Of a stretch of DNA of 49,791 nt, positions 1-49,791 are shown one piece after another. A program made the translations under genes and the position numbers. The DNA lies in assembly GCA_009772895.1 (NCBI GenBank), contig WOUP01000022.1, positions 1-49,791 on the forward strand, read 5' to 3'. The number at the start of each line of letters is the position of its first letter. Position 1 is the stretch's first letter. Below the pieces are notes generated by a model, which saw only the letters and a program-made list of their open reading frames with translations, did not search any database and was not told the origin of the DNA. This DNA is from Puniceicoccaceae bacterium 5H. Its GTDB lineage: Bacteria > Verrucomicrobiota > Verrucomicrobiia > Opitutales > Oceanipulchritudinaceae.

Positions 1-75
1 CCGCCCGACAGTGCGCCCCCGCCTCCCCCGCAAGGCAACCGCACCATGGATGCCAGCGGCAAGGAGAAGCAATAA
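1..75 (+). CDS. C-terminal fragment of an unknown protein
   Basis: Only the last 24 codons of this gene lie in the window, in the frame starting at base 1 and ending with TAA at 73-75. The visible tail is Pro-rich (a run of five prolines) and then hydrophilic (ending GKEKQ), which looks like a disordered C-terminus. A strong intrinsic terminator follows 16 bases after the stop, supporting a real gene end on this strand. No function can be inferred. Confidence 0.55.
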   Translation, partial: PPDSAPPPPPQGNRTMDASGKEKQ

Positions 76-91
76 ACCTCCCTTTCCCTAC

Positions 92-117
92 AGCCCGGAC
101 CCACGTCCGGGCTTTTT
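92..117 (+). terminator. Rho-independent terminator
   Basis: A perfect 9-bp stem (AGCCCGGAC at 92-100, GTCCGGGCT at 105-113) with a 4-base loop is followed by a T run. It closes the partial gene ending at 75. Confidence 0.85.
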
Positions 118-239
118 ATTTCGTTCAACTTCTGCAGGATGAGCCGGCGCTCAACTGTTTATCGTCGCATCGTGGCACATGATTGGCTTGAATGAGACAA
201 ACGTCTGTTCTTGTGCTAATTTGATCAATCACGCGTCTG

Positions 240-1628
240 ATGTCGTCCCTCGCCATGCCTTCTCACCAGCCCATCTGCCCTCTCGATGGTCAGAAACGAC
301 CGCCGTATTCCTTCGACTCCGAAGATACGTGCCTCGAACGCCTGCAGGGCGCGAAAGACGCGTTTCTCCAGTGGCGCCGCGTCCCGGTCAAGGAGCGGAT
401 CAAGCGGGTCCAGCAGCTGCAGGAAGTCCTGCAGACACATGAGCAATCCTGGGCGGAGCTGATGACGCTCGAAATGGGTAAGCTGCCCAAGGAAGCGCAG
501 GCGGAGATCCGCAAGTGCGAGTCTCTGTGCGCGTGGTATGGAGCCCAGGCGGAACGGCTCCTGCAAGACCAGCCGCTGCCGGCTGACGAAGGCAACCGCT
601 TTCTCACATATCAGCCGCTGGGGCCGGTGATGGCCATCATGCCGTGGAATTTCCCTTTTTGGCAGGTCTTTCGGGCCGCAGTGCCCGCGTTGCTGGCCGG
701 CAACACGATGCTGTTGAAGCACGCTCCCAACGTGCCGGGCTGCTCCGATGCGCTGGCGGAAGCCTTCGGCAGCTGCTTCCCGGCAGGGGTCTTCCAGCAG
801 ATCAAGGCCGAGGACGCTACCGTCTCGACCCTCATTGCCGACCCGCGGCTGCGCGGCGTATGCCTGACCGGCAGCGACAAAGCGGGACGTGCCATTGGCG
901 AACAGGCGGGGCGCCATCTGAAGCCGATTGTGCTGGAACTGGGCGGCAGCGACCCCTATCTGGTGCTGGAAGACGCCGATCTGGAAGTGGCGCTCAAACA
1001 CTGCATCCGCGGTCGCATGCGCAACAATGGGCAGAGCTGCATCGCGGCAAAGCGGATGATCGTTCACTCCCAGCTCCACGACGCTTTTGTTGAACAGTTG
1101 AGTGCGCGAGCGGCGGAATACCACTGGGGCAACCCCCACGATGCGGGCGTCAATCAGGCTCCGATGGCCCGCCACGACCTGCGGGACGCGCTCCACCACC
1201 AGGTGATGCGCAGCGTCGAAGCGGGCGCCACCTTGTTGTGCGGCGGCGAGATTCCGGAGCACCCGGGCGCTTTTTACCCGGTGACGATCCTGACCGATGT
1301 GCAGCCGGGCATGCCGGCCTTTGACGAAGAACTTTTCGGACCGGTGTTTGTCGTGATCCGGGGCGAGAGCGAGCAGCAGATGATCGACCTCGCCAACCAG
1401 ACCCGCTACGGACTCGGTGCCGCCGTCTTTTCCAAAGACACCACGCGGGCTCGCCAGATCGCACGCGAAGAGCTCGCCGCCGGTTGCTGCTCGGTCAACG
1501 CCCCCGTCTCCAGCGATCCACGCATTCCCTTCGGCGGCATCTACGATTCCGGCATGGGCCGCGAACTGGGCGCGGCCGGGCTCTACAGCTTCTGCAACTG
1601 GAAGACGGTGCTCGTCAACGACGGCTGA
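240..1628 (+). CDS. sad: NAD(P)-dependent succinate-semialdehyde dehydrogenase (aldehyde dehydrogenase family)
   Basis: This 462-residue aldehyde dehydrogenase oxidises an aldehyde to the acid with NAD(P)+. The closest family by eye is the Sad/YneI type of succinate-semialdehyde dehydrogenase, which feeds succinate into the TCA cycle. It carries the MPWNFPFWQ cofactor-domain motif, LELGGSDP with the general base Glu233, and NNGQSCIAAKR with the catalytic Cys267. The shared stretches LLKHAPNV and LRDALHHQV match Sad rather than GabD. The length is normal for the family. The start at 240 has no clear ribosome-binding site, and ATG at 255 is an alternative. No GABA transaminase gene is nearby, so the substrate is inferred from family resemblance only. 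Confidence 0.88.
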   Translation: MSSLAMPSHQPICPLDGQKRPPYSFDSEDTCLERLQGAKDAFLQWRRVPVKERIKRVQQLQEVLQTHEQSWAELMTLEMGKLPKEAQAEIRKCESLCAWYGAQAERLLQDQPLPADEGNRFLTYQPLGPVMAIMPWNFPFWQVFRAAVPALLAGNTMLLKHAPNVPGCSDALAEAFGSCFPAGVFQQIKAEDATVSTLIADPRLRGVCLTGSDKAGRAIGEQAGRHLKPIVLELGGSDPYLVLEDADLEVALKHCIRGRMRNNGQSCIAAKRMIVHSQLHDAFVEQLSARAAEYHWGNPHDAGVNQAPMARHDLRDALHHQVMRSVEAGATLLCGGEIPEHPGAFYPVTILTDVQPGMPAFDEELFGPVFVVIRGESEQQMIDLANQTRYGLGAAVFSKDTTRARQIAREELAAGCCSVNAPVSSDPRIPFGGIYDSGMGRELGAAGLYSFCNWKTVLVNDG

Positions 1629-1680
1629 CTTGTCACACGGCGGCCACTTGTCCTAGCTTGAGGGCTTGGACTCCCGCGAA

Positions 1681-2331
1681 ATGCGCCAACTGCCGCCCAT
1701 CCACGTGATCGATTTTGAAGGCCACCCCCGCTATGGGGTGATCGAATATGGCGTGGCCACGGTCGAAGCGGGGCGCGTGACCGCCGCCGCCACTCGCCTG
1801 TGTGCGCCGACGGGTGACATTCCGCCGGCGGACACCCAGGTCCACGGGTTGCGCGCACAGAACCTGACCGGATGCGCGCCGTTTGCGGACGAGTATCAGC
1901 GCTTCGTCGCCTGGCGGTCTTCCGGCGTGCTCGCCGCCCATAATTCATGGGTTGAGCACCGGTTGCTGAAGCACCACTGGTCGTTCCCGCCCTTCGTGCC
2001 CGCCTGGGCGACCGAGGGCGAGGTGGCCGAATGGGGGCCGTGGCTCTGCACCCTGCGACTCGCGCGCGTCTGCTGGCCGGAACTCGAGAGCCACAGCGTG
2101 CTGAACGTGGTGAGCGCCCATGGGCTGGAGGGTGAGCTCGACGCCTTGGCCCAACGCCATTGCCCGCCGGAGCGCGATCGCGCCCATTGCGCCCTCTACG
2201 ATGCCCTCGCGTCGGCCTTGGTGCTCTGTCGCGCCCTGGATGAGCTGGCCGGGCAGCCCCACCTGCTCAACGTGTTGCTCGAGCCCGAAAACTGGCTGCG
2301 CTCCGGCGCCCAGCAGGCCGAGCTGTTTTAG
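1681..2331 (+). CDS. DnaQ-like (DEDD) 3'-5' exonuclease
   Basis: The 216-residue protein has the layout of a proofreading-type 3'-5' exonuclease. Exo I is VIDFEGHP (Asp11, Glu13), Exo II is LAAHNSWVEHRLL (Asn88) and Exo III is HCALYD (His169, Asp174). In Exo II the usual Asp appears as Glu92, which could weaken metal binding. The ATG at 1681 is preferred; an in-frame TTG at 1666 would add five residues but sits directly on the GAGGG that might act as its ribosome-binding site. The gene overlaps the Y-family polymerase gene tail to tail by three bases. No polymerase domain is attached, so it is a stand-alone exonuclease whose substrate is unknown. Confidence 0.75.
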   Translation: MRQLPPIHVIDFEGHPRYGVIEYGVATVEAGRVTAAATRLCAPTGDIPPADTQVHGLRAQNLTGCAPFADEYQRFVAWRSSGVLAAHNSWVEHRLLKHHWSFPPFVPAWATEGEVAEWGPWLCTLRLARVCWPELESHSVLNVVSAHGLEGELDALAQRHCPPERDRAHCALYDALASALVLCRALDELAGQPHLLNVLLEPENWLRSGAQQAELF

Positions 2332-3554
2332 TCGCGCTCGGTCTTGAGATCGGGGATGCGGCTGAACGCGATGCGCAGCGGCGCCTCCGACATACCGCCG
2401 AGCGCGCTGCCGAGGAAAACTGTGCGGGAACCGAACTTCTGGTTGAGGCTGTCCATGGCCTGATCGATGCGTGACCGCCTCGGGTCGTCCAACAAGTCAG
2501 GAAAGAGCGAGCCCGCCACACTCTCGGCCGTCGTAAGGTCCGTCAGCGTCACCGCGACCTTGAGCGGGTAGCCTTCGTGCGGGATCTCCTGCCACAACCG
2601 ATTGAGCCCACCGGTCAGCTCACGCGTATCCTGCACCGCTCCCAGGCGACAGTCGCTCTTGTACTTGCCCTGCCCCATCACGCGCACCTTCAGCTCCAGG
2701 CGACCGGCGTAATAGCCCATGTTGCGCAGGCGCAGCGCCGCCTTTTGCAGCAATCGGTGCGAGATGGCCTTGGCGCTGCTCCAGGAGCGTTTGTCTGGCG
2801 AAATCACATGCGAATGACCGACGGTGCGGCGCTGGGTCTCCGCGCCCTCCCAATCCTCACCGCGTAGCCGCGCATAGTAGCGCAGGCCTTCGATGCCACC
2901 CCACACGTCGCGCATTTGCTCCTGCGTCAACGCACACAGCTGCTCGACCGTATGGATGCCGTGGGCCTTCAGGCGCGCTTCCATCGAGGGGCCGATTCCG
3001 TAGAGGTCGATCGGCTTCAGCTCATAGAGCGCCCGGGGCAGGTCCTTCGTCTCGATGATCTTGAGGCCGTCGGGCTTGCGCATGCCGCTGGCGACCTTGG
3101 CCAGAAAGAGATTGGGCCCCGCGCCGATGGAGCACGTGATCGATTCGCCGATCGTAGCCGCGAGGGCTGCCTTTACCTGACGCGTCAACCGCTCGACTTC
3201 CGCCACGCTCTGCCAGTGGGTCGGCAGCAGGCCGTACATCTCGTCGATCGACATCACGGCCTCAACGTGCAGGCAGTTCTCGATCACGGCTTTCGCCTGT
3301 TCATGGAATTTGATGTACTCGTGGTGGTCCGCGACCTTGAACTGGATCTCCGGGCAGAGCTTGCGAGCCTCGGCCACCTTGGTGCCCGTGCGCACGCCAA
3401 AGCGTTTGGCCTCGTAACTCGCGGCAATGCAGCAGGTCGTATCGGCCAGCATCGGCACGACCCCCACCGGGCGCCCGCGCAGCTCTTCGTTCAACTGCTG
3501 CTCACAAGAAGCAAAGTAGCTGTCGAAATCGAAAAACATGTAGCGCAGGCCCAT
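2328..3554 (-). CDS. dinB: Y-family translesion DNA polymerase (DinB/Pol IV-like)
   Basis: This 408-residue enzyme belongs to the Y-family of error-prone polymerases that copy past damaged bases. The first metal-binding motif FFDFDSYF (Asp9) and the catalytic SIDEMYG (Asp104, Glu105) are intact. They are followed by the IGAGPNLFLAKVAS palm segment, a helix-hairpin-helix-like LYGIGPSMEARL, and a little-finger domain in the C-terminal third. It is longer than typical Pol IV (about 350 residues), and no clear beta-clamp motif is obvious at the C-terminus. It is convergent with a DnaQ-like exonuclease. An inverted repeat lies upstream at 3611-3639. The exact subfamily (DinB or a UmuC-like group) is less sure than the family. 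Confidence 0.85.
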   Translation of the reverse strand: MGLRYMFFDFDSYFASCEQQLNEELRGRPVGVVPMLADTTCCIAASYEAKRFGVRTGTKVAEARKLCPEIQFKVADHHEYIKFHEQAKAVIENCLHVEAVMSIDEMYGLLPTHWQSVAEVERLTRQVKAALAATIGESITCSIGAGPNLFLAKVASGMRKPDGLKIIETKDLPRALYELKPIDLYGIGPSMEARLKAHGIHTVEQLCALTQEQMRDVWGGIEGLRYYARLRGEDWEGAETQRRTVGHSHVISPDKRSWSSAKAISHRLLQKAALRLRNMGYYAGRLELKVRVMGQGKYKSDCRLGAVQDTRELTGGLNRLWQEIPHEGYPLKVAVTLTDLTTAESVAGSLFPDLLDDPRRSRIDQAMDSLNQKFGSRTVFLGSALGGMSEAPLRIAFSRIPDLKTERD

Positions 3555-3610
3555 CCCTGATGAGTATCCACATGTTCACTGAAAATTCAAGCTCCGCTTA
3601 CAGCCGTAAA

Positions 3611-3639
3611 TTTTACAGGGGTGGACTCAGACTGTAAAA
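3611..3639. promoter_or_regulatory. Inverted repeat in a divergent promoter region
   Basis: TTTTACAG (3611-3618) and CTGTAAAA (3632-3639) form perfect 8-bp arms 13 bases apart, between the divergent polymerase and glycosyltransferase genes. Related copies of TACAGCCG lie just outside on both sides (3599-3606 and 3642-3649). This geometry suits a dimeric regulator; the protein is unknown. Confidence 0.35.
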
Positions 3640-3755
3640 GCTACAGCCGACCCACGGAGCAGCCTTTTTTCAAAAAAGCGTAAAGGTAAAAACAACAAGT
3701 TATCAGTCAGCATGTTGAGATCATCAGCGCAAAGTTGGCACGGTGAAAGCCCTAT

Positions 3756-3777
3756 AGGAGGTGTAAATAATTCACCT
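3756..3777 (+). promoter_or_regulatory. Shine-Dalgarno sequence inside a small hairpin
   Basis: A near-ideal AGGAGGT (3756-3762) lies 23 bases before the ATG at 3786, further than usual. GAGGTG pairs with CACCTC about nine bases downstream (ending near 3777). Folding would mask the ribosome site and also shorten the distance to the ATG. A control role is inferred. Confidence 0.35.
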
Positions 3778-3785
3778 CGTTTATC

Positions 3786-4958
3786 ATGCACCACGCTTCT
3801 ACCCCCGCCACTCCCGCACGCCTACGTATCCTGCTCGTCATCGGCAGGGAGGCCTTGGAGCAACTGCACGTTCAGGAGCGCCTCGACTATGCCCAACAAC
3901 TGCAAACCGAAGGACACCACGTCAAGATCCTGATCCGGGCAGGTGAAGGTTTCAATCTTTCGCCCCGCACCCCCCTGCCGATCTACACTTACCAGAAATC
4001 GGCGAAGCGCAAGTTTGCCTGGGAAGGCGCTCACGGCGACGAAGTCAAAGCCGGCCGGGCCGCCCTGCGCGACCTGCTCAACCGCTTCATTTTCGATGTC
4101 GTTCACGTCTTCGGCGGCCAGACCGCCAGCACGGTCGTGGCGCCCGAACTGGAAGACTGCCGCCTGCCGTGGCTCGTGCACATGGAGCATGAAGAACTGC
4201 GCTCGTGCCTGCTTCAAAGCGTCTTTCAGCAGCAGATCGGGGCAATGCTGCACGCCGCTCACGGCGTGACGACTTCCACGCACCTCGGCCACCGTCTCAT
4301 CCGTGAGTGGACGCAACGCAGCGCCATGATCCTCCCGGCGGCACAAGAGCCCAACCGCCAGCTGATGCTCAATGTGAGCCGTAGCCACACCCCGATCGTC
4401 TATCTGCGCCTGCTGGGCTACGACCGGGAGCACCTGAACCAGGTGCTGCGCCTCGTCGCCGCGTTGCAGGCAGACACCCCGGTGCTGGCCCACCTCTATG
4501 CGCCGGGCCACAAGAGCCACGTCGTCCAGGAAGCCGCGGTCGCCCGCCAGGCGCAACTGCGCATCCACGACCGCATCAGCCCGCGCATGGAAGAAACCCT
4601 GATGCGCTACTCCAACTTTTACCTCCAGCTCAACGACGACAGCGAATCGACCCAGATCGAGCGCAATTTGCTCAAGGCCATGCGCTATCGCGCCGCGGTC
4701 CTGACCACCCGCCACCCCTTGGTGAGCCAGATCACCCGTCACATGGAGACCGCGCTGGTCGTGCCCGGCGAAGACGAGCAAGCCTTGCTGACGAGTGCCC
4801 GGTTCCTGATCGAATTCCCGGACAAGCAGCGCGCTCTAGCCGAGCGAGGACAGCAGTTCGCCAACTGGTATCTCAGCGCCCGCCGCGTAGCCCATGAAGC
4901 CACCGCAGCCTACCACTACTATGTGGAGGAAGCCGCCAAGGACGATGTCGCCGCCTGA
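3786..4958 (+). CDS. GT4-like glycosyltransferase (GT-B fold)
   Basis: The 390-residue cytoplasmic protein resembles GT-B glycosyltransferases. An N-terminal Rossmann-like strand (RLRILLVIGREALE) is followed by VVHVFGGQTAS, where the acceptor domain normally begins. The C-terminal half has AVLTTRHPLV and then VVPGEDEQALLTSARFLI, the position where GT4 enzymes bind the donor sugar nucleotide. The usual EX7E signature is not clear, so activity is uncertain and the donor and acceptor are unknown. It stands alone, with a strong terminator downstream at 5111-5150. The start at 3786 is the first ATG after a hairpin-embedded AGGAGGT. It could be a divergent or inactive family member. Confidence 0.6.
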   Translation: MHHASTPATPARLRILLVIGREALEQLHVQERLDYAQQLQTEGHHVKILIRAGEGFNLSPRTPLPIYTYQKSAKRKFAWEGAHGDEVKAGRAALRDLLNRFIFDVVHVFGGQTASTVVAPELEDCRLPWLVHMEHEELRSCLLQSVFQQQIGAMLHAAHGVTTSTHLGHRLIREWTQRSAMILPAAQEPNRQLMLNVSRSHTPIVYLRLLGYDREHLNQVLRLVAALQADTPVLAHLYAPGHKSHVVQEAAVARQAQLRIHDRISPRMEETLMRYSNFYLQLNDDSESTQIERNLLKAMRYRAAVLTTRHPLVSQITRHMETALVVPGEDEQALLTSARFLIEFPDKQRALAERGQQFANWYLSARRVAHEATAAYHYYVEEAAKDDVAA

Positions 4959-5021
4959 AATTTCCCGGACCGGTAAGGAGAGAGACCGGCCCGCATAGCG
5001 AGTGGAGAAAAGACAGAAAAG

Positions 5022-5037
5022 GCTACCTACAGGTAGC
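5022..5037. repeat. Small perfect hairpin
   Basis: GCTACC (5022-5027) and GGTAGC (5032-5037) pair across a 4-base loop in the 3' untranslated region of the glycosyltransferase gene. There is no T run, so it is not a terminator; it may stabilise the transcript end. Confidence 0.3.
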
Positions 5038-5110
5038 ATTGCGAGAGTGAAGCAGCAGCAATCATAAGCGTAAACGACAGGATATAGAGACACAGGAGCA
5101 ACCTAGGCAA

Positions 5111-5151
5111 AGAGCCGCGACCGCCACGAGTGGTCGCGGCTCTCGATTTTT
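5111..5151 (+). terminator. Rho-independent terminator
   Basis: A perfect 12-bp stem (AGAGCCGCGACC at 5111-5122, GGTCGCGGCTCT at 5132-5143) is followed by CGATTTTT. It ends transcription of the glycosyltransferase gene just before the convergent ABC ATPase gene stops at 5151. On the minus strand there is no T run. Confidence 0.85.
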
Positions 5152-5918
5152 CAGGCCGGCGTGATCCAGGTCGCACCACCCCCATCGCGCAGGGCCTGCA
5201 GCTTCAGCCCAAAGGCGGCGTGCAGGTGCTCCGGCGTCAGCGCCTGCGCCACCGGCTGCACCGGCACCGCCACCTCCCCGCGCTGGAGGATGACCGCGCG
5301 GTCGGCGAAGCGCAGGGCGAGGTTCCAGTCGTGCAGGATGGCGGCGACGATCGCCCCGCCCTCGGCCCACTGCTTGGCCAGGCTCAAGATCTCGTGCTGG
5401 TGGCGTGGATCGAGGTTGTTCGTCGGCTCGTCGAGCAAGAGCACGCGCTGCCCGCTATCTTGCGTGGGCCAGACTTGCGCCAACGCGCGGGCCAGGTGCA
5501 CCCGCTGGCGCTCGCCCCCGCTGAGCGTCAGATAAGAGCGCTTGGAGAGGCCCGTCAGCCCGACGAGTTGCATCGCTTCGTCCACCACGTCGAGATGGGC
5601 CTCCCCGTGCGGCAGACGCCCGAGCTTCACCACCTCGCGCACCGTAAAGGGAAAATGCAGCTCCACCGACTGGGCCAACACGGCCCGCTGCCGCGCCAAC
5701 CGGTCGGCCGGCCAGTCCTGAATATTGCGCCCCTCCAGCTGCACCTGTCCGCCCGCAATCTGGCGAGCGCCGGACATTGCGTGCAGCAGGGTGCTCTTGC
5801 CTGCTCCATTGGGGCCCATAATCGCCAGCAGTTCGCCTGGGCGAGCCTCGACCGAAATCTCGTGAATGAGGCTGCAGCCGCCGGCCCGCACCGTTACCTT
5901 GTCCGCCACCAGGCTCAT
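5151..5918 (-). CDS. hmuV: ABC transporter ATPase for heme/iron-complex import (HmuV-like)
   Basis: This 255-residue ATPase powers an importer of heme or an iron complex across the inner membrane. Walker A is GPNGAGKST (35-43), the signature is LSGGERQRV (132-140), Walker B runs into LLLDEPTNNLD (161-170), and the H-loop His is near 196. The length fits the HmuV/FhuC/BtuD group. Its ATG overlaps the permease stop as ATGA (5915-5918), so the two are translationally coupled. An open frame extends upstream but only shadows the permease. No periplasmic binding protein gene is next to it. Heme is the best guess, but siderophore or cobalamin uptake cannot be excluded. Confidence 0.85.
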   Translation of the reverse strand: MSLVADKVTVRAGGCSLIHEISVEARPGELLAIMGPNGAGKSTLLHAMSGARQIAGGQVQLEGRNIQDWPADRLARQRAVLAQSVELHFPFTVREVVKLGRLPHGEAHLDVVDEAMQLVGLTGLSKRSYLTLSGGERQRVHLARALAQVWPTQDSGQRVLLLDEPTNNLDPRHQHEILSLAKQWAEGGAIVAAILHDWNLALRFADRAVILQRGEVAVPVQPVAQALTPEHLHAAFGLKLQALRDGGGATWITPA

Positions 5919-7054
5919 GACTCGCCCTCCCGCCAACGCTGATCGCGCCAGACCAGCCAGAGGAAAAACGGTGCGCCCACCAGAGCCGTCAACAGCCCAA
6001 TGGGCAAGACGCGGGGCGGGTCCACGATGCGGGCGGCCACATCGGCCAGCACCAGCACCGCGCCACCCGCCACCGCCGACCAGGGCAGCAACCGCCGATG
6101 GTCCGGCCCCAGCAACAGGCGCACCATGTGGGGCACTACCAGCCCGACAAAGCCGATCATGCCCGAGCTCGCCACCGCGCCCGCCACCATCCAGGCACAG
6201 CCAAAGATCACCACCCGGCGCACCGACTCGACCGACACCCCCAGGTGGTAAGCCGCGGCCTCGCCCAGTAACAGCGCGTTGAGCGGCTTGGCCATGCGGG
6301 GCAGCACCACGAGCCCCGGCACGACGATGAGGGTCAGCGCGGCACAGCGTTCCCAGGTCGCCGCCTCGAGGCTGCCAAGCGTCCAGAAGGTGAAGCGGCG
6401 CAATTGAGCGTCGTTCGCCAGATACAGCATCATGCCCACCAGCGCCGCTGCCAGGGCGTTGAGCGCCAGGCCCACCAGCAACAGCGTCAGCACCCGCGAT
6501 TCCACGCTGCCACGCGCCAGGCGATAGATCAGCCACGTGACGACCAGACCGCCGGCCAAGGCACAGAACGGCAGCAGCCACGCCTCGAGCCAGGGCGGCC
6601 AGGCCCAGCGCGAGCCCAGCACCACGGCGGTCACCGCGCCCACTGCGGAACCGCTGGAGACGCCGATCAGCGCCGGATCGGCCAGCGGGTTGCGAAAGAG
6701 GCCTTGCAGCGCCGCCCCGGAGATCGCCAGCGCGGAGCCGACGAGCGCCCCCAGCAACAGGCGCGGCAGGCGCAGATTCCAGATAATGGTGTTCGTCGGC
6801 CCATCGGCCTGATGAAGGAGCGCATGCCCAATTTGAGACCAGCTCAAATCCGTCGGGCCCAGCATCAACCCCAGCGCCGCTGCCAGCAGGCAGAGCACGA
6901 TCAGGCCCACCCGGGCATTCAGGTCACGCTGTCCTCTCGAATCCACCGGCCGAAACTGGCTTGTCGGCAACGGGTTGTCAAAAATTTTGCGGCGGAGCCT
7001 CTTCTCGGCGCCGGTCGACCCTATTCTTCGACGCGCGGTTCCGCCTCGCTCCAT
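5915..7054 (-). CDS. hmuU: FecCD-family ABC transporter permease (HmuU-like)
   Basis: The polytopic inner-membrane permease has about ten hydrophobic helices and forms the channel of the importer with the adjacent ATPase. Family features include LRLPRLLLGALVGSALAIS, ALQGLFRNPLADPALIGVSSG and GLVVPHMVRLLLG. The start is uncertain. ATG 7054 gives 379 residues with about 48 extra N-terminal residues and a 34-base overlap with the MarR gene. In-frame TTG 6970 (351 residues) and GTG 6910 (331 residues) lie closer to the family norm, and none has a clear ribosome-binding site. It sits directly downstream of marR and is coupled to the ATPase by an ATGA overlap. The substrate is inferred as heme or ferric chelate. 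Confidence 0.82.
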   Translation of the reverse strand: MERGGTARRRIGSTGAEKRLRRKIFDNPLPTSQFRPVDSRGQRDLNARVGLIVLCLLAAALGLMLGPTDLSWSQIGHALLHQADGPTNTIIWNLRLPRLLLGALVGSALAISGAALQGLFRNPLADPALIGVSSGSAVGAVTAVVLGSRWAWPPWLEAWLLPFCALAGGLVVTWLIYRLARGSVESRVLTLLLVGLALNALAAALVGMMLYLANDAQLRRFTFWTLGSLEAATWERCAALTLIVVPGLVVLPRMAKPLNALLLGEAAAYHLGVSVESVRRVVIFGCAWMVAGAVASSGMIGFVGLVVPHMVRLLLGPDHRRLLPWSAVAGGAVLVLADVAARIVDPPRVLPIGLLTALVGAPFFLWLVWRDQRWREGES

Positions 7055-7491
7055 GCCGCCGCCGCATGCCCGGCCTTGCGCAAAAGGGCCGCCAGCTGCT
7101 GGCGCTCGCCTGGATCGAGCGCATGAAAAGCGCCGTCGAGCCGGGCGTTATGGGAGGCAAAAGCCTCGCGAATCACCCGCCGCCCCTCGTCGGTCAAGTC
7201 CACATACACCACGCGACGGTCATCCGGGCAAGGCGTGCGGCGGACCAGCCCCTGGCGCTCGAGGCGGTGCACGGCGGTGGTGATCGAGCCGCTGGTGAGG
7301 TAGACCTTGCGCCCGATCGTATTCACCGGCTGCGGGCCTTTGTGGTAGACGATTTCCAGCACCGCGAAGTCGGAGAGGTTGCGGAAACCCAGTGCTTGAA
7401 TACTCGCCCGATCGATCGCCTCGAAGGACTTGAAGGCCCGCCAGAGCAGCAGATAAAGCCGGGCTCCGTCGGGTGTTCGCTCAGTCGCCAT
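7021..7491 (-). CDS. MarR-family transcriptional regulator (MhqR-like)
   Basis: This 156-residue winged-helix repressor is of MarR type. The recognition region YLTSGSITTAVHRLERQGLV is followed by the wing DDRRVVYVDLTDEGR, both hallmarks of the family. Long helices at either end would form the dimer. It follows the esterase gene by nine bases and overlaps the longest form of the permease. The gene order dioxygenase, esterase, MarR matches the Bacillus MhqR regulon, whose repressor senses quinones through a cysteine. No Cys is near the N-terminus here, so the sensing chemistry may differ; the only Cys is in the wing (RRTPCPDDRR). It probably binds the palindrome at 9115-9134. Confidence 0.82.
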   Translation of the reverse strand: MATERTPDGARLYLLLWRAFKSFEAIDRASIQALGFRNLSDFAVLEIVYHKGPQPVNTIGRKVYLTSGSITTAVHRLERQGLVRRTPCPDDRRVVYVDLTDEGRRVIREAFASHNARLDGAFHALDPGERQQLAALLRKAGHAAAAWSEAEPRVEE

Positions 7492-7500
7492 GGATAAACC

Positions 7501-8142
7501 TTACGCCTTTGACGGGATTTGCCAACCCTGAGCCTTCACCCAGCGTGCGCTCCGAGTAAAATCGTCTGGCACGAGCTGGTGACCGATCGGCAAAAACTGG
7601 TGGTCGACCGCCGCCCCGCCAGCCGCCAGCAAGCGCGCCAGGCGCTCGGCATCCGCGCGCGTCGCGATCCCGTCGTGCAGGCCCGAGAGCATGAGGACCG
7701 GCGTCTGCCCCACCACCGTCTGCGGCGGCTGGAACGGCGTCATCGGCCGCCAGAGCACAGCGCCACTGAGGTGCCCCCCACCGGCCAGCAAGTAGCTCGC
7801 GAGCAAGTTCGCCCCGTTGGAGTAGCCGAGCCCGGCCAGCGGCGTCTGCTGCAGGTGGTAGGTCGCCACGGCTTTCTCGAGGAAGCTGTGCAGGCGCTCG
7901 GTCTCCTCCTTCAGGCTCTGCAGGTCGAACACACCTTCGCGTACGCGTTTGAAAAAGCGCCGCATATCGCCCTCCATGACTGAGCCACGCAAGGCGAGGT
8001 GACCCGAGCCGGGACTCACCCGTTGCAGCACGGGCACCAGATCGTGCTCGCTGCCGCCGGTGCCGTGCAGGAGCACCCAGACGGGCGCGCCTTTGACCGT
8101 CGGCTGACGGTAGACGTGGTGGTAGGCCTGGGCTGCGCTCAT
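7501..8142 (-). CDS. Alpha/beta-hydrolase, carboxylesterase/phospholipase type (MhqD-like)
   Basis: The 213-residue cytoplasmic hydrolase has the oxyanion-hole motif LLHGTGGSEHDL, the nucleophile elbow GYSNG (Ser108), an acid at GLHDG (Asp157) and the catalytic GHQL His188. The length and motifs match the small carboxylesterase family that contains MhqD and YpfH. Its ATG overlaps the stop of the dioxygenase gene as ATGA (8139-8142), and marR starts nine bases after its stop. The context suggests it handles products of aromatic or quinone detoxification. The true substrate is unknown. Confidence 0.8.
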   Translation of the reverse strand: MSAAQAYHHVYRQPTVKGAPVWVLLHGTGGSEHDLVPVLQRVSPGSGHLALRGSVMEGDMRRFFKRVREGVFDLQSLKEETERLHSFLEKAVATYHLQQTPLAGLGYSNGANLLASYLLAGGGHLSGAVLWRPMTPFQPPQTVVGQTPVLMLSGLHDGIATRADAERLARLLAAGGAAVDHQFLPIGHQLVPDDFTRSARWVKAQGWQIPSKA

Positions 8143-9083
8143 GACTGCAGGGCCGGGACGCGCGGCAGCAGCCGTTCGATGTCCTCACGGTGGTGCTCGA
8201 ACTGCGGCGGCAGCTTGAGGGTCGCGCCGAGCTCTTCCAGCTTTTCGTCGACGGTGAAACCGGGATTGTCGGTCGAGATCTCGAAGAGGATGCCGTTGGG
8301 CTCGCGGAAGTAGGCGGCCGTGAAATACGTGCGGTTGATCGGCCCGTTGATCATCAGGCCCGATTGCGCCAGGCGCTCACGCAAGGCGTCGTGGGCCTCC
8401 TGATCGGGCACGCGAAAGGCCACGTGGTGCACGCTGCCCGCGCCTGGCTTGGTCGGCAGCGCTTTGCGGTCTTCCAGCACATCCACGACGCTGCCGTGCC
8501 CGTGACCGCTGGCGAGGAAGCGGTGCCGCTTGCCCTCCGTCGGCCCACGCTCAAAGCCCATCAAGTCGAGCACGCGCGCGGTGGCTTCGACGCGAGGCAC
8601 ACGCAGGGTGATGCTGTGAAAGCCCAGCAGCTGCTCCACCGCCGGTATCGGGCTTTGCGGCCAAGGCTGCAATTCGGGCGAATCCGCCGCCTTACCCACC
8701 AGCTCCACCGGATAGCCGTCCACGTCCTGGCTCACGAGCACCGCATCGCCGAAGCGGTCCAGCTGCTTGACTGGTCGCTCGGCCTGCCGTAGCCGCGCCT
8801 CCCACGCGTCCAGCGCATCGGCGGCCACGTGATAGGCCACCGCGCTCGCCTCGTGATTACCCGGCTGGCGCGGTCGCAGGTTGGGCCACGGGAAATAGGT
8901 CAAGGCGGTGCCGGGCGCACCGGTGTAGTCGCCGTAGTAAAGGTGGTACGTCGAGGGATCGTCGAAATTGACCGTCTGCTTGATCAGGCGCAGGCCCCAA
9001 AAGTCGCGATATTCGCGTACGTTGACTTGCGGATTGGCCGTCATGGCCGTGATGTGATGAATGCCGGTTACTGCTGCCATCAT
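8139..9083 (-). CDS. Ring-cleaving (extradiol) dioxygenase of the glyoxalase fold (MhqA/MhqO-like)
   Basis: The 314-residue protein has two glyoxalase/vicinal-oxygen-chelate halves. The first begins VTGIHHITAM and the second LLGFHSITLRV, with a probable metal-binding Glu in NGILFEIST near the end. These supply the His, His and Glu ligands expected of an Fe(II) extradiol enzyme. It closely resembles MhqA/MhqO proteins that cleave hydroquinones or catechols. ATG 9083 is preferred, with ATG 9080 next to it. An upstream GTG at 9101 is possible but sits where transcription is expected to begin. It is first in the operon and lies directly behind a MarR-type palindrome. The ring substrate is inferred from family and context. 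Confidence 0.83.
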   Translation of the reverse strand: MMAAVTGIHHITAMTANPQVNVREYRDFWGLRLIKQTVNFDDPSTYHLYYGDYTGAPGTALTYFPWPNLRPRQPGNHEASAVAYHVAADALDAWEARLRQAERPVKQLDRFGDAVLVSQDVDGYPVELVGKAADSPELQPWPQSPIPAVEQLLGFHSITLRVPRVEATARVLDLMGFERGPTEGKRHRFLASGHGHGSVVDVLEDRKALPTKPGAGSVHHVAFRVPDQEAHDALRERLAQSGLMINGPINRTYFTAAYFREPNGILFEISTDNPGFTVDEKLEELGATLKLPPQFEHHREDIERLLPRVPALQS

Positions 9084-9114
9084 GGTAAGGGGTGATCGCA
9101 CAACATCGCACAGG

Positions 9115-9134
9115 TTGTCTTGATGTCAAGATAA
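9115..9134. promoter_or_regulatory. MarR-type operator palindrome at the mhq-like operon promoter
   Basis: The 20-base site TTGTCTTGATGTCAAGATAA has perfect inner arms TCTTGA/TCAAGA around a 2-base spacer, extended by matching outer bases. On the minus strand it contains TTGACA, a good -35 box, with GATGTT about 16 bases downstream as a weak -10. From memory it resembles the MhqR box of Bacillus (ATCTcgAattcgAGAT pattern). A repressor bound here would block the operon beginning at 9083. Confidence 0.55.
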
Positions 9135-9217
9135 ACTGGAGCAAGCTGTTTTCTACTGGATCGCGGACCCGGAACATACGTGCCGCCTTCCCCCTTGCCT
9201 TGTGCGCCGGGAGTCGC

Positions 9218-9997
9218 ATGATGCGGCGACTAATGGACGCTGCCACCATGATTCCGTTTCTGAAGCACCTCAGCGCCGAGAGCGCCAAGGTGATCAACCC
9301 GCTCTTCTTCAATCCCGACCTGCAGGTCGAGTGGAAGGAAGACAACACCCCGGTGACCTACGCCGACAAGAAGGCCGAAGAGGTCCTGCGGGAGCTGATC
9401 ACCAAGGAGTTCCCCGACCACGGTATCGTCGGCGAGGAGTTTCCGAACGTTAACGAAGACGCCGAATACAGCTGGGTGCTCGACCCGATCGACGGCACGC
9501 GCTCGTTTGCCGCCGGCACGCCGCACTTCGGCACGCTCATCTGCCTGCGCCACAACAAGCAGCCCATCTGGGGCGTGATCAACGTCTGCGCGCTCGACCG
9601 CCTCTACATCGGCAACAACGAGCAGTGCTGGATGAATGATCGACCGGTGAAGATGCGCGAAACCAAGGACTTGAGCAAGTGCTTCCTGCTCACGACCGAT
9701 CCGAAGCGTCCCTACCTGCACCACAGCATCGAGGGCTGGAACAACCTGCTCGCCGCGACCGATCAATATCGTAGCTGGGGCGATTGCTTTGGCTACACCA
9801 TGCTCGCCAGCGGTGGCGCCGACATCATGTGCGACCCCAAGATGAGCCTGTGGGACATGGCCGCGCTGCTGCCCGTCGTGCGCGGCGCCGGTGCCGCCGT
9901 CTCCAACTGGAACGGCAACGACCCGGTCGGCTCCGACAGCCTCGTCGTCGCGCACCCCCGCCACCACGCCCGGATCATCGAGATCCTGAACCCGTAA
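9218..9997 (+). CDS. hisN: Inositol-monophosphatase-family phosphatase (HisN-like histidinol phosphatase)
   Basis: This 259-residue Mg2+-dependent phosphatase has all the metal motifs of the family: GEEF (Glu73, Glu74), DPIDGT (Asp89, Asp92) and WDMAALLP (Asp213). The stretches DNTPVTYADKKAEEVLRELI and FPDHGIVGEEF resemble HisN-type histidinol-phosphate phosphatases more than classic inositol phosphatases. The start at 9218 (or the adjacent ATG 9221) follows GGGAG at 9210-9214; upstream ATG codons in this frame lie in the divergent promoter region. It is divergent from the dioxygenase operon and ends in a strong terminator. Other phosphomonoester substrates remain possible. Confidence 0.82.
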   Translation: MMRRLMDAATMIPFLKHLSAESAKVINPLFFNPDLQVEWKEDNTPVTYADKKAEEVLRELITKEFPDHGIVGEEFPNVNEDAEYSWVLDPIDGTRSFAAGTPHFGTLICLRHNKQPIWGVINVCALDRLYIGNNEQCWMNDRPVKMRETKDLSKCFLLTTDPKRPYLHHSIEGWNNLLAATDQYRSWGDCFGYTMLASGGADIMCDPKMSLWDMAALLPVVRGAGAAVSNWNGNDPVGSDSLVVAHPRHHARIIEILNP

Positions 9998-10023
9998 TTA
10001 TTTACACCAGATTTACCTTTCGG

Positions 10024-10055
10024 GCGCGATTCCAAGACGGAATCGCGCTTTTTTT
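10024..10055 (+). terminator. Rho-independent terminator
   Basis: A perfect 10-bp stem (GCGCGATTCC at 10024-10033, GGAATCGCGC at 10039-10048) with a 5-base loop is followed by seven T. It closes the HisN-like gene. Confidence 0.9.
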
Positions 10056-10114
10056 GTACTGGGAATCAGCAGGTTAGCGATTTTCGGGCTTTTTACATTT
10101 ATCCACCGTCTTTC

Positions 10115-10132
10115 ATAGGGTGTCACCCCTAT
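10115..10132. promoter_or_regulatory. Inverted repeat upstream of the chemoreceptor gene
   Basis: ATAGGG (10115-10120) and CCCTAT (10127-10132) form perfect 6-bp arms around TGTCAC, about 70 bases before the receptor start and within an A+T-rich leader. It may be an operator; the binding protein is unknown. The rest of 10056-10204 shows only the ribosome-binding site AAGGAGAA at 10193-10200. Confidence 0.3.
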
Positions 10133-10204
10133 ATTACACCTCAAGATGGGATCCATTAAGCCGCATTACATAGCAACGAACTATATCGCGCAAAGGAGAA
10201 CCCC

Positions 10205-12406
10205 ATGAGTATCGCACGTAAACTATTTCTCGTCCTCGGCATCAGCATCCTCGGTTTAGGGGGTGTGCTGGCCCTCGGACGTTATACCCTCAAAAGCAAC
10301 CTTGAAGCATCCCGCTCACTGGTCGACGGCACCTACGCCCCCATCGTGGAGCGAGACTTGCCGAAACTGACGGAGCTGCGCAACGGCATCACGCTCTTGC
10401 TCAACGCCGACCGAGACGCCTATCAGGCCGAGCTCGCGCAGAGCCAGGCTGCCACCGCCCTCAACCCCGAAGAACTCCAGGCGCTTTTCGATACGGTGAC
10501 CGAAAACAGTGCCCAAGTCATGGAGCGCACCGAAAAAGCCAGCAACTCCTTCAGCGACGACATGCAGGAGACCTACGCCGCAATGCAGGCGCAGTATACC
10601 ACCTGGAAAAACCATTCCAGCGATCTGCTCGGCATCACCAGCGATCTGTTTGACCAAACGGCGCAATACCGGAAGGATCGCCAGCAGCTCTCGAAAATCG
10701 ACGGCGCGCTCAACAAAAGCCTGGAATCCTTGATCGCGCAGCATCAGGACGAGCCGGAGCTCGCCAATGCGTTTGCCGAGATCGAGCAGCAGCTGCTCCG
10801 GGCCAATGTAAGCCTGGGCGTCATGCTGCGCAGTCCCGATCCGGAAGCGGTCCAGCAGGCACGCAAGCTATTCGCCGAACAGACGGAGCAATTGCAAAAC
10901 CGTCTGGAAGCCTTGGGCGAACACCACCATGGCGACGCGGCCGATCCGCTCGCCAAAAGCCAGGGGCTGCTGACCCAGTGGCAGCAATATGGCACCAAGC
11001 TGAGCCACGCCGCGACCCAAAACCAGGACCTGACGGCACAACGCGAAGAGCTGGAGCAGCAGACCTCCCATGAATTTGCCGTGATGCGCGAGACGCTGGA
11101 CCAACTCGTCGGCTTCTTCGAAGAACAGATTGCCGCCAGCACGGAGGCCCTGGTGACCAAAAACGAACAGGCTCGGCAGACGCGCGCCGCCACCGAGGCT
11201 CATGCCCACCAAATGCTCATGATTTTCTACGCCATCGGCGCGGTGACGATCCTCGTGCTCGGCGGCTACCTGACGCTCGTCACCCTGAGCATCGTCAAGG
11301 CCCTGCGCGGTGCCATCGACCAACTGCGTGGCAGCAGCAACGAAGTCACGTCCGCCTCCGTGCAGTTGAGTTCGTCCAGCAACATGATGGCCGACGAAGC
11401 CTCCCAGCAGGCCGCTGCCCTGGAAGAGACGCTGGCCTCGCTGGAAGAAGTCAACGCCACCACCCACATGAATGCCGAGCACGCCCGCAATACCAGCGAC
11501 CGCGTGGAAGACATTCGCGGCAAGGTGACCAAGGGCTCCCAGCTGATGGAGACGATGCTCGATGCGATGCAGCGCATTCGCCAGAACTCCGACCAGACGG
11601 CCAGCGTGATGCGCACGATCGACGAGATCGCCTTTCAGACCAACCTGCTCGCCCTCAATGCCGCCGTCGAAGCGGCCCGGGCCGGAGAGGCCGGTCGTGG
11701 CTTCGCGGTGGTGGCCGAAGAGGTCCGCAACCTGGCCCAACGCAGCGCCGAGGCCGCCCGCTCTACCAGCGGCATGATCGAGACCTCGCACCAGACCGCC
11801 AAGCAGGGCGTGGACAGCAGCGAGCAACTGGCCGAGTTCCTGCGGGAACTGGGGGCCGAGATGGATCAGATCGTCCTGCTTTCCAACGAGGTGTCCACCG
11901 CCTCCAACGAGCAATCACAGGGCCTGCAACAGATCAGCACCGCCGCCTCCCAGATCGACCAGTCCACGCAGCGTAACGCCGCCACGGCGGAAGAAACGGC
12001 TAGCGCGAGCGAAGAGCTTTCCGAGCTGTCCACCCAACTCCAGGACATCGTGCACACCCTCAACCAGATGGTGAAGAGCGACAAGAGCGCACCTGCTCCT
12101 CAGCCCAAGGCCCATCAGGCCGCCCCAAAACAAGCGCAAGCGAAGCAGAAGCAGTCCGATCGCGGCTTCTTCCTCAATGCAGGCTACGAAGCCCCCAAGG
12201 CGCCCGCCAAGCCCGCGAACGGCCGCAACGGCCAACAAAACGGCAGCTTCCACGGCTACCCCAAGCTCAACGGGCACGCCCAAGTCAACGGCACCAACGG
12301 ACACGCGCAGAACGGTAAAATCAACGGACACGCCAACGGCTTCGAATCCTTCAATAGCCAAGGCCCCTCGATCGAACTGAACGACGACATGATCCAGTCT
12401 CACTAG
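10205..12406 (+). CDS. Methyl-accepting chemotaxis protein lacking a recognisable HAMP domain
   Basis: This 733-residue receptor spans the inner membrane and should signal to CheA/CheW. A first hydrophobic helix lies at about 7-25, a helical periplasmic sensor at 30-335 and a second helix at about 338-360. The signalling hairpin tip [20 protein letters not shown] begins at 474 and is canonical. Directly after the second helix comes the coiled-coil signalling region; I see no HAMP linker. The C-terminal 70 residues are rich in Asn, Gly and His (NGHAQ, TNGHAQ, INGHANG) and end without the usual CheR/CheB docking pentapeptide. The start follows AAGGAGAA at ideal spacing. The next gene starts 10 bases after the stop, so they are probably co-transcribed. 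The ligand is unknown. Confidence 0.88.
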
Positions 12407-12416
12407 GAATCCCCCC

Positions 12417-13079
12417 ATGCAACGCTATTACAAATTTGCCGCCGGCCTCCTGCTCGGCCTCATCGCCCCTGCCCTCCACGCCGCCGATACCCAGTTCTGG
12501 ACCGCATGGAACGTGGGCGAGTGGAAGTCCGGCAACTTCTCCACCAAGAGCCACTTCGAGAACCGTCACGCGGACGACCTCGACCTGATCTACGTCCGCT
12601 ACTCCCAGAAGTTCAACTACAAGCTCGACGATGTCTGGTCCCTCGGCCTGCACCCGGTCTACGAGACCTCGCGCGGCAGTGACGACTGGAAGGACACCTA
12701 CCGGCTCGACCTGGAGGCCACCACCAAGCTGAAGTTGACCGACCGCCTCGGCCTCAAACTGCGCCACCGCTACGAAGTCCGGCGCAAAGAGGGCAAGGGC
12801 AGCGAAGCCATGGATCGCGTCCGCCAGCAGGTCGCGCTCAGCTACAAGGCCAATTGGCTGCCTAGCATGACCTCGATCGGCATCGCCAACGAGTGGTTTT
12901 ACGAGATCGACAAGGAGCGCATCACGCTCGACCGGTTCTACCCGATCCAGATCGGCTTCCAGCCCAGCGACAGCTTCAAGACCACCGTCTACTACCTTTA
13001 TCAGAGCAATCGACAAGGATTAAGTGGTAACTGGAGTGGCACGCACATCATCGGCCTCTCCAGCAGCTTCAAGTTCTAG
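12417..13079 (+). CDS. DUF2490-like outer-membrane protein, paralogue 1 of 3
   Basis: The 220-residue protein has a Sec signal peptide (MQRYYKFAAGLLLGLIAPALHA) followed by alternating aromatic/polar beta-strand segments and a C-terminal Phe. That terminal residue is typical of beta-barrels inserted by the BAM complex. It resembles DUF2490 proteins, whose function is unknown. The motifs TQFWTAW, FENRHADDLDL, LRHRYEVRRKE and TTVYYLYQSNRQGLS recur in two paralogues downstream. It begins 10 bases after the chemoreceptor stop, suggesting one transcript, and ends at a terminator. Confidence 0.72.
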   Translation: MQRYYKFAAGLLLGLIAPALHAADTQFWTAWNVGEWKSGNFSTKSHFENRHADDLDLIYVRYSQKFNYKLDDVWSLGLHPVYETSRGSDDWKDTYRLDLEATTKLKLTDRLGLKLRHRYEVRRKEGKGSEAMDRVRQQVALSYKANWLPSMTSIGIANEWFYEIDKERITLDRFYPIQIGFQPSDSFKTTVYYLYQSNRQGLSGNWSGTHIIGLSSSFKF

Positions 13080-13092
13080 CGATATATGGGGT

Positions 13093-13123
13093 GGCCCCGT
13101 CCGACAGCGGGCGGGGCCTTTTT
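13093..13123 (+). terminator. Rho-independent terminator
   Basis: A 10-bp stem (GGCCCCGTCC at 13093-13102, GGGCGGGGCC at 13109-13118, with one T-G wobble) and a 6-base loop are followed by five T. It ends the chemoreceptor/paralogue 1 transcript, so paralogue 2 probably has its own promoter. Confidence 0.85.
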
Positions 13124-13136
13124 ATGCAGGCATACA

Positions 13137-13149
13137 TTAGATTTTCTAA
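13137..13149. promoter_or_regulatory. Short inverted repeat upstream of paralogue 2
   Basis: TTAGA and TCTAA form perfect 5-bp arms around TTT in an A+T-rich stretch between the terminator and the second paralogue. It may mark the promoter or operator of that gene; no clear -35/-10 pair was found. Confidence 0.2.
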
Positions 13150-13265
13150 TCAAACAACAACCGCGTCATACTAAAAACTGATCTACCTCATTAAGGACTG
13201 TTGCAGATAACGTCGCCGACCGAATTGGTCTTGTGAGTGACAATCTCGTAACACACACACTTCCG

Positions 13266-13925
13266 ATGCACCGCTACCTGCGCTTCATTCTCCTCCTGCT
13301 GACCGCGAGCCCTGCCCTGCTGCAGGCCGACTCCACGGCCTACTGGGCCGCCTGGGGCGTCGATGTCTGGAAAGGGGATCAGTTTTCCACCCGCACGAGC
13401 ACCGAAAACCGTCACGACGATGATTTCGACCTCGCCTACTTCCGCATCACGCAGGAGTTCTACTACAAGCCCAACGCGGTCTGGACGCTGGGCGTGATCC
13501 CGACCTACGAGTCGGTCCGCAGCGCGGGAGACTGGAAGGACATCTACCGGGTGAACCTGGAGGCATCTCCGACTTTCAAGCTGAGCGACAAGCTCTCCCT
13601 GAAACTGCGCAACTGGTACGAGATCCGCCGCAAGCAGGATATGGGCAGCAAGTCCTACGACCGCTTCCGGCAGCAAGTCGCCTTTACCTACGCCGCCGAC
13701 TGGCTGCCCGGGCTGACCTCCGTGTCTTGCTCCAATGAAGTGTTTTACGACTTCAATGCCGAACGTATCAATCAGGACCGGATCAACCCGCTGAAACTCA
13801 ACTTCAAGATCAACGATCGCTGCAAGACCTCGGTCTTTTATCTCTACCAGGCTCAGCGGGTCGGCCTGAGCGAAGACTGGACGGGCACGCACGTCATCGG
13901 CGCGTCCACCAGCTTCAATTTCTAA
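13266..13925 (+). CDS. DUF2490-like outer-membrane protein, paralogue 2 of 3
   Basis: This 219-residue paralogue starts at ATG 13266 with a signal peptide (MHRYLRFILLLLTASPALLQA). An in-frame GTG at 13233 would only add residues in front of it. TAYWAAW, TENRHDDDFDLAYF, LRNWYEIRRKQD and TSVFYLYQAQRVGLSEDW line up with the neighbours, and the protein ends in NF, a plausible BAM signal. Small differences (extra Cys residues in VSCSNEVFY and NDRCKTS) set it apart. A terminator precedes it and a 130-base gap follows, so it is probably transcribed independently. Function is unknown. Confidence 0.72.
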   Translation: MHRYLRFILLLLTASPALLQADSTAYWAAWGVDVWKGDQFSTRTSTENRHDDDFDLAYFRITQEFYYKPNAVWTLGVIPTYESVRSAGDWKDIYRVNLEASPTFKLSDKLSLKLRNWYEIRRKQDMGSKSYDRFRQQVAFTYAADWLPGLTSVSCSNEVFYDFNAERINQDRINPLKLNFKINDRCKTSVFYLYQAQRVGLSEDWTGTHVIGASTSFNF

Positions 13926-13955
13926 CGTTCCCCGCAACTGGGGCAACGTGGCCGG

Positions 13956-13980
13956 CCGCGACAAGCAACGCTTATCGCGG
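13956..13980. repeat. Imperfect hairpin after paralogue 2
   Basis: CCGCGACAAGC (13956-13966) pairs with GCTTATCGCGG (13970-13980) with a single mismatch and a 3-base loop. It lacks a T run, so it may be an RNA 3'-end stabiliser or weak attenuator between paralogues 2 and 3. Confidence 0.35.
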
Positions 13981-14057
13981 CACAACAGGTTACGAAAATG
14001 TGGCTAAAGTTAAAAAAGAAGTTGGCCGTAACATTTACGTAACCCATTTAAACCACG

Positions 14058-14717
14058 ATGTCTCGTAAAGTATTGACGACTCTTGGAGCTTTACTGGCTG
14101 GCTCGGCCAGTCTGCTCGCGGAACCCACCCAGTTCTGGGCGTCTTGGACCGTGGACGACTGGGCGAACGACAAGTTCTCCACCCAGACCAACGTCGAAAA
14201 CCGTCATGGCGACGGTTTTGACCTGATTTACTTCCGGGCGACCCAGAAGTTCTATTACGACTTGAACGATACCTGGACCCTCGGGGCCCACCCGGTCATC
14301 GAAACCGCCCGCAGCGGAGACGACTGGAGCGAAACCTACCAGCTGGACCTCGAAGTGAATCCAACCTTCAAGCTGAGCGACCGGCTCTCGCTCAAGGTGC
14401 GCAACCGCTATGAGGTCCGCCGCAAGGAGGACCATGGCGACGCGAATTACGACCGCTACCGCCTCCGCACCATTCTGAGCTACAAGGCCAACTGGCTGCC
14501 CGGCATGACCGCGATCAGCGTGGGCAACGAAGTCTACTACGATTTTTCGGCCGAGCGCATCAACGCCGACCGGATCTACCCGCTGCAGCTCTCCTTCAAG
14601 CCATCGGACCACTTCAAGACCACCGTCTACTATCTCTACGAGACCAAGCGGCAGGGGTTGAGTGAAGACTGGGAGGGCAAGCACGTTATCGGCCTTTCCA
14701 GCGGCTTCCAGTTCTAA
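14058..14717 (+). CDS. DUF2490-like outer-membrane protein, paralogue 3 of 3
   Basis: The 219-residue protein has a signal peptide (MSRKVLTTLGALLAGSASLLA), barrel-like strands and a C-terminal Phe. By eye it is the closest match to paralogue 1: TQFWASW, VENRHGDGFDLIYF, RNRYEVRRKED, SYKANWLPGMT and FKTTVYYLYETKRQGLSEDW. It ends at its own terminator and is convergent with the rhodanese/YceI gene. Retention of three diverged copies suggests different ligands or conditions rather than recent amplification. Function is unknown. Confidence 0.72.
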   Translation: MSRKVLTTLGALLAGSASLLAEPTQFWASWTVDDWANDKFSTQTNVENRHGDGFDLIYFRATQKFYYDLNDTWTLGAHPVIETARSGDDWSETYQLDLEVNPTFKLSDRLSLKVRNRYEVRRKEDHGDANYDRYRLRTILSYKANWLPGMTAISVGNEVYYDFSAERINADRIYPLQLSFKPSDHFKTTVYYLYETKRQGLSEDWEGKHVIGLSSGFQF

Positions 14718-14725
14718 CCGCCTCG

Positions 14726-14752
14726 AGCCCCGCCACCACGCGGGGCTTTTTT
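14726..14752 (+). terminator. Rho-independent terminator
   Basis: A perfect 8-bp stem (AGCCCCGC at 14726-14733, GCGGGGCT at 14740-14747) with a 6-base loop is followed by a T run. It closes paralogue 3. Confidence 0.9.
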
Positions 14753-14758
14753 GTGCCC

Positions 14759-15682
14759 CTATTTGCCGCCGAAGATCAGCTTCAGGTTGACGGAGATGTG
14801 GTCGTTGACCGCGTGCATGCCGAGGTGCTGGAAGAACTTGCCGCTGCCGTAGATCACATTCCAGCGCGTCCGGTCGATCTCCACCATGCCCTGGCAGGCC
14901 CAGGTCAGCTTGTTTTTCGAATCGCCGACGAGTTTCGCTCCCACGGGAGCGGTCACGCCCTTCAGCGTCAGGCTACCCACGACCTCGTAATTGGGGCTGC
15001 CCGGCGTCGCGTGCGGGTTGAAGTCTACGTGCTCGATCTGCACCTTCGCCAGCGGATACTGGTCGATGTGGAAAAACTCCATGTCGCGGAAGTGCTTTAA
15101 CAGCACGCCGCCGGTCTCCTCATCCCCGATATCGATGCAGGAGATCTGCTCCAGGTCCAGCACCAGTTCACCGCCCCGCAAGATGCCGTCCACGACGTTG
15201 ATGTAGCCGGACTGGATGCCGACGGTGCCCTCGTGCTGGCTCGCGAGGTTACGCCCGATCCAGCGCACTTGCGATTCGGCCGTGTCGACCGGCAACTGCC
15301 CCTGCGCGCGCTCCGGTTGCTGCAGCGCCTTCAGCTTTGCCGCATCACCTTCCAGGGGGAGCCCCGCTTCGATGGCCGCCTCCAAACCGCCGCGAAATTC
15401 CTCGACTTCGGCGAAGCCCGCCGCCACCAGCTTGTCTGCCGCCAACCGGGAGGCGTAGGACGACGAATTGGGCCCATAGACGATCACGGGCTGCTCCGGC
15501 TGCAAACCTAGCTTTTCGCGCACCTGCGCGAGGAAATTCATCTCGAACACGTTTGCATTTACGGCTCCCTTTAGATGCTGGGCGTCAAAAACGGAGGCAT
15601 CGTTCACATCGAGCAACACAGGGGCGGGCTGCGCCTCCCGGCGTTTCGTCAGTTGTGCGGCGGTGATGAGCGAGGTCGGCAT
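14759..15682 (-). CDS. Rhodanese-like/YceI-like fusion protein
   Basis: The 307-residue protein joins two domains. Residues 1-110 look like a rhodanese domain (VLLDVNDASVFDAQHLKGAVN, AADKLVAAGFAEVEEFRGGL), but the active-site loop reads VIVYGPNSSS with Gly70 where the catalytic Cys should be, so sulfur transfer is unlikely. Residues 130-307 resemble YceI, a lipocalin-like lipid or polyisoprenoid-binding barrel (DTAESQVRWIGRNL, LTLKGVTAPVGAKL). There is no signal peptide, although YceI proteins are usually periplasmic. It is last in a minus-strand run behind a beta-helix gene (31-base gap). It may be a cytosolic lipid-binding or sensing protein; the function is inferred only. Confidence 0.75.
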   Translation of the reverse strand: MPTSLITAAQLTKRREAQPAPVLLDVNDASVFDAQHLKGAVNANVFEMNFLAQVREKLGLQPEQPVIVYGPNSSSYASRLAADKLVAAGFAEVEEFRGGLEAAIEAGLPLEGDAAKLKALQQPERAQGQLPVDTAESQVRWIGRNLASQHEGTVGIQSGYINVVDGILRGGELVLDLEQISCIDIGDEETGGVLLKHFRDMEFFHIDQYPLAKVQIEHVDFNPHATPGSPNYEVVGSLTLKGVTAPVGAKLVGDSKNKLTWACQGMVEIDRTRWNVIYGSGKFFQHLGMHAVNDHISVNLKLIFGGK

Positions 15683-15713
15683 GACCGCATTTTAGGCCCA
15701 AATCCGTAACCGC

Positions 15714-16397
15714 TCAATCCGGTCGCTCAACAATTCGATACTGCGTGTCCGGGATCACCAATTTACCGGCCGGGAGATAGCCTTGGAACACACAACTGAT
15801 GACCGCCGCGCGCCGGCCGAGGATCGAGCCGGGCTGCAAAACGCCGTTGCAACCGACTTCCGCCCCGTCCCCGAGGATCGCCCCAAGCTTACGCAAACCG
15901 GTGGGCACCCGTTCGTCGTCCCCGAGCCGCACCTTCACCTCGTCGCGGGCCAGTTTGAGGTTGGCGCAAATGACGCCCGCCCCCAGGTGCGCACGGTTGC
16001 CGAGGATCGAATCCCCCACGTAGTTGTAGTGGGGCGTCTCCACGTTTTCCAGCAACAGGCAGTTCTTGTATTCGCAGGAATTGCCCAGCACCGAGCCTTT
16101 GCCGGCAATCACGTTGCCGCGGATGTAGACGCCGGGCCGCAACTGGCACTCAGGGCCGATGTAGACGGGACCCTTGATGTAGCCGTAGGGCGGCAGCTTC
16201 GCGCTCGGGTGCAGATAGACGTCTCCCTCGATGTGCAGCCCCGAGGGTAGGTCCGGACGCTGCGAATGCGCGCCGAAGTCGAAGCCAGCCAGCGCCTCCT
16301 TGATCAGGGGCAGCCAGCGCCAAGGCTCGACGTCCATCGCGAACACGTCGCCAAAGGGCAACGACTCAGGCCAATCGAAGAGATCCGACGCAATCAT
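15714..16397 (-). CDS. Left-handed beta-helix (hexapeptide) transferase-like protein, GlmU C-domain-like
   Basis: The 227-residue protein is built from hexapeptide repeats (VYLHPSAKLPPYGYI, VYIGPECQLRPGVYI) that form a trimeric beta-helix. NSCEYKNCLLLENVETPHYNY followed by VGDSILGNRAHLGAGVICAN parallels the acetyltransferase domain of GlmU, where the lysine/histidine loop binds substrates. The N-terminal pyrophosphorylase domain of GlmU is absent. It may acetylate or otherwise modify a nucleotide sugar for envelope synthesis. It lies 44 bases after a membrane glycosyltransferase-like gene and 31 bases before the YceI fusion, probably in one operon. Confidence 0.72.
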   Translation of the reverse strand: MIASDLFDWPESLPFGDVFAMDVEPWRWLPLIKEALAGFDFGAHSQRPDLPSGLHIEGDVYLHPSAKLPPYGYIKGPVYIGPECQLRPGVYIRGNVIAGKGSVLGNSCEYKNCLLLENVETPHYNYVGDSILGNRAHLGAGVICANLKLARDEVKVRLGDDERVPTGLRKLGAILGDGAEVGCNGVLQPGSILGRRAAVISCVFQGYLPAGKLVIPDTQYRIVERPD

Positions 16398-16441
16398 GGC
16401 GCCAGCCTAGGCAAGAGGCTCTACTTCTGCAACTGGCAGCG

Positions 16442-18298
16442 TCACTTTGCTGCGACCGGCGTTACCCGTTTGAGCAGTTGCCACACCCCGTGCTCAGTCA
16501 CAACTTCGAACTCGGGTCGCTCCGCCTCCTGAATGCGGTAGGATTTCTGGTTCGTGCTCGGCTTCTCGCGAATGCGGTAGGTGTCTTCCGGCGAAAGCGC
16601 CTCCGCCAGCCCGTTGGTGTTCTCGATGCCGTGCAGCCAGAGCAGGCTCACATCCAGATCGCGCCCCACTTTATAAAACGGGTCGGCGTTGTGCCAGGCC
16701 AGTTGATGGGGCTCGAATGTGATTTCGTAGCCGAGTTGCACCGAATCCTCCCCGCTCTGCTCGAGCTCTCGGGCCAGATCGTCGAACGTAGCGCGCAAGT
16801 CGTTCTGCGCCGTCTTTTCGGCCGTCAGCCACCCAAACCCTCGATAGCCATGCAGCAGGCCACCCGCGACCAAGAGCAGGCTCGCGCCTGCGACGAGCCC
16901 GGCAGCAACGCCCCGGCGTCTGGAAGCCAAAATGCGCCAGAGGGTGCAGGGCAACGCTACCAGCAGGATCGCCTGCGCGGGCCAGAACCAGTAGAAGCGC
17001 CGGTAGTTGTAGGCGCTGAAGCGGTCGTCACTGATCAGAAAAAACATCACCAGCGGCAGCAGCACAGCACAGGTCAGCGTCAACGCCAGAAACGGCCAAC
17101 GTGCCTCCTGCTCCGGCTCGGTCTTGCCATACCACCACCGGCCCGCCGGCCAGACCGCCAGAGCCAGCAGCGTCCACAGCGTCCACAACCACGGGAAAAA
17201 CCGGGACGGATACGGCTGGAAGTTGGCCACGAGCGGCACCTCCAGCAGATGCACCTGGCGACGGTTCTGTTCCACGGCTTCCGCGACCCTCTCCTTGGAA
17301 GCCGTCTGCAGCAACTCGCCTCCGGTCGACCACGTGGCCTTGCGGTAGACCTCGCCCTCGACGGACTGAAAAAACCACTCCTGATTCGGGAACCGGCAAT
17401 ACCAGTAACCGACTCGCCCCTCATGCACGGACAGCACCGTCTGCGCCCACAGCTTGCCCCAGGTTTCGCTTTGCATCCACTTGCCCGGGGGCGCCTCCTC
17501 GTCCGTCTCCTGGGCGGTGGAGACCAGCTGCACATCGTCGCGTCCCAGCGCGTCCCGTGGAGTGAAGCTCACGCCTGGCGGCATCTTCTGGGCAAACATC
17601 GATTGAAGGTCCACCCACCCGCGTTGATGCTCGAAGTGCAGGTAAGGCCACCACAGCAACAGGCCGAGCGCCAGCCCCAGCGTCCCCTGCTTCCATGCCA
17701 GCGGCGGGCGCCGGACGATCCACGCCACGCCGAAGAGCAGCACGGCAGGCAGAAATTCGAGCATCCAGAAGCAGCCGGCTAGATAGACCAGCACCGCAGC
17801 CCCCAGGGCCCAGCGATTGCCCCGAGCCGACCACGCGTCGAGGCTCCAGAGTAGCAAGACCAGAAACAGCGGGTGCGCACGTGGCCAGAGATTCATCCCG
17901 TAAAACCAACCCGTGGGGAAGGACAGGAAGACAAACCCGACCAGGAGCGCCCACGTCCAACCCCAGTAGCGCCGCAGCCACAGGACCAACGCGAGGGCCG
18001 TGCCCAGCATCATCAAGACGCCGCCCCAGCGCTCCGCCTGCGCCACGTTGTCCGGCTCGAACAACCCCCCGAGCGCAATCCCGTAGGCAACCCCCGGCAC
18101 GTTGAGCGAGAAGTAGCTGTTCACGCCGCCATGCGTCGGGATTTGCCCCGACTCCAGTAAGCCCGCCGCGTTCTGGGCATCCCGCACCAGGTCGTAGCCG
18201 ATCAACGGCTGCTGCGCGCTGTCGATCAACACGTAGCCCATGAGCAGCCCGTAAACGATCAAGCCCAGCAGGCACACCAAGCGAAGGAGCAACTTCAT
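16442..18298 (-). CDS. Polytopic membrane protein, glycosyltransferase-39/C-like
   Basis: This 618-residue inner-membrane protein has roughly a dozen hydrophobic helices in the first 480 residues and a soluble C-terminal region. The first loop (IGYDLVRDAQNAAGLLESGQ) holds acidic residues where lipid-linked sugar transferases keep their catalytic Asp/Glu, followed by SLNVPGVAYGIALG. The later LWPRAHPLFLVLLLWSLDAW resembles PMT/ArnT-type proteins. Start at ATG 18298 (MKLLLRLVCLLG); the longer open frame runs into the tRNA gene and is not credible. It heads a minus-strand operon with the beta-helix and YceI genes. Substrate is unknown. Confidence 0.65.
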   Translation of the reverse strand: MKLLLRLVCLLGLIVYGLLMGYVLIDSAQQPLIGYDLVRDAQNAAGLLESGQIPTHGGVNSYFSLNVPGVAYGIALGGLFEPDNVAQAERWGGVLMMLGTALALVLWLRRYWGWTWALLVGFVFLSFPTGWFYGMNLWPRAHPLFLVLLLWSLDAWSARGNRWALGAAVLVYLAGCFWMLEFLPAVLLFGVAWIVRRPPLAWKQGTLGLALGLLLWWPYLHFEHQRGWVDLQSMFAQKMPPGVSFTPRDALGRDDVQLVSTAQETDEEAPPGKWMQSETWGKLWAQTVLSVHEGRVGYWYCRFPNQEWFFQSVEGEVYRKATWSTGGELLQTASKERVAEAVEQNRRQVHLLEVPLVANFQPYPSRFFPWLWTLWTLLALAVWPAGRWWYGKTEPEQEARWPFLALTLTCAVLLPLVMFFLISDDRFSAYNYRRFYWFWPAQAILLVALPCTLWRILASRRRGVAAGLVAGASLLLVAGGLLHGYRGFGWLTAEKTAQNDLRATFDDLARELEQSGEDSVQLGYEITFEPHQLAWHNADPFYKVGRDLDVSLLWLHGIENTNGLAEALSPEDTYRIREKPSTNQKSYRIQEAERPEFEVVTEHGVWQLLKRVTPVAAK

Positions 18299-18353
18299 CG
18301 GCTGCCATGCGAGCAGATGTTGCGCAAAAGGCCAACCCTTTCCCTCTGGACAC

Positions 18354-18383
18354 AAAAAAGCCGACGGGCTGGTGCGTCGGCTT
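18354..18383 (-). terminator. Rho-independent terminator of the tRNA transcript
   Basis: Read on the minus strand, a 9-bp perfect stem (AAGCCGACG/CGTCGGCTT, 18358-18366 with 18375-18383) with an 8-base loop leads into six T. It ends the tRNA-Gly transcript before the membrane protein gene. Confidence 0.85.
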
Positions 18384-18393
18384 AAAGAAAAAA

Positions 18394-18469
<76 letters not shown>

Positions 18470-18559
18470 TTGTTGATCTTTCGATCAGCGAAAGCCCATT
18501 ACCCTAGAGGAGCGTGGACGTTGGTCAATGCCTTTTTTCGCAAATCTTCAATTTTCCGA

Positions 18560-19426
18560 TTACTGCAGGCGGCGCAGGCGTTCCTGTCGCTCGGATTCGA
18601 TCAGCGGCAGCAGATCGGCCTCGCTCAGAACCTCCGCCAGATCATCGCTGAAGAGGAAGCGCAGCAACTCTTTGCCCTCGCTCGTGGAAGCAAAATCGCG
18701 GCGGTAGACGAGGTAGAAGGGCAGTTGCAGCGGGTAGTCGCCATAGAGGGCGTTCTCCGGGCTGGGCGAAAAGGCGCGGTCACTATTCCCCTCGGCCACC
18801 GGCACGGCGCGCAGGCTCTCGGGCAGGCGTGTGGTGGGGATGATCGCGAGCACGTTGAGGTTGTCGTGCGTCTCGTTCACGAAAGCATCGAGCGAAGGGT
18901 GGCTCTTCACGCCGCTGCGCATTTCCCGGTCTCCCAGCACCTCGACCTTGAAGATCTCCTGCCCGACCGTATTGGTGCCGCCGACCACGTGCTGCGAAAG
19001 CTTGCGCACCGACCACGCGCCGCCCTCGTCCACAAACGCGTCCCAGGACTCGGCCACGCCGTCGCGCCCAAAGGCTTCGATCAGGTCGTTGTAGCTCATT
19101 TCCGTCACCGGGTTGTCGCGGTGCACGGCCACGACCGTGACCAGAAAGGCGAAGGGGCTGGACTCGAGGTCTTGCGGCGGACGCTCGCCCCGGGGCAGCG
19201 CGACCAGGGCCAGCGGGGCGTCGCCGCTTTCGACCGCTTCAAGCGCGGGGTTGCTGCCTTGCATATCCAGCTCGACCGGCACCCCGCTGTCTGCACTGAA
19301 TTGCTGCAACGCGTCCTGCAGCACAGGCTGGAGCAGGTCGCTGCCGACGAGGGTCAGACCGAAGGCGTGGGGCAAGGCGGCCGCGGTAAAAACGGCACAG
19401 GCAAGGAGAGAACGCAGAGAAGACAT
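18560..19426 (-). CDS. Periplasmic phosphate-binding-like (PstS-type) protein
   Basis: The 288-residue exported protein has a signal peptide (MSSLRSLLACAVFTAAALPHAFG) and then the PBP-like fold: LTLVGSDLLQPVLQDALQQF, later VVAVHRDNPVTEMSYNDLIEAF and VVGGTNTVGQEIF. The latter is where PstS proteins coordinate phosphate. No permease genes accompany it, so it is probably not a transport component. It is last in the polysaccharide operon, 69 bases after the tyrosine kinase. Such stand-alone proteins can act as sensors or scaffold parts. ATG 19435 is an alternative start. Confidence 0.72.
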   Translation of the reverse strand: MSSLRSLLACAVFTAAALPHAFGLTLVGSDLLQPVLQDALQQFSADSGVPVELDMQGSNPALEAVESGDAPLALVALPRGERPPQDLESSPFAFLVTVVAVHRDNPVTEMSYNDLIEAFGRDGVAESWDAFVDEGGAWSVRKLSQHVVGGTNTVGQEIFKVEVLGDREMRSGVKSHPSLDAFVNETHDNLNVLAIIPTTRLPESLRAVPVAEGNSDRAFSPSPENALYGDYPLQLPFYLVYRRDFASTSEGKELLRFLFSDDLAEVLSEADLLPLIESERQERLRRLQ

Positions 19427-19495
19427 GGCTGGCATAGGCAAGAAGTGAGACGTGCACGCTAGAAGTGCCCATGCCCGCTTGGCAAGCCTTGCCAC

Positions 19496-21640
19496 CTATT
19501 CCCGCCAGCGCGCCCCTTCAATCGAGGGCTTCGCAGCGGTCGTGCTCGAGGATGCAGGGCCGGTATTCTCCCGGCGGTAGCCGTAACCGTAATAGCCGTA
19601 AGCCCCCTGTTGACGCGCGGGCACCTGGTTGAAGATCACCCCGCGCACCAGCGAACCGTGCTGCCGTACGCTGCGCGCCGCCCGCTCCACCGCCGGCTGG
19701 GGAAAGCGTCCGTATTGCACCACCAGCACCACCGCATCCGCCAAAGGCTGCAAAAGCGAGGCATCGCTGACCCCGAGAATGGGCGGCGAATCGAGCAGGA
19801 TGCGATCGTAGCGCCCGCGCAGTTGCGTGAGTAGTTGCTCCAGAGCGGCCCGGTGCAGCAGCGTGAGCGAATGCAGGGGGCCATCGCCCGCCGTGATCAC
19901 ATCCAGACCGGGAATTTCCGTCGGGCGCACGACAGCATCGAGTTCGCGCTGGCCGGCGAGATAATCCACCAGCCCCGGCTGGCGCTCGGCCGACAGGAGA
20001 TCGTGCTGTGTGGGTCGGCGCAGATCGCTGTCGATTACCAGCACACGCTCGCCCCCGAGGGCCGCACAGGCCGCGAGGTTACGCAACACCGTCGACTTGC
20101 CCTCCCCCGGTCCGGCGGACTGCACCAGCAGCACTTCGCCTCGGGCCGAGCCGCCAGCGATCTGCAGGTTGGTCTGGATGACGCGAAACACCTCCGCGCC
20201 CGGCGAATCAAAGTCTTTGGGGCCGATCAACCGGGCCTCGCGCGCCACCACCCCGAGCACGGGCACCTCGAGGCGGCCTTCGAGCTCTTCAACCTGGCGA
20301 AAGCTGCCGTCGGCCTTTTCCAGCAGCAAGGCTCCGGCGCTGCCCAGCAACAGGCCGAGGAAACCGGCCAGCGAGAGGTTGAGCGCCCAGTTGGGCCGCC
20401 CGGCCTTGGCCGGCGGGGCGGCAAGGTTGAGCAGTTCGATCGTGCGCTTGGGCACCTGCAGTTCGATCTCGCGCTGGCGCAGCTGCAGGCGCATGGAGCG
20501 CAGCACCGTCTCGGCCTCCCGCAAATCCTTCACCGCATCGTCAAAGACGCGATATTTCTCGCCGGCGGTGTCGATCTGCTCCTGCCGCGCCCTTGCCAGC
20601 TCGTCTTCCAGCGCGGTGACACGGGCCTGCGCCTCGAGGTAGCCGATCTTGAGCGCCTTTTCGTAGCCCGCCAGCAAGTCGTCGAGCTGCTCGCGCAAGA
20701 CGCGCAGCTTGGCCACCCGCGAGGCCAGCTCGGGGTGCTTTTCGCCCAACTGGCTGCGCAGGCGCTCGACCTCCTGTTGCTGCACGAGATAGGCCTGGGC
20801 CAGCTGCTGGATATTCTGGTCGGTCACCAGCTCGTCGTTGACCACCGCCAGGCGGTCCTCGGGCGCGACCGACGCAAACTGCTCCCAACGCGTCTTGCGC
20901 GCCAGCGCCTCCACCCGCAGGTTCACCAGCGTGCGCTCGAGCTGACGCAGCGCCTCGACCTCCGGCTGGGCGGCATCGCGCCGATCGAGCTCGTAGCCCG
21001 CCAGCCCCAGCTCCTGCCGGAGCGCCTCGACCTTGTCCCGCTGCTCCTGCACGCGCGCGTCCTGCAGGTCCAGCTGCTCCTGTAGCTTGCCCAGCGCCTC
21101 GTTTTGCGTGGTATTGGCAAAGGCGATGCGGTTTTGCTCGTAGACCCGCGCAATCTCGTTGGCGATATCGGCGCTCAGCTCCCGATCCGGCGCCCAAACG
21201 CCGATATCGAGCACGGAGGTGTTCGGACGATCCTCCACCTGCAGCATCTTGCGCGTCAGGTAGAGATAGGTCTGCTCTCGGTCCAGCGTGCCGTTGAGCC
21301 CCAAGGCAGCGCTCAGGCGGCGCTCCAGCTGCAGGCGTTCGATCACCGGTAGCAGCACGGTGCGGCTCTGGATCGTCTCGAACTGGTTGTTGATAAAGGT
21401 ACGGTCGATCGTCTGCATGCCCATCGGGCGCAACACGTCGGACTCACGGTCGGCCTGCTCGACCCGGATGGTCGACTCGGCGTAATACCACGGCTCCATG
21501 AACAGCTGCGTCCACGCCGCGGCGGCAAAGATGGCCAGCGCCGCGACCGTGAAGACCACCAGCCAGTGCTCGCGTAGGATGCGCAGGACTTCGCCCAGCG
21601 AGAGGGGTTCGGAATGGGGATCGGCACCAGCGGCGGACAT
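19496..21640 (-). CDS. Polysaccharide co-polymerase with tyrosine autokinase domain (Wzc-like)
   Basis: The 714-residue inner-membrane protein controls chain length and export of an exopolysaccharide. An N-terminal Wzz domain has a membrane helix near 29-48, a long periplasmic coiled coil spans about 170-400, and a second helix lies near 425-445. The cytoplasmic BY-kinase domain has Walker A SAGPGEGKST (Lys515), Walker A' VLVIDSDLRRP (Asp537, Asp539) and Walker B ILLDSPP. A C-terminal tyrosine cluster at 681-688 (five Tyr in eight residues) is the autophosphorylation site. It lies 66 bases after an outer-membrane barrel gene. No flippase or polymerase gene is nearby, so the rest of the pathway must be elsewhere. 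Confidence 0.88.
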   Translation of the reverse strand: MSAAGADPHSEPLSLGEVLRILREHWLVVFTVAALAIFAAAAWTQLFMEPWYYAESTIRVEQADRESDVLRPMGMQTIDRTFINNQFETIQSRTVLLPVIERLQLERRLSAALGLNGTLDREQTYLYLTRKMLQVEDRPNTSVLDIGVWAPDRELSADIANEIARVYEQNRIAFANTTQNEALGKLQEQLDLQDARVQEQRDKVEALRQELGLAGYELDRRDAAQPEVEALRQLERTLVNLRVEALARKTRWEQFASVAPEDRLAVVNDELVTDQNIQQLAQAYLVQQQEVERLRSQLGEKHPELASRVAKLRVLREQLDDLLAGYEKALKIGYLEAQARVTALEDELARARQEQIDTAGEKYRVFDDAVKDLREAETVLRSMRLQLRQREIELQVPKRTIELLNLAAPPAKAGRPNWALNLSLAGFLGLLLGSAGALLLEKADGSFRQVEELEGRLEVPVLGVVAREARLIGPKDFDSPGAEVFRVIQTNLQIAGGSARGEVLLVQSAGPGEGKSTVLRNLAACAALGGERVLVIDSDLRRPTQHDLLSAERQPGLVDYLAGQRELDAVVRPTEIPGLDVITAGDGPLHSLTLLHRAALEQLLTQLRGRYDRILLDSPPILGVSDASLLQPLADAVVLVVQYGRFPQPAVERAARSVRQHGSLVRGVIFNQVPARQQGAYGYYGYGYRRENTGPASSSTTAAKPSIEGARWRE

Positions 21641-21706
21641 GTCTCAGATGCAAAGGCAGGCGGGCCCGGGGCACAACGCGAAAGGTGCAGCGGCCCGCAT
21701 TCTCGT

Positions 21707-22903
21707 CTAGGGCGCGAAACGATAGGCAAGAGCGAGGCTCACCCGGTGGCGCGCCTGCTCCCGCAACGGCTCGTCGCTTTCGATCAGGTCCAGGTCGTAA
21801 TTCAGGTCCACGCGCCAGGTCTCGTCGTAGCGCCAGCTCAGGCCGAGCCCGCCGCGCAACACGTGTTCGTCCACATCGTCCAGCACGCCCGCATAGCTTT
21901 CCCGGACCTGCAGCGTGCTACGCTCGTAGAGCAGCAGAGACGTGAGGAACAGCCGGTTGTTGCCTGTGAGATCGTGCTGACCCGAGAGGTAAACTGCGTC
22001 GACTTCCGACTCGGGATACAGGTTGGGCATGGTCGTCTCCCGCAGCTCGTGGGATAGGTTGAGCGCGAAGAACGACTGCGGCAGGTAGCGGTAGCTGAGG
22101 CTCACGTTGCCCGTAAAGGCGTCCGTATCCGTGCCGTCGTTGCGCGCGCGCTGCTCCAGGCCGGCGCGTAATCCGAGGTTCAGCTTCGGGCCGGGCACGT
22201 AGTCGACGCCCAGCAGGCCACGCCAGGTCTCGCTGCCGCGCAGGGCGTCGTCGGTGTCGTACGAGACGTCGCCGTAGTGTACCGCACCCACCAGCTCCGC
22301 CTCCGGCAACAGGGCAAAGCGCGCCTCGCCACCGACGATCGTGTCGCCCCGGTCCAGCACCTCGCCCAACGCGGCCTCTTCATAGCGGATGTCGTAGCGG
22401 TTGAGGTTGGCGCCCAGGGCCAGCTTGGGCGTCGCGCCCCACTGGTAGTCCAAGGTGGCGTCGTTGCTCCAGTAGCTCTGGTCCCGCTGGATCTCGGTCG
22501 GGATCAGGGCCTCCGGGTCATCGATGAAGCGCAGGTTGTCCGCGACCTTGAAAAAGGTGCGCGGATCGAAGGTGTGGTCGAGCTTCAGCCCCAACTGGTG
22601 GTTCAGCAAGGTGTCGTCACCCGACCGATCGAAATACTGCGCCAGCTCAAGCCCGTAGGTGCCCTGCAAAAAGGTCTGCTGCCCCAGGCTCGCCTGGCCC
22701 TTCACCGTCGGCGCAAACAGGGCCACGAAGCTCTCCTGCTCGTTCTCATTGGTGCCGAAGATATTGCTGTCGTAGCGCAAGCCGGCCTGCGTCTCGACGA
22801 TCACCGGGTGCCCCTGATCTTCAGCGGGTACGGGCGCATAGACTGCCCAGATGGGGCAGCAGAGCAGACTGTATGCAGCGGCAGAGGCGACCAGACGTTT
22901 CAT
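21707..22903 (-). CDS. Outer-membrane beta-barrel protein of the polysaccharide locus
   Basis: The 398-residue protein has a signal peptide (MKRLVASAAAYSLLCCPIWA) and repeated amphipathic strands with Asp/Tyr-rich turns (AGLRYDSNIFGTNENEQES, LSYRYLPQSFFALNLSHEL). It ends LALAYRFAP. It resembles the BBP2-type outer-membrane barrels that accompany exopolysaccharide export genes, probably serving as the secretion channel or an assembly factor. ATG 22918 and 22939 are possible earlier starts; the signal peptide favours 22903. It lies between a membrane glycosyltransferase-like gene and the Wzc-like kinase, all on one strand with short gaps. Confidence 0.72.
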   Translation of the reverse strand: MKRLVASAAAYSLLCCPIWAVYAPVPAEDQGHPVIVETQAGLRYDSNIFGTNENEQESFVALFAPTVKGQASLGQQTFLQGTYGLELAQYFDRSGDDTLLNHQLGLKLDHTFDPRTFFKVADNLRFIDDPEALIPTEIQRDQSYWSNDATLDYQWGATPKLALGANLNRYDIRYEEAALGEVLDRGDTIVGGEARFALLPEAELVGAVHYGDVSYDTDDALRGSETWRGLLGVDYVPGPKLNLGLRAGLEQRARNDGTDTDAFTGNVSLSYRYLPQSFFALNLSHELRETTMPNLYPESEVDAVYLSGQHDLTGNNRLFLTSLLLYERSTLQVRESYAGVLDDVDEHVLRGGLGLSWRYDETWRVDLNYDLDLIESDEPLREQARHRVSLALAYRFAP

Positions 22904-22960
22904 GCAGCAGGGGATCATTAAAGACTTCAGATGCCGCACACGGTCAACCCGATAATGCGG

Positions 22961-24670
22961 CTAGCGGGCGTTAGCCGGCAGGGCGATCAGGCCGCCGTCC
23001 GCCAACGGCTGCACGCGCGGCAGAGGGTAGCCGGCCGGCGTCTCGCCGCGCGCCAGGTGGGCGTAGACGGGTTCCCACGTTCCCGGCTGCGGCTGGACCA
23101 GGGCTGCGCCGAAGGCCTCGTCCACCAACTGGGGACTGAAATACTGCAGGTGGATGGGCACGTAGGAGCACAGCGCCGCGAGGTCGGCCGGTGCGGTCGG
23201 TTGACGCCACACGCGGAAGTCGCCCCCCGCATACCAGCTCCACCCTGCCGGCAGATCCGCCACCGCACCGGAGGGCAGGCCGAGGCGGCCATCCAGCGCA
23301 GCCAGTTGTCGCAGTGCGACCGGGAAATAGGGCGGATACTGGAACGGCAGACGCCGGGGCTCGAGCGTGCGTTGCACCAGCGGCAGGCCGTGCAGGATCA
23401 GCAACGCGGCAACCGCCCCCAGCTGCCACGCATGGTGATCGCCACGGGTGTTTTTGCGCACCACCTCAAAGAAGGCTGTGCCGACCAGCGCCAGACCGGG
23501 CAGCAGGTACAGCACCGGGCTGCGCGGACTCAAGCCACTGACAAAGAACGGCGGCACCAGCACCACACTGCCAAGCAGGGCCAGCACCAGCCAGCGCCAG
23601 CGCCCGATCTCGGCGCGTTGAAAGCCGTAGAGGGCCGAGAATAGCGCGAGCAGCACAAAGAGCCCGCCGCCCTGCCACAAGTCTGCCTGCAGGGCGTCCC
23701 GCCAGCCGGTCAGCCCCTTGTTCAGCAGCTTGCGAAAACTCAGCTCGGGCGCGGCAGCCTCCAGGGCGGCACGCGCCAACAGCGGATCGGCGGTGGGATC
23801 GCCTGCCCGCAACGCCACCGACTGTCCCGCAAGCCCCAGCGGGTGACCGGTGAGCCCAATGTTGCGCCCAAACCAGGGCATTAACACCGCCAGCGCCACC
23901 ACGCCCGCCAGCAGCGGCAGGGCCCAGCGCATCTTGCCGCGCGTGCCCCACCCCAGCCAGACCAGCGCGACCGGCAGCCAGACCAGCAGGGCGTAATCGC
24001 CGAGGCCGAGCAGCCCCAGTAGCAGACCTGTTGCCGCCGCACCCCACCCGCGTTTCCAGCCGCTTTGCCGCGCCGTCCAGGCGAGCGCCGCCAGCAGCAG
24101 CGTCGTGAGCAGCATCAGCCAGGTCGTGCCATCGACCGCCACGAGGTGTTCCCAAAGCGTCGTGCTGAGCAGGACCGCCGCCGTCGCGACCGCCGCAATC
24201 GCCGGGCGCCAGAGCCAACAACCGAGGCACCAGGTCGCGAGCAACGTCAGCCACAGGCCCACGGCATTGAGCACCAGCAGCAGGCGGTCGGGGCCGTAGG
24301 GGGCACGCACGTCGTCCAAAACCTGCCACGACACGCCATCCCCCGACGCCGCCAGAGCGGTCCCGATCAGTCCCCCGTAAAGCGGCGGATGGTAAAGCTC
24401 CGGCAGCGGCTCAGCGAAATTCAGCGCGCCGCGCGCCTCCAGCACCGCCACCGTCTGCGGATAGTTGACAGGCGTCGACCAGCCATGGCCCTCCGCCAGC
24501 TGCCGCCCGGCCAGTGCCTGCTCCAGGGTCCACTCGTCCGGCCCCCGCTCACGCTGATGTGCCAGATACAGGCTACCCAGCACGACTCCGAGCACGGCGG
24601 CGAGGCCCCAGATCCACCGGCGCCCGCGGCCCTGGGTCAGCCAAAAACGCCATTCGCGAGTCGCGGCCAT
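22961..24670 (-). CDS. ArnT/PMT-like membrane protein (GT39 superfamily)
   Basis: The 569-residue protein has about eleven hydrophobic helices and a C-terminal periplasmic-like region from about 430. The first loop (RGPDEWTLEQALAGRQLAEG) carries acidic residues in the position of the catalytic Asp of GT39 enzymes, and LYHPPLYGGLIGTALAASG matches the next conserved loop. GLTGHPLGLAG and ALYLLPGL-like segments are typical of lipid-carrier-dependent transferases. It starts seven bases after the sigma-54 regulator stop, so the two are co-transcribed. It probably moves a sugar from a polyprenyl-phosphate donor to the secreted polymer or a protein. Confidence 0.68.
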   Translation of the reverse strand: MAATREWRFWLTQGRGRRWIWGLAAVLGVVLGSLYLAHQRERGPDEWTLEQALAGRQLAEGHGWSTPVNYPQTVAVLEARGALNFAEPLPELYHPPLYGGLIGTALAASGDGVSWQVLDDVRAPYGPDRLLLVLNAVGLWLTLLATWCLGCWLWRPAIAAVATAAVLLSTTLWEHLVAVDGTTWLMLLTTLLLAALAWTARQSGWKRGWGAAATGLLLGLLGLGDYALLVWLPVALVWLGWGTRGKMRWALPLLAGVVALAVLMPWFGRNIGLTGHPLGLAGQSVALRAGDPTADPLLARAALEAAAPELSFRKLLNKGLTGWRDALQADLWQGGGLFVLLALFSALYGFQRAEIGRWRWLVLALLGSVVLVPPFFVSGLSPRSPVLYLLPGLALVGTAFFEVVRKNTRGDHHAWQLGAVAALLILHGLPLVQRTLEPRRLPFQYPPYFPVALRQLAALDGRLGLPSGAVADLPAGWSWYAGGDFRVWRQPTAPADLAALCSYVPIHLQYFSPQLVDEAFGAALVQPQPGTWEPVYAHLARGETPAGYPLPRVQPLADGGLIALPANAR

Positions 24671-24677
24671 GGAAGTG

Positions 24678-26069
24678 CTAGAGCTGGGCGCGTGGATCGA
24701 GTTCGGGCCACTGCTTCAGCTTGCGGTGCAGCGTGCGGCGGCTCATGCCGAGCAACTCGGCCGCACGGGTGCGGTTGCCACGCGCCTGCATCAGCGCGTT
24801 GCGCAAGAGCCGCTTTTCGTTGGCCTCCACGTCGAAGGCGCGGCCCTTGGGCTCCTCGTCCTCCTCTTCCTTCTTGCGGGAGGAGCGTTGCGCGGCCTCG
24901 GGGTTGAGGAACTTCGGGTCGAGATCGTATTCCGTCAGCTCGCCCCCACGCTTGAGCACCACCACATTTTCGGCGAAGTTGCGCAGCTCGCGGATGTTGC
25001 CCGGCCAGGGATACTCCGCAATGCGCTGCATCGCGCGACTGTCGAAGCTGGGGGCCTGCAGGCCGTTCTCCTGCGCAAACTGGTCGACGAAGGTGCGCAG
25101 CAGCACGGGGATGTCTTCCTTGCGCTCACGCAGGGACGGCAGGTGCAGCGTGACGACATTGAGACGGAAGAGCAGGTCGTCGCGGAACTCGCCCTCGCGC
25201 GCCATGCCCTCGAGATCGCGATTGGTTGCGGCAACGAGGCGCACGTCCACCTTTACCGGCTTGTTGCTGCCGAGGCGCTCAAAGGTCTTCGTCTCGAGGA
25301 AGCGCAACAGCTTTACCTGCGTGCTCTGGTCGATCTCGCCAATTTCATCGAGAAACAGCGTGCCGCCGTCCGCCGCCTCGAAGCGCCCGATGCGCCGCTC
25401 CGTCGCGCCCGTGAAGGCGCCACGTTCATGGCCGAACAGCTCGCTCTCGAGCAGGTTGGACGCGAGCGCCGCACAGTGCACCGCCACGAAAGGCCGACGC
25501 GCACGGTCGCTGTTCTGGTGGATGGCCTGGGCGATCAGCTCCTTGCCGGTACCGGTCTCGCCTTCGATCAGCACCGAGGTGCGGGTGGGCGCGACGAGCT
25601 TCACCTTTTCGATCACCTCCGTCAGCGCCTGCGAGTGGCCGACGATGTTGCCGAAGCTGTATTTGCGGTCCAGGCGCTCCTCGAGCTGCTGCACGCGCTG
25701 CTCCGTCTGCTTGCCCTGCAGCGCGCGGCGGATCAGGATCTCCAGCTTCTCGAGGTTGACGGGCTTGGGCAGAAAGTCGAACGCGCCGCGCTTCATCGCC
25801 TCGACCGCCGTCTCCACGTTGCCGTAGGCCGTCATCATGATGACGATGGGCGGCTTGGGGCGCTTGAGCGAGTGGTCGATCACCTTCATGCCGTTCTTGC
25901 CGGCCATGCGCAGGTCGGTCAGCACCACGTCGAACTCCTCGCTGTCCATCAGACGGAACGCCTCATCCGCGTCCGCCGCGAGATAGACATCGTATTCGTC
26001 TTCCAACGCCAGCATCAGCCCCTCGCGGGTATGCTTTTCATCATCCACAATCAAGACAGTCGCCGACAT
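24678..26069 (-). CDS. Sigma-54-dependent response regulator (NtrC family)
   Basis: This 463-residue activator has three domains. The receiver domain has the phosphorylation site Asp52 (VLTDLRM), acidic pocket Asp9/Asp10 and Lys102. The AAA+ domain has Walker A GETGTGKE (Lys176), the sigma-54 contact loop GAFTGA (217-222) and Walker B TLFLDEIGE (237-245). A Fis-type helix-turn-helix near the C-terminus reads NRTRAAELLGMSRRTLHRKL. The start MSATVLIVDDE at 26069 is the natural receiver start; the longer frame adds no domain. It leads the polysaccharide genes by seven bases and probably responds to the kinase at 28385-29590. No -24/-12 promoter was found nearby, so its targets are unidentified. 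Confidence 0.9.
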   Translation of the reverse strand: MSATVLIVDDEKHTREGLMLALEDEYDVYLAADADEAFRLMDSEEFDVVLTDLRMAGKNGMKVIDHSLKRPKPPIVIMMTAYGNVETAVEAMKRGAFDFLPKPVNLEKLEILIRRALQGKQTEQRVQQLEERLDRKYSFGNIVGHSQALTEVIEKVKLVAPTRTSVLIEGETGTGKELIAQAIHQNSDRARRPFVAVHCAALASNLLESELFGHERGAFTGATERRIGRFEAADGGTLFLDEIGEIDQSTQVKLLRFLETKTFERLGSNKPVKVDVRLVAATNRDLEGMAREGEFRDDLLFRLNVVTLHLPSLRERKEDIPVLLRTFVDQFAQENGLQAPSFDSRAMQRIAEYPWPGNIRELRNFAENVVVLKRGGELTEYDLDPKFLNPEAAQRSSRKKEEEDEEPKGRAFDVEANEKRLLRNALMQARGNRTRAAELLGMSRRTLHRKLKQWPELDPRAQL

Positions 26070-26142
26070 ATCGACCACGGTAGGGACGATTTGACACACC
26101 CGCAAGCGGCGAAGCGCCTGCGCGGCCAAATTCTCTGACGGC

Positions 26143-26976
26143 CTACTCGAGACCGGGCGGGATGCCGGGATCGCCGGGGCACGTCACACCCGTCGGCACG
26201 ACCTCAAAGCTCATCGAATCCTCATTCCAGACGAGGTATTCGTCCATCGCACCAAAGCAGGAAGTATAGCCGCCATAGAGGAATCGATAGGTGTTGTCCG
26301 TCCCGTGATTCGCCATCGAGTTGGACAGCATCACGTAATCGTCCAGCAGCGGCGAATCCGGCGCACCCGTACGGTCGACGAAATGCGTCACCACCTTGTA
26401 TTCACCCGCTTGCTGGGCCGGCACGACAAAGTAGGCCGCACCCATCGTGTCCGCGGGATAGGTAATATCGCCACTTTGCCGATACCACGGAATCACATCC
26501 AGTTGGGTGCCGTTGGTCTCGTTGACGGAGACGAAGGCATAGTGGTTGGTATCCGCCCAGGCCGGCGCTTCGGGCAGATCGATCGCCTGGTGCAACAGCG
26601 CCTGCTGCATCCACGAGATCTTGACCCACTGGGAGGTGCCGAAGAAATCCGTGTACGACCATGGCCAGTCGGCCATCGTGTTCAGGAACCACTTGTTTTC
26701 GGTGACGATATACGTCCAGTAGGCCGGCAGCGGCGTGCCGTTGGCGTGGTAGCGGGTGCCGCCGTCGACGTTGTAAGTCCAACCCAAAGTCGTGGAATAG
26801 ATCCAAGGAGCATCGCCGATCCAGACGAACTCCTGCCAGATTTTCGAATAGTGCCAAGCCTGGATCGCCTCGGAAGCATCCGTAGGCAGCCAGTTGATGG
26901 GCTTGTCCGTCTGGGCTTGGAGGGAAAGAGGCAGACAGACCATACAGAGAAGAGCAAACCAGCGAGAAACCTTCAT
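26143..26976 (-). CDS. Secreted Trp/Tyr-rich protein of unknown function
   Basis: The 277-residue protein starts with a signal peptide (MKVSRWFALLCMVCLPLSLQA). Its first half is rich in Trp and Tyr, with WIYSTTLGWTYN, YWTYIVTENKWFLN and WPWSYTDFFG. Similar 'WIYS..LGW.Y' stretches are common in secreted proteins of Opitutia-like bacteria, where their role is unknown. The second half has beta-rich segments and a Cys-containing C-terminus (GVTCPGDPGIPPGLE). There is no anchor. It lies between the PIN gene and the response regulator on the same strand. No function is assigned. Confidence 0.6.
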   Translation of the reverse strand: MKVSRWFALLCMVCLPLSLQAQTDKPINWLPTDASEAIQAWHYSKIWQEFVWIGDAPWIYSTTLGWTYNVDGGTRYHANGTPLPAYWTYIVTENKWFLNTMADWPWSYTDFFGTSQWVKISWMQQALLHQAIDLPEAPAWADTNHYAFVSVNETNGTQLDVIPWYRQSGDITYPADTMGAAYFVVPAQQAGEYKVVTHFVDRTGAPDSPLLDDYVMLSNSMANHGTDNTYRFLYGGYTSCFGAMDEYLVWNEDSMSFEVVPTGVTCPGDPGIPPGLE

Positions 26977-27072
26977 ATGCCCGCATCATCCACCAACTTG
27001 TGCAACTTCTCAAGCAAGCGGACTCAGTTAGGGTATCGCCGCCGCAATACCTACAGTCTTCACCTTAAGATA

Positions 27073-27558
27073 CTATTCTTCCAAACGAAGCTCTCGCTGC
27101 CGATCCGGTCTGAGAAGAGCGGCATCAAAGCCTTCGCTCAGCGTAAGCGTTTCGGTTGAGCAAAGGCCCGCCGCATGCAATTGGCGCGCATGCGAGGCCA
27201 TCGTGTTCACATCGTCGGTCAGCAGCTTCTCACAACCCTCACAATGCGCCTGAGCGATGATCTTGAGATCATCCTTCACGGCATCCCGTTTACTCCCCTT
27301 CGCACGATGGACATGAGCAAAGAACTTCGCGCTCTTGGTTGCATGGCGCATCGTAAAAGGCAGTGGCAGCCCATCCTCGAGCGGCAGCTCCTCGACCCTA
27401 CCCTTCACACAATATTCCGACACGACGATGGACGAGAGGTAAAGATGTACGTCATTCTCTTCGAACCACCGCCAATAGGCGAGCGCCGTCTCGTGATGCG
27501 GGCGTTTACGATCATGCAAGGTAATGAGGAAGCTCGTATCGAGCATGACGCTAACCAT
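27073..27558 (-). CDS. PIN-domain ribonuclease (VapC-like toxin candidate)
   Basis: The 161-residue protein has the PIN fold: an N-terminal MLDTSFLI with the first metal-binding Asp, an acidic VVSEY, and later DDLKIIAQA and LLTDD. These acidic residues bind the Mg2+/Mn2+ used to cut RNA in VapC toxins. The start at 27558 is preferred because GGGGG lies about seven bases before it; starts at 27564 and 27546 are possible. Its first codons overlap the stop of the upstream 257-residue gene, so the two are translationally coupled like toxin-antitoxin pairs. The partner is much larger than a typical VapB. Base composition is visibly less G+C-rich than in neighbouring loci, hinting at acquisition. 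Confidence 0.75.
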   Translation of the reverse strand: MVSVMLDTSFLITLHDRKRPHHETALAYWRWFEENDVHLYLSSIVVSEYCVKGRVEELPLEDGLPLPFTMRHATKSAKFFAHVHRAKGSKRDAVKDDLKIIAQAHCEGCEKLLTDDVNTMASHARQLHAAGLCSTETLTLSEGFDAALLRPDRQRELRLEE

Positions 27559-28324
27559 TACCATACCCCCTCAGATCCTCGAGCCACGTATTCGCATCCG
27601 GGATGTCCTTCCAGCTTTCGGTGCCCAAAGCGATCCGCTCTCGTAACGCCGCTTCGTTGGCCTTGCGGCGTACCGGCCTGATTTGCAGGAGCCACAGGTT
27701 ACGCAATTCGCCCGTAACCAAATGCTCTTCGCCCCTGACTTGGACAATGCGTTCCTTGTAGAGGTGGTTCTCCTCCTGACGCCGCAAATACTCGGCGTCG
27801 GTATTGATGATCAGCGTTTTTCCGGAATCCTTCAGACACAGGTGCAGGTTCACCTTCTTTGTGCCGCCAAGGTCCAGAACCGTGCCGTGGAGAAATTTTT
27901 CGGTCGTTACCCAGAATCGCTGAGAAGAATCGTAAAAACGCGTCTCACGATCGATTGAGATAGAGCGAGGCAACCGGCTGCTTCCGATTTCATAAACCAG
28001 ACCCTCGGCCTTGCTGGCCGCCTCCCATTTACCGAGCACTTCGATCCGGCGTGGATTCACTCCGGCCTTGTCTCCGGTTTGCAACACCTGCAGGTCCTTT
28101 TCGATCCTTTCCAGGCGTTCGGAATCCAGCTCGACCCTCAGTCGATACGAGCCCGACTCTACGCTCACACGGATATTCTCCTGTTTTCGGGGTTTGGCCC
28201 CGCCGAAGATGAACGCCTGGACCTGGTCATTGAATTGCGTGAACAGCGTCAACGGAATCGACGCCGGAGTGACCTCCTGGTCATCCACCTGCGCCCGCAA
28301 AGTGAACTGGAGCGACTCTGTCAT
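27551..28324 (-). CDS. Unknown 257-residue protein coupled to a PIN-domain gene
   Basis: I do not recognise this family. The N-terminal 110 residues mix helix and strand (SIPLTLFTQFNDQVQAFIFGG, then NIRVSVESGSYRLRVELDSE). The middle is beta-rich and could form a small barrel (FLHGTVLDLGGTKKVNLHL, IVQVRGEEHLVTGELRNLWL), resembling an OB- or SH3-like nucleic-acid-binding module. The C-terminus is acidic (DIPDANTWLEDLRGYGNG). There is no signal peptide or membrane helix. Its stop overlaps the PIN gene, so it may neutralise or guide the PIN nuclease. Lower G+C than its neighbours suggests transfer. Confidence 0.65.
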   Translation of the reverse strand: MTESLQFTLRAQVDDQEVTPASIPLTLFTQFNDQVQAFIFGGAKPRKQENIRVSVESGSYRLRVELDSERLERIEKDLQVLQTGDKAGVNPRRIEVLGKWEAASKAEGLVYEIGSSRLPRSISIDRETRFYDSSQRFWVTTEKFLHGTVLDLGGTKKVNLHLCLKDSGKTLIINTDAEYLRRQEENHLYKERIVQVRGEEHLVTGELRNLWLLQIRPVRRKANEAALRERIALGTESWKDIPDANTWLEDLRGYGNG

Positions 28325-28384
28325 GCCAATAGCTAACTTATAACGGGAAATGGGTGCGTAGCAAGACTAATGAACATTGAAACA

Positions 28385-29590
28385 CTAATCTTCCCCTGCC
28401 TGCAACAGGCGCATGCGGCGATGCTTTTGCGGGAACTGCAGGGTGACGGCGGTGCCGACACCGACGCGGCTGTTCAGGCCAATCTGGCCGCCGTGGTCGT
28501 GCATGATGCGCTCGCAGATCATCATGCCCAGGCCGTGGCCCTCGCTCTTGGTGCTGAAGTAGGGCTGGAAGACCTTGGGCAGGTCCTCTTCGGCAATGCC
28601 TTCGCCCTCGTCGAGCACTTGCAGGTAGACGAAGTCGTCGTCGCTGTTCACGCGCACGCGAATGGTGCCGCCATCTTTCATCGCCTGACGGGCGTTCTTG
28701 AGCAGGTTGAACAGCACCTGCTTGATCTGCTGACGGTCGCCGTCCACCACCGGCACCTTGGCACCGAGCTCGATATCGACGTTCACGCCCGCACTCTCCA
28801 ACTCCGGCCCCATCACCTCGAGGCTCTCCTCGAGGATGCGCACGAGTTCCAGCTGCGCGAAGTCCGGCGGTTGCGGGCGCACGGCCTGCAGGAAGTGCGT
28901 GATGATGCCGTCGAGCCGCTCCACCTCCCCCTGACAGATGCCGAGGCTGCGCTGCAATTTCTCCACCTCGCGCCCCTCCCCCATCTTCTCGAGCTGGCGC
29001 TTCATCACCTGCAGGTGGATGTTGAGGGAGTTGAGCGGGTTGCCCAGTTCGTGCGCTACGCCGGCCGAAAGCTGAATGATCGAGCGGATGCGCGCGGTCT
29101 CGATCTCCTGCTGCGTCTGCGTCTTTTCCTGGGTGACGTCGCTGAGGATGACCGCGTACTGGGCCACGGAGGAGCCCGCCGCCAGCTCGTCCTCGAAATT
29201 GACGATGTAGAGGCGCACGATGCGACGCTCCGGGTAGGTCAGCTGCAGCTCGCGGGTCAGGTTGTTTTCCTCCCGCAACTGGCCGCCGGGGCCGAAGTGC
29301 AGCGTGCGCGTGAGGTCGGGCACCGCCTTCCAGAGGCTCAAGTTGCCCACTTCGCGCTGGCTGAAGCCCACCAGCTGGCACGCGCTGTCGTTGGCGTATT
29401 CGATGATGCCGCGGCTGTCGATGACCAGCAACCCCTCGCGCAGGGTGTTAAACACGCTGTTGAGCAACCGTCGCTCGCGGGCCAAACGTTTGACGAGGAT
29501 ACCGAGGCTCGCCTGATCCAGATCATCGATCCGGCCCAGCACGTTTTCCAACGGGTCGTGGCGCTTGAACTCGGCCATGCCTAAGTTCAT
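28385..29590 (-). CDS. PAS-containing sensor histidine kinase (NtrB type)
   Basis: The 401-residue soluble kinase has no membrane helix. A PAS domain spans about 43-155 ([21 protein letters not shown]). The H box [15 protein letters not shown] carries the phospho-His at 180. The ATPase domain has N box [12 protein letters not shown]1 DEGEGI and G2 [11 protein letters not shown]. This NtrB-like architecture normally pairs with a sigma-54 regulator, and one lies downstream at 24678-26069, separated by three other genes on the same strand. ATG 29590 is chosen; ATG 29578 is also possible. It is divergent from a LURP-one-like gene. Confidence 0.87.
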
Positions 29591-29690
29591 AGGACACAAA
29601 CCACTAGGGATCAAGGCCCATGCCACGCAATTCCGCCTTGCGCCTCACGTTCTCAAGCGCAAACTGCGCAGCGAATCCTGCGCTGATCCT

Positions 29691-30284
29691 ATGCATTACC
29701 CGCTGAATCTGTCCTTCAAGGTCCTCGCTTTCGCCCCGCAAATCAAGATCACCGACGCCACGAACGCGCCCGTGCTCTTCGTCCGCCAAAAGCTCTTCAA
29801 GCTGAAGGAAAAGATCGAAGTCTTCAGCGACGAAACTCGCCAGACTCGCCTCTACACCATCGCGGCCAACAAGATCATCGACTTCAGCGGCACCTACGTC
29901 TTTCGCGATGCCCAGGAGCAGGAACTGGGCAGCGTGCGGCGCCGGGGCATGCGCTCCCTCTGGCGCACCCACTACGAGATCCTCGGCGACAACGGCGAGC
30001 CGGAGTTCGAGATCCGCGAGAAAAACCCGTGGACCAAGGTGGCGGACGGCCTTTTCGGCGAAATCCCGGTGGTGGGCCTGCTCTCGGGCTACGTCTTCAA
30101 CCCCACCTACCTCGTCCGCCGACCCGCCGAGCCGGAAAAGACGCTGATCGAGGTGATCAAGCAGCCCTCGATGTTTGAGAGCAGCTTTCAGATCGTGCAG
30201 CACGAGCCGCTCGACATCGTGGACGAATACCGGGTGCTGCTCAGCCTGCTGATGATGGTCTTGCTGGAGCGCAACCGGGGCTAG
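29691..30284 (+). CDS. LURP-one-related/scramblase-like domain protein
   Basis: The 197-residue protein resembles the LURP-one/YxjI group, a Tubby-like beta-barrel related to phospholipid scramblases. Typical features are PVLFVRQKLFKLKEKIEVF, TLYTIAANKIIDF-like strands and the later YEILGDNGEPEFEIREKNPW. The C-terminal LLSLLMMVLLERNR could be a hydrophobic helix packed in the barrel, as in the family. ATG 29691 (MHYPLNLSFKV) is the natural start. The function in bacteria is unknown; membrane or lipid binding is inferred. Confidence 0.7.
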   Translation: MHYPLNLSFKVLAFAPQIKITDATNAPVLFVRQKLFKLKEKIEVFSDETRQTRLYTIAANKIIDFSGTYVFRDAQEQELGSVRRRGMRSLWRTHYEILGDNGEPEFEIREKNPWTKVADGLFGEIPVVGLLSGYVFNPTYLVRRPAEPEKTLIEVIKQPSMFESSFQIVQHEPLDIVDEYRVLLSLLMMVLLERNRG

Positions 30285-30378
30285 CGCCGTCCATCCTGCT
30301 AATCTTTCGTATAAATGCAGCCGGGGTTTGCGGGCGCCCACCTATGGCCTTCACTGCATACGGAACCCTCCTTTGCTT

Positions 30379-31230
30379 ATGAAGATCCGGGCCCTTTGCC
30401 TATCGCTCCTCGCACTCATCTGGGCGACCCTCGGCCTGAGCGCCGAAACGCTCACGAATGACAAGATCGTCAGCCTCTCCGAGGCCGGCCTTTCCGACGA
30501 CACGATCGTGCTCGCCATCCAGCGCAGCGACGCGGATTTCGACCTCGAGACCGATGCGCTGATCGCGCTGCGCGATCAAGGCGTCTCTGCCGCAGTGATC
30601 GACGCGATGGTCCAGAAACAGACTGTCTCGAGCGAAGAGAATCCGGCTGAGGCTTACCCCGACCAGCAGGCCGACGATGCGGACGCGGGTGCCGTCGCGG
30701 AGAGCAACCCGGCAGCGGCTCAGGCCGATCTCGATCAACTGGGGCCGCCCAAGATCACGCCCGAGAAGGGCCAGCGCTATTACACCCGCTTTGGCTTCAA
30801 ATATGAGGGCGACGACTGGCCAGCCACCAACTACTGGCGCGGCGCTTTCGTGCCGATCAATACCGAGGTCGAACTCGTTGCCTGCGACGACGAGAGCATG
30901 AGCCTGTTGATCGTCGACACCGGCGTGATGCTCGAAATCGACAACATCGAGAAATACACCCATCGCTCGATGCTCGAATACGCCTCACTGATGCTCGCCG
31001 CCGAACCGACCAACCTCTCCCGCTTTTCTGAGGAGATGCAGGACGCGATCAAAGCCGGTCGCCCGCACATCGGCATGACCAAGGAACAGGTGATCTACAC
31101 CCGCGGCTACCCGCCCTTTCACCGCACGCCCAGCCTGAAGTCCCCCGAGTGGATCTACTGGCACAGCCGCTTCAACAAGCGCGCCTTCCGGTTCGACGGC
31201 GACGGCATCCTCGTTTCCATCCGCAACTAA
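30379..31230 (+). CDS. Secreted protein with a BamE/SmpA-like C-terminal domain
   Basis: The 283-residue protein has a signal peptide (MKIRALCLSLLALIWATLGLSA). It is followed by the module LTNDKIVSLSEAGLSDDTIV and FDLETDALIALRDQGVSAAVI, which is common at the start of bacterial envelope proteins of unknown role. A low-complexity acidic stretch links to a core, and the last 60 residues (IGMTKEQVIYTRGYPPFHRT, then WIYWHSRFNKRAFRFDGDG) look like the BamE/SmpA fold. There is no lipobox Cys at the signal end. It may be an envelope-associated binding protein; no specific function is known. Confidence 0.65.
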   Translation: MKIRALCLSLLALIWATLGLSAETLTNDKIVSLSEAGLSDDTIVLAIQRSDADFDLETDALIALRDQGVSAAVIDAMVQKQTVSSEENPAEAYPDQQADDADAGAVAESNPAAAQADLDQLGPPKITPEKGQRYYTRFGFKYEGDDWPATNYWRGAFVPINTEVELVACDDESMSLLIVDTGVMLEIDNIEKYTHRSMLEYASLMLAAEPTNLSRFSEEMQDAIKAGRPHIGMTKEQVIYTRGYPPFHRTPSLKSPEWIYWHSRFNKRAFRFDGDGILVSIRN

Positions 31231-31255
31231 AGTGCGCCTGAACCGCGCCCCTGAA

Positions 31256-31545
31256 GGCTGGCATCCTGCCAGAATGCTGAAGTAGCCGGGAACGCCGGGG
31301 CGCGTTCCAGATACGGCACCATCGAGAGTGAGGTAGAGCCGCGCACGCTACAGTGAAATCGCGACCCTGAAGGGGTCGCAGCCTATAGCCGGTGGTTGAG
31401 GGCGCGTCAGCAGCCCGACACCACCGGAAGGTCCCCTCCCCGCGAAAGGCACCCCGAAGCGGGTGCCAGCGCTCGCGGTTGCGAATGGAGGTCGCTGGCA
31501 CCTCTTCGAAGATGCACCCGAGATGCTGACGAGCCGGGAACGCCG
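31256..31545. repeat. Structured intergenic element bounded by imperfect direct repeats
   Basis: This gene-free gap between two convergent genes has near-identical ends: ATGCTGA plus AGCCGGGAACGCCG at 31274-31297 and again at 31523-31545, each preceded by a GCTGGCA copy. Inside are three strong stems: GCGACCC/GGGTCGC (31361-31379), CCGGTGGT/ACCACCGG (31389-31427) and GGCACCC/GGGTGCC (31448-31467). The AGCCGGTGGTTGAGGG core resembles a repeated intergenic element I recall from Verrucomicrobia and Planctomycetes; its function is unknown. The right repeat abuts the hemL stop. Confidence 0.55.
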
Positions 31546-32823
31546 CTACAGGGCCTTGATGGCGGCGGTGAGGACGTCGCTGGCGCGGTCGATCAAATCG
31601 GGGGTGTGCGCCGTGCAGAGGAAGCAGGTTTCGAAGGCGCTCGGAGGCAGGTAGACGCCATGGTCGAGCGCGTAGCGGAACACCTGATTGAAGTAATCCG
31701 TGCGGCTGGAGGTGGCGTCTTCATAGTTGCGCACGCGGTCTTCGGCGAAGAAGAGCGAGAACATCGAGCCGCGTTGAGGGACTTGCAACGGGATGCCCTT
31801 TTCTTCGGCGGCGGTGCGCAGGACCGAGGCGAGGCGCGCGCCCATCTGATCGAGTTCGGCGTAGGGGTCACGCTCGGCGAGCAGCTGGAGCTGGGCGATT
31901 CCGGCAGCCATGGCCAGCGGGTTGCCCGAAAGCGTGCCCGCCTGGTAAACGGGGCCGAGCGGGGCCAGCTGCTCCATGATCTCGCGCTTGCCGCCAAAGG
32001 CGCCCACCGGCAGGCCCCCGCCGATGACCTTGCCCATCGCGCAGAGATCCGGTGTCACGCCCTCGATCTCCTGCACCCCGCCTTTGGCCAGGCGGAAGCC
32101 GGTCATGACTTCGTCCAGGATCAACACGCTTTGGTAGCGGTCGCAGAGTGCGCGCAGGTGCGGCAGGTAGCCCTCGTCCGGCAGGATGAGGCCGCAATTG
32201 GCGGGGTAGGACTCCACGATGACGGCGGCGAGATCTTCGCCGTGCTCGGCAAAGGCCGCATCCAGCGCCTGCGTGTCGTTGTAGGGCAGCACAATGGTGT
32301 GGCGTGCGAGATCGGCCGGGATGCCCGCGCTGTCAGGGTTACCGAGGGTCAGTGCGCCTGAGCCGGCCTTGACCAACAGGCTGTCGACGTGGCCGTGGTA
32401 GCAACCGGCGAACTTGATCAGCTTGGTGCGGCCGGTGAAGCCGCGCGCCAGGCGCACCGCGCTCATGGTGGCTTCGGTGCCGCTGTTGACCATGCGCACC
32501 ATCTCGACCGAGGGCACCCAGTCGCACACCATTTCGGCCAGCTCGACCTCATAGGGGTTGGGCGTGCCAAAGCTTGTGCCCTTGTCCAGCGCCTGCGCCA
32601 CCGCATCGTGCACCGGGCGGCAGTTGTGCCCGTGGATGGCCGGGCCCCAGGTGCAGACAAAGTCGATCAGCTCCTGCCCGTCGGCGGTGTAGAGCTTCGC
32701 ACCCTCCGCCTTTTCCGTGAAAAAGGGCGAGCCGCCCACGGAACGGAAGGAGCGCACGGGGCTGTTGACGCCACCGGGGATGACTTTCTTGGCGCGATCA
32801 AAAAGCTCGGTCGATCGTTGCAT
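31546..32823 (-). CDS. hemL: Glutamate-1-semialdehyde 2,1-aminomutase
   Basis: HemL makes 5-aminolevulinate from glutamate-1-semialdehyde, the second step of the C5 pathway to heme and other tetrapyrroles. The 425-residue PLP enzyme has [11 protein letters not shown] at the start, [15 protein letters not shown] for cofactor binding, DEVMTGFR, and the PLP lysine Lys265 in MGKVIGGG. The length matches the family. It follows a secreted esterase gene by 59 bases on the same strand. The repeat-rich element begins directly after its stop. Confidence 0.96.
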
Positions 32824-32882
32824 GATGGCGCCAATCTACACGAGGAGGCCCGCGACGCGAAAGCAAAAGCGCTTTCGACAGC

Positions 32883-33767
32883 CTACATCCCGTGCGCGTC
32901 GAGGTAGGGCTGGAAGGCGTAGCGCATGCCGCGGGAATAGCCCTCGGGCTTGGTGCCAGCATGCTTCTCGCCGTCGATCACGCGAAACTTGTAGTCGAAA
33001 TCTTCATACTTGCCGTGCTGCAAGATCTGGTCGAACGCGAGGATGTCGCCAAAGAAGGTCGGCCACTCCTTCTCCGCGGCGCTCATGAACAGCCGGGTGG
33101 GCAACGCGGTGTGGTTGCGCTCGCCATCACCGGCCCAGCGGTAGCGGGACTCTTCGGCAAACAGCCAACGGTGCTTGTAGCCGACGTGCGGGCTGATCGC
33201 GATGTAGGCATCGAAAAACTCGGGATCGGACAGCATCGCGTAGAGCACGAAGAGGCCGCCGTAGGAACTGCCGCCCAGCACCTTGTAGTCGGCAGTGCGA
33301 TACTCTTCGTCGATAAACGGTACGATCTCGGTCTGGATCACCTGCAAAAAATCGTCCCCGCCGCCGCTCGGCTCCTGCACGGCCGGGTCTTCCACTGGCG
33401 AGAGATCGAGCGTGCGCTCGGTCTGTGGGTTCATCTCGGGGTCCGCATAGCCGATGCCGACCAGGATGTATTCGGGCACCGCCTCGTCGTAGATCAGATT
33501 GCCGTACATGCTGTTGACGGTCGCCGTATCCCAATAGCCGTCGGTGATATAGAGCACGGGGTAGTGCTTGTCGGCATCCTGCTCGTAGTTGGGCGGCAGG
33601 CAGACGTAGAGCAGATAGGGCCGGTCGTTGGTCTCGGCGGTCAGGGGCCGCTTCTCGGTATTGGCGAGCACAATCGGCCCGCTGGCAAAGCTGTCGCTGT
33701 CCTGGGCCGCACAGGGCGAGCTCCAGAACGCAAGCAGCAGCAAAAGGGGGTAGAGGTAGGAGCGCAT
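32883..33767 (-). CDS. Secreted esterase of the esterase D/IroE superfamily
   Basis: This 294-residue alpha/beta-hydrolase has a signal peptide (MRSYLYPLLLLLAFWSSPCAAQ). The core has YPVLYITDGYW, the nucleophile elbow GSSYG with Ser168, and a likely catalytic His at GEKHAG (269). The family includes esterase D, the trilactone siderophore hydrolase IroE and antigen-85-like enzymes. With heme and iron genes elsewhere in the window a siderophore esterase is possible, but no siderophore gene is adjacent. Substrate is unknown. Confidence 0.78.
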   Translation of the reverse strand: MRSYLYPLLLLLAFWSSPCAAQDSDSFASGPIVLANTEKRPLTAETNDRPYLLYVCLPPNYEQDADKHYPVLYITDGYWDTATVNSMYGNLIYDEAVPEYILVGIGYADPEMNPQTERTLDLSPVEDPAVQEPSGGGDDFLQVIQTEIVPFIDEEYRTADYKVLGGSSYGGLFVLYAMLSDPEFFDAYIAISPHVGYKHRWLFAEESRYRWAGDGERNHTALPTRLFMSAAEKEWPTFFGDILAFDQILQHGKYEDFDYKFRVIDGEKHAGTKPEGYSRGMRYAFQPYLDAHGM

Positions 33768-33901
33768 GGTGATAGAGCTACCTGAATAGCAGCCGCATCC
33801 GCCAAAATCGACCCCATTCTTACCCTAGTTGGCTCTTACAATAGAATGCGCGCGGGCCGGGCAACATTCAGCCGCCAAAGCCACCGAAGACCGGCGCAGC
33901 C

Positions 33902-35539
33902 CTACCCCACGTAGCGCTGGACGATGGGGATGCGGCGGCCGACGCCGAAAGCGAGCGGGCTGAGTTTGAGGCCCGGGGGCATTTGCTTGCGCTTGTATTC
34001 GTTGAGATCGACCTTGCGCACGACTTCGCGCACCACGTCTTCCTCGAAGCCCTTGGCGATGATGTCGCGCGAGGACTGGCCTTCGACGACGTAGAGGCGC
34101 AGGATCTCGTCGAGGATCTCGTAGCGCGGCAGGCTGTCCTCGTCCTTCTGGTCGGGACGCAGCTCAGCGGACGGCGGCTTGACGATGGTATTTTCGGGAA
34201 TGACCTCGCGTTCGCGGTTGATCCAGCGGCTGAGGGCAAAAACCTTCGTCTTGGGCAGGTCGCTGATCACGGCCAGACCGCCGCACATGTCGCCATACAG
34301 CGTGCAATAGCCGACCGAAACCTCGCTCTTGTTGCCCGTCGTCAGCAGCAGGCGACCAAATTTGTTGGAGAGCGCCATGAGCAGGAGCCCGCGCGAACGC
34401 GCCTGGATATTCTCCTCCGTCACGTCCGGCGCGCGGCCCTCGAAGAGCGGAGCCAGCGTGCCTTCGATCGCCCCCACGACGTCGGCCACCGGCAGGCGCT
34501 GGTATTCGATGCCGAGGTTGCGGGCGAGCGCTTCGGCGTCGTCCTGGCTGTGTTGACTGGAGATGCTGCTGGGCAGACTCACCCCCAACACATTCTCCAC
34601 GCCGAACGCCTCGGCCGCGATCACCGCCGTCAGGGCGCTGTCAATGCCGCCACTGAGGCCGAGCAGCGCCTGGCGAAAGCCCGTCTTCTGGCCGTAGTCG
34701 CGCACGCCGAGCACCAGCGCGTCATAAATATCGGCCAGCTCCTCGCGCTGAAACGTTTCGTGCGGCTCCACGCAAGCCTCGGTATCGAGCACCTGCAGGG
34801 CTTCGTCAAAGCTGGCCAGACCACCGCACAGCTCACCCTGCGCGTTCACGACCATGCTGGCGCCGTCGAAGATCAGCTCGTCGTTGCCGCCCACCAGGTT
34901 TACATAGACGGTCGGCGCCTGCGTCTTCTGCGCCGCGCGCTGCACGATGTGCAGGCGCTCATCGCCCTTGCCGTAGTGCCAGGGGCTGGCGGAGAGGTTC
35001 ACCAGCAGGTCCAGCGGCTGCATGCTCAACGCTTCCAGCGGATCGGCCTGATACTGTCGTGAGGTCTCGATCTGCTCCCCGGTCCAAATGTCCTCGCAGA
35101 TGGTGAGGCCGATGCGCAGGCCCTTCCAGTGCACGACGTTGGGATTCGTGGCGGCCTCGAAGTAGCGGGCCTCGTCGAACACGTTGTAATTGGGCAGCAG
35201 GCACTTGTGCGTCACGTGCCGCACCTCGCCCCCCTCCAGCCAGGCGGCAGAGTTGCGGAAATTGCGCCCGCGCGGCTCTTCGTTGTGCGCCACAAAGCCG
35301 ATCACCGCCGGCACCTCGCCCGTCTCTCGCGCAATCAGCTCCAGGCTCTCGAGGTTGTCCGGCACGAAGCGGGACTTGAAGAGCAGGTCTCGCGGCGGAT
35401 AGCCGGTCGCGGCCAGCTCAGGGAACACCACAAGCTCGGCTCCCTGCTCGACCAATTGATGGTAAGCGCGCAGAATCCGCTCACGGTTGCCCGTGAGGTC
35501 GCCTACGGTTAAATTCAGCTGGGCGAGGCCTATCTTCAT
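33902..35539 (-). CDS. nadE: Glutamine-dependent NAD+ synthetase
   Basis: NadE amidates deamido-NAD+ to NAD+ using ATP and ammonia released from glutamine. The 545-residue protein has an N-terminal nitrilase-type glutaminase with the triad Glu41 ([11 protein letters not shown]), Lys112 ([13 protein letters not shown]) and Cys148 (ICEDIW). The C-terminal synthetase has the ATP pyrophosphatase motif SGGIDS at 296-301. ATG 35539 ([14 protein letters not shown]) is the natural start; the open frame extends 12 codons further. It is divergent from a TolC-family gene. Confidence 0.96.
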
Positions 35540-35668
35540 GGGCTCCAGCCTGAACGGTAGAAGGCTCAGGTGCAAGCGTGCACAAACCGCTTGTGCTTTG
35601 CCTGCGATTCTGCATTTTCTTCGCCTGTGATTGACGTCGCTGCAGTTTACAACAAGCGTTTGTTTAAG

Positions 35669-36967
35669 ATGCGATTGCTCGCCCTACTGCTGCTCTGGAG
35701 CAGCGCGCTGGGTCTCTCCGCGCAAACAACGACCGTTCCTACGAAGCCGTTGACGCTCGAAGCGGCGCTGGAACGCGCTTCATCGGCCAACCTCGACCTG
35801 CTGCTGAGCCAGGAAGAAGTCGAACAGGCCAAGGCCACGGTGGGCTCCGCCCGCTCTGCCCTGCTGCCCAACATCACCGGCGAGGCCACTCAATCGCGTA
35901 GTCAGAGCTACTTCAAGCTCAACGACCAGATCCAGGGCAGCGCGATCACCAACAGCTTCAGCGCCCTGCTGCAGGCTCGCCTCGCGGTGTTTGACTACAA
36001 CGCGTGGTCGGACTACAGCAACGCCAAGCTGGGCGTGCGCGTCGCCGAGGCCCAACTCGAAGAGACCGTGCAGGACATCTGGCAGCAGATCGCCCAGACC
36101 TACCTGCTGCACCTGCGCAATCAGCGTCAACTCGACGTGATCGAGGCCGCCATCCAGCGCGACCAGACCCTGCTCGACCAGGCCAAGGAGCGGGTCGACG
36201 CCGGCGTCGCGTCGTCGCTCGATCTCAATCGCGCAGAAGTGCAGCTCGCGACCAGTCAATTTCAGCGCCTTGAACAGCGCAACGCCGCCTACGAAAGCGA
36301 GTTGACGCTCAAGCGGCTGCTCAACCTGCCGCTGGGCCAGCCGGTGGAGCTGGTGGACCCGAAACTGACGGAGGCTCAGCCGGTGAGCTACAACGACACC
36401 GAGATGCAACAGATCCTCGACCAGCGCGCGAGCATGCGCCAGGCCCGCCTGAACATCGAGCGCAGCGAAAACTCCCTGCGCAGCGCCCGCGGCGAACGCA
36501 TCCCGGATGTGACCCTGAGCGGCAACTACGGGACCAGCGGCGACCAGATCGACGACGACAACGAGGTGTGGGCCGTGCAACTGGGCGTCAGCGTGCCGAT
36601 CTGGGAAGGCGGCCGCATCAGCTCTCAGGCCCTGCAAGCGCGTTCGGAGCTGCGCCAGAGCCAGCTGCAAATGCAGCAGACCGCGCAGCAGATCGGCGTC
36701 GACTTCCGCCTCGCAGTCGACCAGCTCAACACTGCCCGCGAACAGGTCCAGATCGCCCGACGCCGGGTCGAGCTGAGCCGCAACGAACTGGACCTCGCCC
36801 GCACCTCCTTTGAAGAAGGCGTGGCCGACAACAGCGAGTTGACCGACGCTCAAGCCAACCTCGCCGACGCCGAAGACCAATTGGTGCAAGCCGAATACAG
36901 CTACAACCTAGCCCGCCTCAACCTCGCCCGCGTGCGCGGCCACGTACAGGAACTGGTCGGCCGCTAG
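35669..36967 (+). CDS. TolC-family outer-membrane efflux protein
   Basis: The 432-residue protein has a signal peptide ([18 protein letters not shown]) and the repeated coiled-coil/beta structure of TolC channels: [20 protein letters not shown], later VEQAQIGV-like helices, [19 protein letters not shown] and [13 protein letters not shown]. Such proteins form trimeric outer-membrane tunnels for type I secretion or drug efflux. No adaptor or inner-membrane pump is next to it, so its partner must be encoded elsewhere. The start at 35669 follows TAAG; the upstream frame is in the divergent nadE promoter region. Confidence 0.87.
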
Positions 36968-37030
36968 CGCGAGCCCTGACGCTGCAATTGACTCGCCCCG
37001 GCGGGCGAACTGCGGCAAGATAGCGCACCT

Positions 37031-37618
37031 ATGGAGTTGATCCTGGCCTCTGGCTCCCCCCGCAGGAGTGAACTGCTCACCCACATGGGCCTGCGCTTTC
37101 GCGTGCAGCCTGCCGACGTCGAAGAGCTGACTGAAGCCGATCCCCAGACGCTGGTGCTGCACAACGCCGCACTCAAGGCCGATGCCGTCAGCCGCCTGAA
37201 CCCCGCCACGCCCGTGCTCGCTGCGGACACCACGGTCGCCCTCGGGGGCCTCGTGCTGAACAAACCGGCCGACCTGGAGGAAGCACGCAGCATGCTCCTG
37301 TTGCTCAGCGGCCAGACGCACGCGGTTTTCACCGGGGTGAGCCTGCGCTGGGCGGAGCAGGATCTGCGGGAAGACTTTGTCGAGACCAGCCACGTGACCT
37401 TTCGCGAGCTGGACGAAGACACCATCACGGCATATTTTAAGCGCGTGGATCCACTGGATAAGGCGGGGGCCTACGGTATTCAGGAAGGCCGTGAATTGAT
37501 CGTCGAAAAGTGGACGGGTTCACTGCACAACATCATCGGCTTGCCCACCGAACGCCTGGAAAACGTCTTGCGTAACCTGAACTGGTTGAACGATCTGCAG
37601 CTTAAACCCGTCTCCTGA
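37031..37618 (+). CDS. maf: Maf-family nucleotide pyrophosphatase
   Basis: This 195-residue Maf protein hydrolyses nucleoside triphosphates, typically dTTP/UTP or modified forms, to monophosphates. It has LASGSPRRSELL at the N-terminus, the catalytic Asp66 in LAADTTV, and DKAGAYGIQE near the C-terminus. The length is normal. It is 63 bases after the TolC gene and 28 bases before the TonB-like gene, so the three may share a transcript. Confidence 0.92.
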   Translation: MELILASGSPRRSELLTHMGLRFRVQPADVEELTEADPQTLVLHNAALKADAVSRLNPATPVLAADTTVALGGLVLNKPADLEEARSMLLLLSGQTHAVFTGVSLRWAEQDLREDFVETSHVTFRELDEDTITAYFKRVDPLDKAGAYGIQEGRELIVEKWTGSLHNIIGLPTERLENVLRNLNWLNDLQLKPVS

Positions 37619-37646
37619 ATAGGTGCCTGCACCGGGCACCCGTCTG

Positions 37647-38936
37647 ATGAGTCGCCCAGATCCCAATCTCGACCGGTGGCGCCCGCCTGGCAGTAGACCC
37701 GCGGAACGTGCCGACGCGCCTGCAAAACCGACACCGCCCCCTGCGCCAGCGCCTGCCCCCGTCATCGTGCGGCGCACGGAAAACTGGGTGGTGCAGCACC
37801 GCAACCGCGACGGCCTCGTCTACGGCCTGCTCATCGCCCTCCTGCTGCACCTGCTGCTGTTCCTGTTTTTCCCGACGGAGCTGGTGATCCCCGAGATCAA
37901 GGAGGAGCCGGTCAAGCAGATCGACATCAACCTGCTGCCCGACGATCCGGCAATCGAACCGGACCAGGAATACGTGGCCTCCAACCCGGAAGCGCCCGAG
38001 CAGCAGCCCGAGCCGACCAACAACATTTCCGAGCGCAACCAGGTGGCCGCCAATCCGGAGCAGCCGGAGGAGCTGAGCGTCGATCACACGCCGGCCAACA
38101 AGGGAGACATGGAGGAGAGCAACCGCCTCGTCCAAGGCGACCCCAACCAGATGAGCGAACTTTCGCGCCAACAGGCCCAGCAACAAGCCCAGGAAATGAG
38201 CGAAGCCACGGCCTCGGAGCAATCGCAGTCACAGGCCGAGGAGCCGCAGGCAGACCAGGGCGACCAGGTGGCCGAGCAAGCGCCTTCCCAGCCGCAGCCG
38301 GACCTCACGCAAGCTCAGCCCCGACCGGAGCAGCCGCCCCGGCCGCCCCAGGAGGGCGAAGACCCGGAGGACCTCGCGAACGAAGGCCCCAATGTCGTGC
38401 GCATCGAGCCGCGCCCAGCCGTGCCGCCCATCCCCGAACAGCCGCGCGTGCAGGAGCAGGGCGCCAGCGGCGCCTCCGGGGCAACTGCGACCGACCCCTC
38501 GGCCGATCAACAGGCCTCGGCCGCGCCCGTCCCGCGCCCTCGCCCCAGCATCAGCCGCGATCGCACCACCGGGCCCCTGAAGAATTCCGCCGCCGGCGTG
38601 CTCATCCAGGGACGCGTCTCCTTCAACGCCGAATACTCGCAATTTGGAGAATACTGGGCCCAGGTGAAGGAAGCCATTTACCTGCGCTGGATCTCCCTGC
38701 TGCGCTCGAGCAAATCGCTCAACTACGGCAGCAATACCCACGTGGAAGTCACCTTCCACATCCAACGCGACGGTGAAATCGTCGACCTCGAGATCAAGGA
38801 ATCCACCGCCGGCAACCTGGAACAGACCTTTGCGGTGGACGCCGTCGAGAGCCCCTCGCCCTTCCGCAAGTGGACCCCCGAAATGATCCTGATCGGCGAC
38901 GACAAGATGGAGTGTTCCGTCACCTTCTACTACTGA
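37647..38936 (+). CDS. TonB/TolA-like inner-membrane protein with a long Pro/Gln/Glu linker
   Basis: The 429-residue protein has a cytoplasmic Pro-rich N-terminus, one membrane helix at about 57-75 (LVYGLLIALLLHLLLFLFF), then a 230-residue periplasmic linker very rich in Gln, Glu and Pro. The C-terminal domain (YWAQVKEAIYLRWISLL, HVEVTFHIQRDGEIVDLEI, FRKWTPEMI) resembles the TonB/TolA fold that contacts outer-membrane proteins. No ExbB/ExbD or TolQ/TolR gene is next to it. An in-frame GTG at 37623 could extend it by eight codons. It overlaps the RCC1 gene tail to tail by seven bases. Confidence 0.77.
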   Translation: MSRPDPNLDRWRPPGSRPAERADAPAKPTPPPAPAPAPVIVRRTENWVVQHRNRDGLVYGLLIALLLHLLLFLFFPTELVIPEIKEEPVKQIDINLLPDDPAIEPDQEYVASNPEAPEQQPEPTNNISERNQVAANPEQPEELSVDHTPANKGDMEESNRLVQGDPNQMSELSRQQAQQQAQEMSEATASEQSQSQAEEPQADQGDQVAEQAPSQPQPDLTQAQPRPEQPPRPPQEGEDPEDLANEGPNVVRIEPRPAVPPIPEQPRVQEQGASGASGATATDPSADQQASAAPVPRPRPSISRDRTTGPLKNSAAGVLIQGRVSFNAEYSQFGEYWAQVKEAIYLRWISLLRSSKSLNYGSNTHVEVTFHIQRDGEIVDLEIKESTAGNLEQTFAVDAVESPSPFRKWTPEMILIGDDKMECSVTFYY

Positions 38937-40837
38937 GGTTGCTGCACCTCCAGGCGCAGGAACATTGCTGCACCGCCGTCCAATCCCAACTCATCGAAGT
39001 CGTATTCGGCATAGGCAGCGGTGCTCAAGTCTCCCCCCAACGGGATTGCCTGTTCGCCACCTCCGAGCGTGCGAACACGCAAGACGTAGCTGGCGCTGTC
39101 CACCAATGGCCCCACCACCACGGTGCCGGCGTCAGGATTCACGTCTACCCCCGGGAAACTGGTCTCATCCTCTGGAGACGTCGTCAGTTGTATTTCCCAA
39201 CCATCGGCGAAACCGTCCCCGTCCGTATCTTCAACCGAATTGATCGGACTGAGATCGCCGTATTGCATACGCTCCAGCGCATCGGCCAGACCGTCGTCAT
39301 CTGTGTCGCTCAACTCAAGGCTGGAGGAGAGAAACAGGCCGTTGTAAAAGCCTAGATCTACCGCAGCCGCGTTTTCGGCAATCCGATGTGTTTCAAGCTC
39401 GAACGTAGCGTCCACCAGACCGCTGCCCGCGGCCCCATCGAGGCTCACACTGTGGGTCCAAAGGGCGCCGTCCTCCGTAATATACGCCAGATTGATGTAG
39501 CAACCGGCAATAGCCTTCACATCCTCCGCCAGCAGGTCTTTCGTGCCGGGCCCGAGCGTCCAGAGCTTGCCATCGGTATCGAGGTAAGCGGTGCCGCCAG
39601 CGGTCATCTCAGCCACGCCTGAAGCGATGAGAACAGGAGTTGGATAGCGCTCTGAGAGGCCGGTTTCATCCGTCGGGGTTTCCGGCCGGTAGGGCTGTCC
39701 CAATTCTCCATTGATGTTATTGCCGGCACCGTAGAGATCTCCCGCCGTCGTCAAGTAGTAGATATACTGGCCTTCCGCCGCGGCCGCGACCACTCCCTGC
39801 GCGATCTCGACCATCGTCGTGCGGTCCTCGAACGTCCCATCGCCGATTTGCCCGTAGCGGTTGGTACCGACGGACCACAGGCTGCCGTCCGTCTTGATCC
39901 ATAGCGCACCTCCAGTGCGTTCCACCACCATTGCGACCTCGGCCGGATAAGCAGCGGCGGTCATAGTCGGGTCACCCGTCAAGCCCGCTCCGAGTTCGTA
40001 ACGGGCGTTACTACCGCGCCCCCACCACCGACCATCGGCAGTGGCATAAATCGCATGATCCCAAATCTGCCCGATCCGGATCACATCATCGTCCACATGG
40101 ACCCACGGCGAGGCATACGATCCGTCTACACTCCCCAGCGCCCCCTCCGCAGCATAGCCGGCCCCCAAAAGAGCGCCCTCGTTGTCGATGTAGAGGCTCA
40201 AGCCATCCCCTGCCGCCAGCTGTACCACGCCCTGCCCGACCACTCGCGGGTAAGGCTGCTCCACGCGCCCGACAGCGCCGATCTGTCCTTCGCTCAGGCC
40301 GCCTAGCCCAAAGGCGACACCCTCGGCGTTGAGGTAGACCGCGTGATACCAGCCGTCAGCCACGTCCACGACTTCGTTGCCGTCCGTGGAGACCGGAACC
40401 GGCAGAGTGCCATCTTCGCCCTCCGGCAGAAGCGTCAGCCCGGGAAGCCCCATACCGTACAGCTTGCCGTCCGTGATCAGCCAGGAACGCGATCCTCCGC
40501 CTCGCACTTCATCGGCCGCATCGACCACCAACGCAGGCTGCTCACGGTCCTCCGTGTCTCCCACCCCCAGCTGGCCATATCGATTGCTGCCGAGAGCGTA
40601 GACGGCGCCACTTTCGGTGTGGTAGAAGACCGAATTGTCCTGCGCCTCAACGTCGTCCACGCCGCTCGCCAGAAGCGTGGGCGTGCTGAAAGAGACGGAT
40701 CCTTCGCTGGACAGCCGAATCTCCCCGAGGATGTAGAGATCGCCTGCGGTGGTCAGCCACAAGCTGGCGGCCTCTGCCGCAGCAAAATCCGTCACGCTAT
40801 CCGCCAGCTGCACGGCCTCTCCCAAAGTAGAACCCAC
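38930..40837 (-). CDS. C-terminal part of a frameshifted RCC1-repeat secreted protein
   Basis: This frame encodes the larger part of a protein interrupted near 40865. It contains many RCC1-type repeats of about 50 residues, each with a GxLxGxGxNxxGQLG pattern (GSNRYGQLGVGDTEDR, GTNRYGQIGDGTFEDR), which fold into beta-propellers. Near the end are two calcium-binding thrombospondin-3-like repeats (DTDDDGLAD and DTDGDGFADGWE), then a beta-sandwich ending LRLEVQQP. Read with the upstream frame after removing one base, the two make a continuous protein of about 913 residues. It probably binds surfaces or ligands outside the cell. It overlaps the TonB-like gene tail to tail. Confidence 0.72.
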   Translation of the reverse strand: MGSTLGEAVQLADSVTDFAAAEAASLWLTTAGDLYILGEIRLSSEGSVSFSTPTLLASGVDDVEAQDNSVFYHTESGAVYALGSNRYGQLGVGDTEDREQPALVVDAADEVRGGGSRSWLITDGKLYGMGLPGLTLLPEGEDGTLPVPVSTDGNEVVDVADGWYHAVYLNAEGVAFGLGGLSEGQIGAVGRVEQPYPRVVGQGVVQLAAGDGLSLYIDNEGALLGAGYAAEGALGSVDGSYASPWVHVDDDVIRIGQIWDHAIYATADGRWWGRGSNARYELGAGLTGDPTMTAAAYPAEVAMVVERTGGALWIKTDGSLWSVGTNRYGQIGDGTFEDRTTMVEIAQGVVAAAAEGQYIYYLTTAGDLYGAGNNINGELGQPYRPETPTDETGLSERYPTPVLIASGVAEMTAGGTAYLDTDGKLWTLGPGTKDLLAEDVKAIAGCYINLAYITEDGALWTHSVSLDGAAGSGLVDATFELETHRIAENAAAVDLGFYNGLFLSSSLELSDTDDDGLADALERMQYGDLSPINSVEDTDGDGFADGWEIQLTTSPEDETSFPGVDVNPDAGTVVVGPLVDSASYVLRVRTLGGGEQAIPLGGDLSTAAYAEYDFDELGLDGGAAMFLRLEVQQPQ

Positions 40838-41672
40838 ATCCCAATCGATCAGGCTTTCGCCCTGCCCCCCCCAGGGAACCGTCTTCGCGCAGGTACAAGA
40901 CGTAATCCGACGCGGCTTCGACGCGGGTAACCCCGTGCGCCATCAGCGTCGGCCCGTCGCCCTCCGGGCCCCAACTTCCAAGTGGAACCCCTACGGTCCA
41001 AAGGCGGCCCTCCTTCACATAAAAGCTGCGATACTGGGTAACGGCCATGTCGGAAACATGCTCGGCCAGCACGATGGGCTGCCCTATGTCGGCCTTGTCG
41101 GCGTTCTCAACCATGCCATCTGGAAGCACATCGAGCAGACTCGACCCCATCGCGAGCAAAGTTCCGTCGTCTCGCAACAATAACGTAGCGGTGGCGGTAG
41201 CCTCAACGTCGATCACGCCACCCGCGATACGCTTCCATTGCGTCGCGTAGCCTGTCGTGCCAGTTCCCAGCTCGCCATACTCGTTGCGGCCAAAACCTGC
41301 CAGGGTATAGCTAACGGGCGCCGATACGTCGACCGTCGCTGAATCGCTCGTGACCGTTTCCGTGTCGTCACTCACCTCGCACCAAAAGGTCGTGTCCGCG
41401 GCCAATGGCGGCGAGACCAGGAGCGGCCCAGTGGCACCCGGGACTGCGGCCGAGGGATTATCGCCCTGTTGCCAATACCATTGATAGGACAACGTGCCAT
41501 CCGTAGCAGTGACAGACAGCACGGCATTTCCTCCATAGGCGGCCGTCGTTGAATCCGGCTGGTCAGTCACTACAGGCTGAGCGGCGAGCGTCGCGGCTAA
41601 ACCGAGAAAAAGAGAGCAAAGCGCCCTCGAAAAGCGGGACGAGCAATACATACAGAGACCCTGCAGCATCAA
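40797..41672 (-). CDS. N-terminal part of a frameshifted RCC1-repeat secreted protein
   Basis: This frame supplies the signal peptide (CSLFLGLAATLAAQ), an Ig-like domain (about 33-120; SYQWYWQQGDNPSAAVPGA, then FWCEVSDDTETVTSDSATV) and the first RCC1 repeats (LAGFGRNEYGELGTGTTG). Coding sense is lost at a run of eight C on the plus strand (40865-40872), after LREDGSLGG. Deleting one base restores GGQGESLIDWDV and joins the downstream frame. The cause may be a sequencing error, a real mutation or slippage. ATG 41672 and 41669 are adjacent start choices. Confidence 0.7.
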   Translation of the reverse strand: MMLQGLCMYCSSRFSRALCSLFLGLAATLAAQPVVTDQPDSTTAAYGGNAVLSVTATDGTLSYQWYWQQGDNPSAAVPGATGPLLVSPPLAADTTFWCEVSDDTETVTSDSATVDVSAPVSYTLAGFGRNEYGELGTGTTGYATQWKRIAGGVIDVEATATATLLLRDDGTLLAMGSSLLDVLPDGMVENADKADIGQPIVLAEHVSDMAVTQYRSFYVKEGRLWTVGVPLGSWGPEGDGPTLMAHGVTRVEAASDYVLYLREDGSLGGAGRKPDRLGCGFYFGRGRAAGG

Positions 41673-41821
41673 ATGCGCCCCTTACCACGTTCACGTCATG
41701 TATCGTAAAGTTTGTCTAAAGAAATACATTAGGCGGTCGGATTTTGACGAAGAGCCCACCTGTTGAACCGCTTGCCATCGCGACTTGGATCTCCAACAAT
41801 GCGAGATCCCGCTTGTCCTGC

Positions 41822-42532
41822 ATGTTTGACCTGAAGAAAACCCTGCTAGCGCTTTTGTTCTCCAGTTCGGAGGCACTGACGATCCGACAAATCCAGAATG
41901 TGGTGCAGCGGTTTCACGAGCAGGCAGAATCCGAACGGGTCGAGGCAGGCGAAGATGCAGCTGAACCGGGCGAGGATGCGGGCCAGAGCGTGTTGCAGGA
42001 TTTACTGGATCAAGTGCCGTCCCTGCTCACGGCGGCACAGATCCGCGAGGCGATGGCCACCGTCAGTGCGGACCTGGAGCAGCGCAAGGAGGTATGGCGG
42101 CTCGTCGAAGCGGTGGAAGGCTACAAACTCGTCATCGCGCCCGAACACGCGGACTGGGTCCGCCTGCTGCGCAACGAGCCGCGCCCGCGTCGCCTCTCCG
42201 CCGCCCAGATGGAGACACTCGCCATCGTGGCCTACCGACAGCCGGTGACGCGCGCCGAGGTGGAGGCCATCCGCGGCGTCTCGAGCGACAACGCCCTCAA
42301 CCGCCTGCAGGAGCGCGGCCTGGTGGAAGTCATCGGGCGGGCAGACTTGCCGGGCCGGCCCATGCAATACGGGACCGCGCGCGCCTTTCTGGAATTTGTG
42401 GGCCTGCGCAGCCTGGACGAGCTCCCGGCCAGCGATGTGCTCTCGCCCCAGCAGATCAACGAATGGATCCGTCGCGCGACCGAGCCTGAAGCGGCACCCA
42501 CGCAGCAGGATCTGGGGCTGGGAGATCAGTAG
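41822..42532 (+). CDS. scpB: Segregation and condensation protein B
   Basis: ScpB forms the SMC-ScpAB condensin complex that compacts and separates chromosomes. The 236-residue protein has the paired winged helices of the family: MFDLKKTLLALLFSSSEALT at the start, then LSAAQMETLAIVAYRQPVTR and VEAIRGVSSDNALNRLQERG. ATG 41822 is the natural start; the open frame extends upstream without homology. scpA is not adjacent. A truncated acetyltransferase gene begins 11 bases downstream. Confidence 0.93.
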   Translation: MFDLKKTLLALLFSSSEALTIRQIQNVVQRFHEQAESERVEAGEDAAEPGEDAGQSVLQDLLDQVPSLLTAAQIREAMATVSADLEQRKEVWRLVEAVEGYKLVIAPEHADWVRLLRNEPRPRRLSAAQMETLAIVAYRQPVTRAEVEAIRGVSSDNALNRLQERGLVEVIGRADLPGRPMQYGTARAFLEFVGLRSLDELPASDVLSPQQINEWIRRATEPEAAPTQQDLGLGDQ

Positions 42533-42543
42533 CGCAGCAGGCC

Positions 42544-42825
42544 ATGACCTTTCGCGAAGCCAACCCTGCCGACGCTACGGCCATTGCAGCGTTGGCCCGC
42601 AAGACTTATGCGGAGACGTTTGGGCACATGGATCCCGACGATCTCGCAGCGGAACTCGAAGCGACCAAATCGACCGCCTACTTCCACCATTCCATGCGCG
42701 AACGCGATACCTTCATCCTGGCTGAGGCCACCGGCCGCCTGACGGGTTATGTCGGCATCGGCAGGTGCCATATCCTGCGGGACGGACGCGTCATCGACGA
42801 AGATCTCGTGATGCTGCGCTCCTAG
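42544..42825 (+). pseudogene. Truncated GNAT-like acetyltransferase
   Basis: The 93-residue product matches the start of a GNAT N-acetyltransferase (MTFREANPADATAIAALARK, later TFILAEATGRLTGYVGIG). It stops before the acetyl-CoA-binding motif A (RxxGxG), so about half of a normal 150-170 residue enzyme is missing. Little room remains before the eno terminator. It may be an inactive remnant or a small protein co-transcribed with scpB. Confidence 0.6.
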
Positions 42826-42841
42826 CCGGCGGCAGAAGCGT

Positions 42842-42874
42842 AAAAAAGCCCCGCACGGCGAAACCGGGCGGGGC
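42842..42874 (-). terminator. Rho-independent terminator of eno
   Basis: Read on the minus strand, the stem GCCCCGCCCGG/CCGTGCGGGGC (42864-42874 with 42848-42858, one mismatch) with loop TTTCG is followed by six T. It ends the eno transcript and overlaps the gap after the truncated acetyltransferase. Confidence 0.85.
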
Positions 42875-42904
42875 ACTGGAAATACGGGGATCGGGCAGAC
42901 GCGC

Positions 42905-44323
<1,419 letters not shown>

Positions 44324-44385
44324 CTAATGCTGTTCCGAAATCTCCGAATGTATCAGTAAAGCTGATGCCGCTCAGCTGACGCCCC

Positions 44386-45423
44386 TCAGCCCTGGCTCCA
44401 GCTGTCACGGCGTCGTAATCCCACCCACAGCATTCCGGCAAGGCCGAAGAGCAGAGCCGAGGCGCCGGCTTCGGGCACGCCAGCCATGGGTGGCGCCAGC
44501 TCGAGCACCGAGGCATAGAGCATCTCCAGTTCGTAGGTCGAATAGGTCCCGCCCCACTCCATGGTGTGGGTCTCCGTGTCCCAGGTGTCGTAGACCTCGA
44601 TCAGCTCGGTTTCTTCGTCGTAGCCGACGCCCAGGATCGTGTGCCCATCCAGCCCAAGCAACACGGGGCGACCCGCGTCGATTTCCGCCTCGTAGTCCAG
44701 CAGCGTAAAGCCACCGCTATAGCCTGCGGCAGCCACCTGGGAGTCGACGTCCATCGTATAGAGGCTGGCGACGCTGTATCCCGCCCACTCAATGTAATCT
44801 TCGAGGCCACACAGGCCGCTATTTGCCTCCAGGCCATAGTCGCGAACGATGTCGGTGGAGAGGGCCCGACCATCGTGAAACGAATAGAACAGGGTTTCTC
44901 CATTTACAGCGCCGGCACTGTCCTGGCTGGTGTGCATGAAGTCGGCGAGGCAGTCGAAGCTGCGCGTCGTGGCCAGATCGTCGCCGGATTCGTCGTAGCC
45001 AAAACCGATGTCGCCACTGGTATTGTAGCCGTAGGTCGTCGCATTGTAGAAATCGCGTTGGTGCCCTTCGCTGGCAATCGCCCGGCGCAAGATCGCACTG
45101 TCTGCCGACCACTGGCCCGAGACGCCGACCTCGGCCACGCCCCCGGGGATGAGGTTGGCGTAGGCATAGCCGTTGTAGCCGTTGCGGTCGTAGTAGCCCA
45201 GCAACATGCCCGCAGAGGTCGGCGCGCAGCCATACCACCAGTCGGTGGACGCGGTATTTCCCAGCGAGCCGCCGGTCCGGTAAGTTTGCACATCCCCGGT
45301 CCACGACGCGTCGGCCAGATAGGCGTAGGATGCGCAGGCGGAAGACACCAGTGAGAGCATGAAGCCACCGGCGAGCTGGGCCGCACGACCGCGTCGCAAG
45401 AGAAAACAGGGGAGGAGTCGCAT
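44386..45423 (-). CDS. Secreted C39-like cysteine peptidase with PEP-CTERM-like tail, copy A
   Basis: The 345-residue protein has a signal peptide and a papain-like C39-type core. The probable nucleophile Cys66 lies in DWWYGCAPTSAGMLLGYYDRN, the catalytic His261 in GRPVLLGLDGHTILGVGYD, with an acidic residue near 279 (VYDTWD). The C-terminus is VPEAG (316-320), a hydrophobic helix, and RRR (337-339), a PEP-CTERM-like sorting signal used by exosortases in Gram-negative bacteria. A close paralogue of identical length lies directly upstream. The upstream 52-bp block is shared with copy B. The substrate is unknown. Confidence 0.75.
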   Translation of the reverse strand: MRLLPCFLLRRGRAAQLAGGFMLSLVSSACASYAYLADASWTGDVQTYRTGGSLGNTASTDWWYGCAPTSAGMLLGYYDRNGYNGYAYANLIPGGVAEVGVSGQWSADSAILRRAIASEGHQRDFYNATTYGYNTSGDIGFGYDESGDDLATTRSFDCLADFMHTSQDSAGAVNGETLFYSFHDGRALSTDIVRDYGLEANSGLCGLEDYIEWAGYSVASLYTMDVDSQVAAAGYSGGFTLLDYEAEIDAGRPVLLGLDGHTILGVGYDEETELIEVYDTWDTETHTMEWGGTYSTYELEMLYASVLELAPPMAGVPEAGASALLFGLAGMLWVGLRRRDSWSQG

Positions 45424-45471
45424 GGCTCCTCAACTCGGTCCCGCTGCCGCCCCCTTTAGGGGACTCACAAC

Positions 45472-45523
45472 ATATAAGCCCTTGAAGTCCAGTTAGTCCT
45501 GAAGGTGATCACCCAAATTAGCG
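45472..45523 (-). promoter_or_regulatory. Duplicated 52-bp upstream element, copy A
   Basis: This block upstream of copy A matches 46645-46696 at 43 of 52 positions by eye. It includes CCAGTTAGTCC and the perfect palindrome GGTGATCACC (45504-45513), and a TTATAT-like -10 lies at its gene-proximal end. The far end keeps TTAGCG, matching the stop region of the 198-residue gene, which suggests the duplication carried part of that gene. Confidence 0.5.
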
Positions 45524-45557
45524 CCCGTCGCCATTCCCAATGGCCGGGAGCACACCA

Positions 45558-46595
45558 TCAACCTCTGTTGGACGCGCAACGGCGACGGGCACCCGTCCAC
45601 AGCATCCCGACGAGGCCGAAGAGCAGAGCCGAAGCGCCGGCTTCAGGCACGGAAACGTTGGGCGGAGCCAGCTCCAGCACCGAGGCAAAGACCATCTCGT
45701 ATTCATCCGGCGAATAGATACCGCCCCATTCCATGGTATGAGTCTCCGTATCCCACGTGTCGTAGATCTCGATCAGGTCGGTTCCTTCGTCATAGCCCAC
45801 GCCCAAAACCATATGCCCGTTGAGCCCGAGCAACACCGGACGGCCTGCATCGATTTCTGCCTCGTAATCCAGCAGCGTAAAGCCACCGCTATGACCGTTG
45901 GCGGCCACATAGGAATCAATACTCTCTGTATAGAGGCTGGCAACGCTGTATCCCGTCCACTCAATGTAATCCTCGATGCCGCAGAGGCCGCTGGGGGACT
46001 GCCCGCGGTATTCGCGAATCGCATCCACCGGGTAGACCAGGCCTCCCATATCCCATGCAAACGTGGTGCCCCCATTCGGGTGGCCCACGCTGTCCTGGCT
46101 GGTGAGCATGAAGTCGGCGATGCAGTCAAAGCTACGGTTCGTAGACAAATCGTCGCCGGATTCGCCGAAACCATAGCCAATCCCGCCACCGGTGTTGTAG
46201 CCGTAGGTCGCCGCATTGTAGAAATCGCGTTGGTGCCCTTCGCTGGCGATCGCCCGGCGCAAGATCGCGCTGTCTGCCGACCACTGGCCCGACACGCCGA
46301 CCTCGGCCACGCCCCCGGGGATGAGGTTGTCGTAAGCATAGCCGTTGTAGCCGTTGCGGTCGTAGTAGCCCAGCAACATGCCCACCGAGGTCGGCGCACA
46401 GCCATACCACCAGTCGGAGGACGCGGTGTTGTCCAGCGAGCCGCCGATTTGAGCCGTCTGAACGCTGCCAGGCCAGGTAGCGCCAGACGAATATGGATCG
46501 AACGCACGGACCGAAGACACGAGCGTGAGCAGGAGGCCACCGGCAAACAGACCCGCACCGCAACGTCGCGAGAGAAAACAAGGGAGGAGTCGCAT
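45558..46595 (-). CDS. Secreted C39-like cysteine peptidase with PEP-CTERM-like tail, copy B
   Basis: The 345-residue paralogue of copy A has the same layout: signal peptide, Cys66 in DWWYGCAPTSVGMLLGYYDRN, His261 in GLNGHMVLGVGYD, and VPEAG, helix and RRR at the C-terminus. The middle (IREYRGQSPSGLCGIEDYIEW) differs most, while the catalytic flanks are nearly identical. The peptidases probably act at the cell surface or after exosortase release. The upstream block 46645-46696 is shared with copy A and overlaps the end of the 198-residue gene. Confidence 0.75.
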   Translation of the reverse strand: MRLLPCFLSRRCGAGLFAGGLLLTLVSSVRAFDPYSSGATWPGSVQTAQIGGSLDNTASSDWWYGCAPTSVGMLLGYYDRNGYNGYAYDNLIPGGVAEVGVSGQWSADSAILRRAIASEGHQRDFYNAATYGYNTGGGIGYGFGESGDDLSTNRSFDCIADFMLTSQDSVGHPNGGTTFAWDMGGLVYPVDAIREYRGQSPSGLCGIEDYIEWTGYSVASLYTESIDSYVAANGHSGGFTLLDYEAEIDAGRPVLLGLNGHMVLGVGYDEGTDLIEIYDTWDTETHTMEWGGIYSPDEYEMVFASVLELAPPNVSVPEAGASALLFGLVGMLWTGARRRCASNRG

Positions 46596-46644
46596 GGCTT
46601 CTCAACTCGGCCCCCGCATGCGACCACTTTAGCCTAGGCGCGAT

Positions 46645-46696
46645 ATATAAGCTCCTGCAGCCCAGTTAGTCCCGGAGGTAATCACCTGAATTAGCG
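46645..46696 (-). promoter_or_regulatory. Duplicated 52-bp upstream element, copy B
   Basis: This copy carries CCAGTTAGTCC (46662-46672) and the near-palindrome AGGTAATCACCT (46676-46687), with TATAT-rich DNA at the gene-proximal end. It overlaps the stop codon of the 198-residue gene (46691-46693), so it is probably the ancestral arrangement. Confidence 0.5.
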
Positions 46697-47287
46697 ACTG
46701 TCGGCAGGAAGAGGCTCAGTGCCTTTAGGCTCGGAATCTTCTCCGCTAAAACCATAGCCACAGAGGTAGTATTTGCTGGTTCCAGGGCCTTCGAATGGAT
46801 CGAGGCTGAAACTGGTCTCCTGTGCGAGCAGATAAAAGCCGTCGCGGACAGGATCGTAACGGTAGGCGAACAAAACGTGTTCGAGAATTTGCCAATTCTT
46901 TTCTGGCTCGAGGTCAGCCTTCTCATGCTGATCGTAGACCACGGTGCCAGAGATGCGAATATCGGCATAGCCGTCGCCATTCAGGTCGACGAACTCCGTT
47001 CTCAGCAGCCAATTTTCGAAATAAGCGGCATCGTCATGTGCATCGTAGAGCCGGAGTTGCAGGTTCTTGATCGACATGACGCCGTTGCCGCGGCGCGACA
47101 CCTCCGTTTTCACCAAGACGGGGAAACCTTGGGCGAGTTCAACCACCTGCTCATACCAGCGATCGCCGTAGATGTTCTCTTCCACCAGTGTGTCCGCATC
47201 GAGCCGCAGCAGGTCTGCAGCTGAGGTGACAGCACCCAGACACAGGAGCCCGATCGCGAGCCCAACGATGCCCCCCTTACTCTTCAT
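46691..47287 (-). CDS. Secreted protein with an EF-hand-like calcium motif, unknown function
   Basis: The 198-residue protein starts [23 protein letters not shown], a signal peptide. The mature part has [20 protein letters not shown], a charged beta-rich middle and [12 protein letters not shown], an FG-GAP/EF-hand-like calcium loop. It ends with [18 protein letters not shown] and no anchor. The start overlaps the ppk stop by 11 bases, indicating coupled translation. A longer open frame upstream only shadows ppk. Function is unknown. Confidence 0.65.
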
Positions 47288-49406
47288 CCGGCTCGACGGG
47301 GGTGGCTTCGACTTCGACGACGCGGGCCTTGCGCTCGGCCTCGTCCATGAAGAAGTCCTGGCTGGCAAAGGCGTCTTTGGCGTGGCTGTCTTCGGCCGGG
47401 AGGTAGGCCCCGTTGGGTTGCAGGAACTTCGCGAAGGCATTGTCGCGCAGCGTGGGCTCGAGGATGCCGTTGACCAGGCGCTCGCGGATATCGTCTTCCT
47501 CCACCGGGAAGACGACTTCGATGCGACGGTAGAAGTTGCGGTCCATCCAGTCGGCGCTGCCGGCAAAGATGAGCGGACGCTCTTCGGCGGCGTTCTCGAA
47601 GTAGTAGATGCGGCTGTGCTCGAGGAAGCGCCCGAGGATGGAGCGCACGGTAATGTTTTCGCTCATGCCCTTCACGCCGGGCACGAGACCGCAGATCCCG
47701 CGCACCACACAGTCGATCTTCACACCCGCCCGGCTGGCCTTGTAGAGGTTGCTGATGGTCTCTTCGTTGATCAGACTGTTGCACTTCACGATGATGCGCG
47801 CCTTGAGGCCCTTCTTCGCGTTGCGCGCCTCCTGCAGGATGTACTGGTTCATGCGCCGGTGCAGGCTGTAGGGCGCGACGAGCAAGTGGCGGAACTGCGG
47901 GCTCTTGGCGAATCCGGTCAGCGTATTGAAGACCTCGGCCACCTCTTCGGTGAGGTGCTCGCGGCAGGTCATGTAGCTGAGGTCGGTGTAGAGCTTGGCC
48001 GTCTTGGGGTGGTAATTGCCGGTGCCGAGGTGGGCGTAGCGCTTGAGGCCGTTTTCCTCGCGCCGCACGATGAGCATGCACTTGCAGTGGGTCTTGAGCT
48101 CGACGAAGCCGTAGACCACGTGCACGCCGGCGTCTTCCATCTGCTTGGCCCAGTTGATGTTGTTGGCCTCGTCGAAGCGCGCCTTCAGCTCGATCAGCAC
48201 CGTCACCTGCTTGCTGTTGCGCGCGGCATCCATCAGCGCCTTGACGATGGGCGAATCGCTGGAGGTGCGGTAGAGCGTGATCTTGATCGCCAGCACCTTG
48301 GGGTCGCGCGAGGCCTGCTTGACCAGCTCCACCACGGGGTCGAACGAATCGTAGGGGTGGTGCAGCACCTGGTCCTTCTGGCGGATGGCGTCGAAAATGT
48401 TGGCCGGGCTGCGCAGGCTCGGCGGCGTGTAGGGATGGAAGGGCTGGAACTTGAGCGAGTTGTCTTCGATCAGCTCCACCAGCGTGCTGAGGCGCATCAG
48501 GTTGATAGGCCCGTGGATGCGGTAGACGTATTGCTTGGAGAGCTTGATCGCGTCGAGTAGTTGCTGAAGCAACTCGTCTTCCACGCCGTCTTCGATCTCG
48601 AGACGGACGGCGGCCCCCTTGCGCAGGTTGTAGAGCTCTTCCTCGATGTATTGCAGCAGGTTTTCCACTTCCTCCTCGTCGATGTAGAGGTCGGAATTGC
48701 GCGTGATGCGGAAGGCGTGGGCCGCACGCAGGTGGTAGCCGGGGAAGAGCTGCTGCGCGAACAGCTTGATCACATCGTTGAGGAAAACGTAGGTCGGCGG
48801 CGTACGCGTGGTGCCGGGGATGCGCACGACGCGCGGGAGAATGCGCGGCACGGGGATGAAGGCCAGCATGCGCTCGGTCTGCGGCGTGTCCGGGTCGTCC
48901 AGCCAGAGCAGCAGGTTGAGGCTCTTGTTGCCAAACTGCGGAAATGGGTGCGTGGGGTCGATCGCGAGCGGCGTCAGCACCGGCTGCACCTGCTCCTCGA
49001 AGTATTGCTTCAGCCACTGGATCTCGCGCTTGGTCAGGTCGTCCTTGTGCTTGATCACAGTCTTGGCCTCGGCCAGGGAGGGCACCAACTGGTTATGCCA
49101 GCAAGTGTATGCGTCCTTGACCAGCGAGCTGACGACCTGGCGTATCCGGCGCAGTTGTTCCTTGGGGCCGAGGCCGTCGGGACCGGATTTGGTGCTGCCC
49201 GACTCGACCTGTTGAATGAGCCCGCTCACCCGAATCTCGAAAAACTCATCCAGGTTGGAACCGACAAAGGTCAGGAAGCGCACGCGTTCGGCCAAGGGGA
49301 AGCGATCGTCCTCCGCCTGCTCCAGCACCCGGCGGTTGAACGCCAGCCAGCTCAACTCCCGGTTGAAGTATGCGATCTTGCCCTTGTTACCGTTACGCCC
49401 AGACAT
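47277..49406 (-). CDS. ppk: Polyphosphate kinase 1
   Basis: PPK1 builds inorganic polyphosphate from ATP and can run in reverse. The 709-residue protein has the N-terminal [19 protein letters not shown], a head domain, and the two phospholipase-D-like domains of the core. The autophosphorylated His459 lies in [11 protein letters not shown], a near match to the family site. Other motifs are [16 protein letters not shown] and [20 protein letters not shown]. The length is typical. The upstream region holds a GTCACAT/ATGTGAC inverted repeat. Its stop overlaps the next gene. Confidence 0.96.
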
Positions 49407-49693
49407 GCCAACATGTTCGGCAAAGTCCGGTTTTTTATCAAGTCACATCGGGGCGATTCCACGTCGCAATCATGTGACAAACGGCAGGCGGTCGAAATCG
49501 CTGACAAACCCTCACCGATCCAGGCGAGGAGCGCCTACGGTCGGGAATCTTGATCCACAGGTTGGCAGGATTGAAAGGATTTTGCTTTCACATCGGCTAA
49601 AGACTCCGGGCGGCCTCCCGCGGCACCAGAAGCCCTTCAGTAAAAAGAAATCCCTGCAATCCATAGAATCGGTGGATGATCTCCTTCAGCCGT
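49407..49693. other. Intergenic region upstream of ppk
   Basis: Besides the inverted repeat at 49442-49478 I see only a short imperfect hairpin near 49516-49543 and no credible gene. The right part (49560-49690) has no recognisable feature. Confidence 0.4.
49442..49478. promoter_or_regulatory. Inverted repeat upstream of ppk
   Basis: GTCACAT (49442-49448) and ATGTGAC (49472-49478) are perfect 7-bp arms 23 bases apart, just upstream of ppk. The half sites look like CRP-type TGTGA/TCACA but in the opposite orientation. A regulatory role is only suggested. Confidence 0.25.
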
Positions 49694-49791
49694 CTAGAGG
49701 CCGTTTCAAAACTTCATCCTGCGCATCGTTAGCATAACGCAGGCGATCATGAAGAACGCATGGTAGATATTGAAGTGGTGCTCATGGCGCA
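49694..49791 (-). mobile_element. End of an insertion sequence
   Basis: The window ends inside an insertion sequence. A likely terminal inverted repeat GAGGCCGTTTCAAAAC begins near 49697, immediately followed on the minus strand by the end of a transposase frame. The other end is outside the window. Confidence 0.5.
49706..49791 (-). CDS. C-terminal fragment of a DDE-type transposase
   Basis: The last 27 codons (RHEHHFNIYHAFFMIACVML then TMRRMKF) and a TGA stop are visible. The pattern of a charged HHF start followed by a hydrophobic FFMIACVML helix near the C-terminus is typical of IS4/IS5-type transposases. The rest runs off the right edge, so family assignment is tentative. Confidence 0.5.
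   Translation of the reverse strand, partial: RHEHHFNIYHAFFMIACVMLTMRRMKF

Follow-up and report, generated by a model that had tools for sequence, protein, structure and literature searches.

Why does a gene for a chemoreceptor stand immediately before a gene for an outer-membrane barrel protein, and do the two products serve the same solute? The question arises from a 49,791-nucleotide stretch of DNA from Puniceicoccaceae bacterium 5H (assembly GCA_009772895.1, contig WOUP01000022.1, positions 1-49,791, forward strand), which is analyzed as a whole and referred to here as the window. A first-pass annotation of this DNA proposed that the barrel proteins could bind or admit the ligand sensed by the receptor, and that receptor and barrels form a sensing module reaching from the outer to the inner membrane.

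The receptor, the barrels and the hairpins around them all lie on the forward strand. A HisN-like gene (9248-9997) is followed by a terminator-like hairpin (10022-10050, -20.2 kcal/mol, z -4.67), after which comes the gene for a methyl-accepting chemotaxis protein of 733 amino acids (10205-12406). The stop of this gene at 12406 and the start of the first barrel gene at 12417 (barrel 1, 12417-13079) leave 10 bases with no terminator-like hairpin, as the first-pass annotation had described. Directly 3' of barrel 1 stands a strong terminator-like hairpin with a T-tract (13093-13118, -26.6 kcal/mol, z -4.68). The two further paralogues that the annotation had placed downstream are found at 13266-13925 and 14058-14717, with a terminator-like hairpin 3' of the last (14725-14748, -19.4 kcal/mol, z -3.46). 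Paralogue 2 is listed as an open reading frame with a GTG start at 13233; position 13266 is the start that agrees with the other paralogues.

Judged from this arrangement, the receptor and barrel 1 probably form a two-gene operon. Because the hairpin at 13093-13118 follows barrel 1, paralogues 2 and 3 probably lie outside the receptor's transcription unit, and they are probably the same kind of protein expressed separately. Joint transcription with the receptor is thus kept as probable for barrel 1 and given up for the other two paralogues; a single four-gene operon is rejected on account of the hairpin, although some read-through may occur. The same layout of hairpin, receptor, 9-base gap, barrel, hairpin and second barrel is present in a congener (G016). 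No sigma-70-like promoter was found in the DNA upstream of the receptor, and its alignment with the corresponding DNA of G016 displays no conserved block. A PHO-box-like site 5' of the receptor was dropped, as the spacing of its half-sites, judged by eye, is unlike the expected one.

The receptor carries the MCP signalling domain (PF00015, E 4.7e-41, 140.9 bits against a Pfam cut-off of 34.6). Its periplasmic sensor covers approximately residues 28-336 (10286-11212, ends set by eye) and has conserved positions at an NADRDAYQ motif (residues 67-74), Q104, R108 and W134. The structural model of the sensor has six helices (pLDDT 87), and the predicted fold is helical bimodular (HBM), with two stacked four-helix modules. 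Chains of TorS, the TMAO sensor kinase solved with TorT, take Foldseek ranks 1-5 (Z 19.1, 2.2 A over 229 residues, 12% identity), so that the closest fold belongs to a kinase acting through a binding protein whereas the window protein is a chemoreceptor. McpS, McpZ and PilJ are also in the list; McpS (rank 9, Z 15.2) does not rise above background there, since the unrelated helical protein TTYH3 scores Z 15.8. A Pfam scan of the receptor at E<=1 lists no HBM family (Pfam holds an HBM model), and a search of PDB sequences with the sensor profile matches no solved HBM chain and no meaningful relative.

The second transmembrane helix (TM2), at approximately residues 337-363 (11213-11293, placed by eye from the sequence and an alignment of relatives), continues directly into the signalling coiled coil with no HAMP domain between them. 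Near the C-terminus lies the Asn/Gly/His-rich flexible tail (12210-12364), seen just as first annotated. It contains the motif GFESFN (12338-12355), which aligns with the C-terminal GFDEFN/DFMDFN of related receptors, and the tail is a possible tether for adaptation enzymes.

A HAMP domain after TM2 is usual in methyl-accepting chemotaxis proteins, though not required. The annotation's report of a HAMP-less receptor is borne out by the Pfam search, which returns no HAMP match at E<=1. HAMP-lessness is ruled out as the remarkable feature of this locus, as only two of the 17 chemoreceptors of the genome have a HAMP domain above the Pfam cut-off; one further weak match of 22 residues occurs in L019. 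Among receptors with the same sensor, HAMP is present in 0 of 11 in one set and 15 of 18 in the other, the sets having been sorted beforehand, mostly by eye. In the tree, ten HAMP-less receptors fall in one clade. HAMP-less histidine kinases are mentioned in the available part of one paper (PMC8199190).

All three barrel proteins pass the Pfam cut-off of DUF2490 (PF10677; 48.1, 47.2 and 46.1 bits against 29.8), a family of putative porins (TC 1.B.81), and share 52-56% pairwise identity. The accessible portion of PMC4827864 presents DUF2490 without an established function, that of a porin included. Matches to KdgM (PF06178) are weak and below the cut-off of 22 bits for barrel 1 (17.7) and barrel 3 (14.6), and none is listed for barrel 2. 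The model of barrel 1 (220 residues, 11 listed strands) is of medium confidence (pLDDT 72, with three of the five models near 35) and leaves no periplasmic domain. It is matched by the monomeric porins OmpG (Z 16.7), NanC (Z 12.7) and KdgM, so the modelled barrel resembles monomeric porins, with 11 strands against the 12-14 expected for the single-chain type. A heuristic assignment of 75 residues to the presumed lumen gives 17-19 Lys/Arg against 9-13 Asp/Glu. A sequence search of PDB chains with the barrel yields no meaningful relative, and a scan of genome contigs with the barrel alignment yields no match.

Whether the pairing recurs was examined from both of its members. Starting from the barrel, 51 stretches and in addition L066, L067 and L069, 54 in all, were surveyed; they cover all DUF2490 places of a first listing outside the window and those of a second listing down to E 2.5e-8, some on contigs that end nearby. 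A chemoreceptor is near DUF2490 in only two of them, G016 and G019, and the receptor of G019 is of the HAMP-bearing TarH/4HB type and not an orthologue of the window receptor. DUF2490 is therefore ruled out as a general chemoreceptor partner. Its neighbours elsewhere, as read from gene calls, are varied and include recA/trmE, a DASS-like anion transporter and pstS; in G001, a pstS-like gene is flanked by two DUF2490 genes.

Starting from the sensor, a Porin_5 gene is the same-strand neighbour in four of 36 named loci, all from Planctomycetota, in about two lineages and in either gene order. In each of these four draft genomes it is the sole Porin_5 match; the two porin-first loci are near-copies, so the four cases are not independent. 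A Gcw_chp-like barrel adjoins one further relative with the same sensor, which bears a HAMP domain. At the other 32 loci, some of which end early or had no gene call, no barrel was found as the immediate same-strand neighbour, nor did a Pfam scan of 23 neighbours from these loci find one; a dedicated porin is therefore not required. Within the genome under study, gene calls place no barrel as immediate same-strand neighbour of any of the 16 other receptors. These gene calls come from purpose-written scripts. The same-sensor alignments were made without L159, L160, L170, L177, L179, L182 and L184-L186, and the tree without L153 and L168; L167 was dropped for its broken receptor frame. On this tree the linkage needs three changes, gains or losses. 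The pattern that recurs, at fewer than half of the loci, is a receptor of this sensor family next to a barrel whose own family varies. Linkage of chemoreceptor and barrel thus does occur again in other genomes, and none of the outcomes that the first-pass annotation had named as refuting is seen in full; in its narrower form, with DUF2490, for which that annotation had proposed a search, the linkage is rare.

The explanation preferred here, held with slightly better than even confidence, is that the operon of receptor and barrel 1 pairs a chemoreceptor with a porin that admits a probably anionic solute, and that the receptor senses this same solute in the periplasm. The porin would let a small solute, be it an organic acid, an acidic sugar or phosphate, cross the outer membrane; the HBM sensor would detect it, either directly or via a binding protein, and the signal would run through TM2 straight into the signalling coiled coil. 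In the portions available of two papers, HBM sensors with known signals respond mostly to organic acids, or to phosphate via PstS (PMC5126104, PMC6321045). Of the annotation's proposal that barrels bind or admit the ligand, admission is plausible and the best reading; direct contact between receptor and barrel is unsupported.

Such contact, in which receptor and barrel would physically meet or communicate across the periplasmic space, is suggested by the proximity of the genes and by the modelled sensor, whose helix length (91 residues at 1.5 A each) could let it extend approximately 135 A into that space. It is nevertheless very improbable: the 220-residue barrel model offers no periplasmic domain, the partner barrel family differs between lineages, and the sensor of G016 is 116 residues shorter than that of the window receptor (193 against 309) while the barrel gene is kept. 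A physical module of this kind, the strong form of the proposal in the first-pass annotation, finds no support.

An alternative that is unlikely but deserves more weight than contact is shared regulation without a shared ligand. The barrel would then have a general or structural role in the outer membrane, and its expression would coincide with that of the receptor since one growth state calls for both. The 32 loci with no adjoining barrel found and the varied neighbours of DUF2490 fit this account, which does not, however, predict barrels of different families beside one sensor family, with three changes on the tree, or both gene orders in Planctomycetota. It is also conceivable, at rather low probability, that the receptor responds to a periplasmic binding protein, in the manner of TorS/TorT and CtpL/PstS, and that the porin only feeds that protein. 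TorS is the best fold match, the HBM receptor CtpL is described as driven by PstS in the part available of PMC6321045, and the window has a gene for a PBP_like_2 protein (18560-19495); against this, no binding-protein gene is seen in the receptor-barrel unit of the window or of G016, and the accessible text of PMC5126104 has the McpS sensor binding its ligands directly.

The pairing of receptor and porin can be set beside known systems. McpS, McpK and CtpL share with the window receptor a periplasmic HBM sensor (predicted here) and the signalling domain, whereas the window receptor has no HAMP match and no sensor sequence match to solved HBM chains; its adjoining barrel gene may be a further difference. 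A further likeness is offered by Pseudomonas putida, in which the alkL and alkN genes presumably lie close together. Its alk genes include, according to the part of the source at hand, a predicted chemoreceptor (alkN) and an outer-membrane protein with a postulated part in uptake (alkL; PMC3664771), and so combine receptor and uptake protein for one substrate class; they differ in their hydrophobic substrate, catabolic gene set and protein families. Titles and abstract openings, in a literature with most subscription journals outside its scope, describe no receptor-porin operons or HAMP-less chemoreceptors.

Models of chemotaxis usually take the outer membrane as freely passable. Here the receptor gene seems to lie in one operon with the gene of a probable pore protein, and in some other bacteria related receptors adjoin pore-like proteins unrelated to this one. 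This suggests that certain bacteria equip a sensor with a doorway of its own for the sensed chemical. More tentatively, a HAMP-less HBM receptor clade common to Verrucomicrobiota and Planctomycetota may repeatedly have acquired a porin (DUF2490 or Porin_5, and, in a relative that bears HAMP, a Gcw_chp-like barrel) within its operon or close by, so that ligand entry and detection would be passed on together and the receptor would have a port to itself. The occurrence in nature of the same sensor with and without HAMP provides a ready comparison for the role of this domain in transmembrane signalling. If receptor and porin are indeed paired recurrently, sensing limited by a port becomes open to experiment, clues follow to the functions of barrel families such as DUF2490 and Porin_5, and the ligand of an orphan sensor family becomes easier to approach.

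The complete contig spans 49.8 kb of a 4.10-Mb genome, and the chemoreceptor gene at 10205-12406 (+ strand, 733 aa) encodes an MCP signalling domain (Pfam, E 4.7e-41). Three DUF2490 barrel paralogues with a mutual identity of 52-56% lie on the same strand (barrel 1, 12417-13079; barrel 2, 13266-13925; barrel 3, 14058-14717), the first starting 10 bases past the receptor stop. The first-pass annotation's statement that no terminator separates receptor and barrel 1 is upheld, as the junction shows no structure on folding (z 0.4). Terminator-like hairpins with T-tracts are located 5' of the receptor (10022-10050, -20.2 kcal/mol, z -4.7), 3' of barrel 1 (13093-13118, -26.6 kcal/mol, z -4.7) and 3' of barrel 3 (14725-14748, -19.4 kcal/mol, z -3.5); the gap between barrels 2 and 3 folds too (-27.6 kcal/mol, z -2.3), but without a T-tract. 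Because the total of terminator-like matches across the region equals the chance level (5 versus 5.3 in shuffles), the argument rests on folding energies, T-tracts and positions. The congener G016 has the same layout, with a hairpin, the receptor, a 9-base gap, a DUF2490 gene, a hairpin and a further DUF2490 gene. From the hairpin positions and this shared layout, the transcription unit probably consists of the receptor and barrel 1 but neither barrel 2 nor barrel 3. The grouping of the receptor with three barrels therefore probably holds for barrel 1 alone, barrels 2 and 3 lying behind the hairpin at 13093-13118. Elsewhere in the window (44386-46595), two neighbouring, near-alike secreted-looking proteins of 345 aa form an apparent tandem duplication.

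The receptor had also been described as HAMP-less, and the HAMP profile search agrees (no Pfam match at E<=1). HAMP scores above the Pfam cut-off in 2 of 17 chemoreceptors of the genome, one of these HAMP-bearing two being an ammonium-transporter fusion; of the 17, L022 and L023 were scanned from loci with the 5' end cut. CheA, CheW, CheR and CheB genes adjoin a HAMP-bearing receptor of the genome (L020). Receptors with the same sensor carry HAMP in 0 of 11 members of one set and 15 of 18 of the other (HAMP_2 in 1 of 18), counts that describe rather than test, as the sets were sorted beforehand by eye (L226 by Pfam scan). About 116 residues separate the HAMP start from the MCPsignal match start in the HAMP-bearing L154, and about 69 separate the TM2 end (by eye) from the MCPsignal match in the window receptor, a difference of roughly one HAMP. 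In a maximum-likelihood tree built from 27 receptors, ten HAMP-less receptors from Verrucomicrobiota and Planctomycetota form one clade (100/99). The root is at the midpoint; several rows are long-branched, which makes their outer placement unsure. One protein of this genome (L248:2919-5129, G000:C34) unites an ammonium transporter, HAMP and an MCP signalling domain. Another locus (L242:3616-10743, G000:C22) encodes four tandem sCache_2 chemoreceptors with no HAMP match, three of which finish in similar ELSFLKRH stretches.

In the sensor (about residues 28-336), a ten-residue motif, Q104, R108 and W134 are near-invariant among relatives; in the alignment of the sensor with its relatives, the motif or a close variant occurs twice in 16 of 19 relatives and once in the window receptor. 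The sensor model (pLDDT 87) contains six helices. Among solved structures it comes closest to TorS chains, which take Foldseek ranks 1-5 (Z 19.1, 2.2 A over 229 residues); McpZ, McpS and PilJ follow lower in the list. Helical bundles can reach a Z near 13 through common arrangement alone; the TorS value exceeds this level and the unrelated rows, and that of McpS (Z 15.2) is not above the unrelated TTYH3 (Z 15.8). The modelled sensor thus shares a fold with TorS; because a profile search found no sensor relatives among PDB sequences, this is fold likeness, and homology is not established by sequence. Helical bimodular (HBM) sensors of known signal mostly respond to organic acids, or to phosphate via PstS (PMC5126104, PMC6321045). 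In a genome of the same family (G001), this sensor also forms part of a hybrid histidine kinase-like protein of 1122 aa, by reading (L151:4961-8329).

The receptor tail holds GFESFN, which aligns with the GFDEFN and DFMDFN ends of relatives; the congener's receptor ends in IETF. Enterobacterial receptors carry a C-terminal pentapeptide, and by analogy the Asn/Gly/His-rich stretch may serve adaptation enzymes as a flexible arm. An FF motif recurs in the flexible tails of L007, L013 and L018 of the same genome and of the window receptor (exemplified by a 31-residue segment), perhaps as a docking site for these enzymes.

For barrel 1, two of five models exceed pLDDT 70 and three lie near 35; the model used (pLDDT 72) resembles OmpG (Z 16.7), CymA and NanC (Z 12.7). 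The 75 presumed lumen residues of each paralogue include 17-19 Lys/Arg versus 9-13 Asp/Glu, a modelled excess that points tentatively to anionic solutes. The putative porin family TC 1.B.81, to which DUF2490 is assigned, has no established function (PMC4827864). By reading, a DUF2490 gene lies in G001 on each side of a pstS-like gene, together with one small ORF (L069:4872-7861; one DUF2490 confirmed by Pfam), and the group adjoins pst-like transporter genes, so that some DUF2490 proteins may act in phosphate handling. Separately, a gene of the phosphate-selective porin family Porin_O_P lies about 2 kb downstream of another HAMP-less receptor of the window's own genome, on the same strand and with other genes in between (L247:1130-6768, G000:C9).

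Among 36 loci whose protein carries this sensor, a Porin_5 gene is the same-strand neighbour in four, 3' of the receptor in L161 and L167 and 5' in L162 and L164, the latter being near-copies that leave about two lineages. All Porin_5 matches in each of these draft genomes fall in one ORF, the receptor's neighbour; the genomes hold 4, 9, 5 and 3 MCPsignal matches, and simple arithmetic (about one gene per kb) puts the chance of a given gene adjoining an MCP well under 1% per genome. The receptor frame at L167:464-2564 is split into two overlapping ORFs, whether by a genuine frameshift or a sequencing error, and the porin comes after the second piece. A further survey of 347 genomes of the same class found the sensor in 14 (E<=1e-15), most already among the 36 loci. 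In one new genome, G687, two HAMP-bearing receptors flank a barrel that resembles Gcw_chp (23.3 bits against a cut-off of 24); four successive ORFs there have the chemoreceptor motif (L226:486-9226), the barrel lying between the last two. Of the 27 tree rows, 6 bear the porin label, G687 among them, and this distribution requires three changes, either gains or losses.

The remaining 32 of the 36 loci have no immediate same-strand barrel in the gene calls. Pfam scans of 23 same-strand neighbours from these loci, including those of L165, L182 and L169, yielded 0 barrels, a few being small ORFs that are maybe not genes; the remainder were assessed by reading, and some loci (L160 and L177, for example) are truncated or yielded no gene call. 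In a Rheinheimera locus (L180), an OMP_b-brl gene follows at a distance of about 510 bases downstream, past a small ORF of opposite orientation. G595 carries the sensor on one contig and a single Porin_5 gene on another, with no receptor seen next to the porin. As an own-genome control, 13 stretches with the other 16 receptors were read and showed no immediate same-strand barrel; one receptor (L248) has a convergent OMP_b-brl gene, and another (L247) has the more distant Porin_O_P gene named above. DUF2490 lies near a chemoreceptor in only 2 of 54 stretches, those of the congener and of G019, where a DUF2490 gene is followed after 28 bases by a HAMP-bearing receptor of a different kind. The expected recurrence of the linkage is thus seen in the congener, the four Porin_5 loci and G687, and for DUF2490 it is rare. 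In two genera, the gene directly 5' of a HAMP-less chemoreceptor encodes a small TonB_C-domain protein, another envelope-related receptor partner (L236:3117-3638, own genome; L070:8292-8834, G003).

The annotation had envisaged a sensing module running from the outer to the inner membrane. Physical contact between receptor and barrel is unlikely, because the partner family changes between loci and the sensor of the congener has lost more than a third of the length (193 versus 309 residues, most of the second module missing). In the most likely mechanism, a small anion would enter through the porin and be sensed by the receptor in the periplasm, and the signal would run via TM2 directly into the coiled coil. 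The receptor-barrel arrangement is real, and a minority of the related loci have it as well; its component parts are of known kinds, and the new element is the pairing of one sensor family with barrels of differing families.
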